From: a virus
DNA length: 49,819 nucleotides
Virus record (IMG/VR): IMGVR_UViG_3300042197_001264
Location: 1-49,819 of that record
Direction: 5' to 3' (one strand)
Shown: positions 1 to 49,819 of the stretch, in pieces
How positions within the stretch are numbered: the first letter of the stretch is position 1
How the letters are laid out: the number at the start of each line of letters is the position of its first letter
Translations under genes and position numbers: made by a program
Notes under the pieces: generated by a model
The model's input: the letters and a program-made list of their open reading frames with translations, nothing else
Databases searched by the model: none
Told to the model about the DNA's origin: nothing

Positions 1-294
1 GATCTCCGCGTCCACCACGGCCTTGAACGCCGCCTTGGCCTGCGCCCGCAGACCGTCCTTGCGCTCCTCGACCTCCACCGCCCGCTTGCCCCACACGATC
101 TGCGCGGGTGTGGCGTCGATGTCGAAGTGATGCGTCGTTACGATCTCGCGGTTCGGCACCAGATCCGGCATGACCTCGACGGCCTCGCGCCAACCCGGCT
201 CCTTCGCCAGCTTGTCATCCGACGGCCTGTAGTCCCACACGTCGGTGACCTGACCATTCTTGACCCGAATCCAGAAGCCCGCTTTCGTAGGCAT
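1..294 (-). CDS. Partial small protein of the fibre region, C-terminus outside the window
   Basis: The frame is open from an ATG at 294 to the left edge (98 codons), so the C-terminus is missing. The start is fixed by a strong Shine-Dalgarno, AAGGAG at 302-307, seven bases before the ATG. The product starts MPTKAGFWIRVKNG, has no signal peptide or membrane segment, and ends (so far) in a charged helical stretch. Its position after fibre-type genes and its W/V-rich N-terminus recall small tail-fibre assembly or XkdW-like proteins, but I cannot fix a family. It overlaps the 3' end of the sulfotransferase fusion by 80 bases in another frame and is the last visible gene of the leftward block. Confidence 0.75.
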   Translation of the reverse strand, partial: MPTKAGFWIRVKNGQVTDVWDYRPSDDKLAKEPGWREAVEVMPDLVPNREIVTTHHFDIDATPAQIVWGKRAVEVEERKDGLRAQAKAAFKAVVDAEI

Positions 295-2029
295 GGTGCA
301 ACTCCTTTTTCACCTCACTGAAGACCGATGCCCAGTCTCCATGACCCTTCTGCCGGAACAGCCTGACGCTGTCATACCACTCAGTCAAGTTGCCCGGCTT
401 GGCCCACAGATAGTACGGCAGAACCGGAACCACGATCCACGTCGGCACGCCCATCGCACCAGCCAAGTGCGCCACCGATGTGCATGACGTTATCACAAGA
501 TCGCAGGATGCAACAGCCATCGCAGTCGCACCCCAATGCGAAAGATCGACCTCCTTGACCCACGACGGACGCTGCTCGGCACCCGCGTCACGCTGGAGGC
601 TCACATACTCCACATCCAGACCGCGCACCGCGTTGAACATGAACTGCGGCGGGAACAGCCGGTGCTGCTCGTGCTCGAACTGCGGGTTGCCCTGCCAGCG
701 CAGGCCGATGCGGATCTTGTCGCCCTTGGCTACATCAGGCCGACGCACATAGGGCGAGCCGTCGATGTCCCGATACTGCCACCGCAGCGGGATGCTCGCC
801 GTCATGCTCGGCACCCAGAAGTCATGCACGACGCCAAACGCGGCCTCGTGCTGGATCACCATGTCCACGCCCTCGGTGTTCCGCATGACCATCGCCAGCG
901 GCCCCGAGCACGCCACGATCACCTGATTGCCGCGCCCCTTCAGTTCCCTCGCGAACCGCGCACCGTGGATCTGGTCGCCGAGGCCAGCCTCAAGGTTCAA
1001 GAGCGCCGTGCCCGTGCTCACCCCGTCCCAGATCGGCGTCGGCACACTCGGTGCCTCGTTGCCGAAGACCTTCTCGATGCGGCCACGGTTCAGCAGGATC
1101 ATGCCGTCGAGCAGGTGGCCCTTCCGCATCTCGTACCAGCCGCGGTTGAAGGCGGCGCGGTGGTTCTTCGGCTCCTTGATCGCCAGCTCTTGCGCGATCT
1201 TCTCGCCCTTGTCGAAGTCACCAATAATGCCCGCCGCCAACTGCATGTCCAGCGGGTGGATCATTTCGGTCGTCAGCGGCTTCTCACGCCAGAAGCAGGG
1301 CTGCACGAAGGTCTGATACATGTGCTCCAGAACGTCGCGGCTGTCTTGGTTGTGCTGCTTCTTGAGCTCGGGCTTGACGTCGTGCAGGCCCGGCACCTGC
1401 CAGATTTCCTCGTCCCGCTCCTTCGGCGCAGTCTCGTCGAGATGGTGCAGGTCATACTCAAACGCAGGCAGGCCGAGGAACTCCTCGATCCGACGCATCT
1501 GCTTCTCAGGCTCTTCCAGCAGGTCTTCGTACTCGACGAACAGGAAGCACGACTTGTCGGCGTTGTAGCCGCTGTTCAGCACCTGATACGACTTCTTCAG
1601 GTGGTCAATCAGGTCGCTCGTCCGCAGGAAGGTCTCCAGATCATTCGGCTTCACGATCCGCACGAAGGACGAAGCGCAGTCCTCGATGTTGCGGACGGTG
1701 GCGATGATCTTCGGCTTGCGGCCCAGCAGGTCGTTGAGCACGGCCAGCGACGATGCCTCAGCCCAGTTGCGCGCCTTGTCGATGATGACCGGCTTCTCGA
1801 TGTGGGCGTACTTCGCCTCCATGATGCTGCGGAGGACGCGCTTGATCTGCTCGCCGTCGGGCGCTGCCTGCTCCGCGCTGCTGCCCTGCCACGCCTTGAA
1901 CGTGTTGAACATCACCTCGCCCATGCCGCTCGTAGGGCTGGCGTGAACGTCGGGGTGTTGGTTCAGCAGAGCGGCCAGCACGGTGCTGCCGGATCTCGGG
2001 AGGCCTGCGAGGAAGTGGAACTGGTGCAT
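215..2029 (-). CDS. Sulfotransferase-TPR-glycosyltransferase fusion protein
   Basis: The 604-aa product has three parts. Residues 1-245 look like a PAPS-dependent sulfotransferase: the PAPS 5'-phosphate loop GLPRSGST is at 9-16, and a 3'-phosphate-type segment lies near 110-125 (TVRNIEDCASSF). Residues about 255-330 are helical and TPR-like. Residues about 335-590 match the glycosyltransferase half of TPR-GT proteins (GT9/GT41-like), with LEAGLGDQIHGARF near 346 and CTSVAHLAGAMG near 520. The usual Asp before Thr in that last motif is Cys here. The likely role is modification of a sugar on the host surface or virion; the substrate is unknown. ATG 2029 follows the upstream TGA by one base and is preferred over a TTG at 2053, because it opens directly on the sulfotransferase core. 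Confidence 0.8.
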   Translation of the reverse strand: MHQFHFLAGLPRSGSTVLAALLNQHPDVHASPTSGMGEVMFNTFKAWQGSSAEQAAPDGEQIKRVLRSIMEAKYAHIEKPVIIDKARNWAEASSLAVLNDLLGRKPKIIATVRNIEDCASSFVRIVKPNDLETFLRTSDLIDHLKKSYQVLNSGYNADKSCFLFVEYEDLLEEPEKQMRRIEEFLGLPAFEYDLHHLDETAPKERDEEIWQVPGLHDVKPELKKQHNQDSRDVLEHMYQTFVQPCFWREKPLTTEMIHPLDMQLAAGIIGDFDKGEKIAQELAIKEPKNHRAAFNRGWYEMRKGHLLDGMILLNRGRIEKVFGNEAPSVPTPIWDGVSTGTALLNLEAGLGDQIHGARFARELKGRGNQVIVACSGPLAMVMRNTEGVDMVIQHEAAFGVVHDFWVPSMTASIPLRWQYRDIDGSPYVRRPDVAKGDKIRIGLRWQGNPQFEHEQHRLFPPQFMFNAVRGLDVEYVSLQRDAGAEQRPSWVKEVDLSHWGATAMAVASCDLVITSCTSVAHLAGAMGVPTWIVVPVLPYYLWAKPGNLTEWYDSVRLFRQKGHGDWASVFSEVKKELHHAYESGLLDSGQEWSGHRRVGLQAVG

Positions 2030-2030
2030 G

Positions 2031-3182
2031 TCAGGTGATTGTGTTTTCTTCAATGGCGAAAGAACGGTTGCTCGACAGAGCGGCAGATACAGTAGTCCAT
2101 GATGTCACTGCCCCAATTTGAACAGGGCTAGAAACGCTGACAACAGTTCCGTCCCCAAGCGCACCATCGGCATTCGACCCCCATGACCACAACGTGCCAT
2201 TCGTTCTGGTAGCAACGCAGTGATTGTTTCCGCGATCAGCATTAAGCCAGTCGGTAAGCGCCCCGACCTGAACAGGGCTAGACCTATCTATTAGGTTGTT
2301 TTGACCAAGTTGTCCTAATTGATTTCTACCCCAAACCCACAAGGTGCCGTCCGTTTTTACTGCGATAGAACCGTTTTCACCACGTCCAACTTTGCTCCAT
2401 GTTGTCAAAGCCCCGATTTGAACTGGACTGGATTTGGTAACAACAGTGCCGTCACCAAGTCTGCCGTTTCCGTTATTTCCCCAAGACCACAGTGTTCCGT
2501 CCGTCTTGATGGCAAAAGTGCAATCTCCACTGGCTGCTTGTACATAAGACCAGTCAGTAAGTGCGCCAATTTGAACAGGGCTAGATTTGCTGACGTCGGT
2601 GTTGTCGCCAAGCCTTCCACTGGTGTTATTGCCCCAAGCCCACAGTGTTCCGTCCGTCTTGATGGCGAGAGAATGCACTGCGGCTGACGCTTGCGCCCAG
2701 TTTGTTAGCGCGCCGACCTGAACAGGGCTAGAACGCGCTAAACCATCTCCGAGCCCAAGCAATCCTGCGCTGTTTACACCCCATGACCACAATGTGTTAT
2801 TGTTTTGCACACCAAGGCAAAAGTATCCGCCCGCAGAAATCTGAGACCAATTAGTCAAAGCGCCAATCTGGACAGGGCTGGAGCGGGAGACGACAGTGCC
2901 GTCTCCGAGTTGGCCGTTGTCATTACTGCCCCAAGTCCAAATGGTTCCATCTGTTTTCTTGGCCCCTGTAAAACTCCTACCAGCCGATACATTTTCCCAA
3001 GTCTTCAAGGCACCAACTTGTGCCGGGCTTGACCTAGAAACACCTACGTCATTTTGTCCAAGTTGGCCAAAATTATTAAACCCCCACCCGTAAAGTTCAT
3101 ACAGAGTCACCCCCGTCCACCGCCCCGCAGCGATGGCCTGCACCTGATCCTTCAGATCCCATACTCCGGAGAAATTAGGCAT
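2031..3182 (-). CDS. RCC1-type seven-bladed beta-propeller virion protein
   Basis: The 383-aa product has a short phage-like N-terminus (MPNFSGVWDLKDQ...) of about 30 residues. It is followed by seven repeats of about 50 residues, each with an SSPVQVGAL-type turn, a KTDGTLWSWG-type strand and a GxLG end. Seven WG(x)N units make one complete RCC1/BLIP-II-like propeller. Such propellers are known in fibre or decoration proteins of aquatic phages, where they presumably bind a receptor or glycan; that role is inferred. No enzymatic residues are seen. The repeats are clearly more AT-rich than the flanking genes, pointing to a separately acquired module. The ATG at 3182 follows the stop of the preceding propeller gene by one base. 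Confidence 0.8.
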   Translation of the reverse strand: MPNFSGVWDLKDQVQAIAAGRWTGVTLYELYGWGFNNFGQLGQNDVGVSRSSPAQVGALKTWENVSAGRSFTGAKKTDGTIWTWGSNDNGQLGDGTVVSRSSPVQIGALTNWSQISAGGYFCLGVQNNNTLWSWGVNSAGLLGLGDGLARSSPVQVGALTNWAQASAAVHSLAIKTDGTLWAWGNNTSGRLGDNTDVSKSSPVQIGALTDWSYVQAASGDCTFAIKTDGTLWSWGNNGNGRLGDGTVVTKSSPVQIGALTTWSKVGRGENGSIAVKTDGTLWVWGRNQLGQLGQNNLIDRSSPVQVGALTDWLNADRGNNHCVATRTNGTLWSWGSNADGALGDGTVVSVSSPVQIGAVTSWTTVSAALSSNRSFAIEENTIT

Positions 3183-3183
3183 T

Positions 3184-4581
3184 CTAGACTAACTCCAAAG
3201 CAAACGTTGCGACGCCCGAGGAGCCCGCAATGTGCAGTGCGAACCAGTTTGTCGAAGAGCCAATTTGAACAGGGCTGGATTTATTTACACGGGTATTGTC
3301 GCCGACCTGACCATAATTATTATTACCCCATTTCCATAACGTGCCGTCTGTCTTTACTGCGCCTGAACTACTACCACCACAAGAAGCCTGAGACCAAGTT
3401 GTTAACACCCCGAGCTGAACGGGGCTGTTTCTATTAGACGTTGTGTTATCCCCAACAGCACCAGCAAAGTTCGAACCCCAACCCCACAACGTGCCATCTG
3501 TCTTTACCGCAATTGTTGTCGAGTCACCTGATGAAAACTGAGACCAGTCTGTCAATGAACCAACCTGAACAGGGCTGGATCTGCTGGTACTGACACCAAT
3601 GCCGAGACATCCAGCAGTGTTTATGCCCCACGACCACAGCGTCCCATCAGTTTTGATGGCAAGACTAAAGTTTGTTCCAGAGGATACCTTGGACCATGTT
3701 GTCAAAGCGCCAATTTGAACAGGGCTAGAACGGTTAATTACAGTGTTGTCGCCGAGGCAGCCGGCGGTGTTTCTGCCCCACGACCACAGAGTCCCATCCG
3801 TCTTGACGGCGGTGGTGTGGTAGTTACCCGCCGAAACCGTGGACCAATTGGTAAGAGCGCCAATTTGAACTGGGCTGGATTTGTCAATAACGGTTCCATC
3901 ACCGAGGCGGCCAGAGTCGTTCCACCCCCACGACCACAGAGTCCCATCTGTTTTAACAGAGGAGGCATGAGAACTACCAAGTGATAACTCGTACCAATTC
4001 GTTAAAATGCCAATTTGGATAGGGCTTGATCTATAGTTCTGTGTGCCGTCCCCTAGCTTTCCGAGGTTGCCTGCGCCCCACATCCACAGACTCCCGTCAG
4101 TCTTTATAGCACCACTAGCGCTGCTGCCATAGCCGCCGGGAAGTTTAGACCAATTGCTTAAAGCTCCAACTTGAACAGGGCTAGAACGGTTAATTACAGT
4201 GTTGTCGCCGAGGCCGCCGGCGGTGTTTCTGCCCCACGCATACAACTCCGCCCCAGAGTAGACCACGTTCCCCGTATCATACTCCGTCAGCCGCCCCGGC
4301 CCGTAGGCGTTCAGCGCCTGCATCCTGATCTTGAACGTGCCGCCAGCAGGAGGCGTCACCGTGATCGGCGAAGCAGACCCCGTAGCCCCCGTCGAAGCGC
4401 CACTGCTCTCGTCAACAGCCGTCACCACATAGGACGACACAGCCGCATCGCCCACATCAGTCGGCGCTGTGAAGGCAACGGTCGCCGAGCCGATGCTCGT
4501 CGTGATCGAGGTGATCGTCGGTTCGTCAGGCGTGCTCAGAAGCGTGAAGGCACTGAGCGTCCCGCCGGGTGTGCGAGCCAT
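3184..4581 (-). CDS. Fibronectin type III plus RCC1 beta-propeller virion protein
   Basis: The 465-aa product begins with a fibronectin type III-like domain (about 12-110: PDEPTITSITTS, SYVVTAVDESSG, FKIRMQALNAYGPG). Seven RCC1-type repeats follow (LYAWGRN, MWGAGN, SWGWN, SWGRN, SWGIN, GWGSN, KWGNN), again one full seven-bladed propeller. Fn3 domains are common in structural proteins of tailed phages. Here the Fn3 part likely anchors the propeller to the tail and the propeller contacts the host; this is inference. GC drops sharply at the Fn3/propeller boundary near 4240. The gene is a tandem paralogue of the next propeller gene and shares near-identical DNA within its own repeats. Confidence 0.8.
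   Translation of the reverse strand: MARTPGGTLSAFTLLSTPDEPTITSITTSIGSATVAFTAPTDVGDAAVSSYVVTAVDESSGASTGATGSASPITVTPPAGGTFKIRMQALNAYGPGRLTEYDTGNVVYSGAELYAWGRNTAGGLGDNTVINRSSPVQVGALSNWSKLPGGYGSSASGAIKTDGSLWMWGAGNLGKLGDGTQNYRSSPIQIGILTNWYELSLGSSHASSVKTDGTLWSWGWNDSGRLGDGTVIDKSSPVQIGALTNWSTVSAGNYHTTAVKTDGTLWSWGRNTAGCLGDNTVINRSSPVQIGALTTWSKVSSGTNFSLAIKTDGTLWSWGINTAGCLGIGVSTSRSSPVQVGSLTDWSQFSSGDSTTIAVKTDGTLWGWGSNFAGAVGDNTTSNRNSPVQLGVLTTWSQASCGGSSSGAVKTDGTLWKWGNNNYGQVGDNTRVNKSSPVQIGSSTNWFALHIAGSSGVATFALELV
3715..4238 (-). repeat. Two near-identical 68-bp copies inside the RCC1 array
   Basis: Positions 3715-3782 and 4171-4238 are the same 68-bp stretch with a single visible mismatch. They encode the turn SSPVQ(I/V)GAL and the strand NTVINRSS in blades 1 and 4 of the same propeller. 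The other blades are far more diverged at DNA level, so this pair reflects recent duplication or gene conversion between blades. Confidence 0.8.
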
Positions 4582-4596
4582 GTAGACCCCCTACGG

Positions 4597-4971
4597 TCAC
4601 GAGATCTCTTCGTACGAGCACACGACCTTCAGGTCGCTGGCCGAACCCGCCGTCGCCCCGATGGACTTGTCCTCCTCGAGGTAGATGAACGAGTTCTTGT
4701 CGATCACGATCAGCGAAGCGTCGGCAGGCACACTCACCGTGCTGACGATCTGGGTCGCCGTGCCGCCGATGTTGTCCTCGCTGTAGAGCGAGATCGTGAT
4801 GTCGGCGGCGTTCGTGCCGTCCACGTTCGACACGACCAGCGAGTTGATCTTCAGCACCTTGTTGCTCGCCGCCGCGTTCTCGACGACCAGCGTTGCGTTG
4901 GTGGTGGTCAGGTCGACGACGTTCGTCTTCCCGATGATGCTTGTGACGTTGACGATGTTCGGGGCGGCCAT
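4597..4971 (-). CDS. Small virion structural protein, predicted beta-rich
   Basis: The 124-aa product is rich in Val, Thr and Asn and alternates short beta strands (KINSLVVSNVDGT, ADITISLYSE, STVSVPADASLIVIDK, IYLEEDKSIG). This is typical of small jelly-roll-like decoration or baseplate-associated proteins of aquatic phages. No signal peptide, membrane segment or catalytic motif is seen. It sits in the fibre cluster between the Fn3-RCC1 gene and a fibre N-domain gene. The last residues CSYEEIS are unusual only for the single Cys. The exact role is unknown; a tail or fibre accessory is most likely. Confidence 0.6.
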   Translation of the reverse strand: MAAPNIVNVTSIIGKTNVVDLTTTNATLVVENAAASNKVLKINSLVVSNVDGTNAADITISLYSEDNIGGTATQIVSTVSVPADASLIVIDKNSFIYLEEDKSIGATAGSASDLKVVCSYEEIS

Positions 4972-4983
4972 CTCTGTTTCTCC

Positions 4984-5292
4984 TCAGCCGAAGATCATTG
5001 CGAAGGCGATGGCCTTGCCGGCCGACACGCCAGCTGCGCCGAATGACAGGGTGCCGGATCCGTCGGTCACGATCGCCTGTCCGCTCGTCCCGTCGGCGTC
5101 GGGGTACTTCAGACCCGCCGGGTTGTTCATGAGGCGCGTGACGGTGCCCGACGCATTCTCAGCATAGAGCGCCATGTCGCCGTCGTTGATGTTGATAGCC
5201 AGCTCGCCTTGCAACAGGTCGGCGGCCAAAGGCACAGCCGCTCCCGTCGTGGTGCGGTACAGCTGGATCGGTGTGTAGCCGGTCTGTGCCAT
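4984..5292 (-). CDS. Short fibre-like protein
   Basis: The 102-aa product starts MAQTGYTPIQLYRTTTGAA and carries LLQGELAININDGDMALYAE. That is the recurrent N-terminal pattern of phage fibre or tropism proteins, in which this stretch attaches the fibre to the tail. No distal domain follows. The product is either a stand-alone collar-type piece or the adaptor for the larger fibre encoded nearby. The C-terminus (AGKAIAFAMIFG) is hydrophobic. Spacing to the upstream gene is four bases, so co-translation is likely. Confidence 0.65.
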   Translation of the reverse strand: MAQTGYTPIQLYRTTTGAAVPLAADLLQGELAININDGDMALYAENASGTVTRLMNNPAGLKYPDADGTSGQAIVTDGSGTLSFGAAGVSAGKAIAFAMIFG

Positions 5293-5296
5293 CCTG

Positions 5297-5638
5297 TTAC
5301 CTCAGATTCTCAAGTTTGTAGAGCGTCTTCATGTGCAGCGCCGTCAGCTCGTCCAAGATGTTCTCAAGCGCCGGCACACCCTTCGCGATTTTCGTCCGGT
5401 TCTGGGTGAGCCAGATTATGTCATCATGGATGATTTTTGCAACATCAGCCTCACCCTCGACCTCTCCGATGATGCCGAACGTGCCCTGATGCGCTTCGAC
5501 ATACCTGTCGAGCAGCCCAACGAGATCTTCGTAGAAGTGCCCGAGCGCCTTGTGACGGGCGTAGGAGTCGGTCTTCCAGTGCTCAAGATGGGCCGCGTCA
5601 CGGCTCTCAAACATCTTGCGGATGAGTTCCTCGACCAT
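5297..5638 (-). CDS. Small helical protein (DUF5856-like)
   Basis: The 113-aa, nearly all-helical protein has the pattern FESRDAAHLEHW, SYARHKALGHFYEDLVGLLD, EAHQG and a C-terminal helix ending in LYKLENLR. I associate this layout with the DUF5856 family seen in T4-like and other phages. The conserved His, Glu and Asp along the helices suggest a ferritin/Dps-like helical bundle that might bind metal, but no function is established. Its ATG shares one base with the stop of the large fibre gene (TGATG), so translation is coupled. Confidence 0.6.
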   Translation of the reverse strand: MVEELIRKMFESRDAAHLEHWKTDSYARHKALGHFYEDLVGLLDRYVEAHQGTFGIIGEVEGEADVAKIIHDDIIWLTQNRTKIAKGVPALENILDELTALHMKTLYKLENLR

Positions 5639-8271
5639 CAGAAGGTGCCCCCGTCAATGCCCGCCCAGCTCGGCGCGGAGGCCCCGTTGGACTTGAGAAC
5701 TTGCCCCGCGGTGCCGTTGGCCAAGAATGCCGTCGCCCCGGCCCCCGACTGGTAGACGATGTTGCTTGCCGCGCCGCCGGCAAGGTTCGTCGCCGTTGTG
5801 GCAGACCCTGCGCTGCCGGTGACGCTGATGCTCCATGTGCCCGTCGCGTTTGTACCAGTCGTGCTGGGTGCACCGATCGTGTTGTAGGAGATCGTGCGCG
5901 CGACAGATCCGTCGAACGTCGTGCCGCTGGCCGCGCCTGTGCCGCTGTTGTTGAATGTCGCTGCGTTCACCACCGAACCGGCCGAGCCCGTCGTGTTCTG
6001 GTTCAGCGTCGGCACGTCGCCCGCTTGGATCGCCGACATGACGACGTTCGACCCGTTGCCGCGGAGATACTGCCCACTGGTCACGGCGCCGGCGAAGGCG
6101 TTCATGGCTGCCTGAGCAGAGGTCTGCCCAGATCCGCCGTTGGCGATCGCCAGCGTGCCGCCCAGCGTGATCGTGCCCGACGAGGTAACCGGGCCGCCGC
6201 TGGTCGTCAGGCCCGTCGTGCCGCCCGACACATCGACCGAAGTCACCGTGCCGTTGTTCGTCGCGGCGATGGAGATCGAGCCCGTCCCGTTCGTGATTGA
6301 GATGCCCGTGCCCGCAGTCAGGGTCGCCTTGGTCAACGTGTTGCCAGTGGTGTTGCCGATCAGCAGCTCGCCGTTGACGAAGGACGTCTGGCCCGTGCCG
6401 CCGTTGGCGACGTTCAGCGTGCCGGCAATCGTGATCGTGCCCGACGACGTGATGGGGCCGCCGCTGGTGGTCAGGCCCGTGGTGCCACCCGACACGTCGA
6501 CGGACGACACAGAGCCAGCGCCAGCCGTGTCCCATGCGAAGGCAGAGCCGTCCCACTTGAGGAAGGTCGACGACACCGTGGGCGCGGTGATGAACGACGT
6601 CGCCCCCGCCCCCGTGTTGTAGACGATCTGGTTGGCCCCGCCGCCCGCCACGTTGGTCGCCGCACCAGCCGTCAGCGAGGACTGCGCGACGTTCTCCCAC
6701 CGCTGGTCGACAGCGTCGTAGACGATGACGTCGCCGCCATTCAGCGTGCCGAACTGGACGTTGCCGTCGGTGCCCCCCAGAACCGAACCGAACGTCGGCC
6801 GCACGAACAGGATGCCGTTCGACGTTCCGACGTAGACCACAGCGGCGACGACGGCGATCGCGTTGGGCGTCGTGGGCTTGTTCTTCGTCAGGCCGCCCGT
6901 CACGGTCGGGTCGTAGTAGAGCACCTGACCCTGAACCCAGCCTTCGCCACCGCCCGTCGTGTTGATGTTCTTGACCTCGCCGAACGAGGTCACGAAGATC
7001 CAGTCGTTGTTGTTGCCGCTCTCGTCGGCGACCCCGAGAATGTAGTTTGCCTGATCCGCGGTCAGCCCCGTCGCCGCCTTGCCGATCAGACCGCCCGAGG
7101 CGCCGACCGTGCCAGCAAACGAGACCACCTGCCCCTTCGTAATCGACCCTTGGCACTTGATGCGGAAGAACTGCTCTTCGCCGATGTGCTGAACGACGCT
7201 GCCGTTCATCTGGAAGACGAGCGTCTGGAACTGATCGCTGTTGTCGTAATAGAGGCGGCCGGTCGCATCGGTCGGCAGCGGCGACAACGCAGACGCGAAG
7301 TCGACGTAATCGGTGTCGACCGTGGTAAAAGTAGCGGCAGCGGGCGTCGTGCCGCCGATCACCGTGCCGTCGATCGTTCCGCTGTTGACGTCAACATTGG
7401 TCAGAGTTTTGCCATCAAGCGTCGTAGGTATGTCCGCGTTGACGAGAAGGCGGAAGGTCGGAATCGCGTCAGCACCCGACGTCGGCCCAGCGCGCACCGT
7501 GTTGGCCGGGCGAGGGATGTCGACGTCGATCGTGGCCCAGATGTATTGCCCCTGCCCACCGGACACGAGCGCCTGCCCGTAGACGCCCGCAGGCCCGATG
7601 TAGAGCCCGTCAGCGCCCGACCAGACGATGCCGCCCTCGTCAGCGACAAGGCTGCGCGCGGTGCCGCCCTGATCAAGCGGCAGGATGCCGTTGATCTGCG
7701 CCTGATCGGACAGGTCGACCGCAGGGTGCTGGTGGTCAGCCCGGGCCATCTCGGTCGACACACCCGCCGTACCTGCGTTGTCGCCCACAAGCGGCGTGGC
7801 ATCGCTCAAATCCGCGTTCAGCGTCACGTTGCTACTGAGGGCGCCGCCGCCGTTCAGGCCCGTCCCAGCGATCACCTGCCGCGTGTCAGGCACATAGCCC
7901 GTGATCGTCGCCGGGATCGTCGTGGCGGCCACCACGCGGCCCGTGGCGTCGACGGTGAAGACAGGGATGTCGGTCGAGTTGCCGTAGACACCGGGTGTCA
8001 CGCCCGAAGACGCGAGCTCTGTGGACCCCACCCCGCCCGGAGCGATCGACAGCGTCACGTTGGACGACAGCTGCCCGCCGCCCGCCATGCCCGTTCCCGC
8101 GATCACCTGCCGCGTGATGGGCACGCCTGCCACACTCAGAAGATCGCCCACCCTGATCCGGTAGTTGTTCCCCTGATAGATGATCATCATCTGCGAGTTC
8201 TCGTCGGCCACCGGCGCGACGGGGAGCTGCGAGATGCGGGTCGGGATCAGGTTGCTGGGGACGTCGGTCAT
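5638..8271 (-). CDS. Large repeat-containing tail fibre protein
   Basis: The 877-aa product is low in charge and rich in Gly, Thr, Ser and Val, as expected of trimeric fibre shafts. The N-terminus has TRISQLPVAP and MMIIYQGNNYRIRVGDLL, a tail-attachment pattern. Two pairs of internal repeats are visible: TRQVIAGTGxxGGGxLSSNV (near 55 and 130), and SVDVSGGTTGLTTSGGP followed by ANGGxGQT (near 590 and 680). A central globular domain (about 360-490; FRIKCQGSITKGQVVSF) resembles one often found in marine phage fibres. The C-terminus is SWAGIDGGTF, the same ending type as the 399-aa fibre at 47,205. No intramolecular chaperone or lyase domain is seen. Receptor recognition is inferred. Confidence 0.85.
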   Translation of the reverse strand: MTDVPSNLIPTRISQLPVAPVADENSQMMIIYQGNNYRIRVGDLLSVAGVPITRQVIAGTGMAGGGQLSSNVTLSIAPGGVGSTELASSGVTPGVYGNSTDIPVFTVDATGRVVAATTIPATITGYVPDTRQVIAGTGLNGGGALSSNVTLNADLSDATPLVGDNAGTAGVSTEMARADHQHPAVDLSDQAQINGILPLDQGGTARSLVADEGGIVWSGADGLYIGPAGVYGQALVSGGQGQYIWATIDVDIPRPANTVRAGPTSGADAIPTFRLLVNADIPTTLDGKTLTNVDVNSGTIDGTVIGGTTPAAATFTTVDTDYVDFASALSPLPTDATGRLYYDNSDQFQTLVFQMNGSVVQHIGEEQFFRIKCQGSITKGQVVSFAGTVGASGGLIGKAATGLTADQANYILGVADESGNNNDWIFVTSFGEVKNINTTGGGEGWVQGQVLYYDPTVTGGLTKNKPTTPNAIAVVAAVVYVGTSNGILFVRPTFGSVLGGTDGNVQFGTLNGGDVIVYDAVDQRWENVAQSSLTAGAATNVAGGGANQIVYNTGAGATSFITAPTVSSTFLKWDGSAFAWDTAGAGSVSSVDVSGGTTGLTTSGGPITSSGTITIAGTLNVANGGTGQTSFVNGELLIGNTTGNTLTKATLTAGTGISITNGTGSISIAATNNGTVTSVDVSGGTTGLTTSGGPVTSSGTITLGGTLAIANGGSGQTSAQAAMNAFAGAVTSGQYLRGNGSNVVMSAIQAGDVPTLNQNTTGSAGSVVNAATFNNSGTGAASGTTFDGSVARTISYNTIGAPSTTGTNATGTWSISVTGSAGSATTATNLAGGAASNIVYQSGAGATAFLANGTAGQVLKSNGASAPSWAGIDGGTF
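6121..6510 (-). repeat. Direct repeats in the fibre gene (about 127 bp each)
   Basis: Segments 6121-6247 and 6384-6510 are diverged copies encoding the SVDVSGGTTGLTTSGGP-to-GGxGQT module. They share long identical runs and differ mainly at third codon positions. They lie inside the fibre reading frame and behave as shaft repeats. Confidence 0.75.
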
Positions 8272-8274
8272 TCG

Positions 8275-8577
8275 TCAGAACTCCAAGTACCCGTCGCCGT
8301 CTTCGGTGATGAAGAACTCGTCTCCCTGCTCTTGGATCAAGCCAGCGGGGCGTGTGTTGATCGGCGTGTCCGGTCGAACGAAGGGTAGCACAATCTGATC
8401 GGGCGCGCGAGGCGCAAGGCGATACGGGTCGTACTCGTCGCGATCCTCGCGGCACACCATCAGGCCCGGGTAGTTCGGATCCGGCGCCAGCTCCGACAGG
8501 AACATCTTCCGCGAGCACCGACCGCAGATGCCGATGCCGTAGGTCGGTTGGCCGGTCGGGTCGAGGTAGATGCTCAT
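8275..8577 (-). CDS. Small Cys-motif protein of the head-tail region
   Basis: The 100-aa product has CGRCSRKM near residues 18-25 and a later Cys in GLMVCREDRDEYDPYR, a possible zinc-ribbon-like arrangement with only three cysteines. The Asp-rich, Pro-rich C-terminus ends DGDGYLEF. Similar short proteins occur next to adaptor genes in related environmental podophages, to my recollection, but no function is assigned. The ATG overlaps the adaptor stop (ATGA), giving coupled translation. An assembly helper or minor virion role is inferred. Confidence 0.55.
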   Translation of the reverse strand: MSIYLDPTGQPTYGIGICGRCSRKMFLSELAPDPNYPGLMVCREDRDEYDPYRLAPRAPDQIVLPFVRPDTPINTRPAGLIQEQGDEFFITEDGDGYLEF

Positions 8578-9557
8578 GCGGTGTACGCCCTGATCCCGGG
8601 GTTGATCTGGATGGGCGAGCCGTCGTTGTCACCGTCCCACGCACGCTGCATGCTGAAGGCGGCCTTCTGCTCGAGGATGGGGATCAGCGCAGGCTCGACC
8701 TGCGGCGTCTCCGCACCGATCCGAGCCGCCAGCGTGTTGATGATCGCCTCGAGCCACCGCGCGGGGATCTCGACATCCTGCTGCAGGTTCTCGGTCGTCA
8801 TGATCGCGCGATGGCGCCACAGGATCAGCTGCGCCTGCTCGGCCGCAGAGAACGGCGCCGGCCACAGCCTGACGATCGGCTGCGGCAGGTCACGCTGGAA
8901 GTAGTAGTTGCTCGGCCGCCCCGGGAACTGCAGGTTCGACTGATTGACGTACGAGTCGCGGTTGAGTTGCCCCAGCGGAATCTGCTGCGGCAGGTTGCCC
9001 AGCGTGATCGCCGAGTAGTTCAGGCTGCCGCTCGTCGCCACGATGCGGAAGTAGGCGTAGGCCAGCGCACCGCTGATGTCGGTCCATGTGATCTCGCCGG
9101 CCGAGGCCGTGACACTCGACGTGCCCACCGTCGTCCACGAAGACCCGTCCGTGCTGACCTGAAACGACACCGGCACCGCAGCCGCAGACCACTTGATGCC
9201 CACCGTGTTCACCACCGTCGCCGAGGTGAAGTCGACCCTGTAGATCGTCGAAGTAGTCGTCGTGGCGCCACTCAGAAGTTGCAGGACGCGGTAGTTGAGG
9301 TTCAGCACGTCGACGGTGCCGATCGGCAGCTCGACCACAGGCTGGTTCTCGTACATGGGCAGGATGAGCTGCTCGATGCACCAGCTCGGCGTCTTGACGC
9401 TCGCCAGCTCGGCTAGCGATGTGTTCAAGGTGTCGATGGCGTAGTCCTGCATCTCGGCGGTGATCGCCTGCGCAGGCAGCCGACAACGCCTGAAGGCGTG
9501 ATCGATCACCTTCAGGGCGTTGAACGTCGTGTTGCCGATGATGCCCGAGTACGCCAT
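8574..9557 (-). CDS. Head-tail adaptor protein with inserted discoidin-like domain
   Basis: The 327-aa product has an adaptor scaffold split by an insert. Residues 1-90 (FNALKVIDHAFRRC, MQDYAIDTLNTSLAELA) and about 190-327 (NYYFQRDLPQPIVRLWPAP, ARWLEAIINTLAARI) fit the P22 gp4 / tail-tubular-A type adaptor that joins portal to tail. Residues about 91-188 form a beta-rich domain (TVGIKWSAAAVPVSFQVSTD, YFRIVATSG) like F5/8 type C carbohydrate-binding domains. ATG 9557 is chosen over an in-frame GTG at 9563 because GGAG lies at proper distance from it. A second adaptor-like gene is at 48,404. Confidence 0.75.
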   Translation of the reverse strand: MAYSGIIGNTTFNALKVIDHAFRRCRLPAQAITAEMQDYAIDTLNTSLAELASVKTPSWCIEQLILPMYENQPVVELPIGTVDVLNLNYRVLQLLSGATTTTSTIYRVDFTSATVVNTVGIKWSAAAVPVSFQVSTDGSSWTTVGTSSVTASAGEITWTDISGALAYAYFRIVATSGSLNYSAITLGNLPQQIPLGQLNRDSYVNQSNLQFPGRPSNYYFQRDLPQPIVRLWPAPFSAAEQAQLILWRHRAIMTTENLQQDVEIPARWLEAIINTLAARIGAETPQVEPALIPILEQKAAFSMQRAWDGDNDGSPIQINPGIRAYTA

Positions 9558-9617
9558 TCTCACTCCGAATCCGGTCAGAGATGGCAGCTGCTGCAGCTAG
9601 CCCGCTGTGCTCGGCGA

Positions 9618-9646
9618 ATTATGACCGAAGCCCGCCCCAGAAGAAA
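9618..9646 (-). promoter_or_regulatory. Weak leftward promoter candidate
   Basis: In the 90-bp gap after the DUF6496-like gene, CATAAT (complement of 9618-9623) matches the -10 of the two better late promoters and is preceded by the same GGT. No good -35 is present at 16-18 bp; the best is T-rich TTTCTT. Listed only because of the shared -10 context. Confidence 0.25.
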
Positions 9647-9647
9647 G

Positions 9648-10274
9648 TCATTTCTTCTTCATGTCGCGCGCTTCGGACAGGGCGATGGCCACGGCCTGCT
9701 TGCGATTGCGCACCTTGGGCCCCTCTTTTGACCCGGAGTGCAGCTTGCCTGCCTTGTACTCACCCATGACCTTGCCGACCTTCGCCTCTTGCTTCGGCGT
9801 CATGCCGCCCTTCTTCATCATCGTCTTCGGACCCGGCAGATCAGGCGCCGTGTGCATCTTGGTTTCGCCCGGGTTCTTGTTGCCCTCGACGCCGAGCTTG
9901 CCGCGGTTCTTGATCATGCCGCCCGACATCATCGGGATCAACGGCTCGCGGCGGGCGGCGGGATAGGCCTTGCGAGCAGGCTTGTCCATGCGTGCCACTT
10001 TGGCCTCGTCGACGCGCATCTCCTTGCGCACGCGCGACATCTCTTCGCCCGCGTCCTTGCGCTCGCTGCGCGTCTCCCGCTTGATGCGCGACATCTCCTC
10101 GCGCTCGTTGCGGATGGCGTCCTTGGCCTTCATTTTGCCGCCCTTGGCATATCCGTCAGGGCCACACGATCCGCCGCGGGCGTACCCCTTCACCATCGTC
10201 TTGCCCGACGAGGCGCTGAAGCCGCCAGCGGACGGGAACTCGAACTCTTTGACGTATTTGAACGACTCGCTCAT
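9648..10274 (-). CDS. Basic Gly/Lys-rich virion-associated protein, DUF6496-like C-terminus
   Basis: The 208-aa, strongly basic protein has GYARGGSCGPDGYAKGGKMK at about 30-50. A charged coiled-coil stretch follows (REEMSRIKRETRSERKDAG). The C-terminus VGKVMGEYKAGKLHSGSKEG plus NRKQAVAIALSEA matches the pattern I know from DUF6496 proteins, which are common in environmental phages and bacteria. High charge and lack of membrane segments fit DNA or head association; function is unknown. The start has an ideal GGAGG eight bases upstream of ATG 10274. The YAxGG motif recurs in several other virion proteins of this phage. Confidence 0.65.
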   Translation of the reverse strand: MSESFKYVKEFEFPSAGGFSASSGKTMVKGYARGGSCGPDGYAKGGKMKAKDAIRNEREEMSRIKRETRSERKDAGEEMSRVRKEMRVDEAKVARMDKPARKAYPAARREPLIPMMSGGMIKNRGKLGVEGNKNPGETKMHTAPDLPGPKTMMKKGGMTPKQEAKVGKVMGEYKAGKLHSGSKEGPKVRNRKQAVAIALSEARDMKKK

Positions 10275-10297
10275 GTTTGCCTCCGTAGGCGAGCAGA

Positions 10298-10918
10298 TTA
10301 GGCCGTGGATTGTTGCGTGATGGTGAGCCTGATCGTGCCGTCGCCGCTGTTGATCAGGTAGCGAACCGCGCGCATCAGTGTGGTCGTGAAGTGGGTCTGG
10401 CTAGTCGACGCGCCGGTAAAGGCGCCTCCCGAAGCCGGGTGTGCTACCGCTTGGTGAACGAAGCTGTGGTCAAACGGATCCTCGTTCGTGTACTGGATCG
10501 AGTAGTTGATCGTCCCAGACACCGTCGCCGAGATCGTCGTCACTTGGTTGGGCACATAGATGTCCAGCGGGATCCACTGGCTGTAGCCGGCCTGATCAAC
10601 GCCGGCCTCGACGTCGCCGTCCGTTGCCCCGTCCGAGTAGATCGATGTGACTGAGGCGAAGGTCTTGGTGCTGGTGGCAGCACCCGCGTTCGCACCGGCC
10701 AGTAGCTCGGTCTGGGTCTCTCCGTTCGGCCCCACGCCCACGATCGTGAACGTCAGGCCAGTGTCGTCGCCCGTGCTCGTGATCGTCACGAAGCGCGGCG
10801 GCGTGATGGTGCTCTCGACAAGGGTCAGGAAGCCTGCGGCTGCCAGTGTGTCGGCCGTCGCAAGATAGTCCGCATCACCCGTCGGGAAGCTGGTCGTTAC
10901 GATTTGTATCGGGCGCAT
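10298..10918 (-). CDS. Virion structural protein, beta-rich
   Basis: The 206-aa product is dominated by Thr, Ser, Gly and Val with short strands (FVTITSTGDDTG, LTFTIVGVGPNGETQTE, INYSIQYTNEDPFD, GTIRLTITQQ). It has no hydrophobic leader and no catalytic signature. Its place between the capsid and adaptor genes suggests a head-tail or decoration protein. The ATG at 10918 has GGAGAG upstream and lies inside the 3' end of the preceding 65-aa gene (44-base overlap), so it depends on translation of that gene. Confidence 0.65.
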   Translation of the reverse strand: MRPIQIVTTSFPTGDADYLATADTLAAAGFLTLVESTITPPRFVTITSTGDDTGLTFTIVGVGPNGETQTELLAGANAGAATSTKTFASVTSIYSDGATDGDVEAGVDQAGYSQWIPLDIYVPNQVTTISATVSGTINYSIQYTNEDPFDHSFVHQAVAHPASGGAFTGASTSQTHFTTTLMRAVRYLINSGDGTIRLTITQQSTA

Positions 10919-11072
10919 CGGGGCTCTCCGGTTGCGGTTTGTCCAGCTGCTCTAGGAGCAAGTCGATCACTCCTATCGCTCCGTCAGCCTGATGCACCAT
11001 GTCGACATGGGCCTGCCGCTTGGCGACGGCCTGCTGTCTCAGGTGCATCAGGGTCTGCCTGTCAAGGAGCAT
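10875..11072 (-). CDS. Small helical hypothetical protein
   Basis: The 65-aa product has an N-terminal amphipathic helix (LMHLRQQAVAKRQAHVDMVH) followed by GAIGVIDLLLEQLDK and a Pro/Asp-rich tail. Small coiled-coil proteins of this kind often sit beside structural genes and act as assembly factors, but nothing here proves that. Its ATG overlaps the TGA of the upstream 200-aa gene (TGATG), and its 3' end overlaps the downstream gene by 44 bases. No independent Shine-Dalgarno is obvious, so initiation is probably by coupling. Confidence 0.5.
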   Translation of the reverse strand: MLLDRQTLMHLRQQAVAKRQAHVDMVHQADGAIGVIDLLLEQLDKPQPESPDAPDTNRNDQLPDG

Positions 11073-11674
11073 CAGGTCGGCTCGGCAGCATAGAACGGGA
11101 GCCAGTAGTCAGTGCCCGCGATCCGGCAGCGCAGAGCGCCGGCAGCGGTGCCCAGCGTCGTGCCCGTCTTCCACATCTTGCCCGCGCCAGCAGTCACGCC
11201 CACGAGGTTGATGAAGCGGCCGTTGGTGTCCATCGTGGCCACTGCGGCGCCCTGCATTGACGCATGGATGAAGCTGGTGAGCGTGCCGGTCGACGCGCCC
11301 GTGGGCAGGTTGAGCTCAAGCTCGAGCGGGGCGTAGGTGCCCGCCGACGTGCCCGCCGACAGCGTCATCTCGGCCACGAAGGCCGAACCGAGGCCGGTCG
11401 TGCGGCCCGAGGCGCCGTAGGTCACCTCGGCCTTGAGGGCATTCGAGAACGAGCCCAGAGCGACGTTGGTGGTCATGTCGAACTTGGCGCGGCCGCCGTC
11501 GGCGCCAGCACCCGACATCGTCGTCGACACCACCAGCGGCTGGTAGGTGCCCGAAGTCGCCGTGTTCGTCGTGGTGATCGTGTTGTCGCCCGTCGTGATC
11601 GTGAGCGAGCCGAGCTGTGTGCCCTCGAAGCCGTTCAGCGACTTCACGGGGCCGGAGAAGGTTGTGCGTGCCAT
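11072..11674 (-). CDS. Capsid-region structural protein (possible head decoration)
   Basis: The 200-aa product begins MARTTFSGPVKSLNGFEG. This pattern is common in structural proteins encoded directly after the major capsid gene in environmental phages. The body is Thr/Gly/Ala-rich and beta-prone (LGSLTITTGDNTITTTN, YAPLELELNLPTG). No Cys, signal or membrane segment is seen. Gene order (capsid, this gene, adaptor region) supports a head decoration or fibre role; which one cannot be told from sequence. The start ATG is preceded by AGAGGACACTTCG. Confidence 0.65.
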   Translation of the reverse strand: MARTTFSGPVKSLNGFEGTQLGSLTITTGDNTITTTNTATSGTYQPLVVSTTMSGAGADGGRAKFDMTTNVALGSFSNALKAEVTYGASGRTTGLGSAFVAEMTLSAGTSAGTYAPLELELNLPTGASTGTLTSFIHASMQGAAVATMDTNGRFINLVGVTAGAGKMWKTGTTLGTAAGALRCRIAGTDYWLPFYAAEPT

Positions 11675-11697
11675 CGAAGTGTCCTCTCATGCGAGTA

Positions 11698-11742
11698 GAT
11701 GTTGCAGTCTGCATGACGTCAGCCGGGGCTGTCTGCAACATC
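11698..11742. repeat. 10-bp perfect inverted repeat downstream of the capsid gene
   Basis: GATGTTGCAG at 11698-11707 is the exact reverse complement of CTGCAACATC at 11733-11742, with 25 bases between. It lies in the 121-bp gap between the capsid gene and the next head gene. No T-run follows on either strand, so it is more likely an RNA structure or protein-binding dyad than an intrinsic terminator. Confidence 0.65.
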
Positions 11743-11756
11743 GGGTTTCCCCGGAA

Positions 11757-11784
11757 GCCCCACCCAGCTTGCGCCGGATGGGGC
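11757..11784 (-). other. Hairpin directly after the major capsid gene
   Basis: On the transcribed strand GCCCCATCC pairs with GGGTGGGGC (one mismatch), starting 12 bases after the capsid stop. It could attenuate or protect the capsid mRNA 3' end. It is followed only by TTCC, so efficient intrinsic termination is doubtful. Confidence 0.45.
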
Positions 11785-11795
11785 AGGATCTTGGA

Positions 11796-12710
11796 TCAGA
11801 CGCCCGGGGTGCCAAAGACACCGCGCGGATCGGTCCAGCCGAACACATAACGCTCGGTCGCCTTGTAGCGCATCGAGTCAGTCTCGAAGTCGCCCTCCAT
11901 GCTCTTCTCGAGCGGACGACGCATCAGCAGCTTCAGCCCCTCGGGGGCGTCCGTCTGGATCCACCAAGCCGTGGTGGAGGTGATACGCGAGAGGTTCGCC
12001 TGCCCTTCGGACAGGAGGCCCATCGACTTCACCGGGTTGATGTCGTTGTCCGCCGTGCCGGTGCGCAGGACCGACTTGAGCAGCACTTCCGCTTGGAAGA
12101 CGTTGGACGGACCCGTCACGATCTTCTTCGGCGTCAGCCGGATGCGCTTGCCGTTGTTGTCGACGGCGTTGCGGATCTGGATGAGGAGTTGCTCAAGCGA
12201 CGTCTGCGACAGCGCCGCCGGGGTCGTCAGCAGGTTGCTGAACGTCCCGTTCACGATGGGATGGTTGTTGGCCACGAGAGCCACACCATCGCCGCCGGGA
12301 TAGGAGGCGTTGAAGGCACGGTTGAGGATGTTCGCGCCCAGCGTCTCCTTCGTCTCGATGAGCGACTGCGCGAGGTGCTTCGCGTAGGTCTGACCGATCC
12401 GAATGTGATCGCCGTCCTCGACGAGGACTTTGGTGAGGCTGAACGCCAGACCGTAGACCTTGTAGAGGTAGCGCTGCAGGAAGAGCACGCCGCCGGACTG
12501 GTACGACACGGCCATGCCGTCGGGCAGTTCAGGCGCCGCGCCAAACCCGTAGAGCACAGGCTCTTCGTGGTAGTTGCGCGGGATGCCCTTCTGCTCGCGG
12601 AACACCATGTTCCACTCGTCAGCGCGCTGCTGATAGACACCATCGAACACTTCGTTCAGGATGGGCTCGACTACTGACCGAAAGTCAGTACTCCGCATTG
12701 GTGTAGCCAT
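11796..12710 (-). CDS. Major capsid protein
   Basis: The 304-aa product fits an HK97-fold shell protein of the gpT-like group. An N-terminal helical stretch (FRSVVEPILNEVFDGVYQ) is followed by a central alpha/beta core (ALVANNHPIVNGT, LRTGTADNDINP). The C-terminus is typical (AWWIQTDAPEGLKLLMRRP, YVFGWTDPRGVFGTPGV). It lies two genes downstream of the scaffold, as expected, with its own GGAGGG Shine-Dalgarno. No protease gene or cleavage signature is obvious; the scaffold is separate. Length is normal for this capsid type. Confidence 0.85.
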   Translation of the reverse strand: MATPMRSTDFRSVVEPILNEVFDGVYQQRADEWNMVFREQKGIPRNYHEEPVLYGFGAAPELPDGMAVSYQSGGVLFLQRYLYKVYGLAFSLTKVLVEDGDHIRIGQTYAKHLAQSLIETKETLGANILNRAFNASYPGGDGVALVANNHPIVNGTFSNLLTTPAALSQTSLEQLLIQIRNAVDNNGKRIRLTPKKIVTGPSNVFQAEVLLKSVLRTGTADNDINPVKSMGLLSEGQANLSRITSTTAWWIQTDAPEGLKLLMRRPLEKSMEGDFETDSMRYKATERYVFGWTDPRGVFGTPGV

Positions 12711-12724
12711 AGCTCAAGCCCTCC

Positions 12725-13324
12725 TTAGACCGAGTTGACGGCGGCCTTGTAGTGGTGCTCGTTGATACGAACAGTCACCACGACATAGGCGTCGGTCAGT
12801 GAATCGTTGATGTTGTAGGCGAAGCCGGTGATCTGGAACTGGCCCGAGGTCGCTTGAATGACCGTGAGCTGGGTGTTCGAGAGGCCGGTTTGGGTCGAGC
12901 CGCCCGGGGACGCCACAGTCCAGTCGCACTCCTCGCCGACCGCCGTCTGCACGGTGGTGACGCCCGGGGTTCCCGGGTTCGTGTACTGGACGTCGAAGAG
13001 CGTCTCGGGGTCGTCGTAGACCCACGCGACGATCTCAGTCCCCGTCGCGCCCGAGGGCCAGAAGGGGCTGACGACCGGACGGCCGTTCGCGTCGTTGTAC
13101 TGGCAGCCAGCGAAGATGCCGAGCAGCGAGATGCCGTCGGTCGTGCCGCCACGAGTTCCGTCCGAAGTGCCGAGTTGGATGACCCCGTTGTCCGTGAGTT
13201 TCACGGGGTCACCCGAGAAGATGTTAGCCGCGTAGGTGCTCGCGATCGTGTAGGCCTTCGGCCGCATCTGACCACTGTTGTGGTAGCTCGGCCGGAAGCC
13301 AAAGGGGGCGCTTGTCGAGGACAT
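12725..13324 (-). CDS. Head protein adjacent to capsid
   Basis: The 199-aa product starts MSSTSAPFGFRPSYHNSGQM, with beta-rich segments (AYTIASTYAANIFSGDPVKL, EIVAWVYDDPETLFDVQY, TDAYVVVTVRINEHHYKAAV). In related environmental phages a protein with this start (APFGFRP) is regularly encoded just upstream of the major capsid gene; this is recollection, not a search. It may be a decoration protein or minor capsid component. TAGGAGCAGCT precedes the ATG, and it is 15 bases from the capsid start codon region. Confidence 0.7.
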   Translation of the reverse strand: MSSTSAPFGFRPSYHNSGQMRPKAYTIASTYAANIFSGDPVKLTDNGVIQLGTSDGTRGGTTDGISLLGIFAGCQYNDANGRPVVSPFWPSGATGTEIVAWVYDDPETLFDVQYTNPGTPGVTTVQTAVGEECDWTVASPGGSTQTGLSNTQLTVIQATSGQFQITGFAYNINDSLTDAYVVVTVRINEHHYKAAVNSV

Positions 13325-13351
13325 AGCTGCTCCTATGGATCAGGGTTCTCA

Positions 13352-13882
13352 TCATGAGAGGTCGAACATCGCCTCCCGGTGAATCCCCATCTCCAGATTG
13401 CCCTCACCAATTTGCAGCTTCGACTTCGACGCCCGAGCCTGCTGTTCAAGGAACTCGGCCGTGTCGGTCAGCTTCTCCTCCTCGCGCAGGGGAGCCAGAT
13501 GGTGCGCCTCGAGCATGTACTTCTCGTACAGAGAAATCGGCAGCTTGAACGCGAGCATCTCGTTCACCCCGATGAACCCCGCCCAGTCGCCGGTTTTCAG
13601 CGTGGCGTATTCCCAGCCGGGAATGTCTTCCGGCTTCACAGGTTCATAGCCGAGTCGCATCCGCATGTGGATGGAATCGCGCGGGTTGGTGGTCGTCAGC
13701 CAGCACATGTGCCAGCCGGGAATCTTGGGCAAGTCCGGAAGAGAGGACTGGAAAAACTGCTGACGGAACATTTCAACCCGCTCATCATCGGAGAGCTCGC
13801 GGCTCTGCGTCACGGCGCGATCCTGCATCGCGCGGCGGCCACGGCCCTCTCCTGCGGATTTCACTAGACGTTCGTCGTGCAT
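13352..13882 (-). CDS. Conserved head-region protein of unknown function
   Basis: The 176-aa product contains WHMCWLTTTNPRDSIHMRM, GYEPVKPEDIPGWEYATLK and GVNEMLAFKLPISLYEKYML. This pattern recurs in proteins between scaffold and capsid genes of environmental podophages. The N-terminus is basic and the C-terminal third is helical and charged. No enzymatic motif is recognised. It is the first gene after a leftward promoter at 13,910-13,938, and the AAAGGAGCGAGAA leader makes ATG 13882 a secure start. A capsid assembly role is inferred only from position. Confidence 0.65.
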   Translation of the reverse strand: MHDERLVKSAGEGRGRRAMQDRAVTQSRELSDDERVEMFRQQFFQSSLPDLPKIPGWHMCWLTTTNPRDSIHMRMRLGYEPVKPEDIPGWEYATLKTGDWAGFIGVNEMLAFKLPISLYEKYMLEAHHLAPLREEEKLTDTAEFLEQQARASKSKLQIGEGNLEMGIHREAMFDLS

Positions 13883-13909
13883 TTCTCGCTCCTTTCAGCG
13901 ATTGGCGGC

Positions 13910-13938
13910 ATTAGACCGCATTTTATCGTCAAAAACAA
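13910..13938 (-). promoter_or_regulatory. Leftward late promoter upstream of the capsid genes
   Basis: On the minus strand, TTGTTT (13933-13938) and TCTAAT (13910-13915) are separated by exactly 17 bases in the 63-bp AT-rich gap after the scaffold gene. The same TTGTTT-N17-xxTAAT layout occurs at 49,087-49,115. It would boost expression of the 176-aa protein, the head protein and the major capsid protein. Confidence 0.6.
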
Positions 13939-13945
13939 GACACAC

Positions 13946-14860
13946 TTATGATCTGTTTTGCCGGTCGTATTCCGCGTACCGCTTGACGTATTTCGCGCGC
14001 AGAACGGGGTCATCCCAGACGCCGGCCTCGATCAGCGCCTGCTTCCGCTCGGGGCTGATGTAGACCTCCTTCCGAGTTGATGTGGGCGCATGCTCCTTGC
14101 CGGATCCGACCGCCGGCCCGCCACGCGGCGCCCGCGGCTCCCTCGCCTCCTTCACCTGCCCAAACCGCTCAGGCAGACGGCGAGCCGCCCGCTTGCGAAG
14201 CTCAGACCAGTAGTCGGGCGACGTCGGGTCGAGGCCCTCGCTCATGAGGGTCTGGTCGATCGCGATGACGATCTTCGAGTCCTCGTTGCGCCCCTGCATG
14301 TCGTACCAAGGGTTCTCGCGCATGAACTCCTGCGCATGATGCAGCAGACGATCGTCGAGCTTGGGCGCCTGCTGCGGAGCCTGAGCCGACTGCTTGCGAG
14401 CATTCAGTTGCTGGATACGAGCCAGCGCCTGATCGCGATACCTCATCGCCTGCGTGACGTCGTCGCCATTGCCGGCAGCCACGGCCTTCGCGATGACCTT
14501 CTCGGCCATCTCGGCTTCCTTGGCCGCTTGCGCCATCTGCTGGTCAAGCGCATTCAGATCGCCCTGATGCGACCGCTGCTCCTGCGCCGTCAACCGCCGC
14601 TCGAGGTCATCGTTCCGCTTGCGCAGGAAATCCATCTCGAGCTTGTCGCGCTTGATCGCCTCGTCGCGCCGCTGTTTGCGCTCAAGCTTCTCCTTGCGCC
14701 GCCGCTCGCGGATCGCCTCTCGCTCGTCTTCCGAGTCATCGTCGTCGGACTGGGCGACACGCTCGTCGTCCTCGTCCTCGTCCTCCTCGGGCTCGGGCGG
14801 CTCCTCGACGACCACCAGATCGTCTTCGGCCTCATCGTCTTCCTTCAGAACGTCAGCCAT
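13946..14860 (-). CDS. Scaffolding protein
   Basis: The 304-aa product has an extremely acidic N-terminus (about 6-48, long runs of Asp/Glu). A charged coiled coil follows (RRKEKLERKQRRDEAIKRDK, QMAQAAKEAEMAEKVIAKAV) with QARKQSAQAPQQAPK-type linkers. The more compact C-terminal part (LLHHAQEFMRENPWYDMQGR, SPDYWSELRKRAARRLPERF) resembles the scaffold proteins encoded between portal and capsid in podoviruses. It would nucleate procapsid assembly and then leave. AAAGGAG lies upstream of the ATG. The stop is followed by the capsid-region promoter. Confidence 0.8.
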   Translation of the reverse strand: MADVLKEDDEAEDDLVVVEEPPEPEEDEDEDDERVAQSDDDDSEDEREAIRERRRKEKLERKQRRDEAIKRDKLEMDFLRKRNDDLERRLTAQEQRSHQGDLNALDQQMAQAAKEAEMAEKVIAKAVAAGNGDDVTQAMRYRDQALARIQQLNARKQSAQAPQQAPKLDDRLLHHAQEFMRENPWYDMQGRNEDSKIVIAIDQTLMSEGLDPTSPDYWSELRKRAARRLPERFGQVKEAREPRAPRGGPAVGSGKEHAPTSTRKEVYISPERKQALIEAGVWDDPVLRAKYVKRYAEYDRQNRS

Positions 14861-14873
14861 CGCTCATCTCCTT

Positions 14874-15293
14874 TCAGATGAATGCCTTGATCGCCAGCGG
14901 GTCGCCGGTGACCTGCCCGATGATGTCGAGATCGTTGAAGATCACGAACATCGCCGACTCGTTGTTGCCGTCCTTCATGCCCAGCGGGACTTCCCACCGA
15001 TCGCCGCCGTACTTCGGCACGCGCACGAAGTCCCCGGGATTGCACCACGCCCCTTCCGGCCATGACTGCATCGTGTCTCGGTTCTTGAAAGCCAGCGGCC
15101 CCACGCTGACCACCCGGGCCACCTGCGTGTTCCACTTCTCGGTGTCCCGCGACTCGGAGTGCAGGATCAGTCCTCCTGCCGTCTTCGTCTTGGGTGTGCG
15201 GATCTGCACCAGAACGCGGCTGCCGAAGGGCTGCACACCGGCATCTGCAGCCGGGAAAGCCTCCGCGATAGCGTCCTCAAAGGTCGTTGCCAC
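14874..15293 (-). CDS. GroES-like co-chaperonin (phage Cpn10)
   Basis: The 139-aa product has the Cpn10 core: GSRVLVQIRTPKTKTAGG (24-41), then LILHSESRD in the region of the flexible loop, and VARVVSVGP. GDFVRVPKYGG follows and the product ends with IFNDLDIIGQVTG. In the family, the loop docks onto GroEL and the beta-barrel caps the folding chamber; T4 gp31 does this for capsid folding. Its place between portal and scaffold/capsid fits the same job. It is longer than bacterial GroES (about 97 aa) through N- and C-terminal additions. No GroEL gene is in the window, so the host GroEL is the presumed partner. It starts at GTG 15293 after GAGGAGACG. Confidence 0.8.
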   Translation of the reverse strand: MATTFEDAIAEAFPAADAGVQPFGSRVLVQIRTPKTKTAGGLILHSESRDTEKWNTQVARVVSVGPLAFKNRDTMQSWPEGAWCNPGDFVRVPKYGGDRWEVPLGMKDGNNESAMFVIFNDLDIIGQVTGDPLAIKAFI

Positions 15294-15474
15294 GCTTCGT
15301 CTCCTCTTCCAGAAGGTTCAAGAGTACCGTGATCGCGGCCTCGTAGCCCGCGAACATGCCAACGCGATGCCCGTACTCGAAGGCATCGCGCGTCTGAGGC
15401 CGCCGCAAGGCGTCGAGGGCGAACTTGCCCTGCTCTTCCTTGAGGCGGCCAAGCAGCCGTGATTCGAAACTCAT
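15277..15474 (-). CDS. Small hypothetical protein upstream of the co-chaperonin
   Basis: The 65-aa, mostly helical product (FESRLLGRLKEEQGKFALDA, GHRVGMFAGYEAAITVLLN) ends in a charged EEETKRGNDL. It has no membrane segment or known motif. It overlaps the co-chaperonin start by 17 bases and begins in an ATGA overlap with the preceding 47-aa gene, so the three are translationally linked. Small helical proteins here are typical in podovirus head clusters; function is unknown. Confidence 0.6.
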   Translation of the reverse strand: MSFESRLLGRLKEEQGKFALDALRRPQTRDAFEYGHRVGMFAGYEAAITVLLNLLEEETKRGNDL

Positions 15475-15614
15475 GCAGGGGTCTTGGACGTCGGCCCCTT
15501 GGTCGACGGCAGGGTCTTGCCGTCAACTGCCTCACCAGCCGCCATGCGCTTGTGCTGCGGCACCTCGGCAGTGTTCATCGGAACGGTCTTCCCGCTCGAC
15601 ATGTGATCGCTCAT
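15471..15614 (-). CDS. 47-aa small basic protein
   Basis: The short ORF starts MSDHMSSGKTVPMNTAE and ends TKGPTSKTPA. It is Lys/Thr/Pro-rich, probably disordered, with no hydrophobic segment. Support comes from AGAGGA about nine bases before ATG 15614, a 13-base gap to the portal stop, and an ATGA overlap with the next gene. Codon use matches the neighbours. Function is unknown. Confidence 0.55.
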   Translation of the reverse strand: MSDHMSSGKTVPMNTAEVPQHKRMAAGEAVDGKTLPSTKGPTSKTPA

Positions 15615-15627
15615 CGCTCAGATCCTC

Positions 15628-18117
15628 TCAAGGGTTGGGGTTGATGCCTGTGCCGGTGGTCACAGAAACGCGCTCGCCCGACGCGATCTCTGCGGCGGCG
15701 AGCAACTTCGCGGTATCGTTGTCCGAGGTGTTCATGCGCTCGCGGACGATGTTCGTCTCCGCGGTGCGCTGGCTCTCGGCCATCTGACGCATCTGTTCCA
15801 TCTGCACCTTGAGAGCACGATCCTGCTCCTGAGCCTGCAGCTTCGCCATGTCGACCTGCTGCTGCCCCTGCAGGCGTGCCTGATCAATCTGCAGCCTCGC
15901 CTGATCCATCTGCATGCGGGCCTGCATCTCCTGCCCCTTGATCTGGGCATTGAGCTGCGCGACCTGCATCGAGCTGTCGGGCGGCATAGGCGGCTGCGGC
16001 TTGAACTGTTCGGCGAACTGGCTGAACTGCATCAACTCCTGCGAGAACCCACCCAGTTGACGCTCGATCAGCTGCTGCACCTGCAGGATCATCGCGACCT
16101 GCTGCTCGGGCTCGTCCTTGATCACGTCCTCGCGCTGCGCCCTGTCGACCGCATCGTGAGCCTCGACAAGGTAGTAGTTCAACAGGTGATCCTTGAGGTG
16201 CGTGGCCATCATGTAGGCAGCCGCCTCCATGATCATCTTGTTGCCGCCGAACACTGGCGACTTCATGAACGCCATGTGCGTCATGATGTGGGCGACGTGG
16301 TCCTGACGCGGCAGCACATAGAGCGGGCGCCCCATCGCCGCCGCCACGTTCTCGGACACGGGATCCATGTCCTCGCTCGCAGGCATCGGCTGCAACACCT
16401 CGTTGGCCGGAACCTTCAGCGTCCGCAGGAACAACTCCTCGACCTTCCTGAAATCGTAGAGTTGCGGCATCATCGCCGACCGCTGCATGATCGCCTGCAC
16501 CTGCGCGAACCGCTGCGTCTCGCTGAAGATGGCAGGGTCGCTCACCGGCACGACATCCATCGGCCCGTCGAAGTCGCTCGGGTCGATCTCAAGGCCAGCG
16601 TCGTGCGCCTCAATGTCTTCCTCGGTCAGGTAGGCGCTGTTCAGACGGTGCAGGATCGAGAAGCACTTCTCCATCGCTGCGTGCAGGCGCGAGTGGATGC
16701 TTGAGAACACCACCATGCCCTGCTCGATCAGCGCCATCGTGGTGCCGACGGGCTGGTTCGGGTTCTGGTCCGACAGCTTCTCGAAGCTCGTCTGCACCAC
16801 GCCCTTGCCTGCATCCACGAGGAAGCCCAGCAGCTGGAACAGCACCGGGCTGGGGCCGTTGAACGGCAGCGGCATGGCCAGCTTGCGCACATCGTCCACC
16901 AACGCGCCGCCCTCCAGCTCGACGACCTCGGTCGGCTGCACGTTGATCGTCTGCCCGTTCGGGCCGCCCTTGAGCTTGAGCAGCGTCGGCACGTTCTGGA
17001 TGTGGGCGCTGTCGAGCAGCGCACGCAGCGCGCCCGTGGCGGCACCGCTCAAGCCACCGATCATGTGCGTCAGGCCGATCGGGTAAGCCCCGCGCCACGG
17101 CACGAACGGGAACTCGACGATCCAGTCGAGCTCGCACTTCATGGGGTCATCGGGCTCCCAGTTGCGGTAGAGCGCGAGCGGCAGCTCGGTCGTCTTGTCG
17201 ATCGAGATGATGTAGGGCTCGAGGTCGTCGCCGAAGTCGAGGTAGGTGTAGACCTCGTAGATCGTGCGCAGGCCGTCCTCGTTGTAGCTCGACTCCTTGC
17301 GCCCCTCGATCTTGTCGTTGGCGATCGACGACTTGCTCCAGTCGATCTCGCCCGCGTAGCCAAGGTCGACGTCGATGTACATGCCCGAGCGCACCCGGCG
17401 CTGGTACTCCATCTTCGTGATGTACTGCACATGGGTCTTGCGCTCGGCCGAGTAGAAGTTCGTGGCGGCGAACGGCAGGTAGACGTCGTCGATCGGCACG
17501 AACTCCGAGCACGGCCGGCGTTTCTGCGTGTTCCACATGAACTTCATGTACTGGCCGCCGCCGAGCGGCAGCTGCGTGCTGAGTTGCTCCAGCTCGCTGC
17601 GGAACTCGGTCATCTGGCGTGTTGTCTGCCAGTTCATGAACTCGGTTTTGCGCTGGGCCTTCTGGACCTTCTGCTTGTCCTGCTCGCCGTAGATCTTGCT
17701 CTTGACGGGACCGGTCGGCGGGAAGACCTCCTTCATGAAGCGCGCGCTGAAATCGACGCACGCCTCGACCAGCATCGGGTGAACGACCTTGTTCGCCCCC
17801 GTGAACTGGGCGCCGCCCGGGGCATCGTCTCCGAGCCCCGTGCGGCGCAGGCCTTCCTCGTACTGCTTGTCCCTTTTCTCTCGCGCCTGCTTGTCTTTCT
17901 CGATCTTGTCCAGCAGGTCGCTCACAGCTTCCTTCAGCAGGGCCGGGTCGACGTCCTCGACGATGTTCGCGAAGTGCGCGCGGTTGGCCTTCTCGTCCTC
18001 GTCGTTCTCCAGACGCAGGACGGCGCCACCGTCCTCGGTGTCCTCCACGTCGGGCAGGAGATCCTCGTACGAGATGGTCTCGCCGTCGTCGTCTTCGCGC
18101 TCGTCAATGTCAGACAC
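15628..18117 (-). CDS. Portal protein (P22-like)
   Basis: The 829-aa product is the size of large P22-type portals. An acidic N-terminus leads to the clip/stem core, with RRTGLGDDAPGGAQFTGANK, WQTTRQMTEFRSELEQL, FVPIDDVYLPFAATNFYSAE, FVPWRGAYPIGLTHMIGG and LDSAHIQNVPTLLKLKGG. The C-terminal part (about 670-790) is a Gln-rich, largely helical coiled coil (IDQARLQGQQQVDMAKLQAQ), likely the barrel or crown. It forms the dodecameric DNA channel at the capsid vertex and docks the terminase. It begins with GTG at 18117, eight bases inside the preceding gene, after AAGAGGATC. Confidence 0.85.
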   Translation of the reverse strand: MSDIDEREDDDGETISYEDLLPDVEDTEDGGAVLRLENDEDEKANRAHFANIVEDVDPALLKEAVSDLLDKIEKDKQAREKRDKQYEEGLRRTGLGDDAPGGAQFTGANKVVHPMLVEACVDFSARFMKEVFPPTGPVKSKIYGEQDKQKVQKAQRKTEFMNWQTTRQMTEFRSELEQLSTQLPLGGGQYMKFMWNTQKRRPCSEFVPIDDVYLPFAATNFYSAERKTHVQYITKMEYQRRVRSGMYIDVDLGYAGEIDWSKSSIANDKIEGRKESSYNEDGLRTIYEVYTYLDFGDDLEPYIISIDKTTELPLALYRNWEPDDPMKCELDWIVEFPFVPWRGAYPIGLTHMIGGLSGAATGALRALLDSAHIQNVPTLLKLKGGPNGQTINVQPTEVVELEGGALVDDVRKLAMPLPFNGPSPVLFQLLGFLVDAGKGVVQTSFEKLSDQNPNQPVGTTMALIEQGMVVFSSIHSRLHAAMEKCFSILHRLNSAYLTEEDIEAHDAGLEIDPSDFDGPMDVVPVSDPAIFSETQRFAQVQAIMQRSAMMPQLYDFRKVEELFLRTLKVPANEVLQPMPASEDMDPVSENVAAAMGRPLYVLPRQDHVAHIMTHMAFMKSPVFGGNKMIMEAAAYMMATHLKDHLLNYYLVEAHDAVDRAQREDVIKDEPEQQVAMILQVQQLIERQLGGFSQELMQFSQFAEQFKPQPPMPPDSSMQVAQLNAQIKGQEMQARMQMDQARLQIDQARLQGQQQVDMAKLQAQEQDRALKVQMEQMRQMAESQRTAETNIVRERMNTSDNDTAKLLAAAEIASGERVSVTTGTGINPNP

Positions 18118-18397
18118 GAGTTGATCCTCTTACCCGGTTGACGATCTGGTCGATCGTGGCGGGATCATACCGCGTGACCAGACCGCCTTCTGCGTACCCT
18201 TCGACAGCCTCTGGCTGTTTTTCTTTGGCACCGCCGTCAGGCTGGCGCTTCATCATGCCGATGACGTACGTTTCCTGCGCGCTCTTGCCGCTCTGTTGCG
18301 CGGCCATCTGGTCACGCATCATTTGGACGTACGGATCCTTCGCGCCATACTTTTCGATGGCGCGATTCAGTCGACGCTCACTTGAGGAAATCATCAT
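18110..18397 (-). CDS. 95-aa protein between ejection protein and portal
   Basis: The start is ATG 18397 (or the adjacent ATG 18394), preceded by GGGAGAGAT; a longer upstream extension is only the out-of-frame shadow of the neighbour. The product MMISSSERRLNRAIEKYG... is helical, then carries GYAEGGLVTRYDP and a basic end. The YAEGG motif is shared with other virion proteins of this phage. It overlaps its upstream neighbour by 20 bases and the portal by 8. A portal-associated or injected minor protein is plausible, not shown. Confidence 0.6.
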   Translation of the reverse strand: MMISSSERRLNRAIEKYGAKDPYVQMMRDQMAAQQSGKSAQETYVIGMMKRQPDGGAKEKQPEAVEGYAEGGLVTRYDPATIDQIVNRVRGSTRV

Positions 18398-21300
18398 ATC
18401 TCTCCCGATCGATGACGTTGGTGTCGTAGTACATGAGGTTCGCCGCGCTGATGCCCGGCTCCGTCTTGACGATGTCGCGCGCGATGTCGTCGTACAGCTC
18501 TTCGATCTCGTCGATCTTGGCTGCCTTTTCTTCTGGCGACATCGCCTCCCACGCCTCTCTACCCATATCGAACTCGGGAATGTATTGAAAGCGCAAACCG
18601 TTGATGCCGGCGATCGCTTCCCCCTCAAGCCCAGCTTGCGCCCCGGGACGATCCATCACCCTGTTGTCGGTGACGAAAGTGAACCCATCAACGCCGTACT
18701 CGGTCAATTTGTCGGACAGAGTGCGGGCGAACTCGGGAGACTGCCTCTTGCGGAAATAGATCTCGACGCCCGGCCGTGATGTCTCGGTCCTTTGCGGCAT
18801 GACCTTTGAGATGAACGCCGCGTCTTGGTCGGCCTGCTTTGCTACCTCAACCATCCGCCGTGTGACGTTGGTCGGATCAAAATTCTTGCGCACCACGAAC
18901 TCGGCATTGAACGCTCGCTCGTCCGACTGCATGAACCGGCCGTAGGTGTTGTTGATCTGGTACATCACAACATTCGGATCGATTTTGGCAGGCTCACCGA
19001 GCTGTACGGCAATTTCAGCCTGCCGCACATTGGTCGGCCGAGCATCGGGACGCTCGACACTGATGCCCAGCACATACCGAGCGAAGGGCGCCTTCATCGC
19101 ATCAAGCTCATCTTGTGCGACAGCTTGACGCGCATTGAACGCTTCCTGCGCGCCAGCCACCCTCTGAGCGTACTGCTCATCCGTCTCACGCTTGCGCTGC
19201 GGCGGCGGCTTGAAGGTCTCGTTCAGTTGCCGACGCAAGGCATTGACGGCCTCGGGGCTTTCAGCACCCGCAAGAGCAGCCTCATACTCGAACGATCCCC
19301 CTTCGCCGGCCTTGTTGGTCCACCCGTTGCGCGTCCAGAGCTCCTTTTCGAGGAACCACGCAACAGCCTGCAGATCGTCCGGGTTCATGTCCTCGAACTG
19401 AGGCGCGACATCCCGAATGATGCCCTCCTCATTGATGATCTTTGCTGCGTCTCGTTTGACAGCCTGACCAAAACCGAACTCGCCGCCGATCCTTGGCGCT
19501 TCAAGCGTCGAACCTTTCAGATGGCCGCCGGTGACGCCCTTTTCCACAAGAGGCGGCAACCGCGGGAGCCCAGCAAGACGGCGCAAGTGTCGAGCGTCCC
19601 AGACGTCGACCGTCGCAGCGTTGGTGTAGCCGATGAGGTTTCCAGTGAAGTTCGGCGTCTTGGGTGCGCCCTTCGCGACACGGAACATGTCGAAGAGCGC
19701 CTTGGTCGCAGCCGGGCTGTTCGTGTTGAACAGAGCGCCAGCGGAACTGGTGATCAGCTTGAACGGGTTCTTCGGATCCTTGTGCATCTTCTGCAAGGTC
19801 GTCGGGTTGACGTCGCCCTTGTCCAGCATCTCCTGATACATGCGGATCTCGTCGTCGTATTCCCCGCGCGAGAATCGGCGCATGATTTCAACCGCGTTGC
19901 GCCAATTCATCTCGACGCCGGTCTGAGCAGACGTCGCCCCCAGAATATCAGCGAAAACATCACCAAGGCCGCCCAGTTCGCTGCGCAGGGTGTTGCGGAT
20001 GCCCCTGTACCAGTTCGCCTGCTTGATGATGTCGATCGCGGCCTGATCGCCAGACTTGGCGCGCTGGGCAAGCTTGCGGATCTCATCGACCTCGCGCCCG
20101 ACCATTTCTTGCTGCCATTGCGCGGGCGACATGTTTTCAGGCGGCTTTTCAAAGCCGTACGGGACTTCCTTGTAGACGATTTCGTATTTGCCCTTCTTGG
20201 GCTTGACCTTGGTAACCTGCATTGCGCCCTGAGCCCACCCATCGGCTGACGGGTAGGACATCTTCTGCGCGGCGACCTGATCCGTGACGGCCGTGACATT
20301 ACCGCGTTTCGCGCCAGTGGAAATGACATTGCGCTCTTCTGGGCTGACCAGACGCGGCGCACGAGGTTTGCCCCCAATGTTGCCGAGGTTCGACCCGAGC
20401 ACGTTCGGGTCGTAGGCCTCAAGCATGCGGTCGAGCTCCATCATCGTGCCAGTAGGCGCCATACGCGCTGACTCGATCGCGTCGTCGAGAGCGGTCAGCG
20501 CCCTGCCACCCGCCATACCCGCCATCGACTCGGGGATGCCGTAGACCAACTCCTCGGCCAGTTTGCGTTCGAAGTCAGCCGGGCTGCGACGGACAGCGCC
20601 CGGCAGCCTTTCGATCAGGCCCTGTGGCGCAGCCTCCGCGATCAAGCCACCGAGGCCAGCCGCACCAGCCTCGGCTGCAGACAAACCCGCCAGACCTACG
20701 TCGCCGATGTAGCCCTGAGCAGACTGCAGCGCGCGCAGGTAAGGATTTTGCGCCTCGGGGAACAAGCCGGCCACACCCTCGCGGCTGCCGGCGATCGACA
20801 TGCGGCGAGCAGCCTCTTGCCACGGACCTGCAGCCATCGCCGCTGCGGTGTCGCCGAACGTGTCCTCTCCCGCCATGCGCTGACGGTTTGCCAGCGCGCG
20901 GGCGCGGATCTCGTCGGCGGTGCCGGGCGAAATGGACGGCTCAGGCGGGACATAGAACGGGTCGTCGGGCGACAACACCGCCCCGCCGTCGGCATACTTG
21001 CGATACATCTCGCGCAAATCGACCGCGCCGCCGTCGGCATACTTCAGGATGCCAGCGCCCCGCATCACCTTGTCGACGTAGTTCTTCGTCTCCTCGAAAG
21101 GCGGGATGCCGTCATATTTCAGCACGTTGGAAGCGCCCGCGTTGTAGGCGCTGAGAGCCAGCGGCCACTCCCCAAAGCGATTGTACTGCTGCGCCAAATA
21201 GCGCGCCCCGCCATCAAGGCTCTGCATCGGGTCGAAGGGATCGGTGACTCCCAGCTCCTCGGCCGTCTTGGGCATCAGCTGGACCAGCCCCATCGCCCCC

Positions 21301-22838
21301 TTGCCACCCTTCGCGAGCGGGTTGAAATTGCTTTCCGTTCTCACCAGAGACAAGAAGATGTTCGGCGGGATGCCGTACTTCTCAGCCGCCTTGATCGCCG
21401 CCTGCCGATAGCCCTCAATCTCGGGCGTCGCACCCTTCTCGCGCAAGTAATCGTTCGGCGTCGGCCGGGGGGGCGGGGCGAAGGCGCCGATAACCACATC
21501 ACGCTCGCGCTTCGCCTGTTCGTCGGCGCCGCCCTGAGCGCGCCGGACGTTCTCGAGGTACCGCTCCATCTGCCCGATCATGTCGCGATCAGACGTGAAT
21601 GGCATGTACTTCTGGTAGATCTCGTTCATCTCGACGGCGCCGCCGCGCTGCATCGGGATCGACAGCGTGTTGAAGATGTTCTCGGAGTAGGTCGACGGAT
21701 CCAGAATGCCGCGGCCGCGCAGGAAGGCCTCGAGCAGCGGCATGAGCTGGGCGCGGTTGCGGCCGACGATGTTGTACTCTTGCGCGAACCCGCGAGCGAG
21801 ATCCTCGTAGTTCGACATCGGCTGCATGACGGAATCGCGGTCTCCGCGCATCGCAGCCTCGGCAGCATTGCGCGCCAGCGTGGCGTCGGTGCGGGCAAAG
21901 TAGTCGTTGATCTGCGCCGGCGTGTAGCCAGCCCCCATCAGATTCTCGCGCTGCGTGTCGCGGCCACGGAACAGGCCAGCCTGATAGCCCATCTTGAGAT
22001 CGCGGCCGATCGCACCCGGCATGGCCATCAGCTGGCCGAAGAAGCCCGCAGGCTGCGCAGGCTGGGAGGGCTGCGACACAGGCGCCACGCTGCCGCCTAT
22101 GGGCGACACCCTGATGACTGAGGGCGCAGGCATCGGGCCGATCAGCGGCTCGGCCACGGTGTTAATCGGCGAAGACAGATAGGCGCGCACGTCGGGCGAG
22201 ATGTCATCGTCTTCGACACCGTAAGCCTGCGCCAGATCGCGCACGCTGCTGCCTTGATCATAACGGACGGTGGGCCCGATACCCATCTCGGGATCGCCCA
22301 AATCGACAACAGAAAATTTGCCGACTCCGGTGCCGCGATAGGTGCCCGCAGGCGCGCGATCATCACGCTCGGTGACCGCAGCCGGCCTCGTCGAAGCAGG
22401 CTGACCACCGTAGGCCTCCCTCATCGACGCAGCGGCGCGCGAGCGAGATTCCCGAGCCTGCACGGCATCAGCGGCGGCCTTCGCCGACCCGCCGACAGGG
22501 CCAGCCGCAGCCATCTGCCCCCAGCCGCCACCGACCGCCATGCCGGTGACAGGGCCGCCCTCGGCCCACTTGACCTTGTTCGCCCAGTAGGCTGGGCTGC
22601 TCTTGCCCTTGGCGATGTTCTTCGCATGCCGCGACTTGAACGAGGCCCGCTTGTCCTTCATGCGCTCCGACTCGCCCTCCTTCGGCTTGCCGGCGGTCTC
22701 GGCGCCCTGCTCGCCGAAGCGGAGGATTTTCTCCTTGCCGTCGATCTTCGTCTTCACGATGTGCGACTTGGTCGGATGCCCGGGCGTCCGACGAGGCTGA
22801 TCGAGCTTGAGGCTGTCCTTGTCGACGCGCTGAACCAT
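18378..22838 (-). CDS. Giant internal virion protein with lytic transglycosylase domain
   Basis: The 1,486-aa product is the largest of the window. The N-terminus has a basic module (KIDGKEKILRFGEQG, SFKSRHAKNIAKGKSSPAYW) common in environmental phage virion proteins. Around 474-592 is an SLT goose-lysozyme-type fold: RTESNFNP with the catalytic Glu near 502, then GAMGLVQLMP and SAYNAG. This would cut peptidoglycan during DNA entry. The motif KYADGGAV occurs twice just after it. The C-terminal half (about 940-1180: NWYRGIRNTLRSELGGLGD, SAQTGVEMNW) resembles the DUF7178-type region of podoviral ejection proteins. ATG 22838 shares a base with the previous stop; an in-frame GTG at 22841 is an alternative. 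Confidence 0.8.
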   Translation of the reverse strand: MVQRVDKDSLKLDQPRRTPGHPTKSHIVKTKIDGKEKILRFGEQGAETAGKPKEGESERMKDKRASFKSRHAKNIAKGKSSPAYWANKVKWAEGGPVTGMAVGGGWGQMAAAGPVGGSAKAAADAVQARESRSRAAASMREAYGGQPASTRPAAVTERDDRAPAGTYRGTGVGKFSVVDLGDPEMGIGPTVRYDQGSSVRDLAQAYGVEDDDISPDVRAYLSSPINTVAEPLIGPMPAPSVIRVSPIGGSVAPVSQPSQPAQPAGFFGQLMAMPGAIGRDLKMGYQAGLFRGRDTQRENLMGAGYTPAQINDYFARTDATLARNAAEAAMRGDRDSVMQPMSNYEDLARGFAQEYNIVGRNRAQLMPLLEAFLRGRGILDPSTYSENIFNTLSIPMQRGGAVEMNEIYQKYMPFTSDRDMIGQMERYLENVRRAQGGADEQAKRERDVVIGAFAPPPRPTPNDYLREKGATPEIEGYRQAAIKAAEKYGIPPNIFLSLVRTESNFNPLAKGGKGAMGLVQLMPKTAEELGVTDPFDPMQSLDGGARYLAQQYNRFGEWPLALSAYNAGASNVLKYDGIPPFEETKNYVDKVMRGAGILKYADGGAVDLREMYRKYADGGAVLSPDDPFYVPPEPSISPGTADEIRARALANRQRMAGEDTFGDTAAAMAAGPWQEAARRMSIAGSREGVAGLFPEAQNPYLRALQSAQGYIGDVGLAGLSAAEAGAAGLGGLIAEAAPQGLIERLPGAVRRSPADFERKLAEELVYGIPESMAGMAGGRALTALDDAIESARMAPTGTMMELDRMLEAYDPNVLGSNLGNIGGKPRAPRLVSPEERNVISTGAKRGNVTAVTDQVAAQKMSYPSADGWAQGAMQVTKVKPKKGKYEIVYKEVPYGFEKPPENMSPAQWQQEMVGREVDEIRKLAQRAKSGDQAAIDIIKQANWYRGIRNTLRSELGGLGDVFADILGATSAQTGVEMNWRNAVEIMRRFSRGEYDDEIRMYQEMLDKGDVNPTTLQKMHKDPKNPFKLITSSAGALFNTNSPAATKALFDMFRVAKGAPKTPNFTGNLIGYTNAATVDVWDARHLRRLAGLPRLPPLVEKGVTGGHLKGSTLEAPRIGGEFGFGQAVKRDAAKIINEEGIIRDVAPQFEDMNPDDLQAVAWFLEKELWTRNGWTNKAGEGGSFEYEAALAGAESPEAVNALRRQLNETFKPPPQRKRETDEQYAQRVAGAQEAFNARQAVAQDELDAMKAPFARYVLGISVERPDARPTNVRQAEIAVQLGEPAKIDPNVVMYQINNTYGRFMQSDERAFNAEFVVRKNFDPTNVTRRMVEVAKQADQDAAFISKVMPQRTETSRPGVEIYFRKRQSPEFARTLSDKLTEYGVDGFTFVTDNRVMDRPGAQAGLEGEAIAGINGLRFQYIPEFDMGREAWEAMSPEEKAAKIDEIEELYDDIARDIVKTEPGISAANLMYYDTNVIDRERYDDFLK

Positions 22839-23077
22839 CACTTCCCCCGGAAACGAGCGGTCTTCGCCGCAATCTTCTTCGGCTGGGCCACGAACTGCTC
22901 GCCCTTCGCCTTGCCCTCACGCTTCGCCCGCGTCGTCGCGGCATACTCCTGCGGCGACAACGACTTGATCGCCTTCTCGGGCAAGTAACGCTCGCCCGTC
23001 TCCGACGACGGCTTGCCTGACTTCGTGCGCCACTTCTGGTCGCCCCAGTCCTTCAGAGATTTCTGCGGCGCCTTCAC
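22838..23077 (-). CDS. Small basic protein (DUF5872-like)
   Basis: The 79-aa product starts at GTG 23077 in a GTGA overlap with the upstream stop: KAPQKSLKDWGDQKWRTKSG, then RYLPEKAIKSLSPQEYAATT and a Lys-rich end. The W-x-x-Q-x-W-x-T-K-S-G-K and RYLP signatures correspond to what I know as DUF5872, widespread in viruses and some algae, function unknown. The N-terminal extension seen in the same frame is Arg-rich shadow sequence and is excluded. Basic charge suggests nucleic-acid contact. Confidence 0.65.
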   Translation of the reverse strand: MKAPQKSLKDWGDQKWRTKSGKPSSETGERYLPEKAIKSLSPQEYAATTRAKREGKAKGEQFVAQPKKIAAKTARFRGK

Positions 23078-23259
23078 TTGTAGCCCCCGCCCTGCTCTTT
23101 GTACTTCTTCGCGAGCAGCTGCGCCTTGCGCGCGCTCCACTGGCCCGCGCCGGTCCCCTGCGTCTCGGACGCCTTGATCTGCTCGAAGAGCTTCTTGCGC
23201 ATGCCGGGCTTGGTGTAGTTGCCGGCAGCGTTGACCTTCGACTTCGTCTCACGCGGCAT
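23074..23259 (-). CDS. Small basic protein with WSARKAQ motif
   Basis: The 61-aa product reads NYTKPGMRKKLFEQIKA and GQWSARKAQLLAKKYKEQGG. This pattern usually sits beside or fused to DUF5872 in environmental viruses, to my recollection. It starts at ATG 23259, overlapping the terminase 3' end by 11 bases, and ends in a GTGA overlap with the next gene. In this phage the two modules are separate genes. Lys/Arg-rich and likely nucleic-acid binding; no function known. Confidence 0.65.
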   Translation of the reverse strand: MPRETKSKVNAAGNYTKPGMRKKLFEQIKASETQGTGAGQWSARKAQLLAKKYKEQGGGYK

Positions 23260-24829
23260 ACGGGTTCACCTTTCCCTTCGACGAGGGCGGCGGTGCGTCC
23301 GCATCGCGCGCCTGCGGCAACTCGAACCAGCGACTGTCGCGCAGGTATATCACAGCCTGCGTGAACGTGTCGACATAGTCATCATGCTCCGTCACAGGGA
23401 ACTTGGCAACCTGCTTGAGAAAGGTCTGCGCCCAGCTCACGGCCTGCCCCGGGTTGCGCCCAGACTCAGGCACCCAGATGCGGCCGAGCTCGAGCGTGGG
23501 CGCCGCCTGATGCGCCCGGCTGATCTTGTCGGCCAGCCCCGGGTTGTAGCCGACCGCAGGCACCTTCGCCAGCCTGAGATCCTGCAGCAGCGACTGCCCG
23601 CTAGCCTTGGCCTCGACCAGCACCCGATCGGGGCGACGGGCGCGGCCGAATGGCGACTTGTCCGTCATGCCGCCGTACTCGGTCGTCCACTCCTTGATCG
23701 CCCGAGCCCGCAGCTGCGGATAGGACAGGTGCTCGTCCCACGCATCAATGAGCATCATGTTGCGCTCGCCCTCGTGCGTGAAGATCGCCCACACGGTGCA
23801 GGCCGTCGGGTCGCCCGTGGTCTTCTCGGTGAAGGCGCAGTCGTAGCTCTGCACGATGTACTCGAAGGGCGGCAGCCCCTCATCGTGCGGCCACAGGTTG
23901 ATGAAGCTCGTCTTGAGGATGCCGCCCTCGGACGGTGTCGGATCCTGCTGCAGCTGGCCTGCGGTGCCGTAGGTGCCGAGCAGCTGCTTGAGGTCGGTGA
24001 TCTCCTTCACCCCGAACCGCTCGGGACAGATCAGCTCGCCCTTGGTCTGCCGCGGGTCGTAGGGGCCGAGGATCGTGGTCCTGCGCACGCCGTCCCACTC
24101 GGCCGGAATCTTCAGGTGCTCCCACCCGCCGATGTCCTCGAGGATGTGGCCGCTCACGTCGCGCTCGTGCAGGCGCTGCATGATCGTGACCATCGCGTCC
24201 TTCTTCGGGTCGTTCAGACGGGTCGACCAGACGACGTCGAACCACTCGAGGGTCGACTCGCGGATGGCGTCGGACTGCGCCTCCTGCGCGCTGTGGGGGT
24301 CGTCGAGGATCAGGCGGGATCCTCCCTCGCCCGTCGCCGTGCCGCCGACCGAGGTCGCCAGCCGGTAGCCTGTCTTGTCGGTCTCGAACCGCTGCTTGGC
24401 GTTCTGGTCGCCGGCCAGTTGAAACAGGTGCCCGAAGTTCGCCTGATACCACGGGCTCTGCACGAGGCGGCGCGCCTTGAGGTTGTCGCGGATCGACAGG
24501 GCGGCCGAGTACGAGGCGCACAGGTACTTCTGGCTCGGGTCGGCCAGCCACTCCCACATCGGCCAGATCACGCTGACGATCGTCGACTTGGAGTGCCGCG
24601 GCGGGATGTTGATCAGGAGCTTGCGGATCTCGCCGTGCGTGACGGCCTCAAGGTGCTCGCAGATGATTTCGATGTGCCAGCTGGGCACGAAGCGGATGCC
24701 CGGCTCGACCGTGGGCCAGCACTGCTTGACGAACTCGTAGAGGCTGGCCGTCGCTGCGCGCCGCTTCAGCTCGACCCGGGCGTCGGCGAGCAGGTGCGCA
24801 CCACGGCTCAGATCGACGACGAGGTTCAC
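23249..24829 (-). CDS. terL: Terminase large subunit
   Basis: The 526-aa product starts at GTG 24829 in a GTGA overlap with the small subunit gene; the Arg-rich 72-codon extension upstream is shadow. The ATPase has Walker A PPRHSKST (76-83) and Walker B LILDDP (173-178). The C-terminal nuclease shows three acidic clusters: QSYDCAF (Asp330), VLVEAK (Glu406) and HDDYVD (483-487). The enzyme translocates DNA into the procapsid and cuts concatemers. The sequence does not decide between headful and site-specific cutting, but P22-like portal and adaptors make headful packaging likely. Confidence 0.9.
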   Translation of the reverse strand: MNLVVDLSRGAHLLADARVELKRRAATASLYEFVKQCWPTVEPGIRFVPSWHIEIICEHLEAVTHGEIRKLLINIPPRHSKSTIVSVIWPMWEWLADPSQKYLCASYSAALSIRDNLKARRLVQSPWYQANFGHLFQLAGDQNAKQRFETDKTGYRLATSVGGTATGEGGSRLILDDPHSAQEAQSDAIRESTLEWFDVVWSTRLNDPKKDAMVTIMQRLHERDVSGHILEDIGGWEHLKIPAEWDGVRRTTILGPYDPRQTKGELICPERFGVKEITDLKQLLGTYGTAGQLQQDPTPSEGGILKTSFINLWPHDEGLPPFEYIVQSYDCAFTEKTTGDPTACTVWAIFTHEGERNMMLIDAWDEHLSYPQLRARAIKEWTTEYGGMTDKSPFGRARRPDRVLVEAKASGQSLLQDLRLAKVPAVGYNPGLADKISRAHQAAPTLELGRIWVPESGRNPGQAVSWAQTFLKQVAKFPVTEHDDYVDTFTQAVIYLRDSRWFELPQARDADAPPPSSKGKVNPYAA

Positions 24830-25314
24830 GCCTCGCCGCCCTCGACGGCCTTGGCCAGCGTCTTCTCGAGCGTGGCCAGCTCCTCGTCCGTCAGCCCGCG
24901 CAGGTTGACGGCGACGGCGCCCTCGTGCTGCTGCCTGATCGGGCCGCCGTCGGCGCCGGTGATCTCCTGCTTGTCGCGCTGCCCGAGCATCTGCTTGCCG
25001 AGCCAGATGAGCATGGTGGGGTTGCCGTCTTGTGCGGCTTTCCACTGTGCGCGGCGCAGGGAAGACCTGCCTGTGACGCTGTGCTTTTTGAAGAGTTCCG
25101 AAAAATTGCGGATGCCTTCGATGTTCCGCTCGGCGATCCGGGTGTTGAGGGTGTCTTCACACATGCCGAGGACGTGGCAGATTTCCTCGGCCGTGCATTG
25201 GATTTGGATCAGGTCGAGGAGGAGCTTGAAGTCGTCGTCATCCATCGGCTTTGTGGGGCCTTTGGGTCCGGTCTTCTTTTTCTGCCTCGTCTGTTCACTC
25301 GGCTGTTCGGTCAT
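24826..25314 (-). CDS. terS: Putative terminase small subunit
   Basis: The 162-aa product starts at ATG 25314 with GAGGA upstream; a longer Arg-rich extension is excluded as shadow of the next gene. After a basic N-terminus (RQKKKTGPKGPTKPM) comes an HTH-like segment, LLLDLIQIQCTAEEICHVLG, and MCEDTLNTRIAE. The C-terminus is acidic and helical (LTDEELATLEKTLAKAVEGG). An N-terminal HTH that recognises the packaging site plus an oligomerising helical part fits small terminases, and the coupling to the large subunit supports it. No clear family assignment. Confidence 0.7.
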   Translation of the reverse strand: MTEQPSEQTRQKKKTGPKGPTKPMDDDDFKLLLDLIQIQCTAEEICHVLGMCEDTLNTRIAERNIEGIRNFSELFKKHSVTGRSSLRRAQWKAAQDGNPTMLIWLGKQMLGQRDKQEITGADGGPIRQQHEGAVAVNLRGLTDEELATLEKTLAKAVEGGEA

Positions 25315-25352
25315 GCTGCGGTCCTCTGCTGGTCCGTCGATCGTGGATCGTC

Positions 25353-25946
25353 TCACAGATCGAAGATTTTGTCGAGATCGTCGTCGCCTTGGTCGATGGG
25401 TCGTGATCTGGTGCCTGAGATCTCGGCACCCGGGAAGAGGTCTTTGACTGTGTCGACGAGGGACGTGGAGAGGGCGCGGAGGGCGACGGCGACTTCGCGG
25501 GTGGTGTAGACGCGGCGACCGGGCCGCAGGCGTGTGGCCTGCTCGTGGCGGCGGTGATCGCGGATGATGCAGAAGGCGCCTTCGTCGTCGTGGCAGTCCC
25601 AGATGTCCGGGGGCAGGATGTTGTTGGGATCGAGGTCGGCCTCGGCTTCCATCGCGGCGAGCCCGCGCAGGCAGACGATGACCCACGCGCGGACTTTCTC
25701 TGCGTCTCGGGCTTCGACGGCTTCGTGGAGGCCGCCGCAGGCTTTGCCCCATTTGGCTGCGGTGTCGGGCGAGATTAATAGCGGGAGGCGGTCATATCCG
25801 TATTTGCCGTCGAGCCTTTCTATTTCTCTTTGCAGGGGTGCTAGAATTAGATCGCATTCTATTTCGGCCTTCGTTGCTGCCGCGTGGAGGATGCGATCGT
25901 TCTTGCGGCTGTACTGGGGCGGCCTGCGTGTGCGTGTCTGGTCCAT
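25353..25946 (-). CDS. Conserved hypothetical protein upstream of terminase genes
   Basis: The 197-aa product starts at ATG 25946 after GGAGAACACG; an extension to 25976 has no ribosome site. Features are a basic N-terminus (MDQTRTRRPPQYSRK), LPLLISPDTAAKWGKACGG, helical VRAWVIVCLRGLAAMEAEAD, and an acidic hydrophobic tail GDDDLDKIFDL. The tail resembles peptides that dock replication or recombination partners. No enzymatic motif. It follows a repeat-rich gap that could hold regulatory or packaging sites, so an early/late switch or packaging accessory is conceivable; unproven. Confidence 0.6.
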   Translation of the reverse strand: MDQTRTRRPPQYSRKNDRILHAAATKAEIECDLILAPLQREIERLDGKYGYDRLPLLISPDTAAKWGKACGGLHEAVEARDAEKVRAWVIVCLRGLAAMEAEADLDPNNILPPDIWDCHDDEGAFCIIRDHRRHEQATRLRPGRRVYTTREVAVALRALSTSLVDTVKDLFPGAEISGTRSRPIDQGDDDLDKIFDL

Positions 25947-26015
25947 CGTGTTCTCCACATCCACATCCACGGTCAATGTTGTGGCTTACGGCATCTGCCA
26001 CGATCCACAACACGT

Positions 26016-26033
26016 CGCCCCCTAAAGGGGGCG
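26016..26033. other. GC-only 7-bp stem with TAAA loop
   Basis: CGCCCCC (26016-26022), TAAA, GGGGGCG (26027-26033) form a perfect hairpin, extended imperfectly by ACGT/ACGT flanks. No T-run follows on either strand, so it is not a standard terminator. Confidence 0.7.
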
Positions 26034-26085
26034 AGCGACGTCGTGGTGTGGATGTGGCCTGACGATGCCACGGCACCACAACGTA

Positions 26086-26113
26086 TCCACAACGTCGACG
26101 ATGACGTTGTGGA
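26086..26113. repeat. 11-bp perfect inverted repeat
   Basis: TCCACAACGTC (26086-26096) and GACGTTGTGGA (26103-26113) are exact reverse complements separated by GACGAT. The left arm repeats the CCACAACGT found 11 bases upstream. Such a compact dyad suits a dimeric DNA-binding protein. Confidence 0.75.
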
Positions 26114-26135
26114 AGGTTTCGATGGGCGCTTCATG

Positions 26136-28544
26136 TCACAGATCTCCCAGTCGGACGCGCTCACCGACGACGATGATGGAGATCTCTCTGCCGCGTCTGG
26201 CGTCGTGTACATTTTCAACTTTGAGCACTCCTGTCTTTTTCCATTCGCGGACGATGTTATTTACGCGGCCTTTTGCTGATTTATCATCGAGGTCTAATTG
26301 AAGCAATTCGGCGATTTTAACTCCGACCCAATCTGGAGATCTCGGGCTATCTTTCAGTGGATTGCCATCGTCGAATGCTTTTTGGACCTCGTCTTGGACG
26401 GCCCGGGCGTCCTTTGCTGACATCCCTTCGAAGGCGTTGGGCAGCTCGTATGGGACGCAGACACCGATCCATTCGCCGTTCTCGATCTCGACGCCGATCA
26501 TGCGGCGGTAGACGGCGGCGTGTGCGGGCGGTGCCAGATTGGTTTTGCCTTCGTCGACGCGGAAGATGGATCGTGCGTCGGCCTCGTCGACGCCGAGCTT
26601 GAGGGCGTCTTCTTCGGACACGCGGTTGATCACTCGGGCGGCTCGTGCGGCGCCGATGAGGGATCCTGCGCCGCGGACGCTGTCGATTGATGCATCGTCT
26701 CCGTTTCCTTTGCGGACGTGATGGACGATCATGACCGACGCCGAGGTTTCGCGCGCCAGCCTGCGCATCATGGAGACGACGGCCTGTATTGACCCGTTGG
26801 AGTTCTCGTTGACGAGGTGTGTGCTGACGAACGGGTCGAAGATCACGACGCCGATTTCGAGGCGCTTGATGCGTGCGATCATGGCGTCGAGCATGGCGTC
26901 GTTCTTGATCAGGCCGTCGCGTGTTTCGGCGGCGAGGGTGAGCTCGAAGGTGTCTTCGCCGTCGACGAAGAGCTTGCCGCGCACCTCTTCCGGCTTGATG
27001 CCGTAGTGTTTCATGACGGCGATATTGCGCATGTGCATTTCGGCGACTGGGTCTTCGAGGTTGATGATCCAGACCTTGGTTTGCTGCCTGACGGCGGTGC
27101 CGAGGAGTTTTCGCCCGGTGATGATGGAGATTGCCTCGACGGAGATGAGTGACGTCTTGCCGATGCCGCCTGCGCTGGCGAGGACGCTGACGTACTGGCG
27201 GATGTAGTCGTAACCGTAGATCCACTGCCGCCGCGGGATGGTGGTTGCGTCAAAGATGTCTTGCGGCGTGGGCCAGTCGACCTGCTCCGGGGGCGGGTCG
27301 CCGATCGGGATGTGCTCCGAGAAGGGGTCGTCTTCGGGCGGTGTTGCGTGTGTCGAAATAGGGTCGAATTTTGTCCCCACCGGGGCGAAGTTCTCGCCGG
27401 TACTCTGCGCCCGCCCGTCGGTGCGTGTGTCGGAATAGGGGGGAATTATTGCCCCTTGACGAGGCGGCACGACGTCGAAGTCGTCGAGCGTGTCGGTGGG
27501 CGGTGCTGGGGGTGGCAGGGCTGACAGCGCGCGCAGCTCGCCGGCGTAGGAGCGGATGGCGGCCTTGAGGTCGTTCTTGTGCTCGTAATGAGTGTAGAGG
27601 TCGAAGGCATCGCCCCAGACGTAGGACGTCTTGCCGAGGGTCTTGGATCGGCCGATGCCGGCGGCTGCGTCGGATGAGGACAGGCTGACCCAATGGGTGC
27701 CGTAGTCCCGGGTGGCGAAGGAGCCTGATGACTGGTGCGGCGATCGGTAGTGAGAGGATGAGCCGCGGCGCTCGTAACCGTAGCGCAGGAGGAGGTCGGA
27801 GACGCTGTGACGGTCGTTGAACTCGACCATCGGGTCGACGTCGCCGGGTCTGTCTATGCGGCGCTGGGCGCGCTCCTGTTCGCGGGCTTGGCGCTCGGCG
27901 GTTGCGGCTTCGGCGGCGAGGCGTTCCTGCTCGCGGCGGCTGTGGACCTCGACCTCGAGGCGGCTGCCTTCGACGTCGAAGGTGGTGTGCTTGATGATGG
28001 CGTAGTCGTAGAAGGCGGGCTGGCCGTCGGGCTTGCGCCTGTCGGGCGGGATGTTCGGGAGGAAGACGGGCTGGCCGCAGCGGGCGAGGGCGCCATCGCA
28101 TGTGATGCCCTTCTCGGCGAGGAGGTCGAAGAGGGCGGCTTGGATGTCTTCGTAGTCGCTGCCCGAGATGGGCTGCTTGAGGGGGATGAGGGCGCGCCAC
28201 TTGGGCTCTGCCTTGGTGGCGCTGGCTGACGAGTAGACGACGAGGGAGCAGCGGCCGAGGATTTCGTGGATGGCGGCGACGACGTCGGTCTTCGCGGGGT
28301 GGCCTTTGTCGATGTCGACGGCGAGCATGCGGTAGGATCCGCGCTGTCGCTGGACGTCGTGGGCGCGCCCGTCGTTACCTCGGTAGGTCGAGGGGATGAC
28401 GAAGTCGGCGGCGTTTTTGTCGACGGCTGTGGGCGTGCGGACGCGGTCGAGGATCTCGCCGAAGGAGATGCCGTCGTAGTCGGAGCCCGGGAAGTCGATG
28501 AGGGTGTTGTGAGCGCCGTGGGCGAGGAGGAATGTCACGGACAT
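26136..28544 (-). CDS. Primase-helicase (AEP-like primase plus RepA-type helicase)
   Basis: The 802-aa product is a fusion. The N-terminal 170 residues fit an archaeo-eukaryotic-type primase: acidic DID at 77-79, SSASATKAEPKWRALIPL (105-122), and a further acidic position in CDGALARCGQPVFLP. Residues about 245-300 (HYRSPHQSSGSFATRDYGTH) may be a DNA-binding module. After a Pro/Asp-rich linker, a RepA/AAA-type helicase follows: Walker A ASAGGIGKTS (456-465), Walker B VVIFDPF (566-572), and VHHVRKG and RGAGSLIGAARAARVI. A winged-helix-like C-terminus ends it. It would prime and unwind phage DNA. The ATG abuts the stop of a 17-aa leader ORF. Confidence 0.85.
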   Translation of the reverse strand: MSVTFLLAHGAHNTLIDFPGSDYDGISFGEILDRVRTPTAVDKNAADFVIPSTYRGNDGRAHDVQRQRGSYRMLAVDIDKGHPAKTDVVAAIHEILGRCSLVVYSSASATKAEPKWRALIPLKQPISGSDYEDIQAALFDLLAEKGITCDGALARCGQPVFLPNIPPDRRKPDGQPAFYDYAIIKHTTFDVEGSRLEVEVHSRREQERLAAEAATAERQAREQERAQRRIDRPGDVDPMVEFNDRHSVSDLLLRYGYERRGSSSHYRSPHQSSGSFATRDYGTHWVSLSSSDAAAGIGRSKTLGKTSYVWGDAFDLYTHYEHKNDLKAAIRSYAGELRALSALPPPAPPTDTLDDFDVVPPRQGAIIPPYSDTRTDGRAQSTGENFAPVGTKFDPISTHATPPEDDPFSEHIPIGDPPPEQVDWPTPQDIFDATTIPRRQWIYGYDYIRQYVSVLASAGGIGKTSLISVEAISIITGRKLLGTAVRQQTKVWIINLEDPVAEMHMRNIAVMKHYGIKPEEVRGKLFVDGEDTFELTLAAETRDGLIKNDAMLDAMIARIKRLEIGVVIFDPFVSTHLVNENSNGSIQAVVSMMRRLARETSASVMIVHHVRKGNGDDASIDSVRGAGSLIGAARAARVINRVSEEDALKLGVDEADARSIFRVDEGKTNLAPPAHAAVYRRMIGVEIENGEWIGVCVPYELPNAFEGMSAKDARAVQDEVQKAFDDGNPLKDSPRSPDWVGVKIAELLQLDLDDKSAKGRVNNIVREWKKTGVLKVENVHDARRGREISIIVVGERVRLGDL

Positions 28545-28598
28545 CTATGGAGCCTCATGGCGCTTGCCAGAGGCGTGTGGAAGCGATAGATTGTGCAT
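28545..28598 (-). CDS. Putative 17-aa leader peptide of the primase-helicase
   Basis: The short ORF MHNLSLPHASGKRHEAP starts at ATG 28596-28598 behind GGGAGAGACCTGCA, which resembles the phage's favoured ribosome site. It ends with TAG immediately abutting the ATG of the primase-helicase, whose own ribosome site is weak. The arrangement suggests translational coupling or attenuation. The peptide has no recognisable feature. Confidence 0.4.
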   Translation of the reverse strand: MHNLSLPHASGKRHEAP

Positions 28599-28647
28599 TG
28601 CAGGTCTCTCCCATCTGCATCTTGTGTCTGTTGGTTCTGCCCAACTG

Positions 28648-28680
28648 AGCCCCGGTCGCGCCCTCCCCGCGACCGGGGCT
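28648..28680 (+). terminator. 13-bp perfect hairpin with T-rich tail on the plus strand
   Basis: AGCCCCGGTCGCG (28648-28660), a seven-base loop, and CGCGACCGGGGCT (28668-28680) are followed on the plus strand by TTCTCGTTCT. It looks like an intrinsic terminator for rightward RNA, although no rightward gene precedes it. For leftward transcripts it sits nine bases after the SSB stop without a T-run, where it may protect or attenuate the mRNA. Confidence 0.55.
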
Positions 28681-28689
28681 TTCTCGTTC

Positions 28690-29382
28690 TCAGAAGGGCA
28701 GATCGTCCCCGAGCACCTCGTTGAGGGGCTTGGCCGGCTGCTGCGGTTCCGGTGCCGGGCGTGCTGCGGGGCGAGCTGCGGGAGCTGGAGCCGGGGCCGA
28801 GCCGAAGTCGTCGTACTCGGTCGGCTTGGCGTTGGCGGGTGCCACGACGTCGAAGTCGTCGAGGCCGCCGTCACCGTAGACGGGGTCGGTGACTTGGACG
28901 GTGTCGAGGAGCAGGGAGATGCCGCCGATTCCGTCGGGGTCGATTGAGGGCTTGGCCCACGCGCGGACGGCGCCCTTGGATCCTGACCAGATGGCGAGGT
29001 TCTCGAGGGGCTCCTTGTTGCCGTCGATGACCTTGGGCGCGTTGTTGGCGGTGCCGTCGGCTTTGGTGCCGTTGCGGCGGGCGGTGAAGGTGACCTTCGA
29101 CCCGTCCTCGGCCTTCTTGGCGCCGAAGACCTTGGCGAAGGCTGGGAGCTTCGGGTCGCGCGCGCGGCAGTTGTCGTAGTGCTGCTTCAGCTCGGTGTGG
29201 AGCGTGCGCGCGTCGGCGATGGGCAGCTCGAAGCTGATCGACCATGCGGCACCGTTGGCGGTGGGCTGGCACGGCTCGGACTGCTGTTTGCCCGTGTTGA
29301 AGCGGTAGCAGCTGTTGAGCTTCGGGTACTGCAGGGTGACGTTTTTCACCAGCACTTTGTGGAAGTCGAGGTTGTCTGCCAT
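28690..29382 (-). CDS. ssb: Single-stranded DNA-binding protein
   Basis: The 230-aa product is DUF2815/T7-gp2.5-like in layout. The N-terminal body has beta strands (VLVKNVTLQYPKLNSCYRF, AAWSISFELPIADARTL, KVTFTARRNGT, ISLLLDTVQVTDPVYG). A Pro/Ala-rich linker leads to an acidic C-terminal tip GDDLPF, the classic partner-docking tail of SSBs. Just after the body is LDDFDVV (174-180), also present in the primase-helicase linker. It coats single strands in replication and recombination and pairs with the exonuclease next door. ATG 29382 has an ideal AGGAGAGACCA leader; upstream in-frame sequence is excluded. Confidence 0.8.
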   Translation of the reverse strand: MADNLDFHKVLVKNVTLQYPKLNSCYRFNTGKQQSEPCQPTANGAAWSISFELPIADARTLHTELKQHYDNCRARDPKLPAFAKVFGAKKAEDGSKVTFTARRNGTKADGTANNAPKVIDGNKEPLENLAIWSGSKGAVRAWAKPSIDPDGIGGISLLLDTVQVTDPVYGDGGLDDFDVVAPANAKPTEYDDFGSAPAPAPAARPAARPAPEPQQPAKPLNEVLGDDLPF

Positions 29383-29411
29383 TGGTCTCTCCTGTGTTGG
29401 CAGTGGGTGGA

Positions 29412-30203
29412 TCAGAAGTCGAGGTCTTCGGGTTCGTCGGCCGAGATCCACGCGGGCCGAGCGATCACGTTAATCTCAGGCCACCCCGTCGTGTAAAGCC
29501 CTTTCTCGGTCGCATCGCGGATGGCGAGCAGGGTCTTCGTGACGATGGCGTCTGAGGTGTCGAGGTAGTCGGGGTCGATCTCGTGCAGGCAGACCGCGTA
29601 AGGCGGTTCCTTTTCTGCGGCGAGGAAGAGGAAGCGTTCGGCGGGCAGGCCTGCGGCGCGCAGGGTGCGCAGGTAGAAGGCCGCTTGGAGGTTGTAGCCG
29701 TAGGCGTGGACATCGCGCGTGAAGATGCGTGGCGAGGCGCTGGCGCAGGTCTTCAGGTCGACGATGAGCCCGTCCGCTTCGATGTAGATGTCGGGGCGGC
29801 ACTTGATGTCGACGCCGGTGATCGGGTCGGTGGCGAAGACGGATGCTTCGACGGTGCGCGGGACGTCGAGCCACGCCGGGGTGTGGGCGATGACCGATTG
29901 GGAAATGACCTCGGCGAGGTCGTACTCGGCCTCGGGCAGGAGGAGGATGTCGTCGAAGTCGGCGGCCATCTTGGCGTGTTTCCACTTGTCGCCGCGGCGG
30001 TCGGCGGGCCCGCGACGGACGAGCTCTTTCTCGGGCTCGAGGACCATCGCGTGGACGGCGGTGCCGAGGTCGAAGGCGGTCGACTCCTTGCGCACGCCGT
30101 GACGCCAGTGGGCGATCGACTTGAGGTGTGCGGTCTTGATGTCGGACGCCGAGATGGCGGGGTGGGCGTGGTATTCGCGGTTGGTGAGGTCGTGGCGGAT
30201 CAT
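29412..30203 (-). CDS. PD-(D/E)XK exonuclease (RecE/RecB-like)
   Basis: The 263-aa product starts at ATG 30203 in an ATGA overlap with the resolvase gene; a much longer in-frame extension is shadow. The nuclease core is seen in FDLGTAVHAMVLEP (44-57), a conserved Glu in RTVEAS (119), RPDIYIE (Asp138), IVDLKT (Asp149, Lys151) and GYNLQAAFYLR (Gln173, Tyr177). These are the motifs of RecB-type exonucleases such as exodeoxyribonuclease VIII. Together with SSB and the RuvC-like resolvase it forms a recombination module for phage DNA ends. No annealing protein gene is recognised beside it. Confidence 0.8.
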   Translation of the reverse strand: MIRHDLTNREYHAHPAISASDIKTAHLKSIAHWRHGVRKESTAFDLGTAVHAMVLEPEKELVRRGPADRRGDKWKHAKMAADFDDILLLPEAEYDLAEVISQSVIAHTPAWLDVPRTVEASVFATDPITGVDIKCRPDIYIEADGLIVDLKTCASASPRIFTRDVHAYGYNLQAAFYLRTLRAAGLPAERFLFLAAEKEPPYAVCLHEIDPDYLDTSDAIVTKTLLAIRDATEKGLYTTGWPEINVIARPAWISADEPEDLDF

Positions 30204-30634
30204 TTCTTGCTCCATCCGTAGAGGGCGATGAGGGCGGCCTCGGCGCGGCCGTCTTGTTTGGCGAGGCGCCATTGGTCGGCGCAGTCGGGCCACGTCATGG
30301 AGGCGAGGGCGCGGCTGGCTGCCTTGTCGCTGCCGAGGCGCAGGTGCTTTTTCCAAACGCTTGGGTCGACGAGGCGGGTGGGGATGCCTGCGTAGGAGAG
30401 GCAGGCGAGCAGGATGCCGTAGTTCTCCGCGATCTTGGCGGCGTTCTTCACGCCGATCATGCGCGGGTAGAAGGGGCGCTCGACCCACGCGACGTGGACG
30501 TGCCCGATCTGGGACAGCAGCTCGCGGCGCCCGTCGATGGTGTCGGGCATGTCGTGTGTGGTGACCGAGTTGTCGACGGTGTCGTAGACGGCCAGAGCGC
30601 CTTGCTTGCCCGGGTCGATGCCGAGCACGATCAT
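30200..30634 (-). CDS. RuvC-like Holliday junction resolvase
   Basis: The 144-aa product has the RNase H-fold acidic set of RuvC. These are IVLGIDPGKQGAL (Asp7), VAWVERPF (Glu52), and DGRAEAALIALYG near the end (Asp128, Glu132). It would cut four-way junctions or branched DNA before packaging. It is shorter than bacterial RuvC (about 170 aa) but normal for phage versions. It is translationally coupled on both sides by ATGA overlaps. Confidence 0.85.
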   Translation of the reverse strand: MIVLGIDPGKQGALAVYDTVDNSVTTHDMPDTIDGRRELLSQIGHVHVAWVERPFYPRMIGVKNAAKIAENYGILLACLSYAGIPTRLVDPSVWKKHLRLGSDKAASRALASMTWPDCADQWRLAKQDGRAEAALIALYGWSKK

Positions 30635-30807
30635 GTCGACGTCCTTTCGAGGTAGGCGGTGAGGCGGGCGAGATCTTCTTCGCGCGCTTCTTGCTTGGCG
30701 CTGACGAGGCGCAGCAGGCGGTCGTAGTTGATGCCGGTCTCCTGAGCGACGACGTGGAGGCGTCGGTCGGCGAGGCGGGCGCGGATGGTGTCCATCGTGA
30801 GTAGCAT
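30631..30807 (-). CDS. 58-aa helix-turn-helix protein, first gene of the leftward block
   Basis: The short ORF starts at ATG 30807 behind a perfect AGGAGG eight bases away. The sequence RLHVVAQETGINYDRLLRLV followed by a charged helix (EEDLARLTAYLER) fits a small XRE/Cro-type HTH: helix 2 at VVAQETG, recognition helix at NYDRLLRLVS. It ends in an ATGA overlap with the resolvase gene. As the first leftward gene beside divergent promoters, it may autoregulate and act on the operators at 30,917-30,945. Targets are inferred. Confidence 0.65.
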   Translation of the reverse strand: MLLTMDTIRARLADRRLHVVAQETGINYDRLLRLVSAKQEAREEDLARLTAYLERTST

Positions 30808-30828
30808 GGGGTGTCCTCCTGTGGCCCC

Positions 30829-30857
30829 TGTCTACGGGCGGTCGGCGCGGCGCGCAA
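30829..30857 (-). promoter_or_regulatory. Leftward early promoter candidate
   Basis: On the minus strand, TTGCGC (30852-30857), a 17-base spacer and TAGACA (30829-30834) lie 22 bases before the first leftward ATG. AT-tracts (AAAATTTT, TTTTTT) just upstream could act as UP elements. The -10 is weak. Confidence 0.35.
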
Positions 30858-30900
30858 CGGAAAAAATGCGGCCCGAGGCGAAAATTTTGCAGATACCCCC

Positions 30901-30929
30901 TTGCCCCTGCCGAGGGTGTTGCCTATATA
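30901..30929 (+). promoter_or_regulatory. Rightward early promoter P1
   Basis: TTGCCC (30901-30906), a 17-base spacer and TATATA (30924-30929) lie 43 bases before the first rightward ATG, preceded by A/T tracts. The downstream leader shares AAGGCAAC with promoter P2, and the -10 region is shared with P3. Confidence 0.65.
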
Positions 30930-30945
30930 GGTAACAGAAGGCAAC
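30917..30945. promoter_or_regulatory. Operator: palindrome over the P1 -10 plus a third half-site
   Basis: TGTTGCCTATATAGGTAACA (30917-30936) is a 20-bp palindrome with one mismatch per half. A further half-site AGGCAAC at 30939-30945 is inverted relative to GTTGCCT at 30918-30924. Related sites occur at P2 and P3. A repressor bound here would block RNA polymerase. Candidate binders are the 58-aa HTH protein and the XRE protein at 33,708. Confidence 0.6.
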
Positions 30946-30971
30946 GACAGACACACAGAGGAGAGACCGAG

Positions 30972-31241
30972 ATGACCAAGATCGACCGCCTGACGATCCG
31001 CGCCGACGAAGTAGATGCCGGAGTGTTCGCTGTTCAGTGTCGCGCCATCGACGGTCGTTGGCTCCAGCATGAAGGTCCGAAGGGTTTTGCCTTCTTCACC
31101 GAAGCTCAAGCCCGCGCCCTTGTTGCCCGCGTCTACGCGGCTTGCGAAGTCAACGAGCAGCATTGGATTTCGGGCGGCACGGGCTACGGCACCTTCGATC
31201 ATGAGATGGCTCTGATTGAAGCTGAATACTGGGAAGCATAA
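30972..31241 (+). CDS. 89-aa early hypothetical protein
   Basis: The first gene of the rightward island. The product (MTKIDRLTIRADEV...) is a small soluble alpha/beta protein with AGVFAVQCRAIDGRWLQHEG, a helical middle (QARALVARVYAACEV) and an acidic end. No motif is recognised. A GAGGAGAGACCGAG leader precedes the ATG. The stop is followed at once by the GGGGGC-TTCG-GCCCCC hairpin. Position behind P1 suggests immediate early expression and possibly a host-takeover role, which is inference. Confidence 0.6.
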   Translation: MTKIDRLTIRADEVDAGVFAVQCRAIDGRWLQHEGPKGFAFFTEAQARALVARVYAACEVNEQHWISGGTGYGTFDHEMALIEAEYWEA

Positions 31242-31246
31242 CCGGC

Positions 31247-31262
31247 GGGGGCTTCGGCCCCC
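31247..31262 (+). other. Intergenic hairpin with TTCG tetraloop
   Basis: GGGGGC, TTCG, GCCCCC form a very stable stem-loop six bases after the stop of the first rightward gene. An ACCACCAACC linker and the ribosome site AGAGGAGAGACC follow. There is no T-run, so it is not a normal terminator. First copy of a recurring cassette. Confidence 0.75.
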
Positions 31263-31287
31263 ACCACCAACCAGAGGAGAGACCGAG

Positions 31288-31530
31288 ATGATCGGCAGCA
31301 AGATCAACTTCGAGGGCATCGACCGCACGGTGCTCGACGCTTTCGCGCTCGACAGCAAGCGCGTGCTGATGGTGCTGGCCGCCGAGGGCGAGCCGACGCT
31401 GGCGGTGACGGGCACGCGCTATCTCGACAGCGGCCTGTTCACGGGGCTGCGCTCGCACCACGGCATCACCGACGCCGAGCGTTTTCACCACAAGGTCGAG
31501 ATGCTGATCGAACTGGGCGTCTACGACTGA
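31288..31530 (+). CDS. 80-aa early hypothetical protein
   Basis: The start at ATG 31288 follows AGAGGAGAGACCGAG; the in-frame sequence before it encodes the hairpin and linker and is excluded. The product is MIGSKINFEGIDRTVLDAFA with RVLMVLAAEGEPTLAVTG and a His-rich HHKVEMLIELGVYD. Soluble alpha/beta, no motif known. Its last codons form part of an 8-bp stem (31,513-31,538) with the intergenic sequence. Confidence 0.55.
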   Translation: MIGSKINFEGIDRTVLDAFALDSKRVLMVLAAEGEPTLAVTGTRYLDSGLFTGLRSHHGITDAERFHHKVEMLIELGVYD

Positions 31531-31538
31531 ACGCCCAG
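31513..31538 (+). other. Hairpin spanning the stop codon
   Basis: CTGGGCGT (31513-31520) pairs with ACGCCCAG (31531-31538) around a loop containing the TGA stop. It is followed by ACCACCACCAACC and AGAGGAGAGAC, the same linker and ribosome site as the other cassettes. Confidence 0.6.
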
Positions 31539-31568
31539 TCACCACCACCAACCAGAGGAGAGACAGAG

Positions 31569-31787
31569 ATGACCAAGGCAGAAGGCAAGAGCCTCGCCAT
31601 TCGCTACGCCGCCTACCTTGAGGCGCGGCACACGGGCGACGACGCGGGTGTGATCGTGTGGGGGCCGATGTTGGCCGACATCCAGCAGCGGACGGGCGTC
31701 GAGCTGACGCCGCGTCACCTCATCGACGCGATGGTGTCGGCCGCGCGTGAGCGGGAGAAGGCGGCCCGCAAGCAGGAGGCGGCGTGA
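31569..31787 (+). CDS. 72-aa helical early protein
   Basis: The product MTKAEGKSLAIRYAAYLEAR... contains GVIVWGPMLADIQQRTGVEL and a C-terminal charged helix (REREKAARKQEAA). No membrane segment, no known motif. The ribosome site is AGAGGAGAGACAGAG. It is the last gene before the 31,801-31,831 hairpin and promoter P2, so it closes the first early transcription segment. Function unknown. Confidence 0.55.
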   Translation: MTKAEGKSLAIRYAAYLEARHTGDDAGVIVWGPMLADIQQRTGVELTPRHLIDAMVSAAREREKAARKQEAA

Positions 31788-31800
31788 CCGCACCCCATGC

Positions 31801-31831
31801 GGCCCCGGCAGAAAAAAAGACAGCCGGGGCC
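31801..31831 (+). other. 9-bp perfect hairpin upstream of P2
   Basis: GGCCCCGGC (31801-31809) and GCCGGGGCC (31823-31831) enclose an A-rich loop. GAAAAAAAT follows, an A-tract immediately upstream of promoter P2. It may end the P1 transcript by a factor-dependent route or simply insulate P2. Confidence 0.65.
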
Positions 31832-31851
31832 GAAAAAAATGCAGATAGCTG

Positions 31852-31879
31852 TTGACCACCCCGACGGCGGCTGTATGGT
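31852..31879 (+). promoter_or_regulatory. Rightward promoter P2
   Basis: TTGACC (31852-31857), 16 bases, TATGGT (31874-31879), preceded by an A-tract and TGCAGATA also seen before P1. An AGGCAAC half-site follows at 31889-31895 in the leader, then GGGAGAGACGAG and the ATG at 31916. Confidence 0.65.
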
Positions 31880-31915
31880 GATCACACAAGGCAACACGAA
31901 CACGGGAGAGACGAG

Positions 31916-32140
31916 ATGAACCACGCCAACGCCTTCGACAACGTCCGCACCCTCGGCGACAGCTTCGCGCTGTCTCTGACTAAAGCAGGCAAGCCGGTGC
32001 CCGACCTGTCGCCGCTGTTCCACGGTCTGGCCGCCTACGAGATGCTGAACCTCAAGGGCGTCTACCAGTGGCTCGACGACTCGGTGCGGATCGTGATGAC
32101 CGAGGTCATCGAAGAAATGAAACGGAGGGTGCAGGCCTGA
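31916..32140 (+). CDS. 74-aa early hypothetical protein behind P2
   Basis: The helical product MNHANAFDNVRTLGDSFALS... continues DLSPLFHGLAAYEML, GVYQWLDDSVRIVMTEVIEE and a basic end. It has no signal peptide or motif. It is the first gene after promoter P2, with GGGAGAGACGAG as ribosome site. The 3' end runs into a 7-bp hairpin overlapping the stop (32,131-32,148). Confidence 0.55.
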   Translation: MNHANAFDNVRTLGDSFALSLTKAGKPVPDLSPLFHGLAAYEMLNLKGVYQWLDDSVRIVMTEVIEEMKRRVQA

Positions 32141-32148
32141 TGGCCTGC
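32131..32148 (+). other. Hairpin with TGAT loop overlapping a stop codon
   Basis: GCAGGCC (32131-32137), TGAT, GGCCTGC (32142-32148). The TGA stop lies in the loop. A CACCACCAGAACC linker and GGGAGAGACAG ribosome site follow, as in the other cassettes. Confidence 0.65.
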
Positions 32149-32178
32149 ATCACCACCAGAACCAAGGGAGAGACAGAC

Positions 32179-32520
32179 ATGAACCGCACCGAATGGAAGG
32201 CCTTCTGCCACAGCTTGCGGGCCGACGCCCGCGCCTTCGCCGCCAAGCACGGCGGCTACCCGACGATGACCCGCCGCTTCTCGCACGGCGGCGAGGAGTG
32301 GAGCGTCACCCGCCTGCGCTCCGAGAACGGACGCTGGGGGTCGTATGTCCGCAAGAGCGTGATCCGTGAGCGTCCGCTGATGGAGCGTGTCATGGCGGAG
32401 CTGAACGACGCGCCCTTCTACCGTGCGGCGATGCGTCAGCGGCCGTGGGCCAGCGACTTCCACAAGCGCGGACTGCGCCAGACGATCGTCGTGGCGCGCG
32501 AGATCCGCATGGCGGCCTGA
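32179..32520 (+). CDS. 113-aa early hypothetical protein
   Basis: The start ATG 32179 follows AAGGGAGAGACAGAC; upstream in-frame sequence is linker. The basic product MNRTEWKAFCHSLRADARAF has KHGGYPTMTRRFSHGGEEWS, an Arg-rich middle (VRKSVIRERPLMERVMAE) and ends REIRMAA. Strong basic charge and lack of hydrophobic segments suggest nucleic-acid or ribosome association. I do not recognise a family. Confidence 0.6.
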   Translation: MNRTEWKAFCHSLRADARAFAAKHGGYPTMTRRFSHGGEEWSVTRLRSENGRWGSYVRKSVIRERPLMERVMAELNDAPFYRAAMRQRPWASDFHKRGLRQTIVVAREIRMAA

Positions 32521-32531
32521 CCCTCTGGTGA

Positions 32532-32550
32532 CCAGCCCCGCGCGGGCTGG
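32532..32550 (+). other. 7-bp intergenic hairpin
   Basis: CCAGCCC (32532-32538), CGCGC, GGGCTGG (32544-32550) lies 12 bases after a stop codon in the 180-bp gap before promoter P3. No T-run follows. The rest of the gap, 32,551-32,620, shows no gene. Confidence 0.55.
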
Positions 32551-32625
32551 CATCCAGACGGCCAGAAACATCAACCACGGCAGAGTGACATGTTGGATTA
32601 CGAGGACGGGGTATGAAAATGCCCC

Positions 32626-32653
32626 TTGACGCTGCCTGACTGTTGCCTATATG
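32626..32653 (+). promoter_or_regulatory. Rightward promoter P3
   Basis: TTGACG (32626-32631), 16 bases, TATATG (32648-32653), with an upstream GAAAATGCCCC similar to the P1/P2 context. The -10 lies inside an operator-like sequence. The ATG follows 47 bases downstream after GAGGAGAGACCGAG. Confidence 0.65.
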
Positions 32654-32660
32654 GTTAACA
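32641..32660. promoter_or_regulatory. Operator-like palindrome over the P3 -10
   Basis: TGTTGCCTATATGGTTAACA aligns base for base with the P1 operator. The left half is identical and the right half diverged, so P3 may be bound more weakly. Same candidate regulators as for P1. Confidence 0.55.
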
Positions 32661-32700
32661 CATAGAGCAACGGGCACAGGCCCACAGAGGAGAGACCGAG

Positions 32701-33027
32701 ATGACCAACCTTCCCGCCGCCTTCGCCAACCTCTACGGCTACACCGATGTCCGCCCCTACGAGGTGCTGTCGATCAGCCCGAGCGGCAAGCAGATCACCG
32801 TCCGCGCCATGAAGGTTGAGCGCGATCCGACTTGGAAGCCCGAGTTCCACGTTGGTGGCTTCGTCGCTCATTGCTCGAACCAGAGCGAGCAGCGTTGGAT
32901 GATCGAGAGCGACCCCGAGGGCCATACCATGAAGGCCCACAAGCGGGCCGACGGCAAGTTCCACAGCGTCTACGGCAAGCACAAGATCGAAGCGCAGCCG
33001 CGCGCCTTCCACGATTACAACTTCTGA
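32701..33027 (+). CDS. 108-aa conserved phage protein of unknown function
   Basis: The product has VRPYEVLSISPSGKQITVRA, VERDPTWKPEFHVGGFVAHC, NQSEQRWMIES and ends AFHDYNF. This pattern (DPxWKPxxxxGGFxxHCxNQxxQxW) recurs in small proteins of many phages, in my experience; no function is known. It has one Cys and several His but no clear metal site. Driven by P3 with a GAGGAGAGACCGAG leader. The stop is followed by a GGGGGC-TTTG-GCCCCC hairpin. Confidence 0.65.
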   Translation: MTNLPAAFANLYGYTDVRPYEVLSISPSGKQITVRAMKVERDPTWKPEFHVGGFVAHCSNQSEQRWMIESDPEGHTMKAHKRADGKFHSVYGKHKIEAQPRAFHDYNF

Positions 33028-33032
33028 CCGGC

Positions 33033-33048
33033 GGGGGCTTTGGCCCCC
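33033..33048 (+). other. Intergenic hairpin with TTTG loop
   Basis: GGGGGC, TTTG, GCCCCC, nearly identical to the hairpin at 31,247-31,262 and at the same distance from the stop codon. The linker ACCCCATCCAC and ribosome site GGGAGGAACAGG follow. Confidence 0.75.
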
Positions 33049-33074
33049 ACCCCATCCACGGGAGGAACAGGCAA

Positions 33075-33533
33075 ATGAAGATCGAATACGAGAAAGAGAC
33101 CTGCGGACGGTGCGGCGGCAGCGGTCGCCACAGCTACAACCAGATCGACCGCGACCGCTGCTACGGCTGCGGCGGCACGGGCGAGCGTCTGACCAAGCGC
33201 GGCGCGGCGGCCAAGGCATTCGCCGACAGCATCCTCAACATCAAGATTGAGGACGCGCAGGTTGGCCAGACCGTCTCCTATCTTGACGTTCTCAACGGGC
33301 GGCGCACCCGCATCACCGTGCAGAAGATCGACCGCGAGGTGTATGGCAAGAAGAAAGTCGGCGACGAATGGATCGATTGCTACGCCATCACCCTGCACGG
33401 GGAGAAATACAAGATCTCCTGCGGCGAAGGCGTCCGGGTGCGTCTGACCCCGACCGATGCTGAAGCCGCCGAGATCATAGCCTACCAAAGCAACCTGACC
33501 AAGGCGGGCAAGCCGCGCCAACGCGCCGCTTAA
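33075..33533 (+). CDS. Zinc-binding protein with DnaJ-type Cys repeats
   Basis: The 152-aa product has two CxxCxGxG-type knuckles near the N-terminus, CGRCGGSGRH (10-19) and CYGCGGTGER (29-38). These are like half of a DnaJ cysteine-rich domain and probably bind one zinc. A basic KRGAAAKAFADS helix and an alpha/beta domain follow (VGQTVSYLDVLNGRRTRITV, DEWIDCYAITLHGEKYKISC), and the end is basic. There is no J-domain. A role in protein or nucleic-acid binding is inferred. ATG 33075 follows GGGAGGAACAGGCAA; upstream in-frame sequence is shadow. Confidence 0.65.
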   Translation: MKIEYEKETCGRCGGSGRHSYNQIDRDRCYGCGGTGERLTKRGAAAKAFADSILNIKIEDAQVGQTVSYLDVLNGRRTRITVQKIDREVYGKKKVGDEWIDCYAITLHGEKYKISCGEGVRVRLTPTDAEAAEIIAYQSNLTKAGKPRQRAA

Positions 33534-33577
33534 CAACCGGGGGCTTCGGCCACCACCCCATCCACGGGAGAGACGAG

Positions 33578-33715
33578 ATGACCGAGATCGACGACCTCAA
33601 ATCCAAAGTGGCGAAGCAGCGCAACGAGATCGCGCGGCTGGCCGCCGACAAGCTCCAGATGCACCGCGACATGCTGGTGCTGAAACTACGTCTCGAGGAG
33701 AAGAGAAATGCTTGA
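33578..33715 (+). CDS. 45-aa coiled-coil protein
   Basis: The ORF MTEIDDLKSKVAKQRNEIAR continues as one long charged helix to EEKRNA. Heptad-like Leu/Ile spacing suggests a coiled coil. Support: GGGAGAGACGAG before the ATG, the degenerate hairpin cassette before that, and an 8-base overlap with the XRE regulator gene. It may dimerise or modulate the regulator encoded next; this is inference. Confidence 0.55.
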   Translation: MTEIDDLKSKVAKQRNEIARLAADKLQMHRDMLVLKLRLEEKRNA

Positions 33716-34085
33716 TACACCGACCACATTCGGCGACATGCTGCGCCACGAGCGCGAGCTGGCGGGCTTCGGCGTGCGGCAGCTGGCGGCCTGCGTCAAG
33801 GTCAGCCCCGCCTACCTGTCGAGGGTCGAGGGCGGCATGAAGCCGCCGCCGACCGAGGACAGGATCCGCCGCATCTCTGAGGTCTTGGACGCCGACTTCT
33901 TCGAGCTGATGGGAGCCGCCGGCCGCGCGCCGTCCGAGGTCGCCGAGCACTTCTGCCGGGCGCCCAACGAGATCATGCGCCTGCTGCGGATTACCGACGA
34001 CATGTCCCGGGTCGAAATTGACCGACTGAACGATCTGCTCGAGGGCATCGTGGCGAAGCTCAACGCGGGGAAGGCGGCGATATGA
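33708..34085 (+). CDS. XRE-family transcriptional regulator
   Basis: The 125-aa product has an N-terminal HTH_3/XRE domain: GDMLRHERELAGFGVRQLAA, then CVKVSPAYLSRVEGGMKPPP, then RIRRISEVLDADFFELM. The C-terminal part is helical (MSRVEIDRLNDLLEGIVAKL) and likely oligomerises. It is a good candidate to bind the palindromic operators at P1 and P3. There is no catalytic Ser/Lys pair of LexA/CI type, so it is not an autocleaving repressor. Coupled to its neighbours on both sides (8-base overlap, ATGA). Confidence 0.85.
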   Translation: MLDTPTTFGDMLRHERELAGFGVRQLAACVKVSPAYLSRVEGGMKPPPTEDRIRRISEVLDADFFELMGAAGRAPSEVAEHFCRAPNEIMRLLRITDDMSRVEIDRLNDLLEGIVAKLNAGKAAI

Positions 34086-34381
34086 TCGACAGATGGGTGG
34101 AGAGACCTGTCGTTCTGAACGGCGGGGTGTACGCGGACCAAGAGGCCACGGCGACCTTCCGCGTGCTGGGCGAGGACTACCTGAAGATCGAAGAGATCAC
34201 GATCGACGGGTGCATGTACAGCCCGGTGGCCGTCGAGAAGCAGATCGGCGTGCCGGCGATGGTCGCCTTGGTCGACGAGGTGGAGAAGTGGTGGGACGAG
34301 GAAGGGTATCACGACTGGATGGAGCGTCGTGACGACGACGAGGCGTCAGAGGCTGTGGACTACGCAAGGGAGAATGCGTGA
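34082..34381 (+). CDS. 99-aa acidic hypothetical protein
   Basis: The acidic product MIDRWVERPVVLNGGVYADQ has beta-prone ATFRVLGEDYLKIEEITIDG and a helical acidic tail (EVEKWWDEEGYHDWMERRDD). Such small acidic phage proteins can mimic DNA or inhibit host proteins, but no specific similarity is recognised. The start overlaps the regulator stop (ATGA) and the stop overlaps the next ATG (TGATG). Confidence 0.55.
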   Translation: MIDRWVERPVVLNGGVYADQEATATFRVLGEDYLKIEEITIDGCMYSPVAVEKQIGVPAMVALVDEVEKWWDEEGYHDWMERRDDDEASEAVDYARENA

Positions 34382-34560
34382 TGGCGAGATGGGGAGACAT
34401 CGGGCGGATGGTGCAGCACTTCGAGCACATGAACGCCAAGAGGATGCACGACGACACGCGGCCGAAGATCAGATACCTGCTGGCCGGCGCGCTGGTCGGC
34501 GGGCTGGCGGCCACCGTGCTGCCGTGGGCGGCGGCGGTAATCATTGCGGGGGCGTGGTGA
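34381..34560 (+). CDS. 59-aa single-pass membrane protein
   Basis: After a hydrophilic N-terminus (MARWGDIGRMVQHFEHMNAK, then basic RPKIRY) comes one clear membrane segment, LLAGALVGGLAATVLPWAAA followed by VIIAGAW, at about 34-59. The positive-inside pattern puts the N-terminus in the cytoplasm. It could be a holin-like or superinfection-exclusion peptide, but holins usually lie near the endolysin, far from here. ATG 34381 overlaps the previous stop; an in-frame GTG at 34378 is possible. Confidence 0.6.
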   Translation: MARWGDIGRMVQHFEHMNAKRMHDDTRPKIRYLLAGALVGGLAATVLPWAAAVIIAGAW

Positions 34561-34883
34561 TGACCGAGGCAGAACTGGGCCGCCGCATGAGGGAGCAGGT
34601 GTGGCGGGAGGGACACCGCCCGCGGCTGCCTGAGGTGGTGACGACGACGAACTTCGCGGCGGCGACGGGTGACAGCCGCCGCCAGCAGTTCGAGAAGACG
34701 ATCTGCGAGGTGCTGCGCCTGAACGGCCGGCCCATGCTGATCGAGCATGTGTCGATCCACTTCCCCGACGCGGACAAGTACGCCGTCGAGAACGCGCTGC
34801 GCCGGCTGAAGACCGCGGGCAAGGTGCAGACGTCGGTCGACATCAACGTCGCCAAGGGGCGCATCATGTGGGGGCTGGTATGA
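34560..34883 (+). CDS. Winged-helix-like early protein
   Basis: The 107-aa product begins at ATG 34560, which shares a base with the previous stop. After an Arg-rich N-terminus, residues about 45-100 (QFEKTICEVLRLNGRPMLIE, FPDADKYAVENALRRLKTAG, VQTSVDINVAKGRIMWGL) fit a winged helix: three helices and a beta wing. It may act as a DNA-binding regulator in the early region. No family is assigned with confidence. Confidence 0.6.
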   Translation: MTEAELGRRMREQVWREGHRPRLPEVVTTTNFAAATGDSRRQQFEKTICEVLRLNGRPMLIEHVSIHFPDADKYAVENALRRLKTAGKVQTSVDINVAKGRIMWGLV

Positions 34884-35131
34884 GCGCGTTGACCGTGACC
34901 ATCCTGACTGTGTCGTTGTCGCCCCCGTGGGGCGGGTATGTGGGCGTCTACGCCGAGCACGAGCACTGCCGTGCGATGCAGGCGCTGATCGCCGAGGAGC
35001 AGCCGCAGGCTGTGGTGGTATGCCGGGATGTCGCCCTGCGCGAGCCTGTGCCGATCCCGCCGCCGAGGCCCGAGGGTCTCGCCCGCCCGTGGCAGCCCGT
35101 GCCGATCCCGCCGATGAGGCCGCAATCATGA
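34880..35131 (+). CDS. Small possibly exported proline-rich protein
   Basis: The 83-aa product starts MSALTVTILTVSLSPPWGGY, a short hydrophobic N-terminus without a clear cleavage site. Then come two Cys (EHCRAM, VVVCRD) that could form a disulphide. The tail has two copies of PVPIPPxRP. Proline-rich tails span the periplasm in several phage envelope proteins. It lies directly before the glycosyltransferase gene and overlaps it by 4 bases. Membrane or periplasmic function is inferred. Confidence 0.5.
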   Translation: MSALTVTILTVSLSPPWGGYVGVYAEHEHCRAMQALIAEEQPQAVVVCRDVALREPVPIPPPRPEGLARPWQPVPIPPMRPQS

Positions 35132-35844
35132 TCCCGCGCCAGATCTTCTTGACGTGGAAGTCGAAGGACATCGTCAACCACCCCTCGCCGATCGTGCAGA
35201 TGGGCGTGCGCAACCTGATCGAGCAGAACCCGGGGTGGTCGGTGACGGTCTACGAAGACGCCGACATCGACGAGTACCTGCGGGCGAACTTGATGCCGAG
35301 CGACTGGGATCTGATTAAGGACGAGCACATCGTCGCCAAGAGCGACCTGTGGCGGCTGCTCAAGATCTACCTCGAGGGCGGCTGTTACATGGACATCGAC
35401 CGGATGATGAATGTCCCGATGGACGAGATCGTGACCGAGGGCGTGCAGTGGGTGCTGCCGACGTGTCTGGATCACGACTTCAGCCACGACTTCATGTGCA
35501 GCAAGGCGGAGAACCCTGCCTTCTTCGCGGCTATCGTGCTGCACCTCCAGCGGCGCATACAGGGGCACAAGGGCGTCTACCTGCTCGGCCCTCAGACATG
35601 GATGCACGCTGTCAGCCAGACGCTGATGGGGCGGCAGATCGAGACGGAAGCGGGGCCAGCGGCGTTTGCCGAGATGCGAGAACAGATCGCCAAGATGCCC
35701 TTCATCAAGACGTATCGGGAGCATCCGCCCTACGACATGATCACCTACCGCCACGACCCGGCTGCGTGGCCCTACGACCATGAGACGGAAAAGCGTCGGC
35801 TGTATGCCGACTGTGGCATGAAACACTGGACGGGGGAGTGGTGA
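35128..35844 (+). CDS. DXD-type glycosyltransferase (GT32/OCH1-like)
   Basis: The 238-aa product starts MIPRQIFLTWKSKDI. It carries the PF04488-type core KSDLWRLLKIYLEGGCYMDI followed by DR, with the metal-binding DXD at Asp89-Asp91. A second half has GVYLLGPQTWMHAV. It should transfer a sugar from a nucleotide-sugar donor; acceptor unknown (host lipopolysaccharide, phage protein or DNA are options). It has no membrane segment. Start ATG 35128 overlaps the upstream stop (ATGA), and the stop overlaps the start of the nucleotidyltransferase, so the two act as a pair. Confidence 0.8.
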   Translation: MIPRQIFLTWKSKDIVNHPSPIVQMGVRNLIEQNPGWSVTVYEDADIDEYLRANLMPSDWDLIKDEHIVAKSDLWRLLKIYLEGGCYMDIDRMMNVPMDEIVTEGVQWVLPTCLDHDFSHDFMCSKAENPAFFAAIVLHLQRRIQGHKGVYLLGPQTWMHAVSQTLMGRQIETEAGPAAFAEMREQIAKMPFIKTYREHPPYDMITYRHDPAAWPYDHETEKRRLYADCGMKHWTGEW

Positions 35845-36287
35845 TGGACATCGTGCTGGTGACCGGGGGCTTCGACCCCTTGCATGTCGGCCACATCAAT
35901 TACTTCAACTCGGCGGCCACGCTAGGTGATCGGCTGGTCGTCGGGCTGAACTCCGACGAGTGGCTGACGAGGAAGAAAGGTGCGGCGTTCATGCCGCTCG
36001 CCGAGCGCAAAGACATCATCCGCGCCCTGCGTGTCGTGGATACGGTGCTTTTCTTCGACGACAGTGACGACACCGCCTGCCACGCTATCGAGCGGGCGCT
36101 CAGGATGTGGTCAGGAGCGCGTGTCATCTTCGCCAACGGGGGCGACAGGGGCGAGAGCAACACGCCCGAGTTTGAAAAGTACAACCGAAACCCGCGCGTC
36201 AACTTTGCGTTTAACGTGGGCGGCGGCAAAATGCAGAGCAGCAGCGATCTGCTGGCGAGATGGGAGAACCGACATGCAGGTAAGTGA
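35844..36287 (+). CDS. Cytidylyltransferase-like nucleotidyltransferase (RfaE/TagD type)
   Basis: The 147-aa product opens with the nucleotidyltransferase signature GGFDPLHVGHINYF (HxGH at 14-17). VVGLNSDEWLTRKKG, LAERKDIIRALRVVD and a later SSSDLL follow, replacing the usual ISSTxIR of the family. It activates a sugar phosphate or alcohol phosphate by transfer of a nucleotide, as TagD or HldE-C do. Next to the DXD glycosyltransferase it could supply an activated sugar. ATG 35844 is preferred (GGGGGAG upstream); GTG 35838 in frame is an alternative. Confidence 0.8.
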   Translation: MDIVLVTGGFDPLHVGHINYFNSAATLGDRLVVGLNSDEWLTRKKGAAFMPLAERKDIIRALRVVDTVLFFDDSDDTACHAIERALRMWSGARVIFANGGDRGESNTPEFEKYNRNPRVNFAFNVGGGKMQSSSDLLARWENRHAGK

Positions 36288-36360
36288 AGAGGACGTCGAG
36301 CGCGCCGTGATCGAGGCTTTCAAGGCGGTGTTCAAACGATGGAAGAGGGAGGAGAAGTGA
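36274..36360 (+). CDS. 28-aa acidic-basic helical peptide
   Basis: MQVSEEDVERAVIEAFKAVF and KRWKREEK form one amphipathic helix. GGGAGAACCGAC precedes the ATG, the start overlaps the previous gene by 14 bases, and the stop overlaps the next start (TGATG). Too short for assignment, but position and ribosome site argue that it is translated. Confidence 0.45.
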   Translation: MQVSEEDVERAVIEAFKAVFKRWKREEK

Positions 36361-36896
36361 TGAAGAAGACGACGACAAAAGACCCGATCTGCCGCAGCTT
36401 CCGGCAAGATTTTCCGCAGTTCGTCGAGCGCGCCTTGGCGCTGGGCGTCACCATCAGCCTTGGCGAAGGCTGCCGGAATGGCCGGGATCGCGTGTTTTGG
36501 CTCGACGGCTACAGGCAACTTACCGGCTACACCATCAACAGCGAGGGTTGCCGGTTCACTTTGGACGATGCCAATCGCCACATCGATAAAGTGCTGACCG
36601 ACATCGAGGAAGACCGCGCGATTATTGCGAGCATGTCCATCGCCGACCGCTTTGCGCGTGTGATGACAGAGTTTCGCCAGATGAAATCGCAGTATCGAAT
36701 GATCGGCGAGGTGCGGATGCCCGGCGGCGACAGAGGCCATGTTTGGTTCATGTCGGACTATGAAGGAGCTGTCGATCTGCGCGGCGTTGGGACGGTGGCG
36801 AAAGCAAAGGTCGCTCATGGTGCTGACCAAATGGCCCGCTTCTGCGATGCGCTCGAAACCGACTTCGCACGGCGGCAGGCGGAGGTGGCGGCATGA
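36360..36896 (+). CDS. 178-aa hypothetical protein
   Basis: The soluble product contains FPQFVERALALGVTISLGEG, GYRQLTGYTINSEGCRFTLD, a helical middle (IASMSIADRFARVMTEFRQM) and VWFMSDYEGAVDLRGVG. No catalytic motif is recognised. A perfect GGAGGAGAAGTG leads to the ATG, so expression should be high. Codon use is slightly less GC-biased than in its neighbours. Function unknown. Confidence 0.6.
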   Translation: MKKTTTKDPICRSFRQDFPQFVERALALGVTISLGEGCRNGRDRVFWLDGYRQLTGYTINSEGCRFTLDDANRHIDKVLTDIEEDRAIIASMSIADRFARVMTEFRQMKSQYRMIGEVRMPGGDRGHVWFMSDYEGAVDLRGVGTVAKAKVAHGADQMARFCDALETDFARRQAEVAA

Positions 36897-37117
36897 CCGA
36901 CGACCTCCGCATCCAACTCCAAGAGCAGGCGCGCCAAGTTCAATTCTGGCGCGCCGAGGCCGAGCGGTGGCAGAAACTGTGGGAGCGCGCGGCGAACAGG
37001 CTGTTGCAGGTCGACCCAGAGTTCACGAAGGAGACCTTCGCCACGGACAACACGCAGGCCCGCAGGCTTGATCAGATGCGCGGCGACACGGCGTGGAACC
37101 CTTGGAAGGATGTGTGA
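36893..37117 (+). CDS. 74-aa coiled-coil-like protein
   Basis: The helical, Gln/Arg/Trp-rich product MTDDLRIQLQEQARQVQFWR continues AEAERWQKLWERAANRLLQV and ends DTAWNPWKDV. It is probably a dimeric coiled coil. Both ends overlap neighbours by 4 bases (ATGA and GTGA). No function can be assigned. Confidence 0.55.
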   Translation: MTDDLRIQLQEQARQVQFWRAEAERWQKLWERAANRLLQVDPEFTKETFATDNTQARRLDQMRGDTAWNPWKDV

Positions 37118-37332
37118 GCGTGCTGCTCCAGCTCAACCCGCCCATCCCGCTCGACACGCCCCGCGGCCCGGCGTTGGCCCACGTCCTCATCGACTACGGC
37201 CCCGAACACAACCTCATGTGGGTCTGCTTCGGCGACAAGGACGGCCAGATCTGGACATGGGACAACTCCAAGGTCCGCGCCCAGAAGAACATCACGATGG
37301 GCCGGCTGCCTGCTTCCGACGAGCCGCGATGA
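37114..37332 (+). CDS. 72-aa conserved small phage protein, last rightward gene
   Basis: Starts at GTG 37114 (GTGA overlap). The product SVLLQLNPPIPLDTPRGPAL, then AHVLIDYGPEHNLMWVCF and VRAQKNITMGR, matches a small family frequent in phages (LNPPIP...TPxGxGxAH...DYGxEH...RAQxNITxGR). It is predicted as a compact beta protein, function unknown. Its 3' end overlaps the convergent gene at 37,292 by 41 bases. Confidence 0.65.
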   Translation: MSVLLQLNPPIPLDTPRGPALAHVLIDYGPEHNLMWVCFGDKDGQIWTWDNSKVRAQKNITMGRLPASDEPR

Positions 37333-37480
37333 TGAGGTCGGCCGCGAGCTTGATCGCCTGATCCGGCGTCAGCTCCACGGCCACGATCTCACGGTGGCGC
37401 GAGAAGACCTTTAGCACGCAGTCGTCGTAGACGTGCCACGTCGGCCGCAGGAACTCCTTGCCTTCGATCTCGTCGCTCAT
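37292..37480 (-). CDS. 62-aa hypothetical protein, last gene of the right leftward block
   Basis: The product MSDEIEGKEFLRPTWHVYDD has VLKVFSRHREIVAVELTPDQ and AIKLAADLIIAARRKQ. It is alpha/beta, without membrane or catalytic signature. The start overlaps the stop of the 673-aa protein (ATGA), so it is coupled to the ejection gene cluster. It converges with the rightward gene with 41 bases shared. Confidence 0.55.
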   Translation of the reverse strand: MSDEIEGKEFLRPTWHVYDDCVLKVFSRHREIVAVELTPDQAIKLAADLIIAARRKQAAGPS

Positions 37481-39498
37481 TGGGACTGCCGGCGGCGGGC
37501 CAGCTCCTCTTCGATGCTCGGCCCCAGCAGGTCACCCGGGCGCAACTGCCTCTCTCCCAGAGCCCGTTCGATCGACGGTCCCTCAATGCCCGCGTCCGGC
37601 GGCGGCAAGACGGCCGTCGTGGCTCCGGTGATCGTGCCCAGCTCGGCACCCGTCAGCCGCTTGCCAGCGACCGCCGACCGACCCGCGTAGTCCTCGAGCA
37701 GGCGCACCGCGGCGGCTACCTCTGCCGGATCCGACGACATGAGCAGGCGCGATGTCTCGGTCGCGATGTCGTCGGTGATCGTGGCGCTACGGGCGAGATT
37801 GCCGGCGAGCATGGAAAGGCTGTTCATGAAGCCCGAGTTGATCGTGTTGGCGATCACCTCGCCCACGGGCGGCCCCGCCTCGAACTCCTTGCCGGCTTGC
37901 GTTCTGCGCGCAGTCTGAGAGCCGCCCAAAATCATGTTCGACTGCTCGAACAGTTGCGACTCGCGCAGGAGTGCCGCCTTGTAGAGGTTGAATTTCGCCT
38001 GCGAGTCGAACAGCGGCCGCAGCCGTTCCATCGTTTGGGGGGAGTTGACGATCCTCTGGGCCGCGTTGAAGTTCCGCGACGACTCCATGATCTTGTCGTA
38101 GATGTTGCGGAAGGCACCCGTGCGGAAGGCGTCGACCTCGGCGCGGCTGGCGCTCTGAACAAAGTCGGCGATCTCCTCGGGCGGCATCCTTGTGAAGCCC
38201 TCGCGAGCCGTGCGCATGGCGTCGAGGATCTCCATGTCGCCGGCGTAGTCGGCCCGGGCCAGCGCGTAGGCCGACACGCCCGTGGCCGGGTCGACAGTGG
38301 CTTCGTCGATCGCCTCGACGAACACCTTGCGCAGATCCTTCAACCCCTTGGCCTCGGCCTTGCTGATGCCCTCGCCCTCGAAGCCCCGCTCAATCACGGT
38401 GTCGATGCCGCGCTTGATGTAGTCGAGCGTGCGCACGTCGGGCAAAGCGGTCTCGGTGATGTTGCCGGCCGCGTCCATCGTGTAGATGGGGGTGAGCTCG
38501 TACTTACTCGGATCTTCGCCACGGAGACCGGCGGCCAGTTTCTCGGTGTCGGCGATGTCGCGGGCCTTGTCGAAAAACACCTTGAACTTCGGGTTTGACA
38601 GCGCCGCCAGAACGCGCGGGTCTTCGACTGTGCCGAATGCGTAGGCGTCCTCGTAGAGATCCTTCGCCCGATCGCGCAGGTCGCCGGCGATCTGCATCTC
38701 TTCGTCGTAATAGCGACCGGCGCGGAGGCCTGCCTGCGTGCGGCCCATGATGCGCTCGCGCACATCTTCCATCTGCCGACCCAACTGCGCCTTGACGATG
38801 TTGGCACTAGCACCGCTGCGTTGGGCAACGGTCTCGGCCAAACTGGCGACGGCAGGGTCGACATTGGCCAGCGTCGAGGGGATGCCTTGCGCGCGGTCCT
38901 CAGCGAGCCTCTGAGCGGCCTCCTGCGGCGAGATGCCCCTGCCTTCGTCCGCGCGCCCGAGCGCCCTGCTGATGCGGCGGGCGGCCCCGCTGGTGACGGT
39001 CTCGGGCGAGGGTGCGATGCGCTCGCGCAGCCAGTCGGCGGCGCTCGAAGCACCCCTGAAGACCAAAGGCGTCACCCCGCCCATGCCGGCGCCCAGCGTG
39101 GCGCCCAGAGCTGCCCCGGGCAGACGCTCGCCTTCTTCTGCTCCGCCGGCGCCGGCTACGCCGCCCGTCAGGATGCCAGACAGGACGCCTCGCCCCACAG
39201 GGCTTGCAGCCAAGCGCCCCAGCGTAGACGTCGCAGCGGGCGCAGTCGCGCCGCCGGTGAAGGGGGCGGCAAGGGCGGCCCCAACGGCAGGCAGCGCGCC
39301 GCCCGCGAACTCGGCGCCGAACGACAGGTAGGGTCGGCGCTGGGCGAACTCCCCGTAACCCCGGCGGATGTCCTCAAGCTCTTGCCGGTAGGCCTCTTCG
39401 CCTCCCTTGGAGCGCAAGTATGCTTCGGCCTCGTCGCCCCAACCCAAGCCAAGGCCCTGTCCCAGCAGGCCGCGCATGAACTGTGATGCATCGCTCAT
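37477..39498 (-). CDS. Internal virion / ejection protein (673 aa)
   Basis: After an amphipathic N-terminus, residues about 60-150 are Gly/Ala-rich and hydrophobic (EFAGGALPAVGAALAAPFTG, GVLSGILTGGVAGAGGAEEG), with several potential membrane-inserting stretches. The remainder is helical and charged (QLGRQMEDVRERIMGRTQAG, ADYAGDMEILDAMRTAREGF). This composition suits podoviral proteins stored in the head and ejected into the envelope. No enzyme motif is found. Start ATG 39498 (AGGTGAG upstream) is preferred over GTG 39504. Confidence 0.6.
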   Translation of the reverse strand: MSDASQFMRGLLGQGLGLGWGDEAEAYLRSKGGEEAYRQELEDIRRGYGEFAQRRPYLSFGAEFAGGALPAVGAALAAPFTGGATAPAATSTLGRLAASPVGRGVLSGILTGGVAGAGGAEEGERLPGAALGATLGAGMGGVTPLVFRGASSAADWLRERIAPSPETVTSGAARRISRALGRADEGRGISPQEAAQRLAEDRAQGIPSTLANVDPAVASLAETVAQRSGASANIVKAQLGRQMEDVRERIMGRTQAGLRAGRYYDEEMQIAGDLRDRAKDLYEDAYAFGTVEDPRVLAALSNPKFKVFFDKARDIADTEKLAAGLRGEDPSKYELTPIYTMDAAGNITETALPDVRTLDYIKRGIDTVIERGFEGEGISKAEAKGLKDLRKVFVEAIDEATVDPATGVSAYALARADYAGDMEILDAMRTAREGFTRMPPEEIADFVQSASRAEVDAFRTGAFRNIYDKIMESSRNFNAAQRIVNSPQTMERLRPLFDSQAKFNLYKAALLRESQLFEQSNMILGGSQTARRTQAGKEFEAGPPVGEVIANTINSGFMNSLSMLAGNLARSATITDDIATETSRLLMSSDPAEVAAAVRLLEDYAGRSAVAGKRLTGAELGTITGATTAVLPPPDAGIEGPSIERALGERQLRPGDLLGPSIEEELARRRQSQ

Positions 39499-39500
39499 GA

Positions 39501-41339
39501 TCACTCACCTTGTGTTGAGGGCTCGTAGAAACCGTAGCTTCCTTGCGTGATCTCTTGCAAGCGCGCGGCCTCACGATCACGGCGCTGTTGGAGGATCTGG
39601 TAAAGGCGCAGCATGATCTCGCCGCGCTCTTCCAAGCTCTTCGCGCCGATGCCTTGCAGGTCCATGAGGATCTTGCGCTCGCCTTCCGTCGGCGCGGCGC
39701 CGAATGTCGCCTTGAGCTGGCCAAGCGCCTGCTCGCCGAGCAAGTTCTCGATTATGCGGGTGTTAATCACTTTCGGCGCGTCCGATCCCAGCATGGAAAG
39801 CGCGCCGTACTGCATCTGATCCAAGGCGCTGCCAGAGTAGCTGTTGGCATTGCGCGCGTATGCTTCCTCAAGGGCGCCCATCGCTTGCGTGAGATTGTTG
39901 ACCTTGTCCTCGGTCTCGACCTTGAGATTGACCATCGCCGTGGGCATGCGGCCGATCGCTTGCTGCTGGATTTGCAGCGCGGCCAGTTCCTTTTCCATCT
40001 TCGTCCTCGTGTAGTCCTCGACGAAAGCGGCGTGTTCGGGCGTGCCCATCTGCAGGCCCATGTCGCGCGCGATCTTGCCCGCTTCCGACTGCGGTTTGCC
40101 CGAGGCGATGTAGTCCTCGACGAGCTTCTGAGCGATTGCGCGCTGCCCAGTTTCGCCAGCAGCCTGCGCAGATCTCAGGGCGCTGACTTCCTCGCCAGCC
40201 ATTTGATAGCGGAGCTTCTGCAGGTCAGCCTGACGCGCGGCCCGCTCGGCGAGGCTCTTGCGGCGGCCGGCAGACACATCCGCCATCTCGCCCGCAGCCA
40301 GCGCGAGGTTCTCGCCGAAGGCACCCGTCTTCGTGGGCGAGCCGAAGGCGGCGGCGAGGCGGAAGTACATCTCGGCCTTCGACGCCTTTTCGGCCTCGGG
40401 GTCGGCCTGCCCGGCGATCATGTTGGCGAAGGCGTCGAACTCGGCCTTGCGACGGGCCTCGGCCTCGGCCAGCCGCCCGCTGTAGTCGGTCTGCGGCGCG
40501 TAGGCCTCCAGCAGCGCACGCAGGTCATTCTCGCGGGCGAACGGGTCTTCGATGGTGATCGGTGTATCGTCGCGTTCGGCGGCGCGAGCCCTGTCGATGG
40601 CACCCGCCGCACCCTCCAGCACACGATCATCGTAGATCGTGCGCATGGTAATGCCGTCGCCTTGCCTGCCGCCCTGCTGGTAGGCCTGCACCTCGCCGCC
40701 CTCGGCATACTGCTGCGTGGTATAGATGTTGTACATGTCGCGCAGAGCGTCGGCATGGGCGCGAATGTCACGGCTGTCGCGGAAGCCGGTCGGGATCGAG
40801 AAGTCGCCGTAGTTGATGGCCAGCGTGCCTTTCGTGCCCTTGCCCGTGATGTCGTAGTCGCCGAAATTGACGCCCGACTGCAGCCCCTCGACGGCCTTGG
40901 CGTAGACGTCGGGACGGAACCACGTCGGCAGGTTGGCCTTGGCGAAGGCGTCGTAGTCGAAACCGCCCGCTCCCGTGCCGCCCGCTCCCGTGCCGCCCGC
41001 GGTCGCGTCTGCCGGCGTGCTGTAGACGGGCGCCTGCAACGTCTCGAAAGCAGGCTGCTGCCCGGTGAACCCGAACTGGGCCTGATTGTAGATGTTGCCC
41101 ATCCCGATATTGCGGCCGTAACCGCCGGTGTACTGGTTGTAGGCGGCTTGGTCGATGTCGTAGCGGCGCATCTGCTCGTCGAAGGCGGCCTTGTCCTTGG
41201 CGTATTGAGCACGCTGCTCGGCCGTCGCCGTGTCGCCCAGCGCAGCCACATCGGCAGGCTTCTCGACACCGGCATAGCGCGCCATCGACGGGGTCTGCAC
41301 CCCGTAGAGGCCCATCACCTTCTTCAGTTCGTAGCCCAT
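39501..41339 (-). CDS. Internal virion / ejection protein (612 aa)
   Basis: The N-terminal part is Tyr/Gln/Gly-rich and low-complexity (YNQYTGGYGRNIGMGNIYNQ, repeated GGTGAGGTGAGG). A YAEGGEVQAYQQGG element occurs near 220. The C-terminal half is a long charged helical region (RRKAEFDAFANMIAGQADPE, KMEKELAALQIQQQAIGRMP). It has no membrane segment or enzymatic motif. In related phages proteins of this build lie in the internal-protein cluster; role in ejection or tail interior is inferred. AAGGGGCGGTC precedes the ATG. Confidence 0.6.
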   Translation of the reverse strand: MGYELKKVMGLYGVQTPSMARYAGVEKPADVAALGDTATAEQRAQYAKDKAAFDEQMRRYDIDQAAYNQYTGGYGRNIGMGNIYNQAQFGFTGQQPAFETLQAPVYSTPADATAGGTGAGGTGAGGFDYDAFAKANLPTWFRPDVYAKAVEGLQSGVNFGDYDITGKGTKGTLAINYGDFSIPTGFRDSRDIRAHADALRDMYNIYTTQQYAEGGEVQAYQQGGRQGDGITMRTIYDDRVLEGAAGAIDRARAAERDDTPITIEDPFARENDLRALLEAYAPQTDYSGRLAEAEARRKAEFDAFANMIAGQADPEAEKASKAEMYFRLAAAFGSPTKTGAFGENLALAAGEMADVSAGRRKSLAERAARQADLQKLRYQMAGEEVSALRSAQAAGETGQRAIAQKLVEDYIASGKPQSEAGKIARDMGLQMGTPEHAAFVEDYTRTKMEKELAALQIQQQAIGRMPTAMVNLKVETEDKVNNLTQAMGALEEAYARNANSYSGSALDQMQYGALSMLGSDAPKVINTRIIENLLGEQALGQLKATFGAAPTEGERKILMDLQGIGAKSLEERGEIMLRLYQILQQRRDREAARLQEITQGSYGFYEPSTQGE

Positions 41340-41348
41340 GACCGCCCC

Positions 41349-43397
41349 TTAGATGTTCTGGAAGCCCTTGTAGACGCCGAAGGCCGAAGCCAACTGCGAC
41401 AGCGGCGACGGGGAATATGACGCCCCCGTCGACGTGCCGGTCGATGTTGTCATCTGCGGCGAGAACGGTGCCATGCCGCGGATCTGCGCGTTGAGCCAGT
41501 CGGCCTGCTGCATGGGATAGAGACGCTGGGCCTCGAATTGACGGGCGGCTGCGTCAAGTTGACGCTGCGCCTGCGTCTGCTGCGCTGCGCCGGCGGCCTC
41601 AAGCGCCGCGACATCAGCCGCACGCATTCCCTGTTCCTGCTGCGCCATCTGCGCCATGCTTTGCAGGGCCGACATCTGCCGCGCATAGTCCTGAGCCTGC
41701 GCCGCTTGCGATACCTGCGCCGCCCCCAGACCGAATTGTTGTTGCGCCTGACCCGCTTGCGTCTGCGCCTGCGCAAGGTTGGCAAGAATGTTGGCCTGTT
41801 GACCAGCAGCGCCTGTCTGTGCCTGACCCAGATTGGTCAGGTTGGCCATCTGTTGACCCGTCAGTTGGCCACGAGTCTGCCCGATATTTGCGAGAGCTGC
41901 CTGCTCTTGCGTTGTCAGTTGGCCCATAGTCTGGCCAATGTTGGTCAGAGCGGCCTGCTCCTGCGCAGTCAATTGGCCTCTCATCTGCCCGATGTTGGCA
42001 AGCGCAGCTTGTTCTTGCGTGGTCAGTTGGCCTCTCATTTGCCCGATGTTGGCAAGCGCAGCTTGTTCTTGCGTGGTCAGTTGGCCAAGAGTTTGACCAG
42101 CAGCAAGCAAGTTTTGCGCTTGCTGGCCCGTAAGTTGTCCAGTCGTTTGGCCGATGTTGGCAAGTTGCGCCATCTGCTGCCCAGTGAGTTGACCAGCAGT
42201 CTGCCCTAGTTGGCCATATTGAGCTCCGCCCGACAGGATGCGCGACAGGTCGGCACCGCTGATTGAGCCCACCGTGCCCGCCAACCCCGCCTGCCGCGCC
42301 AGATCGGCCTGAGCCGCTTGCAGAGCCTGACCATAGCCCTGCTGCGCCGCTTGCGCCTGCGCGTTCAGGATGGCCTCCTGCGTGTCCCTCATGGCACGAG
42401 AGCCGGCCTCACCCATGCGGCTGGATCCGAACTGCCCGGCGCGGATGAAGGCGTCGGACACGTTGGGCAGGATGTTCTCGCGCAGGTTGCGGCCGCCTTG
42501 CTTGGCGATCACGTCGAGCACACCCTGCTGATAGGGCGACATGTATTCGCCGACACGTTCTGCTGTCGACTGAGCCGCAGATTGAAGATAGGGGCTTGCA
42601 GCCGCCAAGGCCCGCTCAGACAGAGCTTCTGCTGTCGTCGCGCCAGCCTGCTGCATGTAGGGTTGCGCCGCGCCGACGATGTCCATCCCCCCTGCCCTCG
42701 TTAAATAGGGCTGGGCCGCCGAAACCATATCAAGAGCCATTGATCGATCAATAGCGGGTCGTGCCGCTTGAACACCACTCATCTGAGCAGCGCGTGTCAA
42801 AAGCGGATCAGCCGCAGCAACACCGCTCATCTGAGTTGCGCGGGTCAAAAGCGGATCAGCCGCAGCAACACCGCTCATCTGAGCCGCGCGGTCTAGAGTT
42901 GGACGTGCCGCCGCCGTGCCGCTCATGCCCGCCGCAGCCATCAGAAACGGATCTGCCGCGCCAACCATATTCTGACGGCCGGCAGCACCAAAGGCACCAG
43001 CACCAGCGCCAGCGACATCAATCCCAGCAGCTTGACCAAACAACTGTTGACCGGCTTGCAGGTTTGGGTCGATCATGCCGGGACGAAGCGCGGCAGCTTG
43101 ATCCGCGCGCAGCTGTCCAGCTGTCCCCAGCCCGCTGAACCCTTGCATCCCTGTTTGTGCAGCCGTCATCGCGGGTTTATAGAAACCCTGATTGGACACG
43201 ACATTCGCGTAGGCCTGCTGTTGCAGGGGAGACAGCTCGGCCACCGTCGGCAGTTCGTAGGCTTCGTAGGGGCGGTTCGCGACGTTCTGCGCGATCTGGA
43301 TCTGGTTGTAGATGGCGTCTTGCATCCACTTCGGCGTCTCGGTAGCCGACTGGGTGTAAGACGTCGCCGTCTGCGGGGTTCCTTGGAAGAGACTCAT
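41349..43397 (-). CDS. Repeat-rich internal virion protein (682 aa)
   Basis: The N-terminus (SLFQGTPQTATSYTQSATET, PKWMQDAIYNQIQIAQNVAN, SPLQQQAYANV) is followed by two arrays. Six to seven 16-residue units of the type AADPLLTRAxQMSGVA (147-252) come first. Then come eight 18-residue units of the type GQLTTQEQAALANIGQMR (402-545). Both predict long helical rods, giving a Gln/Ala-rich extended protein. No catalysis is evident. Position in the leftward cluster with other internal proteins suggests a core or ejection-tube component. The ATG overlaps the previous stop (ATGA). Confidence 0.65.
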   Translation of the reverse strand: MSLFQGTPQTATSYTQSATETPKWMQDAIYNQIQIAQNVANRPYEAYELPTVAELSPLQQQAYANVVSNQGFYKPAMTAAQTGMQGFSGLGTAGQLRADQAAALRPGMIDPNLQAGQQLFGQAAGIDVAGAGAGAFGAAGRQNMVGAADPFLMAAAGMSGTAAARPTLDRAAQMSGVAAADPLLTRATQMSGVAAADPLLTRAAQMSGVQAARPAIDRSMALDMVSAAQPYLTRAGGMDIVGAAQPYMQQAGATTAEALSERALAAASPYLQSAAQSTAERVGEYMSPYQQGVLDVIAKQGGRNLRENILPNVSDAFIRAGQFGSSRMGEAGSRAMRDTQEAILNAQAQAAQQGYGQALQAAQADLARQAGLAGTVGSISGADLSRILSGGAQYGQLGQTAGQLTGQQMAQLANIGQTTGQLTGQQAQNLLAAGQTLGQLTTQEQAALANIGQMRGQLTTQEQAALANIGQMRGQLTAQEQAALTNIGQTMGQLTTQEQAALANIGQTRGQLTGQQMANLTNLGQAQTGAAGQQANILANLAQAQTQAGQAQQQFGLGAAQVSQAAQAQDYARQMSALQSMAQMAQQEQGMRAADVAALEAAGAAQQTQAQRQLDAAARQFEAQRLYPMQQADWLNAQIRGMAPFSPQMTTSTGTSTGASYSPSPLSQLASAFGVYKGFQNI
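41763..42194 (-). repeat. Tandem array of eight 54-bp (18-aa) units
   Basis: In-frame units begin GQLT and end IGQxx. Units 3 and 4 are identical in protein and almost identical in DNA (CGCAGCTTGTTCTTGCGTGG occurs in both), while the outer units are diverged. This is consistent with expansion from the middle of the array. Confidence 0.85.
42642..42959 (-). repeat. Tandem array of 48-bp (16-aa) units
   Basis: Six full units and one partial unit of the pattern AA(D/R/Q)Pxhxxxxxhhxhx are in frame. Units 3 and 4 (AADPLLTRAxQMSGV) differ only slightly at DNA level (shared GGTCAAAAGCGGATCAGCCG). Confidence 0.8.
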
Positions 43398-45115
43398 GAC
43401 GCCATCCCCTTGATGTATTCCAGCGGCGACTTCGCGTCAGGGCTGAACTTGCCCCGGGCCAGCGCCTTGCCCTTGTGAGACCGCAGCGACTCTCGCATCT
43501 GGTCCAGCCGACGCGCGCCCTCCTTGCTTGAGCCGTCGCCCAGCATGGCCACGGTCTCGGCATCCATCACATACTCGCCGTCCGACAGGCGCGCGTTGAT
43601 CGTATCGTCGCGACCGGATCCTGCCCCGCGGGCAAAACGCGCAACCTGCGCCAGCGGGCCGCCCATCGCCATCGCCACCTCGGGCTGACCAGCCATCGCA
43701 TATTGCCCACGCGACACCTTGTCCCAGTTCTGCGCCATGTACTGGCTGAGAGACATGCCCGACGCGCTCGCGTCCCGTTGCATCTGGTTCCAGTCCCACT
43801 GCACGGTGGGCCGATTGAAGTACTCTTGCTGCGACGGCGACAATGCCGACACCGCCTGCTTCACTTCCGGCGGCGCGCCGGCCAGCCCGCTGAGAACCGA
43901 ACCAGCCATCGCCAGATTGCCCAGCGTTCCGAAGGGCGAATTGCCCTCCGTCGTCCCAGTCTTTGTGGAGTCGAGCGGGCCGCCTGAAAGTGCCCTTTCC
44001 CAAAAGCTCGGCTCGCTCTTGACCTTGTCAACAGCCACCTGCGACGGCTTGTACTGGATGCCAGCCGCCAGTCCCGTCAGCGCGCCCATGCCCGCCGCCG
44101 TCTTCGGGTCGTAGCCAGCGGTGATGCCCTGCCCGAACGTGCCGATGCCCGATTTCAGCGCCTGCTGGAATGCCGTGTCGCCGGGCATGCCGCCCGCCAT
44201 CTGCCCCAGCGCGCCGCCCGCCACGCCCTGCAAAGCCCCCTTTAGCGCGCCCTGACCCGTCGCCAGACCTGCGCCTGCGCCTACCAAACCGCTGCCGAGG
44301 ATCGACTGCCCCATCGGCCCCAGACCCAGCCCGAGGGCATTGCTGACAGCGCCGCCGGCGATGCCACCCAAACCGCCGCCCAGCCCGCCCATGAGCGCGC
44401 CCTGCAGGACGTTCCCGCCCGTCAGCCCCGACGACACACCGCCGATCACCGCGCTGCCCAGAGCGGCCGCTGCGGCCCCCGTAGCCCCCAGCGCCGTGCC
44501 GATGGCAGTCCCCAGCCCCGGGGCGATGAAGTTGATGGCGAAGGGCAGGATCGCCTTGAAGAGTTTCTTCAGGAAGAACTCGGGCATCCCGGTGACCGGG
44601 TTGATCGTACCGGCGCCGCCGCGCATGCGCAGGATCTCGGCCTCGCGCGGCGTGATGTGCGCCAGCATCGTGTCGCCGTTCCGACCCATCCTCGCCAGAT
44701 CGGCCAAGCCGCCTCGAGCCATCATCATGAAGGGCTGTTGCGCCATTTCCGGCGGAATGGTCTCTCGGGTAGGCGGCGGCATCCCAGCGCCCATGCCCAT
44801 CTCGGGCGGCGGCATCATCCCGGGCTGCATTGCGCCGCCACCGTCGCGCAGGCCGTAGAGCACCACCAGCACCGCCGACAGCAGCTCCGCATTGAACTGC
44901 TCGGGCAGATCGGTCTCGTCGACCATGTCGTCGGCGATGGCCGCCGCGCGCACCTCGGGATAGGCCTGCGGGTTCTGGAGCGCGAACTCCAACATCTCGA
45001 TGAGTTCGGTCACCTGTTCGGGCGAGACGTCGGACAGCTCCGCACGCGCCGCCGCGATCGCCTCCTGAAAGCGAGGGTCTTGGCTTGCCGCCTGCACCGC
45101 CTGTGTGATGTCCAT
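43394..45115 (-). CDS. Internal virion protein with glycine-zipper region (573 aa)
   Basis: The N-terminal 95 residues are helical and acidic, then a Met/Pro-rich stretch. MMARGGLADLARMGRNGDTM (near 130) and GAGTINPVTGMPEFFLKKLF follow. Residues about 185-330 form a long Gly/Ala hydrophobic region with small-xxx-small spacing (LGATGAAAAALGSAVIGGVS, LMGGLGGGLGGIAGG), able to insert in membranes. The C-terminus (DDTINARLSDGEYVMDAETV, AMLGDGSSKEGARRLDQM) recurs in phage internal proteins. It is a candidate channel-forming ejection protein. AGGGGA lies upstream of the ATG. Confidence 0.65.
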   Translation of the reverse strand: MDITQAVQAASQDPRFQEAIAAARAELSDVSPEQVTELIEMLEFALQNPQAYPEVRAAAIADDMVDETDLPEQFNAELLSAVLVVLYGLRDGGGAMQPGMMPPPEMGMGAGMPPPTRETIPPEMAQQPFMMMARGGLADLARMGRNGDTMLAHITPREAEILRMRGGAGTINPVTGMPEFFLKKLFKAILPFAINFIAPGLGTAIGTALGATGAAAAALGSAVIGGVSSGLTGGNVLQGALMGGLGGGLGGIAGGAVSNALGLGLGPMGQSILGSGLVGAGAGLATGQGALKGALQGVAGGALGQMAGGMPGDTAFQQALKSGIGTFGQGITAGYDPKTAAGMGALTGLAAGIQYKPSQVAVDKVKSEPSFWERALSGGPLDSTKTGTTEGNSPFGTLGNLAMAGSVLSGLAGAPPEVKQAVSALSPSQQEYFNRPTVQWDWNQMQRDASASGMSLSQYMAQNWDKVSRGQYAMAGQPEVAMAMGGPLAQVARFARGAGSGRDDTINARLSDGEYVMDAETVAMLGDGSSKEGARRLDQMRESLRSHKGKALARGKFSPDAKSPLEYIKGMAS

Positions 45116-45127
45116 CTCAGTCCCCTC

Positions 45128-45364
45128 TCAAGACAGCGTCTGCACGAAACGCTCTGCCCATTCTTCCCAGTCGGTGAAGTCGTACGGGTTCGGAAAGTTG
45201 CGCCCGAGCGACGTGTTGTTGAGGAACTGCATCGCCCAGTTCTGCCAGTTGTTCGGATCGTCGAGCCTTCCGAACGCGCCAAAACTGTCCAGATCAAGCG
45301 CCACCTGATTGGCCCAGTCTACCAGACCCATGCGCGTCGGCAAAGTCACATGTGGAAGGCTCAT
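45128..45364 (-). CDS. 78-aa small protein between gp10-like and internal proteins
   Basis: The Trp/Asn/Asp-rich product MSLPHVTLPTRMGLVDWANQ continues LDDPNNWQNWAMQFLNNTSL and PYDFTDWEEWAERFVQTLS. The repeated NWxxWA and DWxxWA pattern suggests a small helical binding module. The start overlaps the stop of the gp10-like gene (ATGA). No family recognised; a tail-assembly accessory is likely from position. Confidence 0.55.
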   Translation of the reverse strand: MSLPHVTLPTRMGLVDWANQVALDLDSFGAFGRLDDPNNWQNWAMQFLNNTSLGRNFPNPYDFTDWEEWAERFVQTLS

Positions 45365-47205
45365 CCCAGCACCGTCCCGTCCCCGGTCGAGATGTGACCG
45401 ATGATCTGACCCATCTGGTAGTCGCCGTAGACCGCGTTCGACTCAAACCGCACCCGCAACTCGCGCCGCTGTTCCTTCAGCATCACGATCTGCTCGTGCG
45501 GCGTCTGCGGCTGCTCGGGGAAGGTGAAGATGCTGCTGACCACCTCGGGCGCCCGGGCGTTGGCCCGACCCGTCACCTGCACCGTCATCGGCCCGCTCTG
45601 CACGAAGTCAGGCTCGATGCGCGTGATCCTGATCGCCTTGTTCTGCCCCTGCACAAGGCTCGACAGATCGGCCGTCTGGAAGTAGCTGATGATCGGGTTG
45701 ATGTTCGACCCGTCGATCTCGTCGACACCCTGCTCATGCACCCAGACGCGATAGTCGCCGCCCGAACCGACGGCACCCGTCAGCATCGGCGCGCGGAAGC
45801 TGTTGCTGTATTGCCCCGCCGACCGCCCATTCAACGGCAGCTCGGTGTCGTACCAAGTGTTCTCGCGCACGTTGAAAATCACGGCATGGGTGCATTCCGT
45901 CGCGTCACCGCGAGGGTAGCACCACCAGATCTCGCCATACCGCGGCACCTTGAAGGCAAAGACCTTGTTGGCCTCTCGCCGGTTCAGCCCATCGAAGAAG
46001 TAGTTCAGGTTCATGTTGTTCGGGACTTCGCGCACGACCCCGTTGAACATCAGGAACCGATCAACGCCGCACCAAAAGAACACCCCGTCGTAGTCGATCA
46101 CGCTGGTGGGCGAGATGATCGACGTCTCGGTGGCGATCACGTCGAACTGGAAGACCTGCGTGCTGCCGATGAATGTTGCTCGGATCACCGCGTCGAAGGC
46201 CCAGAAGATGCCGGCCGGCGCCGACCCAGAGCCCGCCCGCAGCGGCAGCCCCTTGATGATCTTCTGCCCCCACACGCGAGCCAAGCCGGCGCCGCTGCCG
46301 GTGTCGATGAAGTCCGTCGGTTCGCCCGGCACCGACCACCCGATGATGCCGTCGGTCCCGTAGAACATGAGGTAGGGGTGCAGCGACACGATGCCGCCCG
46401 TCGCGTTGGCATCCGGCGGCAGGTTGATGCTGATCAGCGGATCGGTGCCCAGCACGTCGCCGTAGAAGATCTGGCCGCCCGTCGCGTTGCAGATGCACTC
46501 AAGGTTCGGCGCGACATGGGCGAAGATGGAGTTCTGGTTGCCGCTGCTCTCGTACTGGTAGTCGAACATCCACATGTTCTCGGGCGATGACGTCAGCGCG
46601 AACGAGCCACCGGCCATGTCCGTGTTCGTCGTCGTGATCGTTGTCGTCGTGACGACCACCGCGAAGCCGTTGGGCAGCGAGCCCTCCGACACGTTGGCCT
46701 CGATAGTGATCACCGAGCCCGTCGACGTCGCCGTGTAGCCGTGCGACCCGGTGCCGCTGTTGATGTCCGTCACCACGTCGGCCGCCGTCGTGTCGAGATC
46801 AGTGTTAAAAGTCACCGGCGCCGACAGGATCGACACCCCGTCGATGGTGATGTCGTCCACTGAACCAGATGCGCCACCCGTCAACGTGACTGTGCAGCTC
46901 GACTCGACAGCCACCGGCGTCCGATCCGACACGATCGACGCATTGAGCGAGCCATCCATCGTGAACCGCTCTAGCGCCGCTTCCCCGCCCGAGTGGCAGT
47001 AGACGAAACCTTGCTGCGTGAAGTTCGTGAAGCCGCGGCTGATCTCGGTCAGGTACTTCTGCGTGGCGCGGTAGCCGCCGATCTTCCGCGGCAGCCCACG
47101 CTGCCACCGCACCCACTGCCCGTCGGTGTAGTTTTCGCCCTCAAAGACGGTCCCGTCCCGCTTGATGCCGGGCTGAGAGCGGAGGACGACGGTCGTCTCA
47201 GGCAT
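45361..47205 (-). CDS. Tail hub / packaged-DNA stabilisation protein (gp10-like)
   Basis: The 614-aa product starts at ATG 47205, sharing a base with the fibre stop (TGATG); upstream in-frame residues are excluded. Family features: LRSQPGIKRDGTVFEGENYT, WVRWQRGLPRKIGGYRATQ, LHPYLMFYGTDGIIGWSVPG, AFKVPRYGEIWWCYPRGDAT and a C-terminal YGDYQMGQIIGHI. They fit the P22 gp10-type beta-propeller plus extended tail hub. Residues about 105-210 are an inserted beta domain (TIDGVSILSAPVTFNTDLDT, TATSTGSVITIEANVSEG). It closes the portal channel after packaging and anchors the fibres. Confidence 0.75.
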   Translation of the reverse strand: MPETTVVLRSQPGIKRDGTVFEGENYTDGQWVRWQRGLPRKIGGYRATQKYLTEISRGFTNFTQQGFVYCHSGGEAALERFTMDGSLNASIVSDRTPVAVESSCTVTLTGGASGSVDDITIDGVSILSAPVTFNTDLDTTAADVVTDINSGTGSHGYTATSTGSVITIEANVSEGSLPNGFAVVVTTTTITTTNTDMAGGSFALTSSPENMWMFDYQYESSGNQNSIFAHVAPNLECICNATGGQIFYGDVLGTDPLISINLPPDANATGGIVSLHPYLMFYGTDGIIGWSVPGEPTDFIDTGSGAGLARVWGQKIIKGLPLRAGSGSAPAGIFWAFDAVIRATFIGSTQVFQFDVIATETSIISPTSVIDYDGVFFWCGVDRFLMFNGVVREVPNNMNLNYFFDGLNRREANKVFAFKVPRYGEIWWCYPRGDATECTHAVIFNVRENTWYDTELPLNGRSAGQYSNSFRAPMLTGAVGSGGDYRVWVHEQGVDEIDGSNINPIISYFQTADLSSLVQGQNKAIRITRIEPDFVQSGPMTVQVTGRANARAPEVVSSIFTFPEQPQTPHEQIVMLKEQRRELRVRFESNAVYGDYQMGQIIGHISTGDGTVLG

Positions 47206-48404
47206 CAGAATGTGCCCCCGTTCACGACGCCGGCGGGGGCGACACCGAGGGCAGTCCACGCGGCATTCTGGTCAACCGCCGTGAACAGCGCGATGCCGGT
47301 CGTCGTGCCGCCCAGATTGATGCGAGCGCCGCTAGCCGTCGTCGCCCCCGTGCCACCCTGATTGACCAGCACCGGGATCGACACCGTCGACGTGTCGGCG
47401 TCCAGCATGTCGGTGCCGTCAGAGTAGAGGATCGCGCGCGAACCTTGGTTGACCGTGACGCCGCCGCCGCCCGTCACCTTCACGTCGAGGGTGAACGACC
47501 CCGTCGTCTGGTTGTCGACCCAATACTGCTGCACCGTCGCCGGGCAGATGATGTTCCGATTCCCCGTCAACGTCCCCGTGAAGCGGTAGGCGATGCGGTT
47601 GAGTTCGGTCCCCGTCAGCGTGTAATCGCCCGTCCCCGAAACGTCGATCACGGTGTAGTCGAAGGCGAAGGTCGCGTTCTGGCCGAAGCCGATCGTGTAG
47701 TAGTCGGTGCCGTCGCTCGCGATGATTGCAGACTCGCCCGGCTGGAAGGCCAGCGTCGAGTTGCCGTCGATCTCGGACGTGCCCGGGGCGTCGGCCACGA
47801 TGTTGCCGCTGCCGCTGTTGCGCAGGTAGATGAACCAGTTGTTGCCCACGACCACCGGGTCCGGCAGCGTCAGCGTGCCCGCCCCGCCCGTCCAGTTGAA
47901 CATTTCGGCTCGGTCGCTCGAGCCCGCCGTGTAGTTGCTGTTGAAGGTGACGATCGGCACCGACTGACTGAGCAGCGTGCCCACGGCCACGATGCCAGTG
48001 CCAGCCAGCGCAGAGGCGTTCGCCGTCGACGTCGTGGCGCCATACTGCAGCGCACGCCATGTGCCGGCCGCCGTCGAGTTGTTGGCGACGTAGACCTGCC
48101 ACAGCGTGCCGGCGGCGATCGTGACGACCTGCGTGCCGACGGCGTTGCGCACCGTGAAGGTGTCCGAGCCGCGGTTGTTGAACAGGATCGTGTTGCCGGT
48201 GCCGGTCTTGTCGGCATCGGGCAGGATGATGCTGAAGCCGGCACCCGAAGGCGTAACGTCGATGATGCGGGTGGCGAGGTTCGTGTTGGTCGAGGTCTCT
48301 TCCGGCCAGCTCAGGGTGACGTCGGCCGACAAGGCGATGGCGCTGTAGCTGATCTCGCTCGGGTAGATGTTCGCGCCGCCGAAGACATCGGTGTAGATGG
48401 GCAT
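47205..48404 (-). CDS. Fibre or tail spike protein (399 aa)
   Basis: The product starts MPIYTDVFGGANIYPSEISY, a tail-attachment type N-terminus. Beta-rich Thr/Asn/Gly repeats follow (ATRIIDVTPSGAGFSIILPD, WFIYLRNSGSGNIVADAPG, STLAFQPGESAIIASDGTDY). Near the end NQGGTGATTASGARINLGGT resembles collar motifs of fibres, and the last residues are VVNGGTF. No lyase or hydrolase signature is seen. It lies between adaptor and gp10-like genes, where the main tail fibre of podophages is often found. Host recognition is inferred. Confidence 0.75.
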   Translation of the reverse strand: MPIYTDVFGGANIYPSEISYSAIALSADVTLSWPEETSTNTNLATRIIDVTPSGAGFSIILPDADKTGTGNTILFNNRGSDTFTVRNAVGTQVVTIAAGTLWQVYVANNSTAAGTWRALQYGATTSTANASALAGTGIVAVGTLLSQSVPIVTFNSNYTAGSSDRAEMFNWTGGAGTLTLPDPVVVGNNWFIYLRNSGSGNIVADAPGTSEIDGNSTLAFQPGESAIIASDGTDYYTIGFGQNATFAFDYTVIDVSGTGDYTLTGTELNRIAYRFTGTLTGNRNIICPATVQQYWVDNQTTGSFTLDVKVTGGGGVTVNQGSRAILYSDGTDMLDADTSTVSIPVLVNQGGTGATTASGARINLGGTTTGIALFTAVDQNAAWTALGVAPAGVVNGGTF

Positions 48405-49036
48405 CAGGCCTCACTCCTCTGCGCTGACCGATCCAGAATGCGCTTCAGGTCTTCGCCGTTCAGGGCCTGCGCGGCGCGGTCATACATTGCCTGCCAAGTC
48501 GGGATCCGCTCGTCGTTCTTCAGGAACGGGGTTGCCTCGAGCAGCGTGGCATAGGTCAGGACATCGGGCGCGTACTCGGTCAGCCAGTTCACCTGCAGAT
48601 CATCGCCCAGCAGCGCCGGCTGCTCGTAATAGAGGATTTCCAGCGTGTCGGCCGCCGCTGGGGACGGCGTGATCAACCAGTGCTGGTAGTCGTAGTCGGC
48701 GTAGAACTGCGGCGTGCCCGTCTCGGCCTCGTCGGGCCAATACTTGCGGCAATACTCGTACGAGCGCGCGAAGATCGGCGAGCCGTTGATCGTCATGCTG
48801 ATCGTGTCGCGCCACCGATCCGGCTTGAGGTAAACCGCGACACCGACCTGCAGCGGCGTCTGCACCGCGCGGATGAAGCCCGAGATCTTCAGCTCGCGCG
48901 CAATCCTGCGCTCGGCCAAAGTGATCAGACGCGGCAACTGATCATAGACGATCTGGTCGCTCTCGGCGGTGAAGCCCCGCTCAAGATACCGACGGACGTC
49001 CGTCAGCAGGCTGTCGTATGTCATACTGTAGGCCAT
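48404..49036 (-). CDS. Head-tail adaptor-like protein (210 aa)
   Basis: The start is ATG 49036 with GGAG upstream; an in-frame start at 49072 is less likely. The product MAYSMTYDSLLTDVRRYLER, with IVYDQLPRLITLAERRIARE, FYADYDYQHWLITPSPAAAD and TLEILYYEQP, matches the small head-tail joining proteins common in environmental podophages. It probably forms a ring below the portal. The gene begins just after a leftward promoter at 49,087-49,115. Confidence 0.7.
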   Translation of the reverse strand: MAYSMTYDSLLTDVRRYLERGFTAESDQIVYDQLPRLITLAERRIARELKISGFIRAVQTPLQVGVAVYLKPDRWRDTISMTINGSPIFARSYEYCRKYWPDEAETGTPQFYADYDYQHWLITPSPAAADTLEILYYEQPALLGDDLQVNWLTEYAPDVLTYATLLEATPFLKNDERIPTWQAMYDRAAQALNGEDLKRILDRSAQRSEA

Positions 49037-49077
49037 GACCACTCCATAGATGATCAGCAGCTGATACAGCATGCGCC

Positions 49078-49098
49078 GGTGGTCGCATTATGACCACC
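49078..49098. repeat. Dyad centred on the late promoter -10
   Basis: GGTGGTC (49078-49084) and GACCACC (49092-49098) are perfect reverse complements around GCATTAT, overlapping the -10 hexamer. It could be an operator or activator site. Confidence 0.55.
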
Positions 49099-49115
49099 AA
49101 AGGCCAAGAAAACAA
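49087..49115 (-). promoter_or_regulatory. Leftward late promoter
   Basis: On the minus strand TTGTTT (49110-49115), exactly 17 bases, CATAAT (49087-49092) lie in the 97-bp gap after the endolysin stop. They match the promoter at 13,910-13,938 in -35, spacing and -10 type. It would drive the adaptor, fibre, gp10-like and internal protein genes. Confidence 0.6.
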
Positions 49116-49133
49116 GCGCGCATTGCGCCCCAT

Positions 49134-49819
49134 TTAACCGAGCAGTTTGCCCAGCGTCTTGGGGCCCGCAACGCCGTCAGGTGTCAGCCCTTGGCTTTGC
49201 TGCCACGCGCGGAGGGCTTTTTCGGTGCCGGGGCCGAAGCTGCCGTCGGCTGTGATACCGAGGGCTTTTTGGAGAGCGGCGACTTCTGCGCCACGGCTTC
49301 CAACGCGGAGGACTTGAGATCCTCCACTTTGTCCTTGATCGCCTCCTCCACCTTGTCCTCGATCTTGTCGATCACCTTCCCCGCCACCGCTTCCACGATC
49401 ATTCCCTGCGGGGTTTTGCCCAGCAAGGACCGCAAGAGCTTCATCATAACGCTTTCTCCTATCCGGCAGGCCGATGTCCCCGCCATTGATGATCTTCGTG
49501 ACCTTCGCAACGTCGCCCGTGTCAGCCACTTCGTTCAACTTGCGACTGTCCCAAAACCAAAGCGCAGAGACAAGCGCACCTTCCTTTGTCGTCAGATACT
49601 CAGCAGCCTCTTCGGCTGTCTTGCCGATTGCCTTGCCAAAGGTAGTATAGTTGGAGCGGCCTGTCACTTGCTTCAAGCCGCGACCGCGAAACCGCCAGCC
49701 GTCGCCCTCTTGGACGTTGCCAAGAGCGCCACCCTTCGAGCGGAACTCGTCCATGTAGACGTAGTTCGCGATCTTCTCTGGCTTGCGAGCATACTCGTTC
49801 GCATTGCGCTTGTTGGCAC
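49134..49819 (-). CDS. Endolysin: GH19 domain plus peptidoglycan-binding domain, N-terminus outside window
   Basis: The frame is open to the right edge; 227 residues are visible. The first 130 match glycoside hydrolase 19 (chitinase/lysozyme type): GDGWRFRGRGLKQVTGRSNY, ALWFWDSRKLNEVAD, IINGGDIGLPDRRKRYDEAL. Catalytic Glu residues usually lie further N-terminal and are not all visible. After a Gly/Asp/Gln linker, residues about 172-227 form a PG_binding_1 domain (VGSRGAEVAALQKALGITAD, QGLTPDGVAGPKTLGKLLG). It degrades the cell wall at lysis. The linker and part of the binding domain are shared, in another frame, with an embedded ORF at 49,184-49,447. Confidence 0.8.
   Translation of the reverse strand, partial: ANKRNANEYARKPEKIANYVYMDEFRSKGGALGNVQEGDGWRFRGRGLKQVTGRSNYTTFGKAIGKTAEEAAEYLTTKEGALVSALWFWDSRKLNEVADTGDVAKVTKIINGGDIGLPDRRKRYDEALAVLAGQNPAGNDRGSGGGEGDRQDRGQGGGGDQGQSGGSQVLRVGSRGAEVAALQKALGITADGSFGPGTEKALRAWQQSQGLTPDGVAGPKTLGKLLG
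49184..49447 (-). CDS. 87-aa ORF embedded in another frame of the endolysin gene
   Basis: The ORF starts at ATG 49447 (tandem with ATG 49444) behind AGGAGAAAGCGTT, a near-ideal ribosome site with eight-base spacing. The product MMKLLRSLLGKTPQGMIVEA continues VIDKIEDKVEEAIKDKVEDL, a regular amphipathic helix, then a Lys/Pro/Ala-rich basic tail. It has no membrane segment. It starts where the GH19 domain ends and spans the linker and most of the peptidoglycan-binding domain. The endolysin frame over this stretch is unusually Gly/Asp/Gln-rich, as expected if this frame is constrained. Function unknown; lysis timing is one guess. Confidence 0.5.
   Translation of the reverse strand: MMKLLRSLLGKTPQGMIVEAVAGKVIDKIEDKVEEAIKDKVEDLKSSALEAVAQKSPLSKKPSVSQPTAASAPAPKKPSARGSKAKG
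49456..49460 (-). promoter_or_regulatory. Shine-Dalgarno of the embedded ORF inside the endolysin gene
   Basis: AGGAG on the minus strand, eight bases before ATG 49447. In the endolysin frame the same bases encode part of DRRKRYDEAL, which is conserved in GH19 proteins, so the site may be partly fortuitous. Confidence 0.5.

Follow-up and report, generated by a model that had tools for sequence, protein, structure and literature searches.

An out-of-frame gene conserved within a phage GH19 endolysin gene, a probable counterpart of a standalone lysis-cassette gene

The stretch of viral DNA analysed here, referred to below as the window, comprises the 49,819 nucleotides of IMG/VR record IMGVR_UViG_3300042197_001264, at the end of which lies a gene for a modular endolysin whose catalytic part matches phrog_181 (GH19). 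An open reading frame in another frame of the same strand is embedded in this gene (Table 1), with its codon positions 1, 2 and 3 corresponding to endolysin positions 2, 3 and the next 1. Its ATG is formed from the endolysin Tyr codon TAT together with the G of the next codon (Tyr-Asp), inside ..DRRKRYDEALAVLAG.., and its ribosome site, AGGAGA, consists of two rare Arg codons (AGG AGA) of the GH19 motif DRR(K/R)RY. An earlier note, made from these letters alone, had described the AGGAGAAAGCGTT-ATG-ATG start, the coordinates, the 87 codons, an amphipathic helix and a basic Pro/Lys tail, all of which were confirmed when re-read from the sequence; it had also placed the start exactly where the GH19 domain ends, which needs correction, as the ATG lies in the last GH19 helix, approximately 10-15 residues before the catalytic match ends. 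The second ATG of the window's ORF is variable, the start reading ATGTTC in half of the relatives. At the other end of the window (2034-4581, minus strand) two adjacent genes with RCC1-like repeats (phrog_4219) were observed.

Table 1. Features of the endolysin locus, in positions of the window
Feature	Position	Strand	Remark
Host gene: GH19 endolysin with C-terminal PG_binding_1 domain; 5' end lost at record end	49134..49819	-	
PG_binding_1 domain	49143..49277	-	PF01471, E 1.5e-13
Nested gene, 87-aa ORF in endolysin frame +1 (MMKLLRSLLGKTPQGMIVEAVAGKVIDKIEDKVEEAIKDKVEDLKSSALEAVAQKSPLSKKPSVSQPTAASAPAPKKPSARGSKAKG)	49184..49447	-	Conserved ORF, frame-specific selection
Shine-Dalgarno AGGAGA, 7 bases 5' of nested ATG	49455..49460	-	Identical in 8/8 sequences
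Overlap part 1, 44 endolysin codons: Gly/Asp/Gln linker = nested helical N-terminal half	49314..49445	-	Nested frame constrained
Overlap part 2, 43 codons: PG-binding domain start = nested Pro/Lys/Ser tail	49185..49313	-	Mainly endolysin frame constrained
Next downstream gene, virion structural protein (context only)	48404..49072	-	phrog_2941

The length of the nested ORF was rejected as an argument for a gene. When endolysin codons were resampled synonymously, the frame stayed open in 13,042 of 20,000 trials (65%), and it did so in all 20,000 permutations of the codons; the length is within chance and is no evidence for a gene. What sets the ORF beyond chance is its conservation. A scan of IMG/VR with the nested protein identified 11 further contigs, carrying seven further distinct sequences, in all of which a GH19 endolysin gene carries the ORF at the same place; ATG, ribosome site and length are unchanged, and protein identity over the full length is 67-93%. 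The AGG-AGA pair at the ribosome site, which the codon use of the window's genome would give for Arg-Arg in approximately 0.4% of cases, was retained in each of the eight distinct sequences. Endolysins with 49-67% identity (L022-L097) keep the binding domain and differ in their linkers, and the nested ORF with its ribosome site was absent from these. The earlier note would have counted as a refutation homologues that keep the PG-binding domain while lacking a start or ribosome site in the nested frame; such homologues do exist at 67% identity and below, but the GH19 tree described below points to a clade-specific gene and not to an artefact.

Substitution patterns among the eight sequences separate the two frames along the overlap. 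Across 123 GH19 codons, the variable columns at endolysin positions 1, 2 and 3 numbered 26, 21 and 103, while across the 44 linker codons they numbered 27, 14 and 1, across the next 43 codons 15, 14 and 24, and in the 16 codons past the nested stop 5, 5 and 14. In the linker no synonymous endolysin difference was found in any of the 28 pairs (from 0/20 up to 0/40 codons), compared to 29-54% outside the linker in the pairwise comparisons, and for every pair the +1 amino-acid identity in the linker exceeded both the mean and the maximum of endolysin-constrained simulations. Mean pN/pS in the linker half was 0.23 for the nested frame versus 25 for the endolysin frame, and in the second half 1.44 versus 0.47, with no sign of purifying selection on the nested frame over the tail. 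A reservation is that residues 1-11 of the nested protein are largely dictated by the conserved GH19 end. These frame-specific substitution patterns strongly support the suggestion of the earlier note that the embedded frame is under selection, as far as the linker half is concerned. On this evidence the overlapping nested ORF is a real coding gene, and selection follows whichever partner is structured on each side of the overlap. From the genetic code, +1-shifted Val, Ala, Glu, Asp and Lys codons would give the Gly/Arg/Ser content of the linker.

Two readings of this pattern do without a separate protein. That the nested ORF is a chance open frame in a GC-rich gene would agree with its unremarkable length and with the lack of an annotated match in phage databases, but the frame-specific selection across the eight sequences refutes this, and we give it practically no credence. 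It is very improbable, too, that the conservation is due to RNA structure, to a regulatory element or to the product of a programmed frameshift: RNA constraints alone could conserve third positions, and the +1 frame, being open for 21 codons before the ATG, would allow a frameshift product, but the changes in the linker keep the codon periodicity of the +1 frame (the 27, 14 and 1 columns given above) with a low pN/pS there, and a search of Rfam gave no match. The boundaries of the conserved stretch weigh in the same direction, since conservation begins at AGGAGA and at the ATG. Counted in bins, third-position variability was 7/10 before the ATG and 1/10 after it, falling to 0 in each of the three bins that follow; on the 5' side of the ATG only AGGAGA is frozen, the codons before it and those between it and the ATG being variable. 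Both observations agree better with separate initiation than with a frameshift product.

The nested protein is predicted to form a strongly amphipathic helix followed by a disordered basic tail, without transmembrane segment or Cys, with helices placed at residues 2-9 and 13-51 by a low-confidence structure model (mean pLDDT 58-59 for the models of this protein and of the standalone protein described below). No known family was found for it in PHROGs, Pfam, NCBIfam or the PDB sequences, and no relative among the isolate phages and bacterial genomes searched; matches to syntaxins were weak, look like helix similarity and were set aside. A holin or pinholin was rejected because there is no transmembrane segment (maximum 19-residue hydropathy 0.86), an embedded o-spanin of the Rz1 type because a protein without Cys has no lipobox, and an in-frame secondary endolysin product, as in Ms6 Lysin241 or CTP1L, because the nested start is in frame +1.

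A six-frame ORF search with the nested profile gave weak matches, most of them to one small gene located just upstream of the relatives' endolysins. This gene, here called A3, encodes 55-76 aa in the copies examined (MIGRMVGMLIGRKAKEKVVDAVLDKVNLPDPVENAIK...KKVPIKRPKK; for example L032 4044-4271) and overlaps the end of a two-TM gene that we label holin-like on hydropathy and position only. Behind A3 comes either a staphylococcal-nuclease-like gene or the endolysin itself; cassettes of the nested clade have one of these two genes immediately after the holin-like gene. The A3 protein is helical with a basic tail and, like the nested protein, it has no transmembrane segment, no Cys and a net charge of +6 to +7. 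The two are alike in size, charge, helices, basic tail and presence in a lysis cassette, and they are mutually exclusive; A3 differs in holding its own position behind the holin-like gene and in an extra middle segment with PDPVE and TGN motifs. In GenBank MW202675.1, neither A3 nor the adjacent holin-like gene is annotated.

Several further features of these cassettes were recorded. The holin-like gene (phrog_25359) and the overlapping A3 form a unit at L032 3766-4271, L029 5511-6004 and L178 2983-3416. The staphylococcal-nuclease-like gene has a signal-like N-terminus and lies beside the endolysin in many cassettes (L008 3939-4385; L032 4268-4669). A small conserved protein with a YRYxCQDPxxW...C.PP.C motif is encoded beside the holin-like gene (L008 3432-3668, L179 3741-3977, L180 2736-2948), being TM-anchored in some phages and carrying a lipobox-like LTGC or IAGC in others. 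In one related cassette (L180 3414-3905 and 3580-3816) there is what is probably an Rz/Rz1-type pair, the lipoprotein being nested in a different frame. At L065 2094-2844 the GH19 endolysin is interrupted close to the linker, giving one ORF of 212 aa and, in a different frame, a second one with the binding domain, which may be either a sequencing error or a real split. Finally, in other phages (L200, L229 and L254, at about 2900-3480) the proteins of the holin-like family end in a long Pro/Gly-rich tail, and a small partner gene is absent. Because of such longer-tailed versions without a partner in other lineages, we dropped the idea of a small partner being required by every holin-like gene of this kind: as holin-like genes of other phage lineages occur without either small gene, the pairing is lineage-specific. 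By way of speculation, the small protein may substitute for the longer holin-like tail of those lineages.

The nested gene conforms to the pattern of one small gene per cassette of holin-like gene, optional nuclease gene and GH19 endolysin. Among 40 cassettes with the holin-like gene, 33 carried the standalone gene and seven (distinct sequences) the nested one, and none carried both or neither. A standalone copy elsewhere was looked for in five contigs of the nested clade and in the window, and a relative of the nested type in eight contigs from the standalone clade; neither was found. In a GH19 tree rooted at the midpoint, the nested clade forms one group (86/97) within a clade supported at 100/99, in which the other cassettes carry the standalone gene. 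A single replacement of the standalone form by the nested form is the simplest history.

Whether the two genes share ancestry was approached through protein and DNA profiles. The protein comparisons were not significant (HMM E-values 0.24 to 8.7, hhalign probability 4-13%), but the HMM scores lay above nearly all composition shuffles. With a DNA profile of the first 160 bases of the nested ORF, searched against 76 loci of relatives, A3 ranked first and made up nearly all of the best 28 matches, the match being in coding frame (nested DKVEEAVxDKV versus A3 EKVVDAVLDKV); in the reverse search, covering the nested-clade loci and the whole window, the nested ORF ranked first. None of 800 codon-column shuffles reached the score of 19.8 bits anywhere in those loci, while block shuffles, which preserve short words, reached the DNA score in 8/322 and 1/202 cases (9/524 in all), so that convergence of two amphipathic helices could also yield it. 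The better local hhalign match and the DNA match fall on different parts of A3. Judged from these profiles, common ancestry of the nested and the standalone genes is likelier than its opposite, but unproven.

Two competing explanations accept the nested gene as a gene. According to one of them, it was born by de novo overprinting from the +1 frame of the linker, with no A3 ancestry, and came by convergence to the role of A3 or to another role. A +1 ATG exists already in relatives without the nested gene (L025), at the conserved Arg-Tyr-Ala/Gly codons, and the ease with which the +1 frame stays open in resampled endolysins and the non-significant profile-profile comparison with the A3 family would suit such an origin as well; against this stand the reciprocal DNA profile matches above the codon-composition controls, the protein scores above shuffles and the complementary distribution of nested and standalone genes, and we consider a de novo origin unlikely. 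The other explanation concerns the target: the nested product might act on the endolysin as a chaperone, inhibitor or subunit, by analogy with the small Gp1 protein of the mycobacteriophage Ms6 cassette, which binds the endolysin of that phage and helps in its export (PMC3111421), instead of acting on the holin-like protein. The position of the nested gene within the endolysin gene, with which it would be expressed, speaks for this possibility, but A3 in the relatives overlaps the holin-like gene and often has the nuclease gene between itself and the endolysin, so that a partner of the endolysin appears a possible but rather doubtful assignment.

We favour, at a probability of roughly 0.6, the reading that the nested gene is this clade's counterpart of the standalone lysis-cassette gene, which it replaced, and that its product tunes lysis. 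The arrangement in related phages, with the standalone gene directly behind and overlapping the two-TM holin-like gene, would represent the starting state. The standalone copy would then have been lost, with the nested gene filling its place. That the old gene was itself relocated, frame-shifted, into the domain linker of the adjacent endolysin, so that the two proteins came to split the constraint between them, has in our judgement an even chance. As the nested gene now stands, its ribosome site and start lie inside the last GH19 codons, its helical, functional half over the linker and its disordered basic tail over the start of the PG-binding domain; after a relocation, the long Gly-rich linker would be a by-product of the nested gene's codons.

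Most probably the product is an amphipathic helix protein, either soluble or located at the membrane surface, which would tune lysis via the holin-like protein or else via the endolysin. We infer from sequence both the translation of the nested frame and its role and target in lysis. Judged from the gene neighbourhood, the likeliest role would be that of an accessory protein with the holin-like protein as its target, such as an antiholin or other holin regulator, and action on the endolysin is the main alternative. Of the functions proposed in the earlier note, that of a lysis regulator or of a partner of the endolysin would agree with the cassette context, while for a capsid or envelope role the analysis gave no support.

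RNA phages (Sgl genes) and phiX174 (gene E) have lysis-related genes embedded in other genes in a different frame, whose products are membrane or cell-wall-synthesis toxins of tiny genomes; the nested gene described here, on the other hand, comes from a tailed phage with a dsDNA genome of about 50 kb or more. In the embedded spanin genes Rz/Rz1 of phage lambda, one lysis gene lies within the other in frame +1, and it has been proposed that embedded spanin forms could derive from separate ones, although no family with both forms was found (PMC6139136). The present pair is likewise a probable lysis gene in frame +1 of an established one, but the host gene is an endolysin and not an i-spanin, and the nested product has no lipobox, Cys or signal peptide. 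In Ms6, an internal start in lysA gives a shorter endolysin in frame, and gp1 overlaps the lysA start by its stop codon only (PMC3111421); a small accessory cassette protein tied to the endolysin and an internal start within the endolysin gene are features shared with our case, in which, unlike Ms6, the internal product is out of frame. For endolysins of the CTP1L type, a secondary in-frame cell-wall-binding product has been described (PMC4777826). A start for a second protein inside the endolysin gene, near the border of catalytic domain and linker, is common to both systems; there it has the same frame and domain, whereas here the predicted product is unrelated and read in a different frame. 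Searches of the open-access literature found no tailed-phage endolysin with a gene nested in it out of frame.

Annotation overlooks nested genes in tailed phages, and the linker of a modular endolysin usually passes for an inert spacer; in the present gene it is the stretch under the strongest constraint, owing to another protein. The nested clade and its standalone sister form offer a traceable case of a gene becoming nested in another, and the relocation, if true, would be a traceable transition of a lysis gene from a separate to an embedded form. The findings also point to an unnamed small accessory protein in the lysis cassette of many environmental phages.
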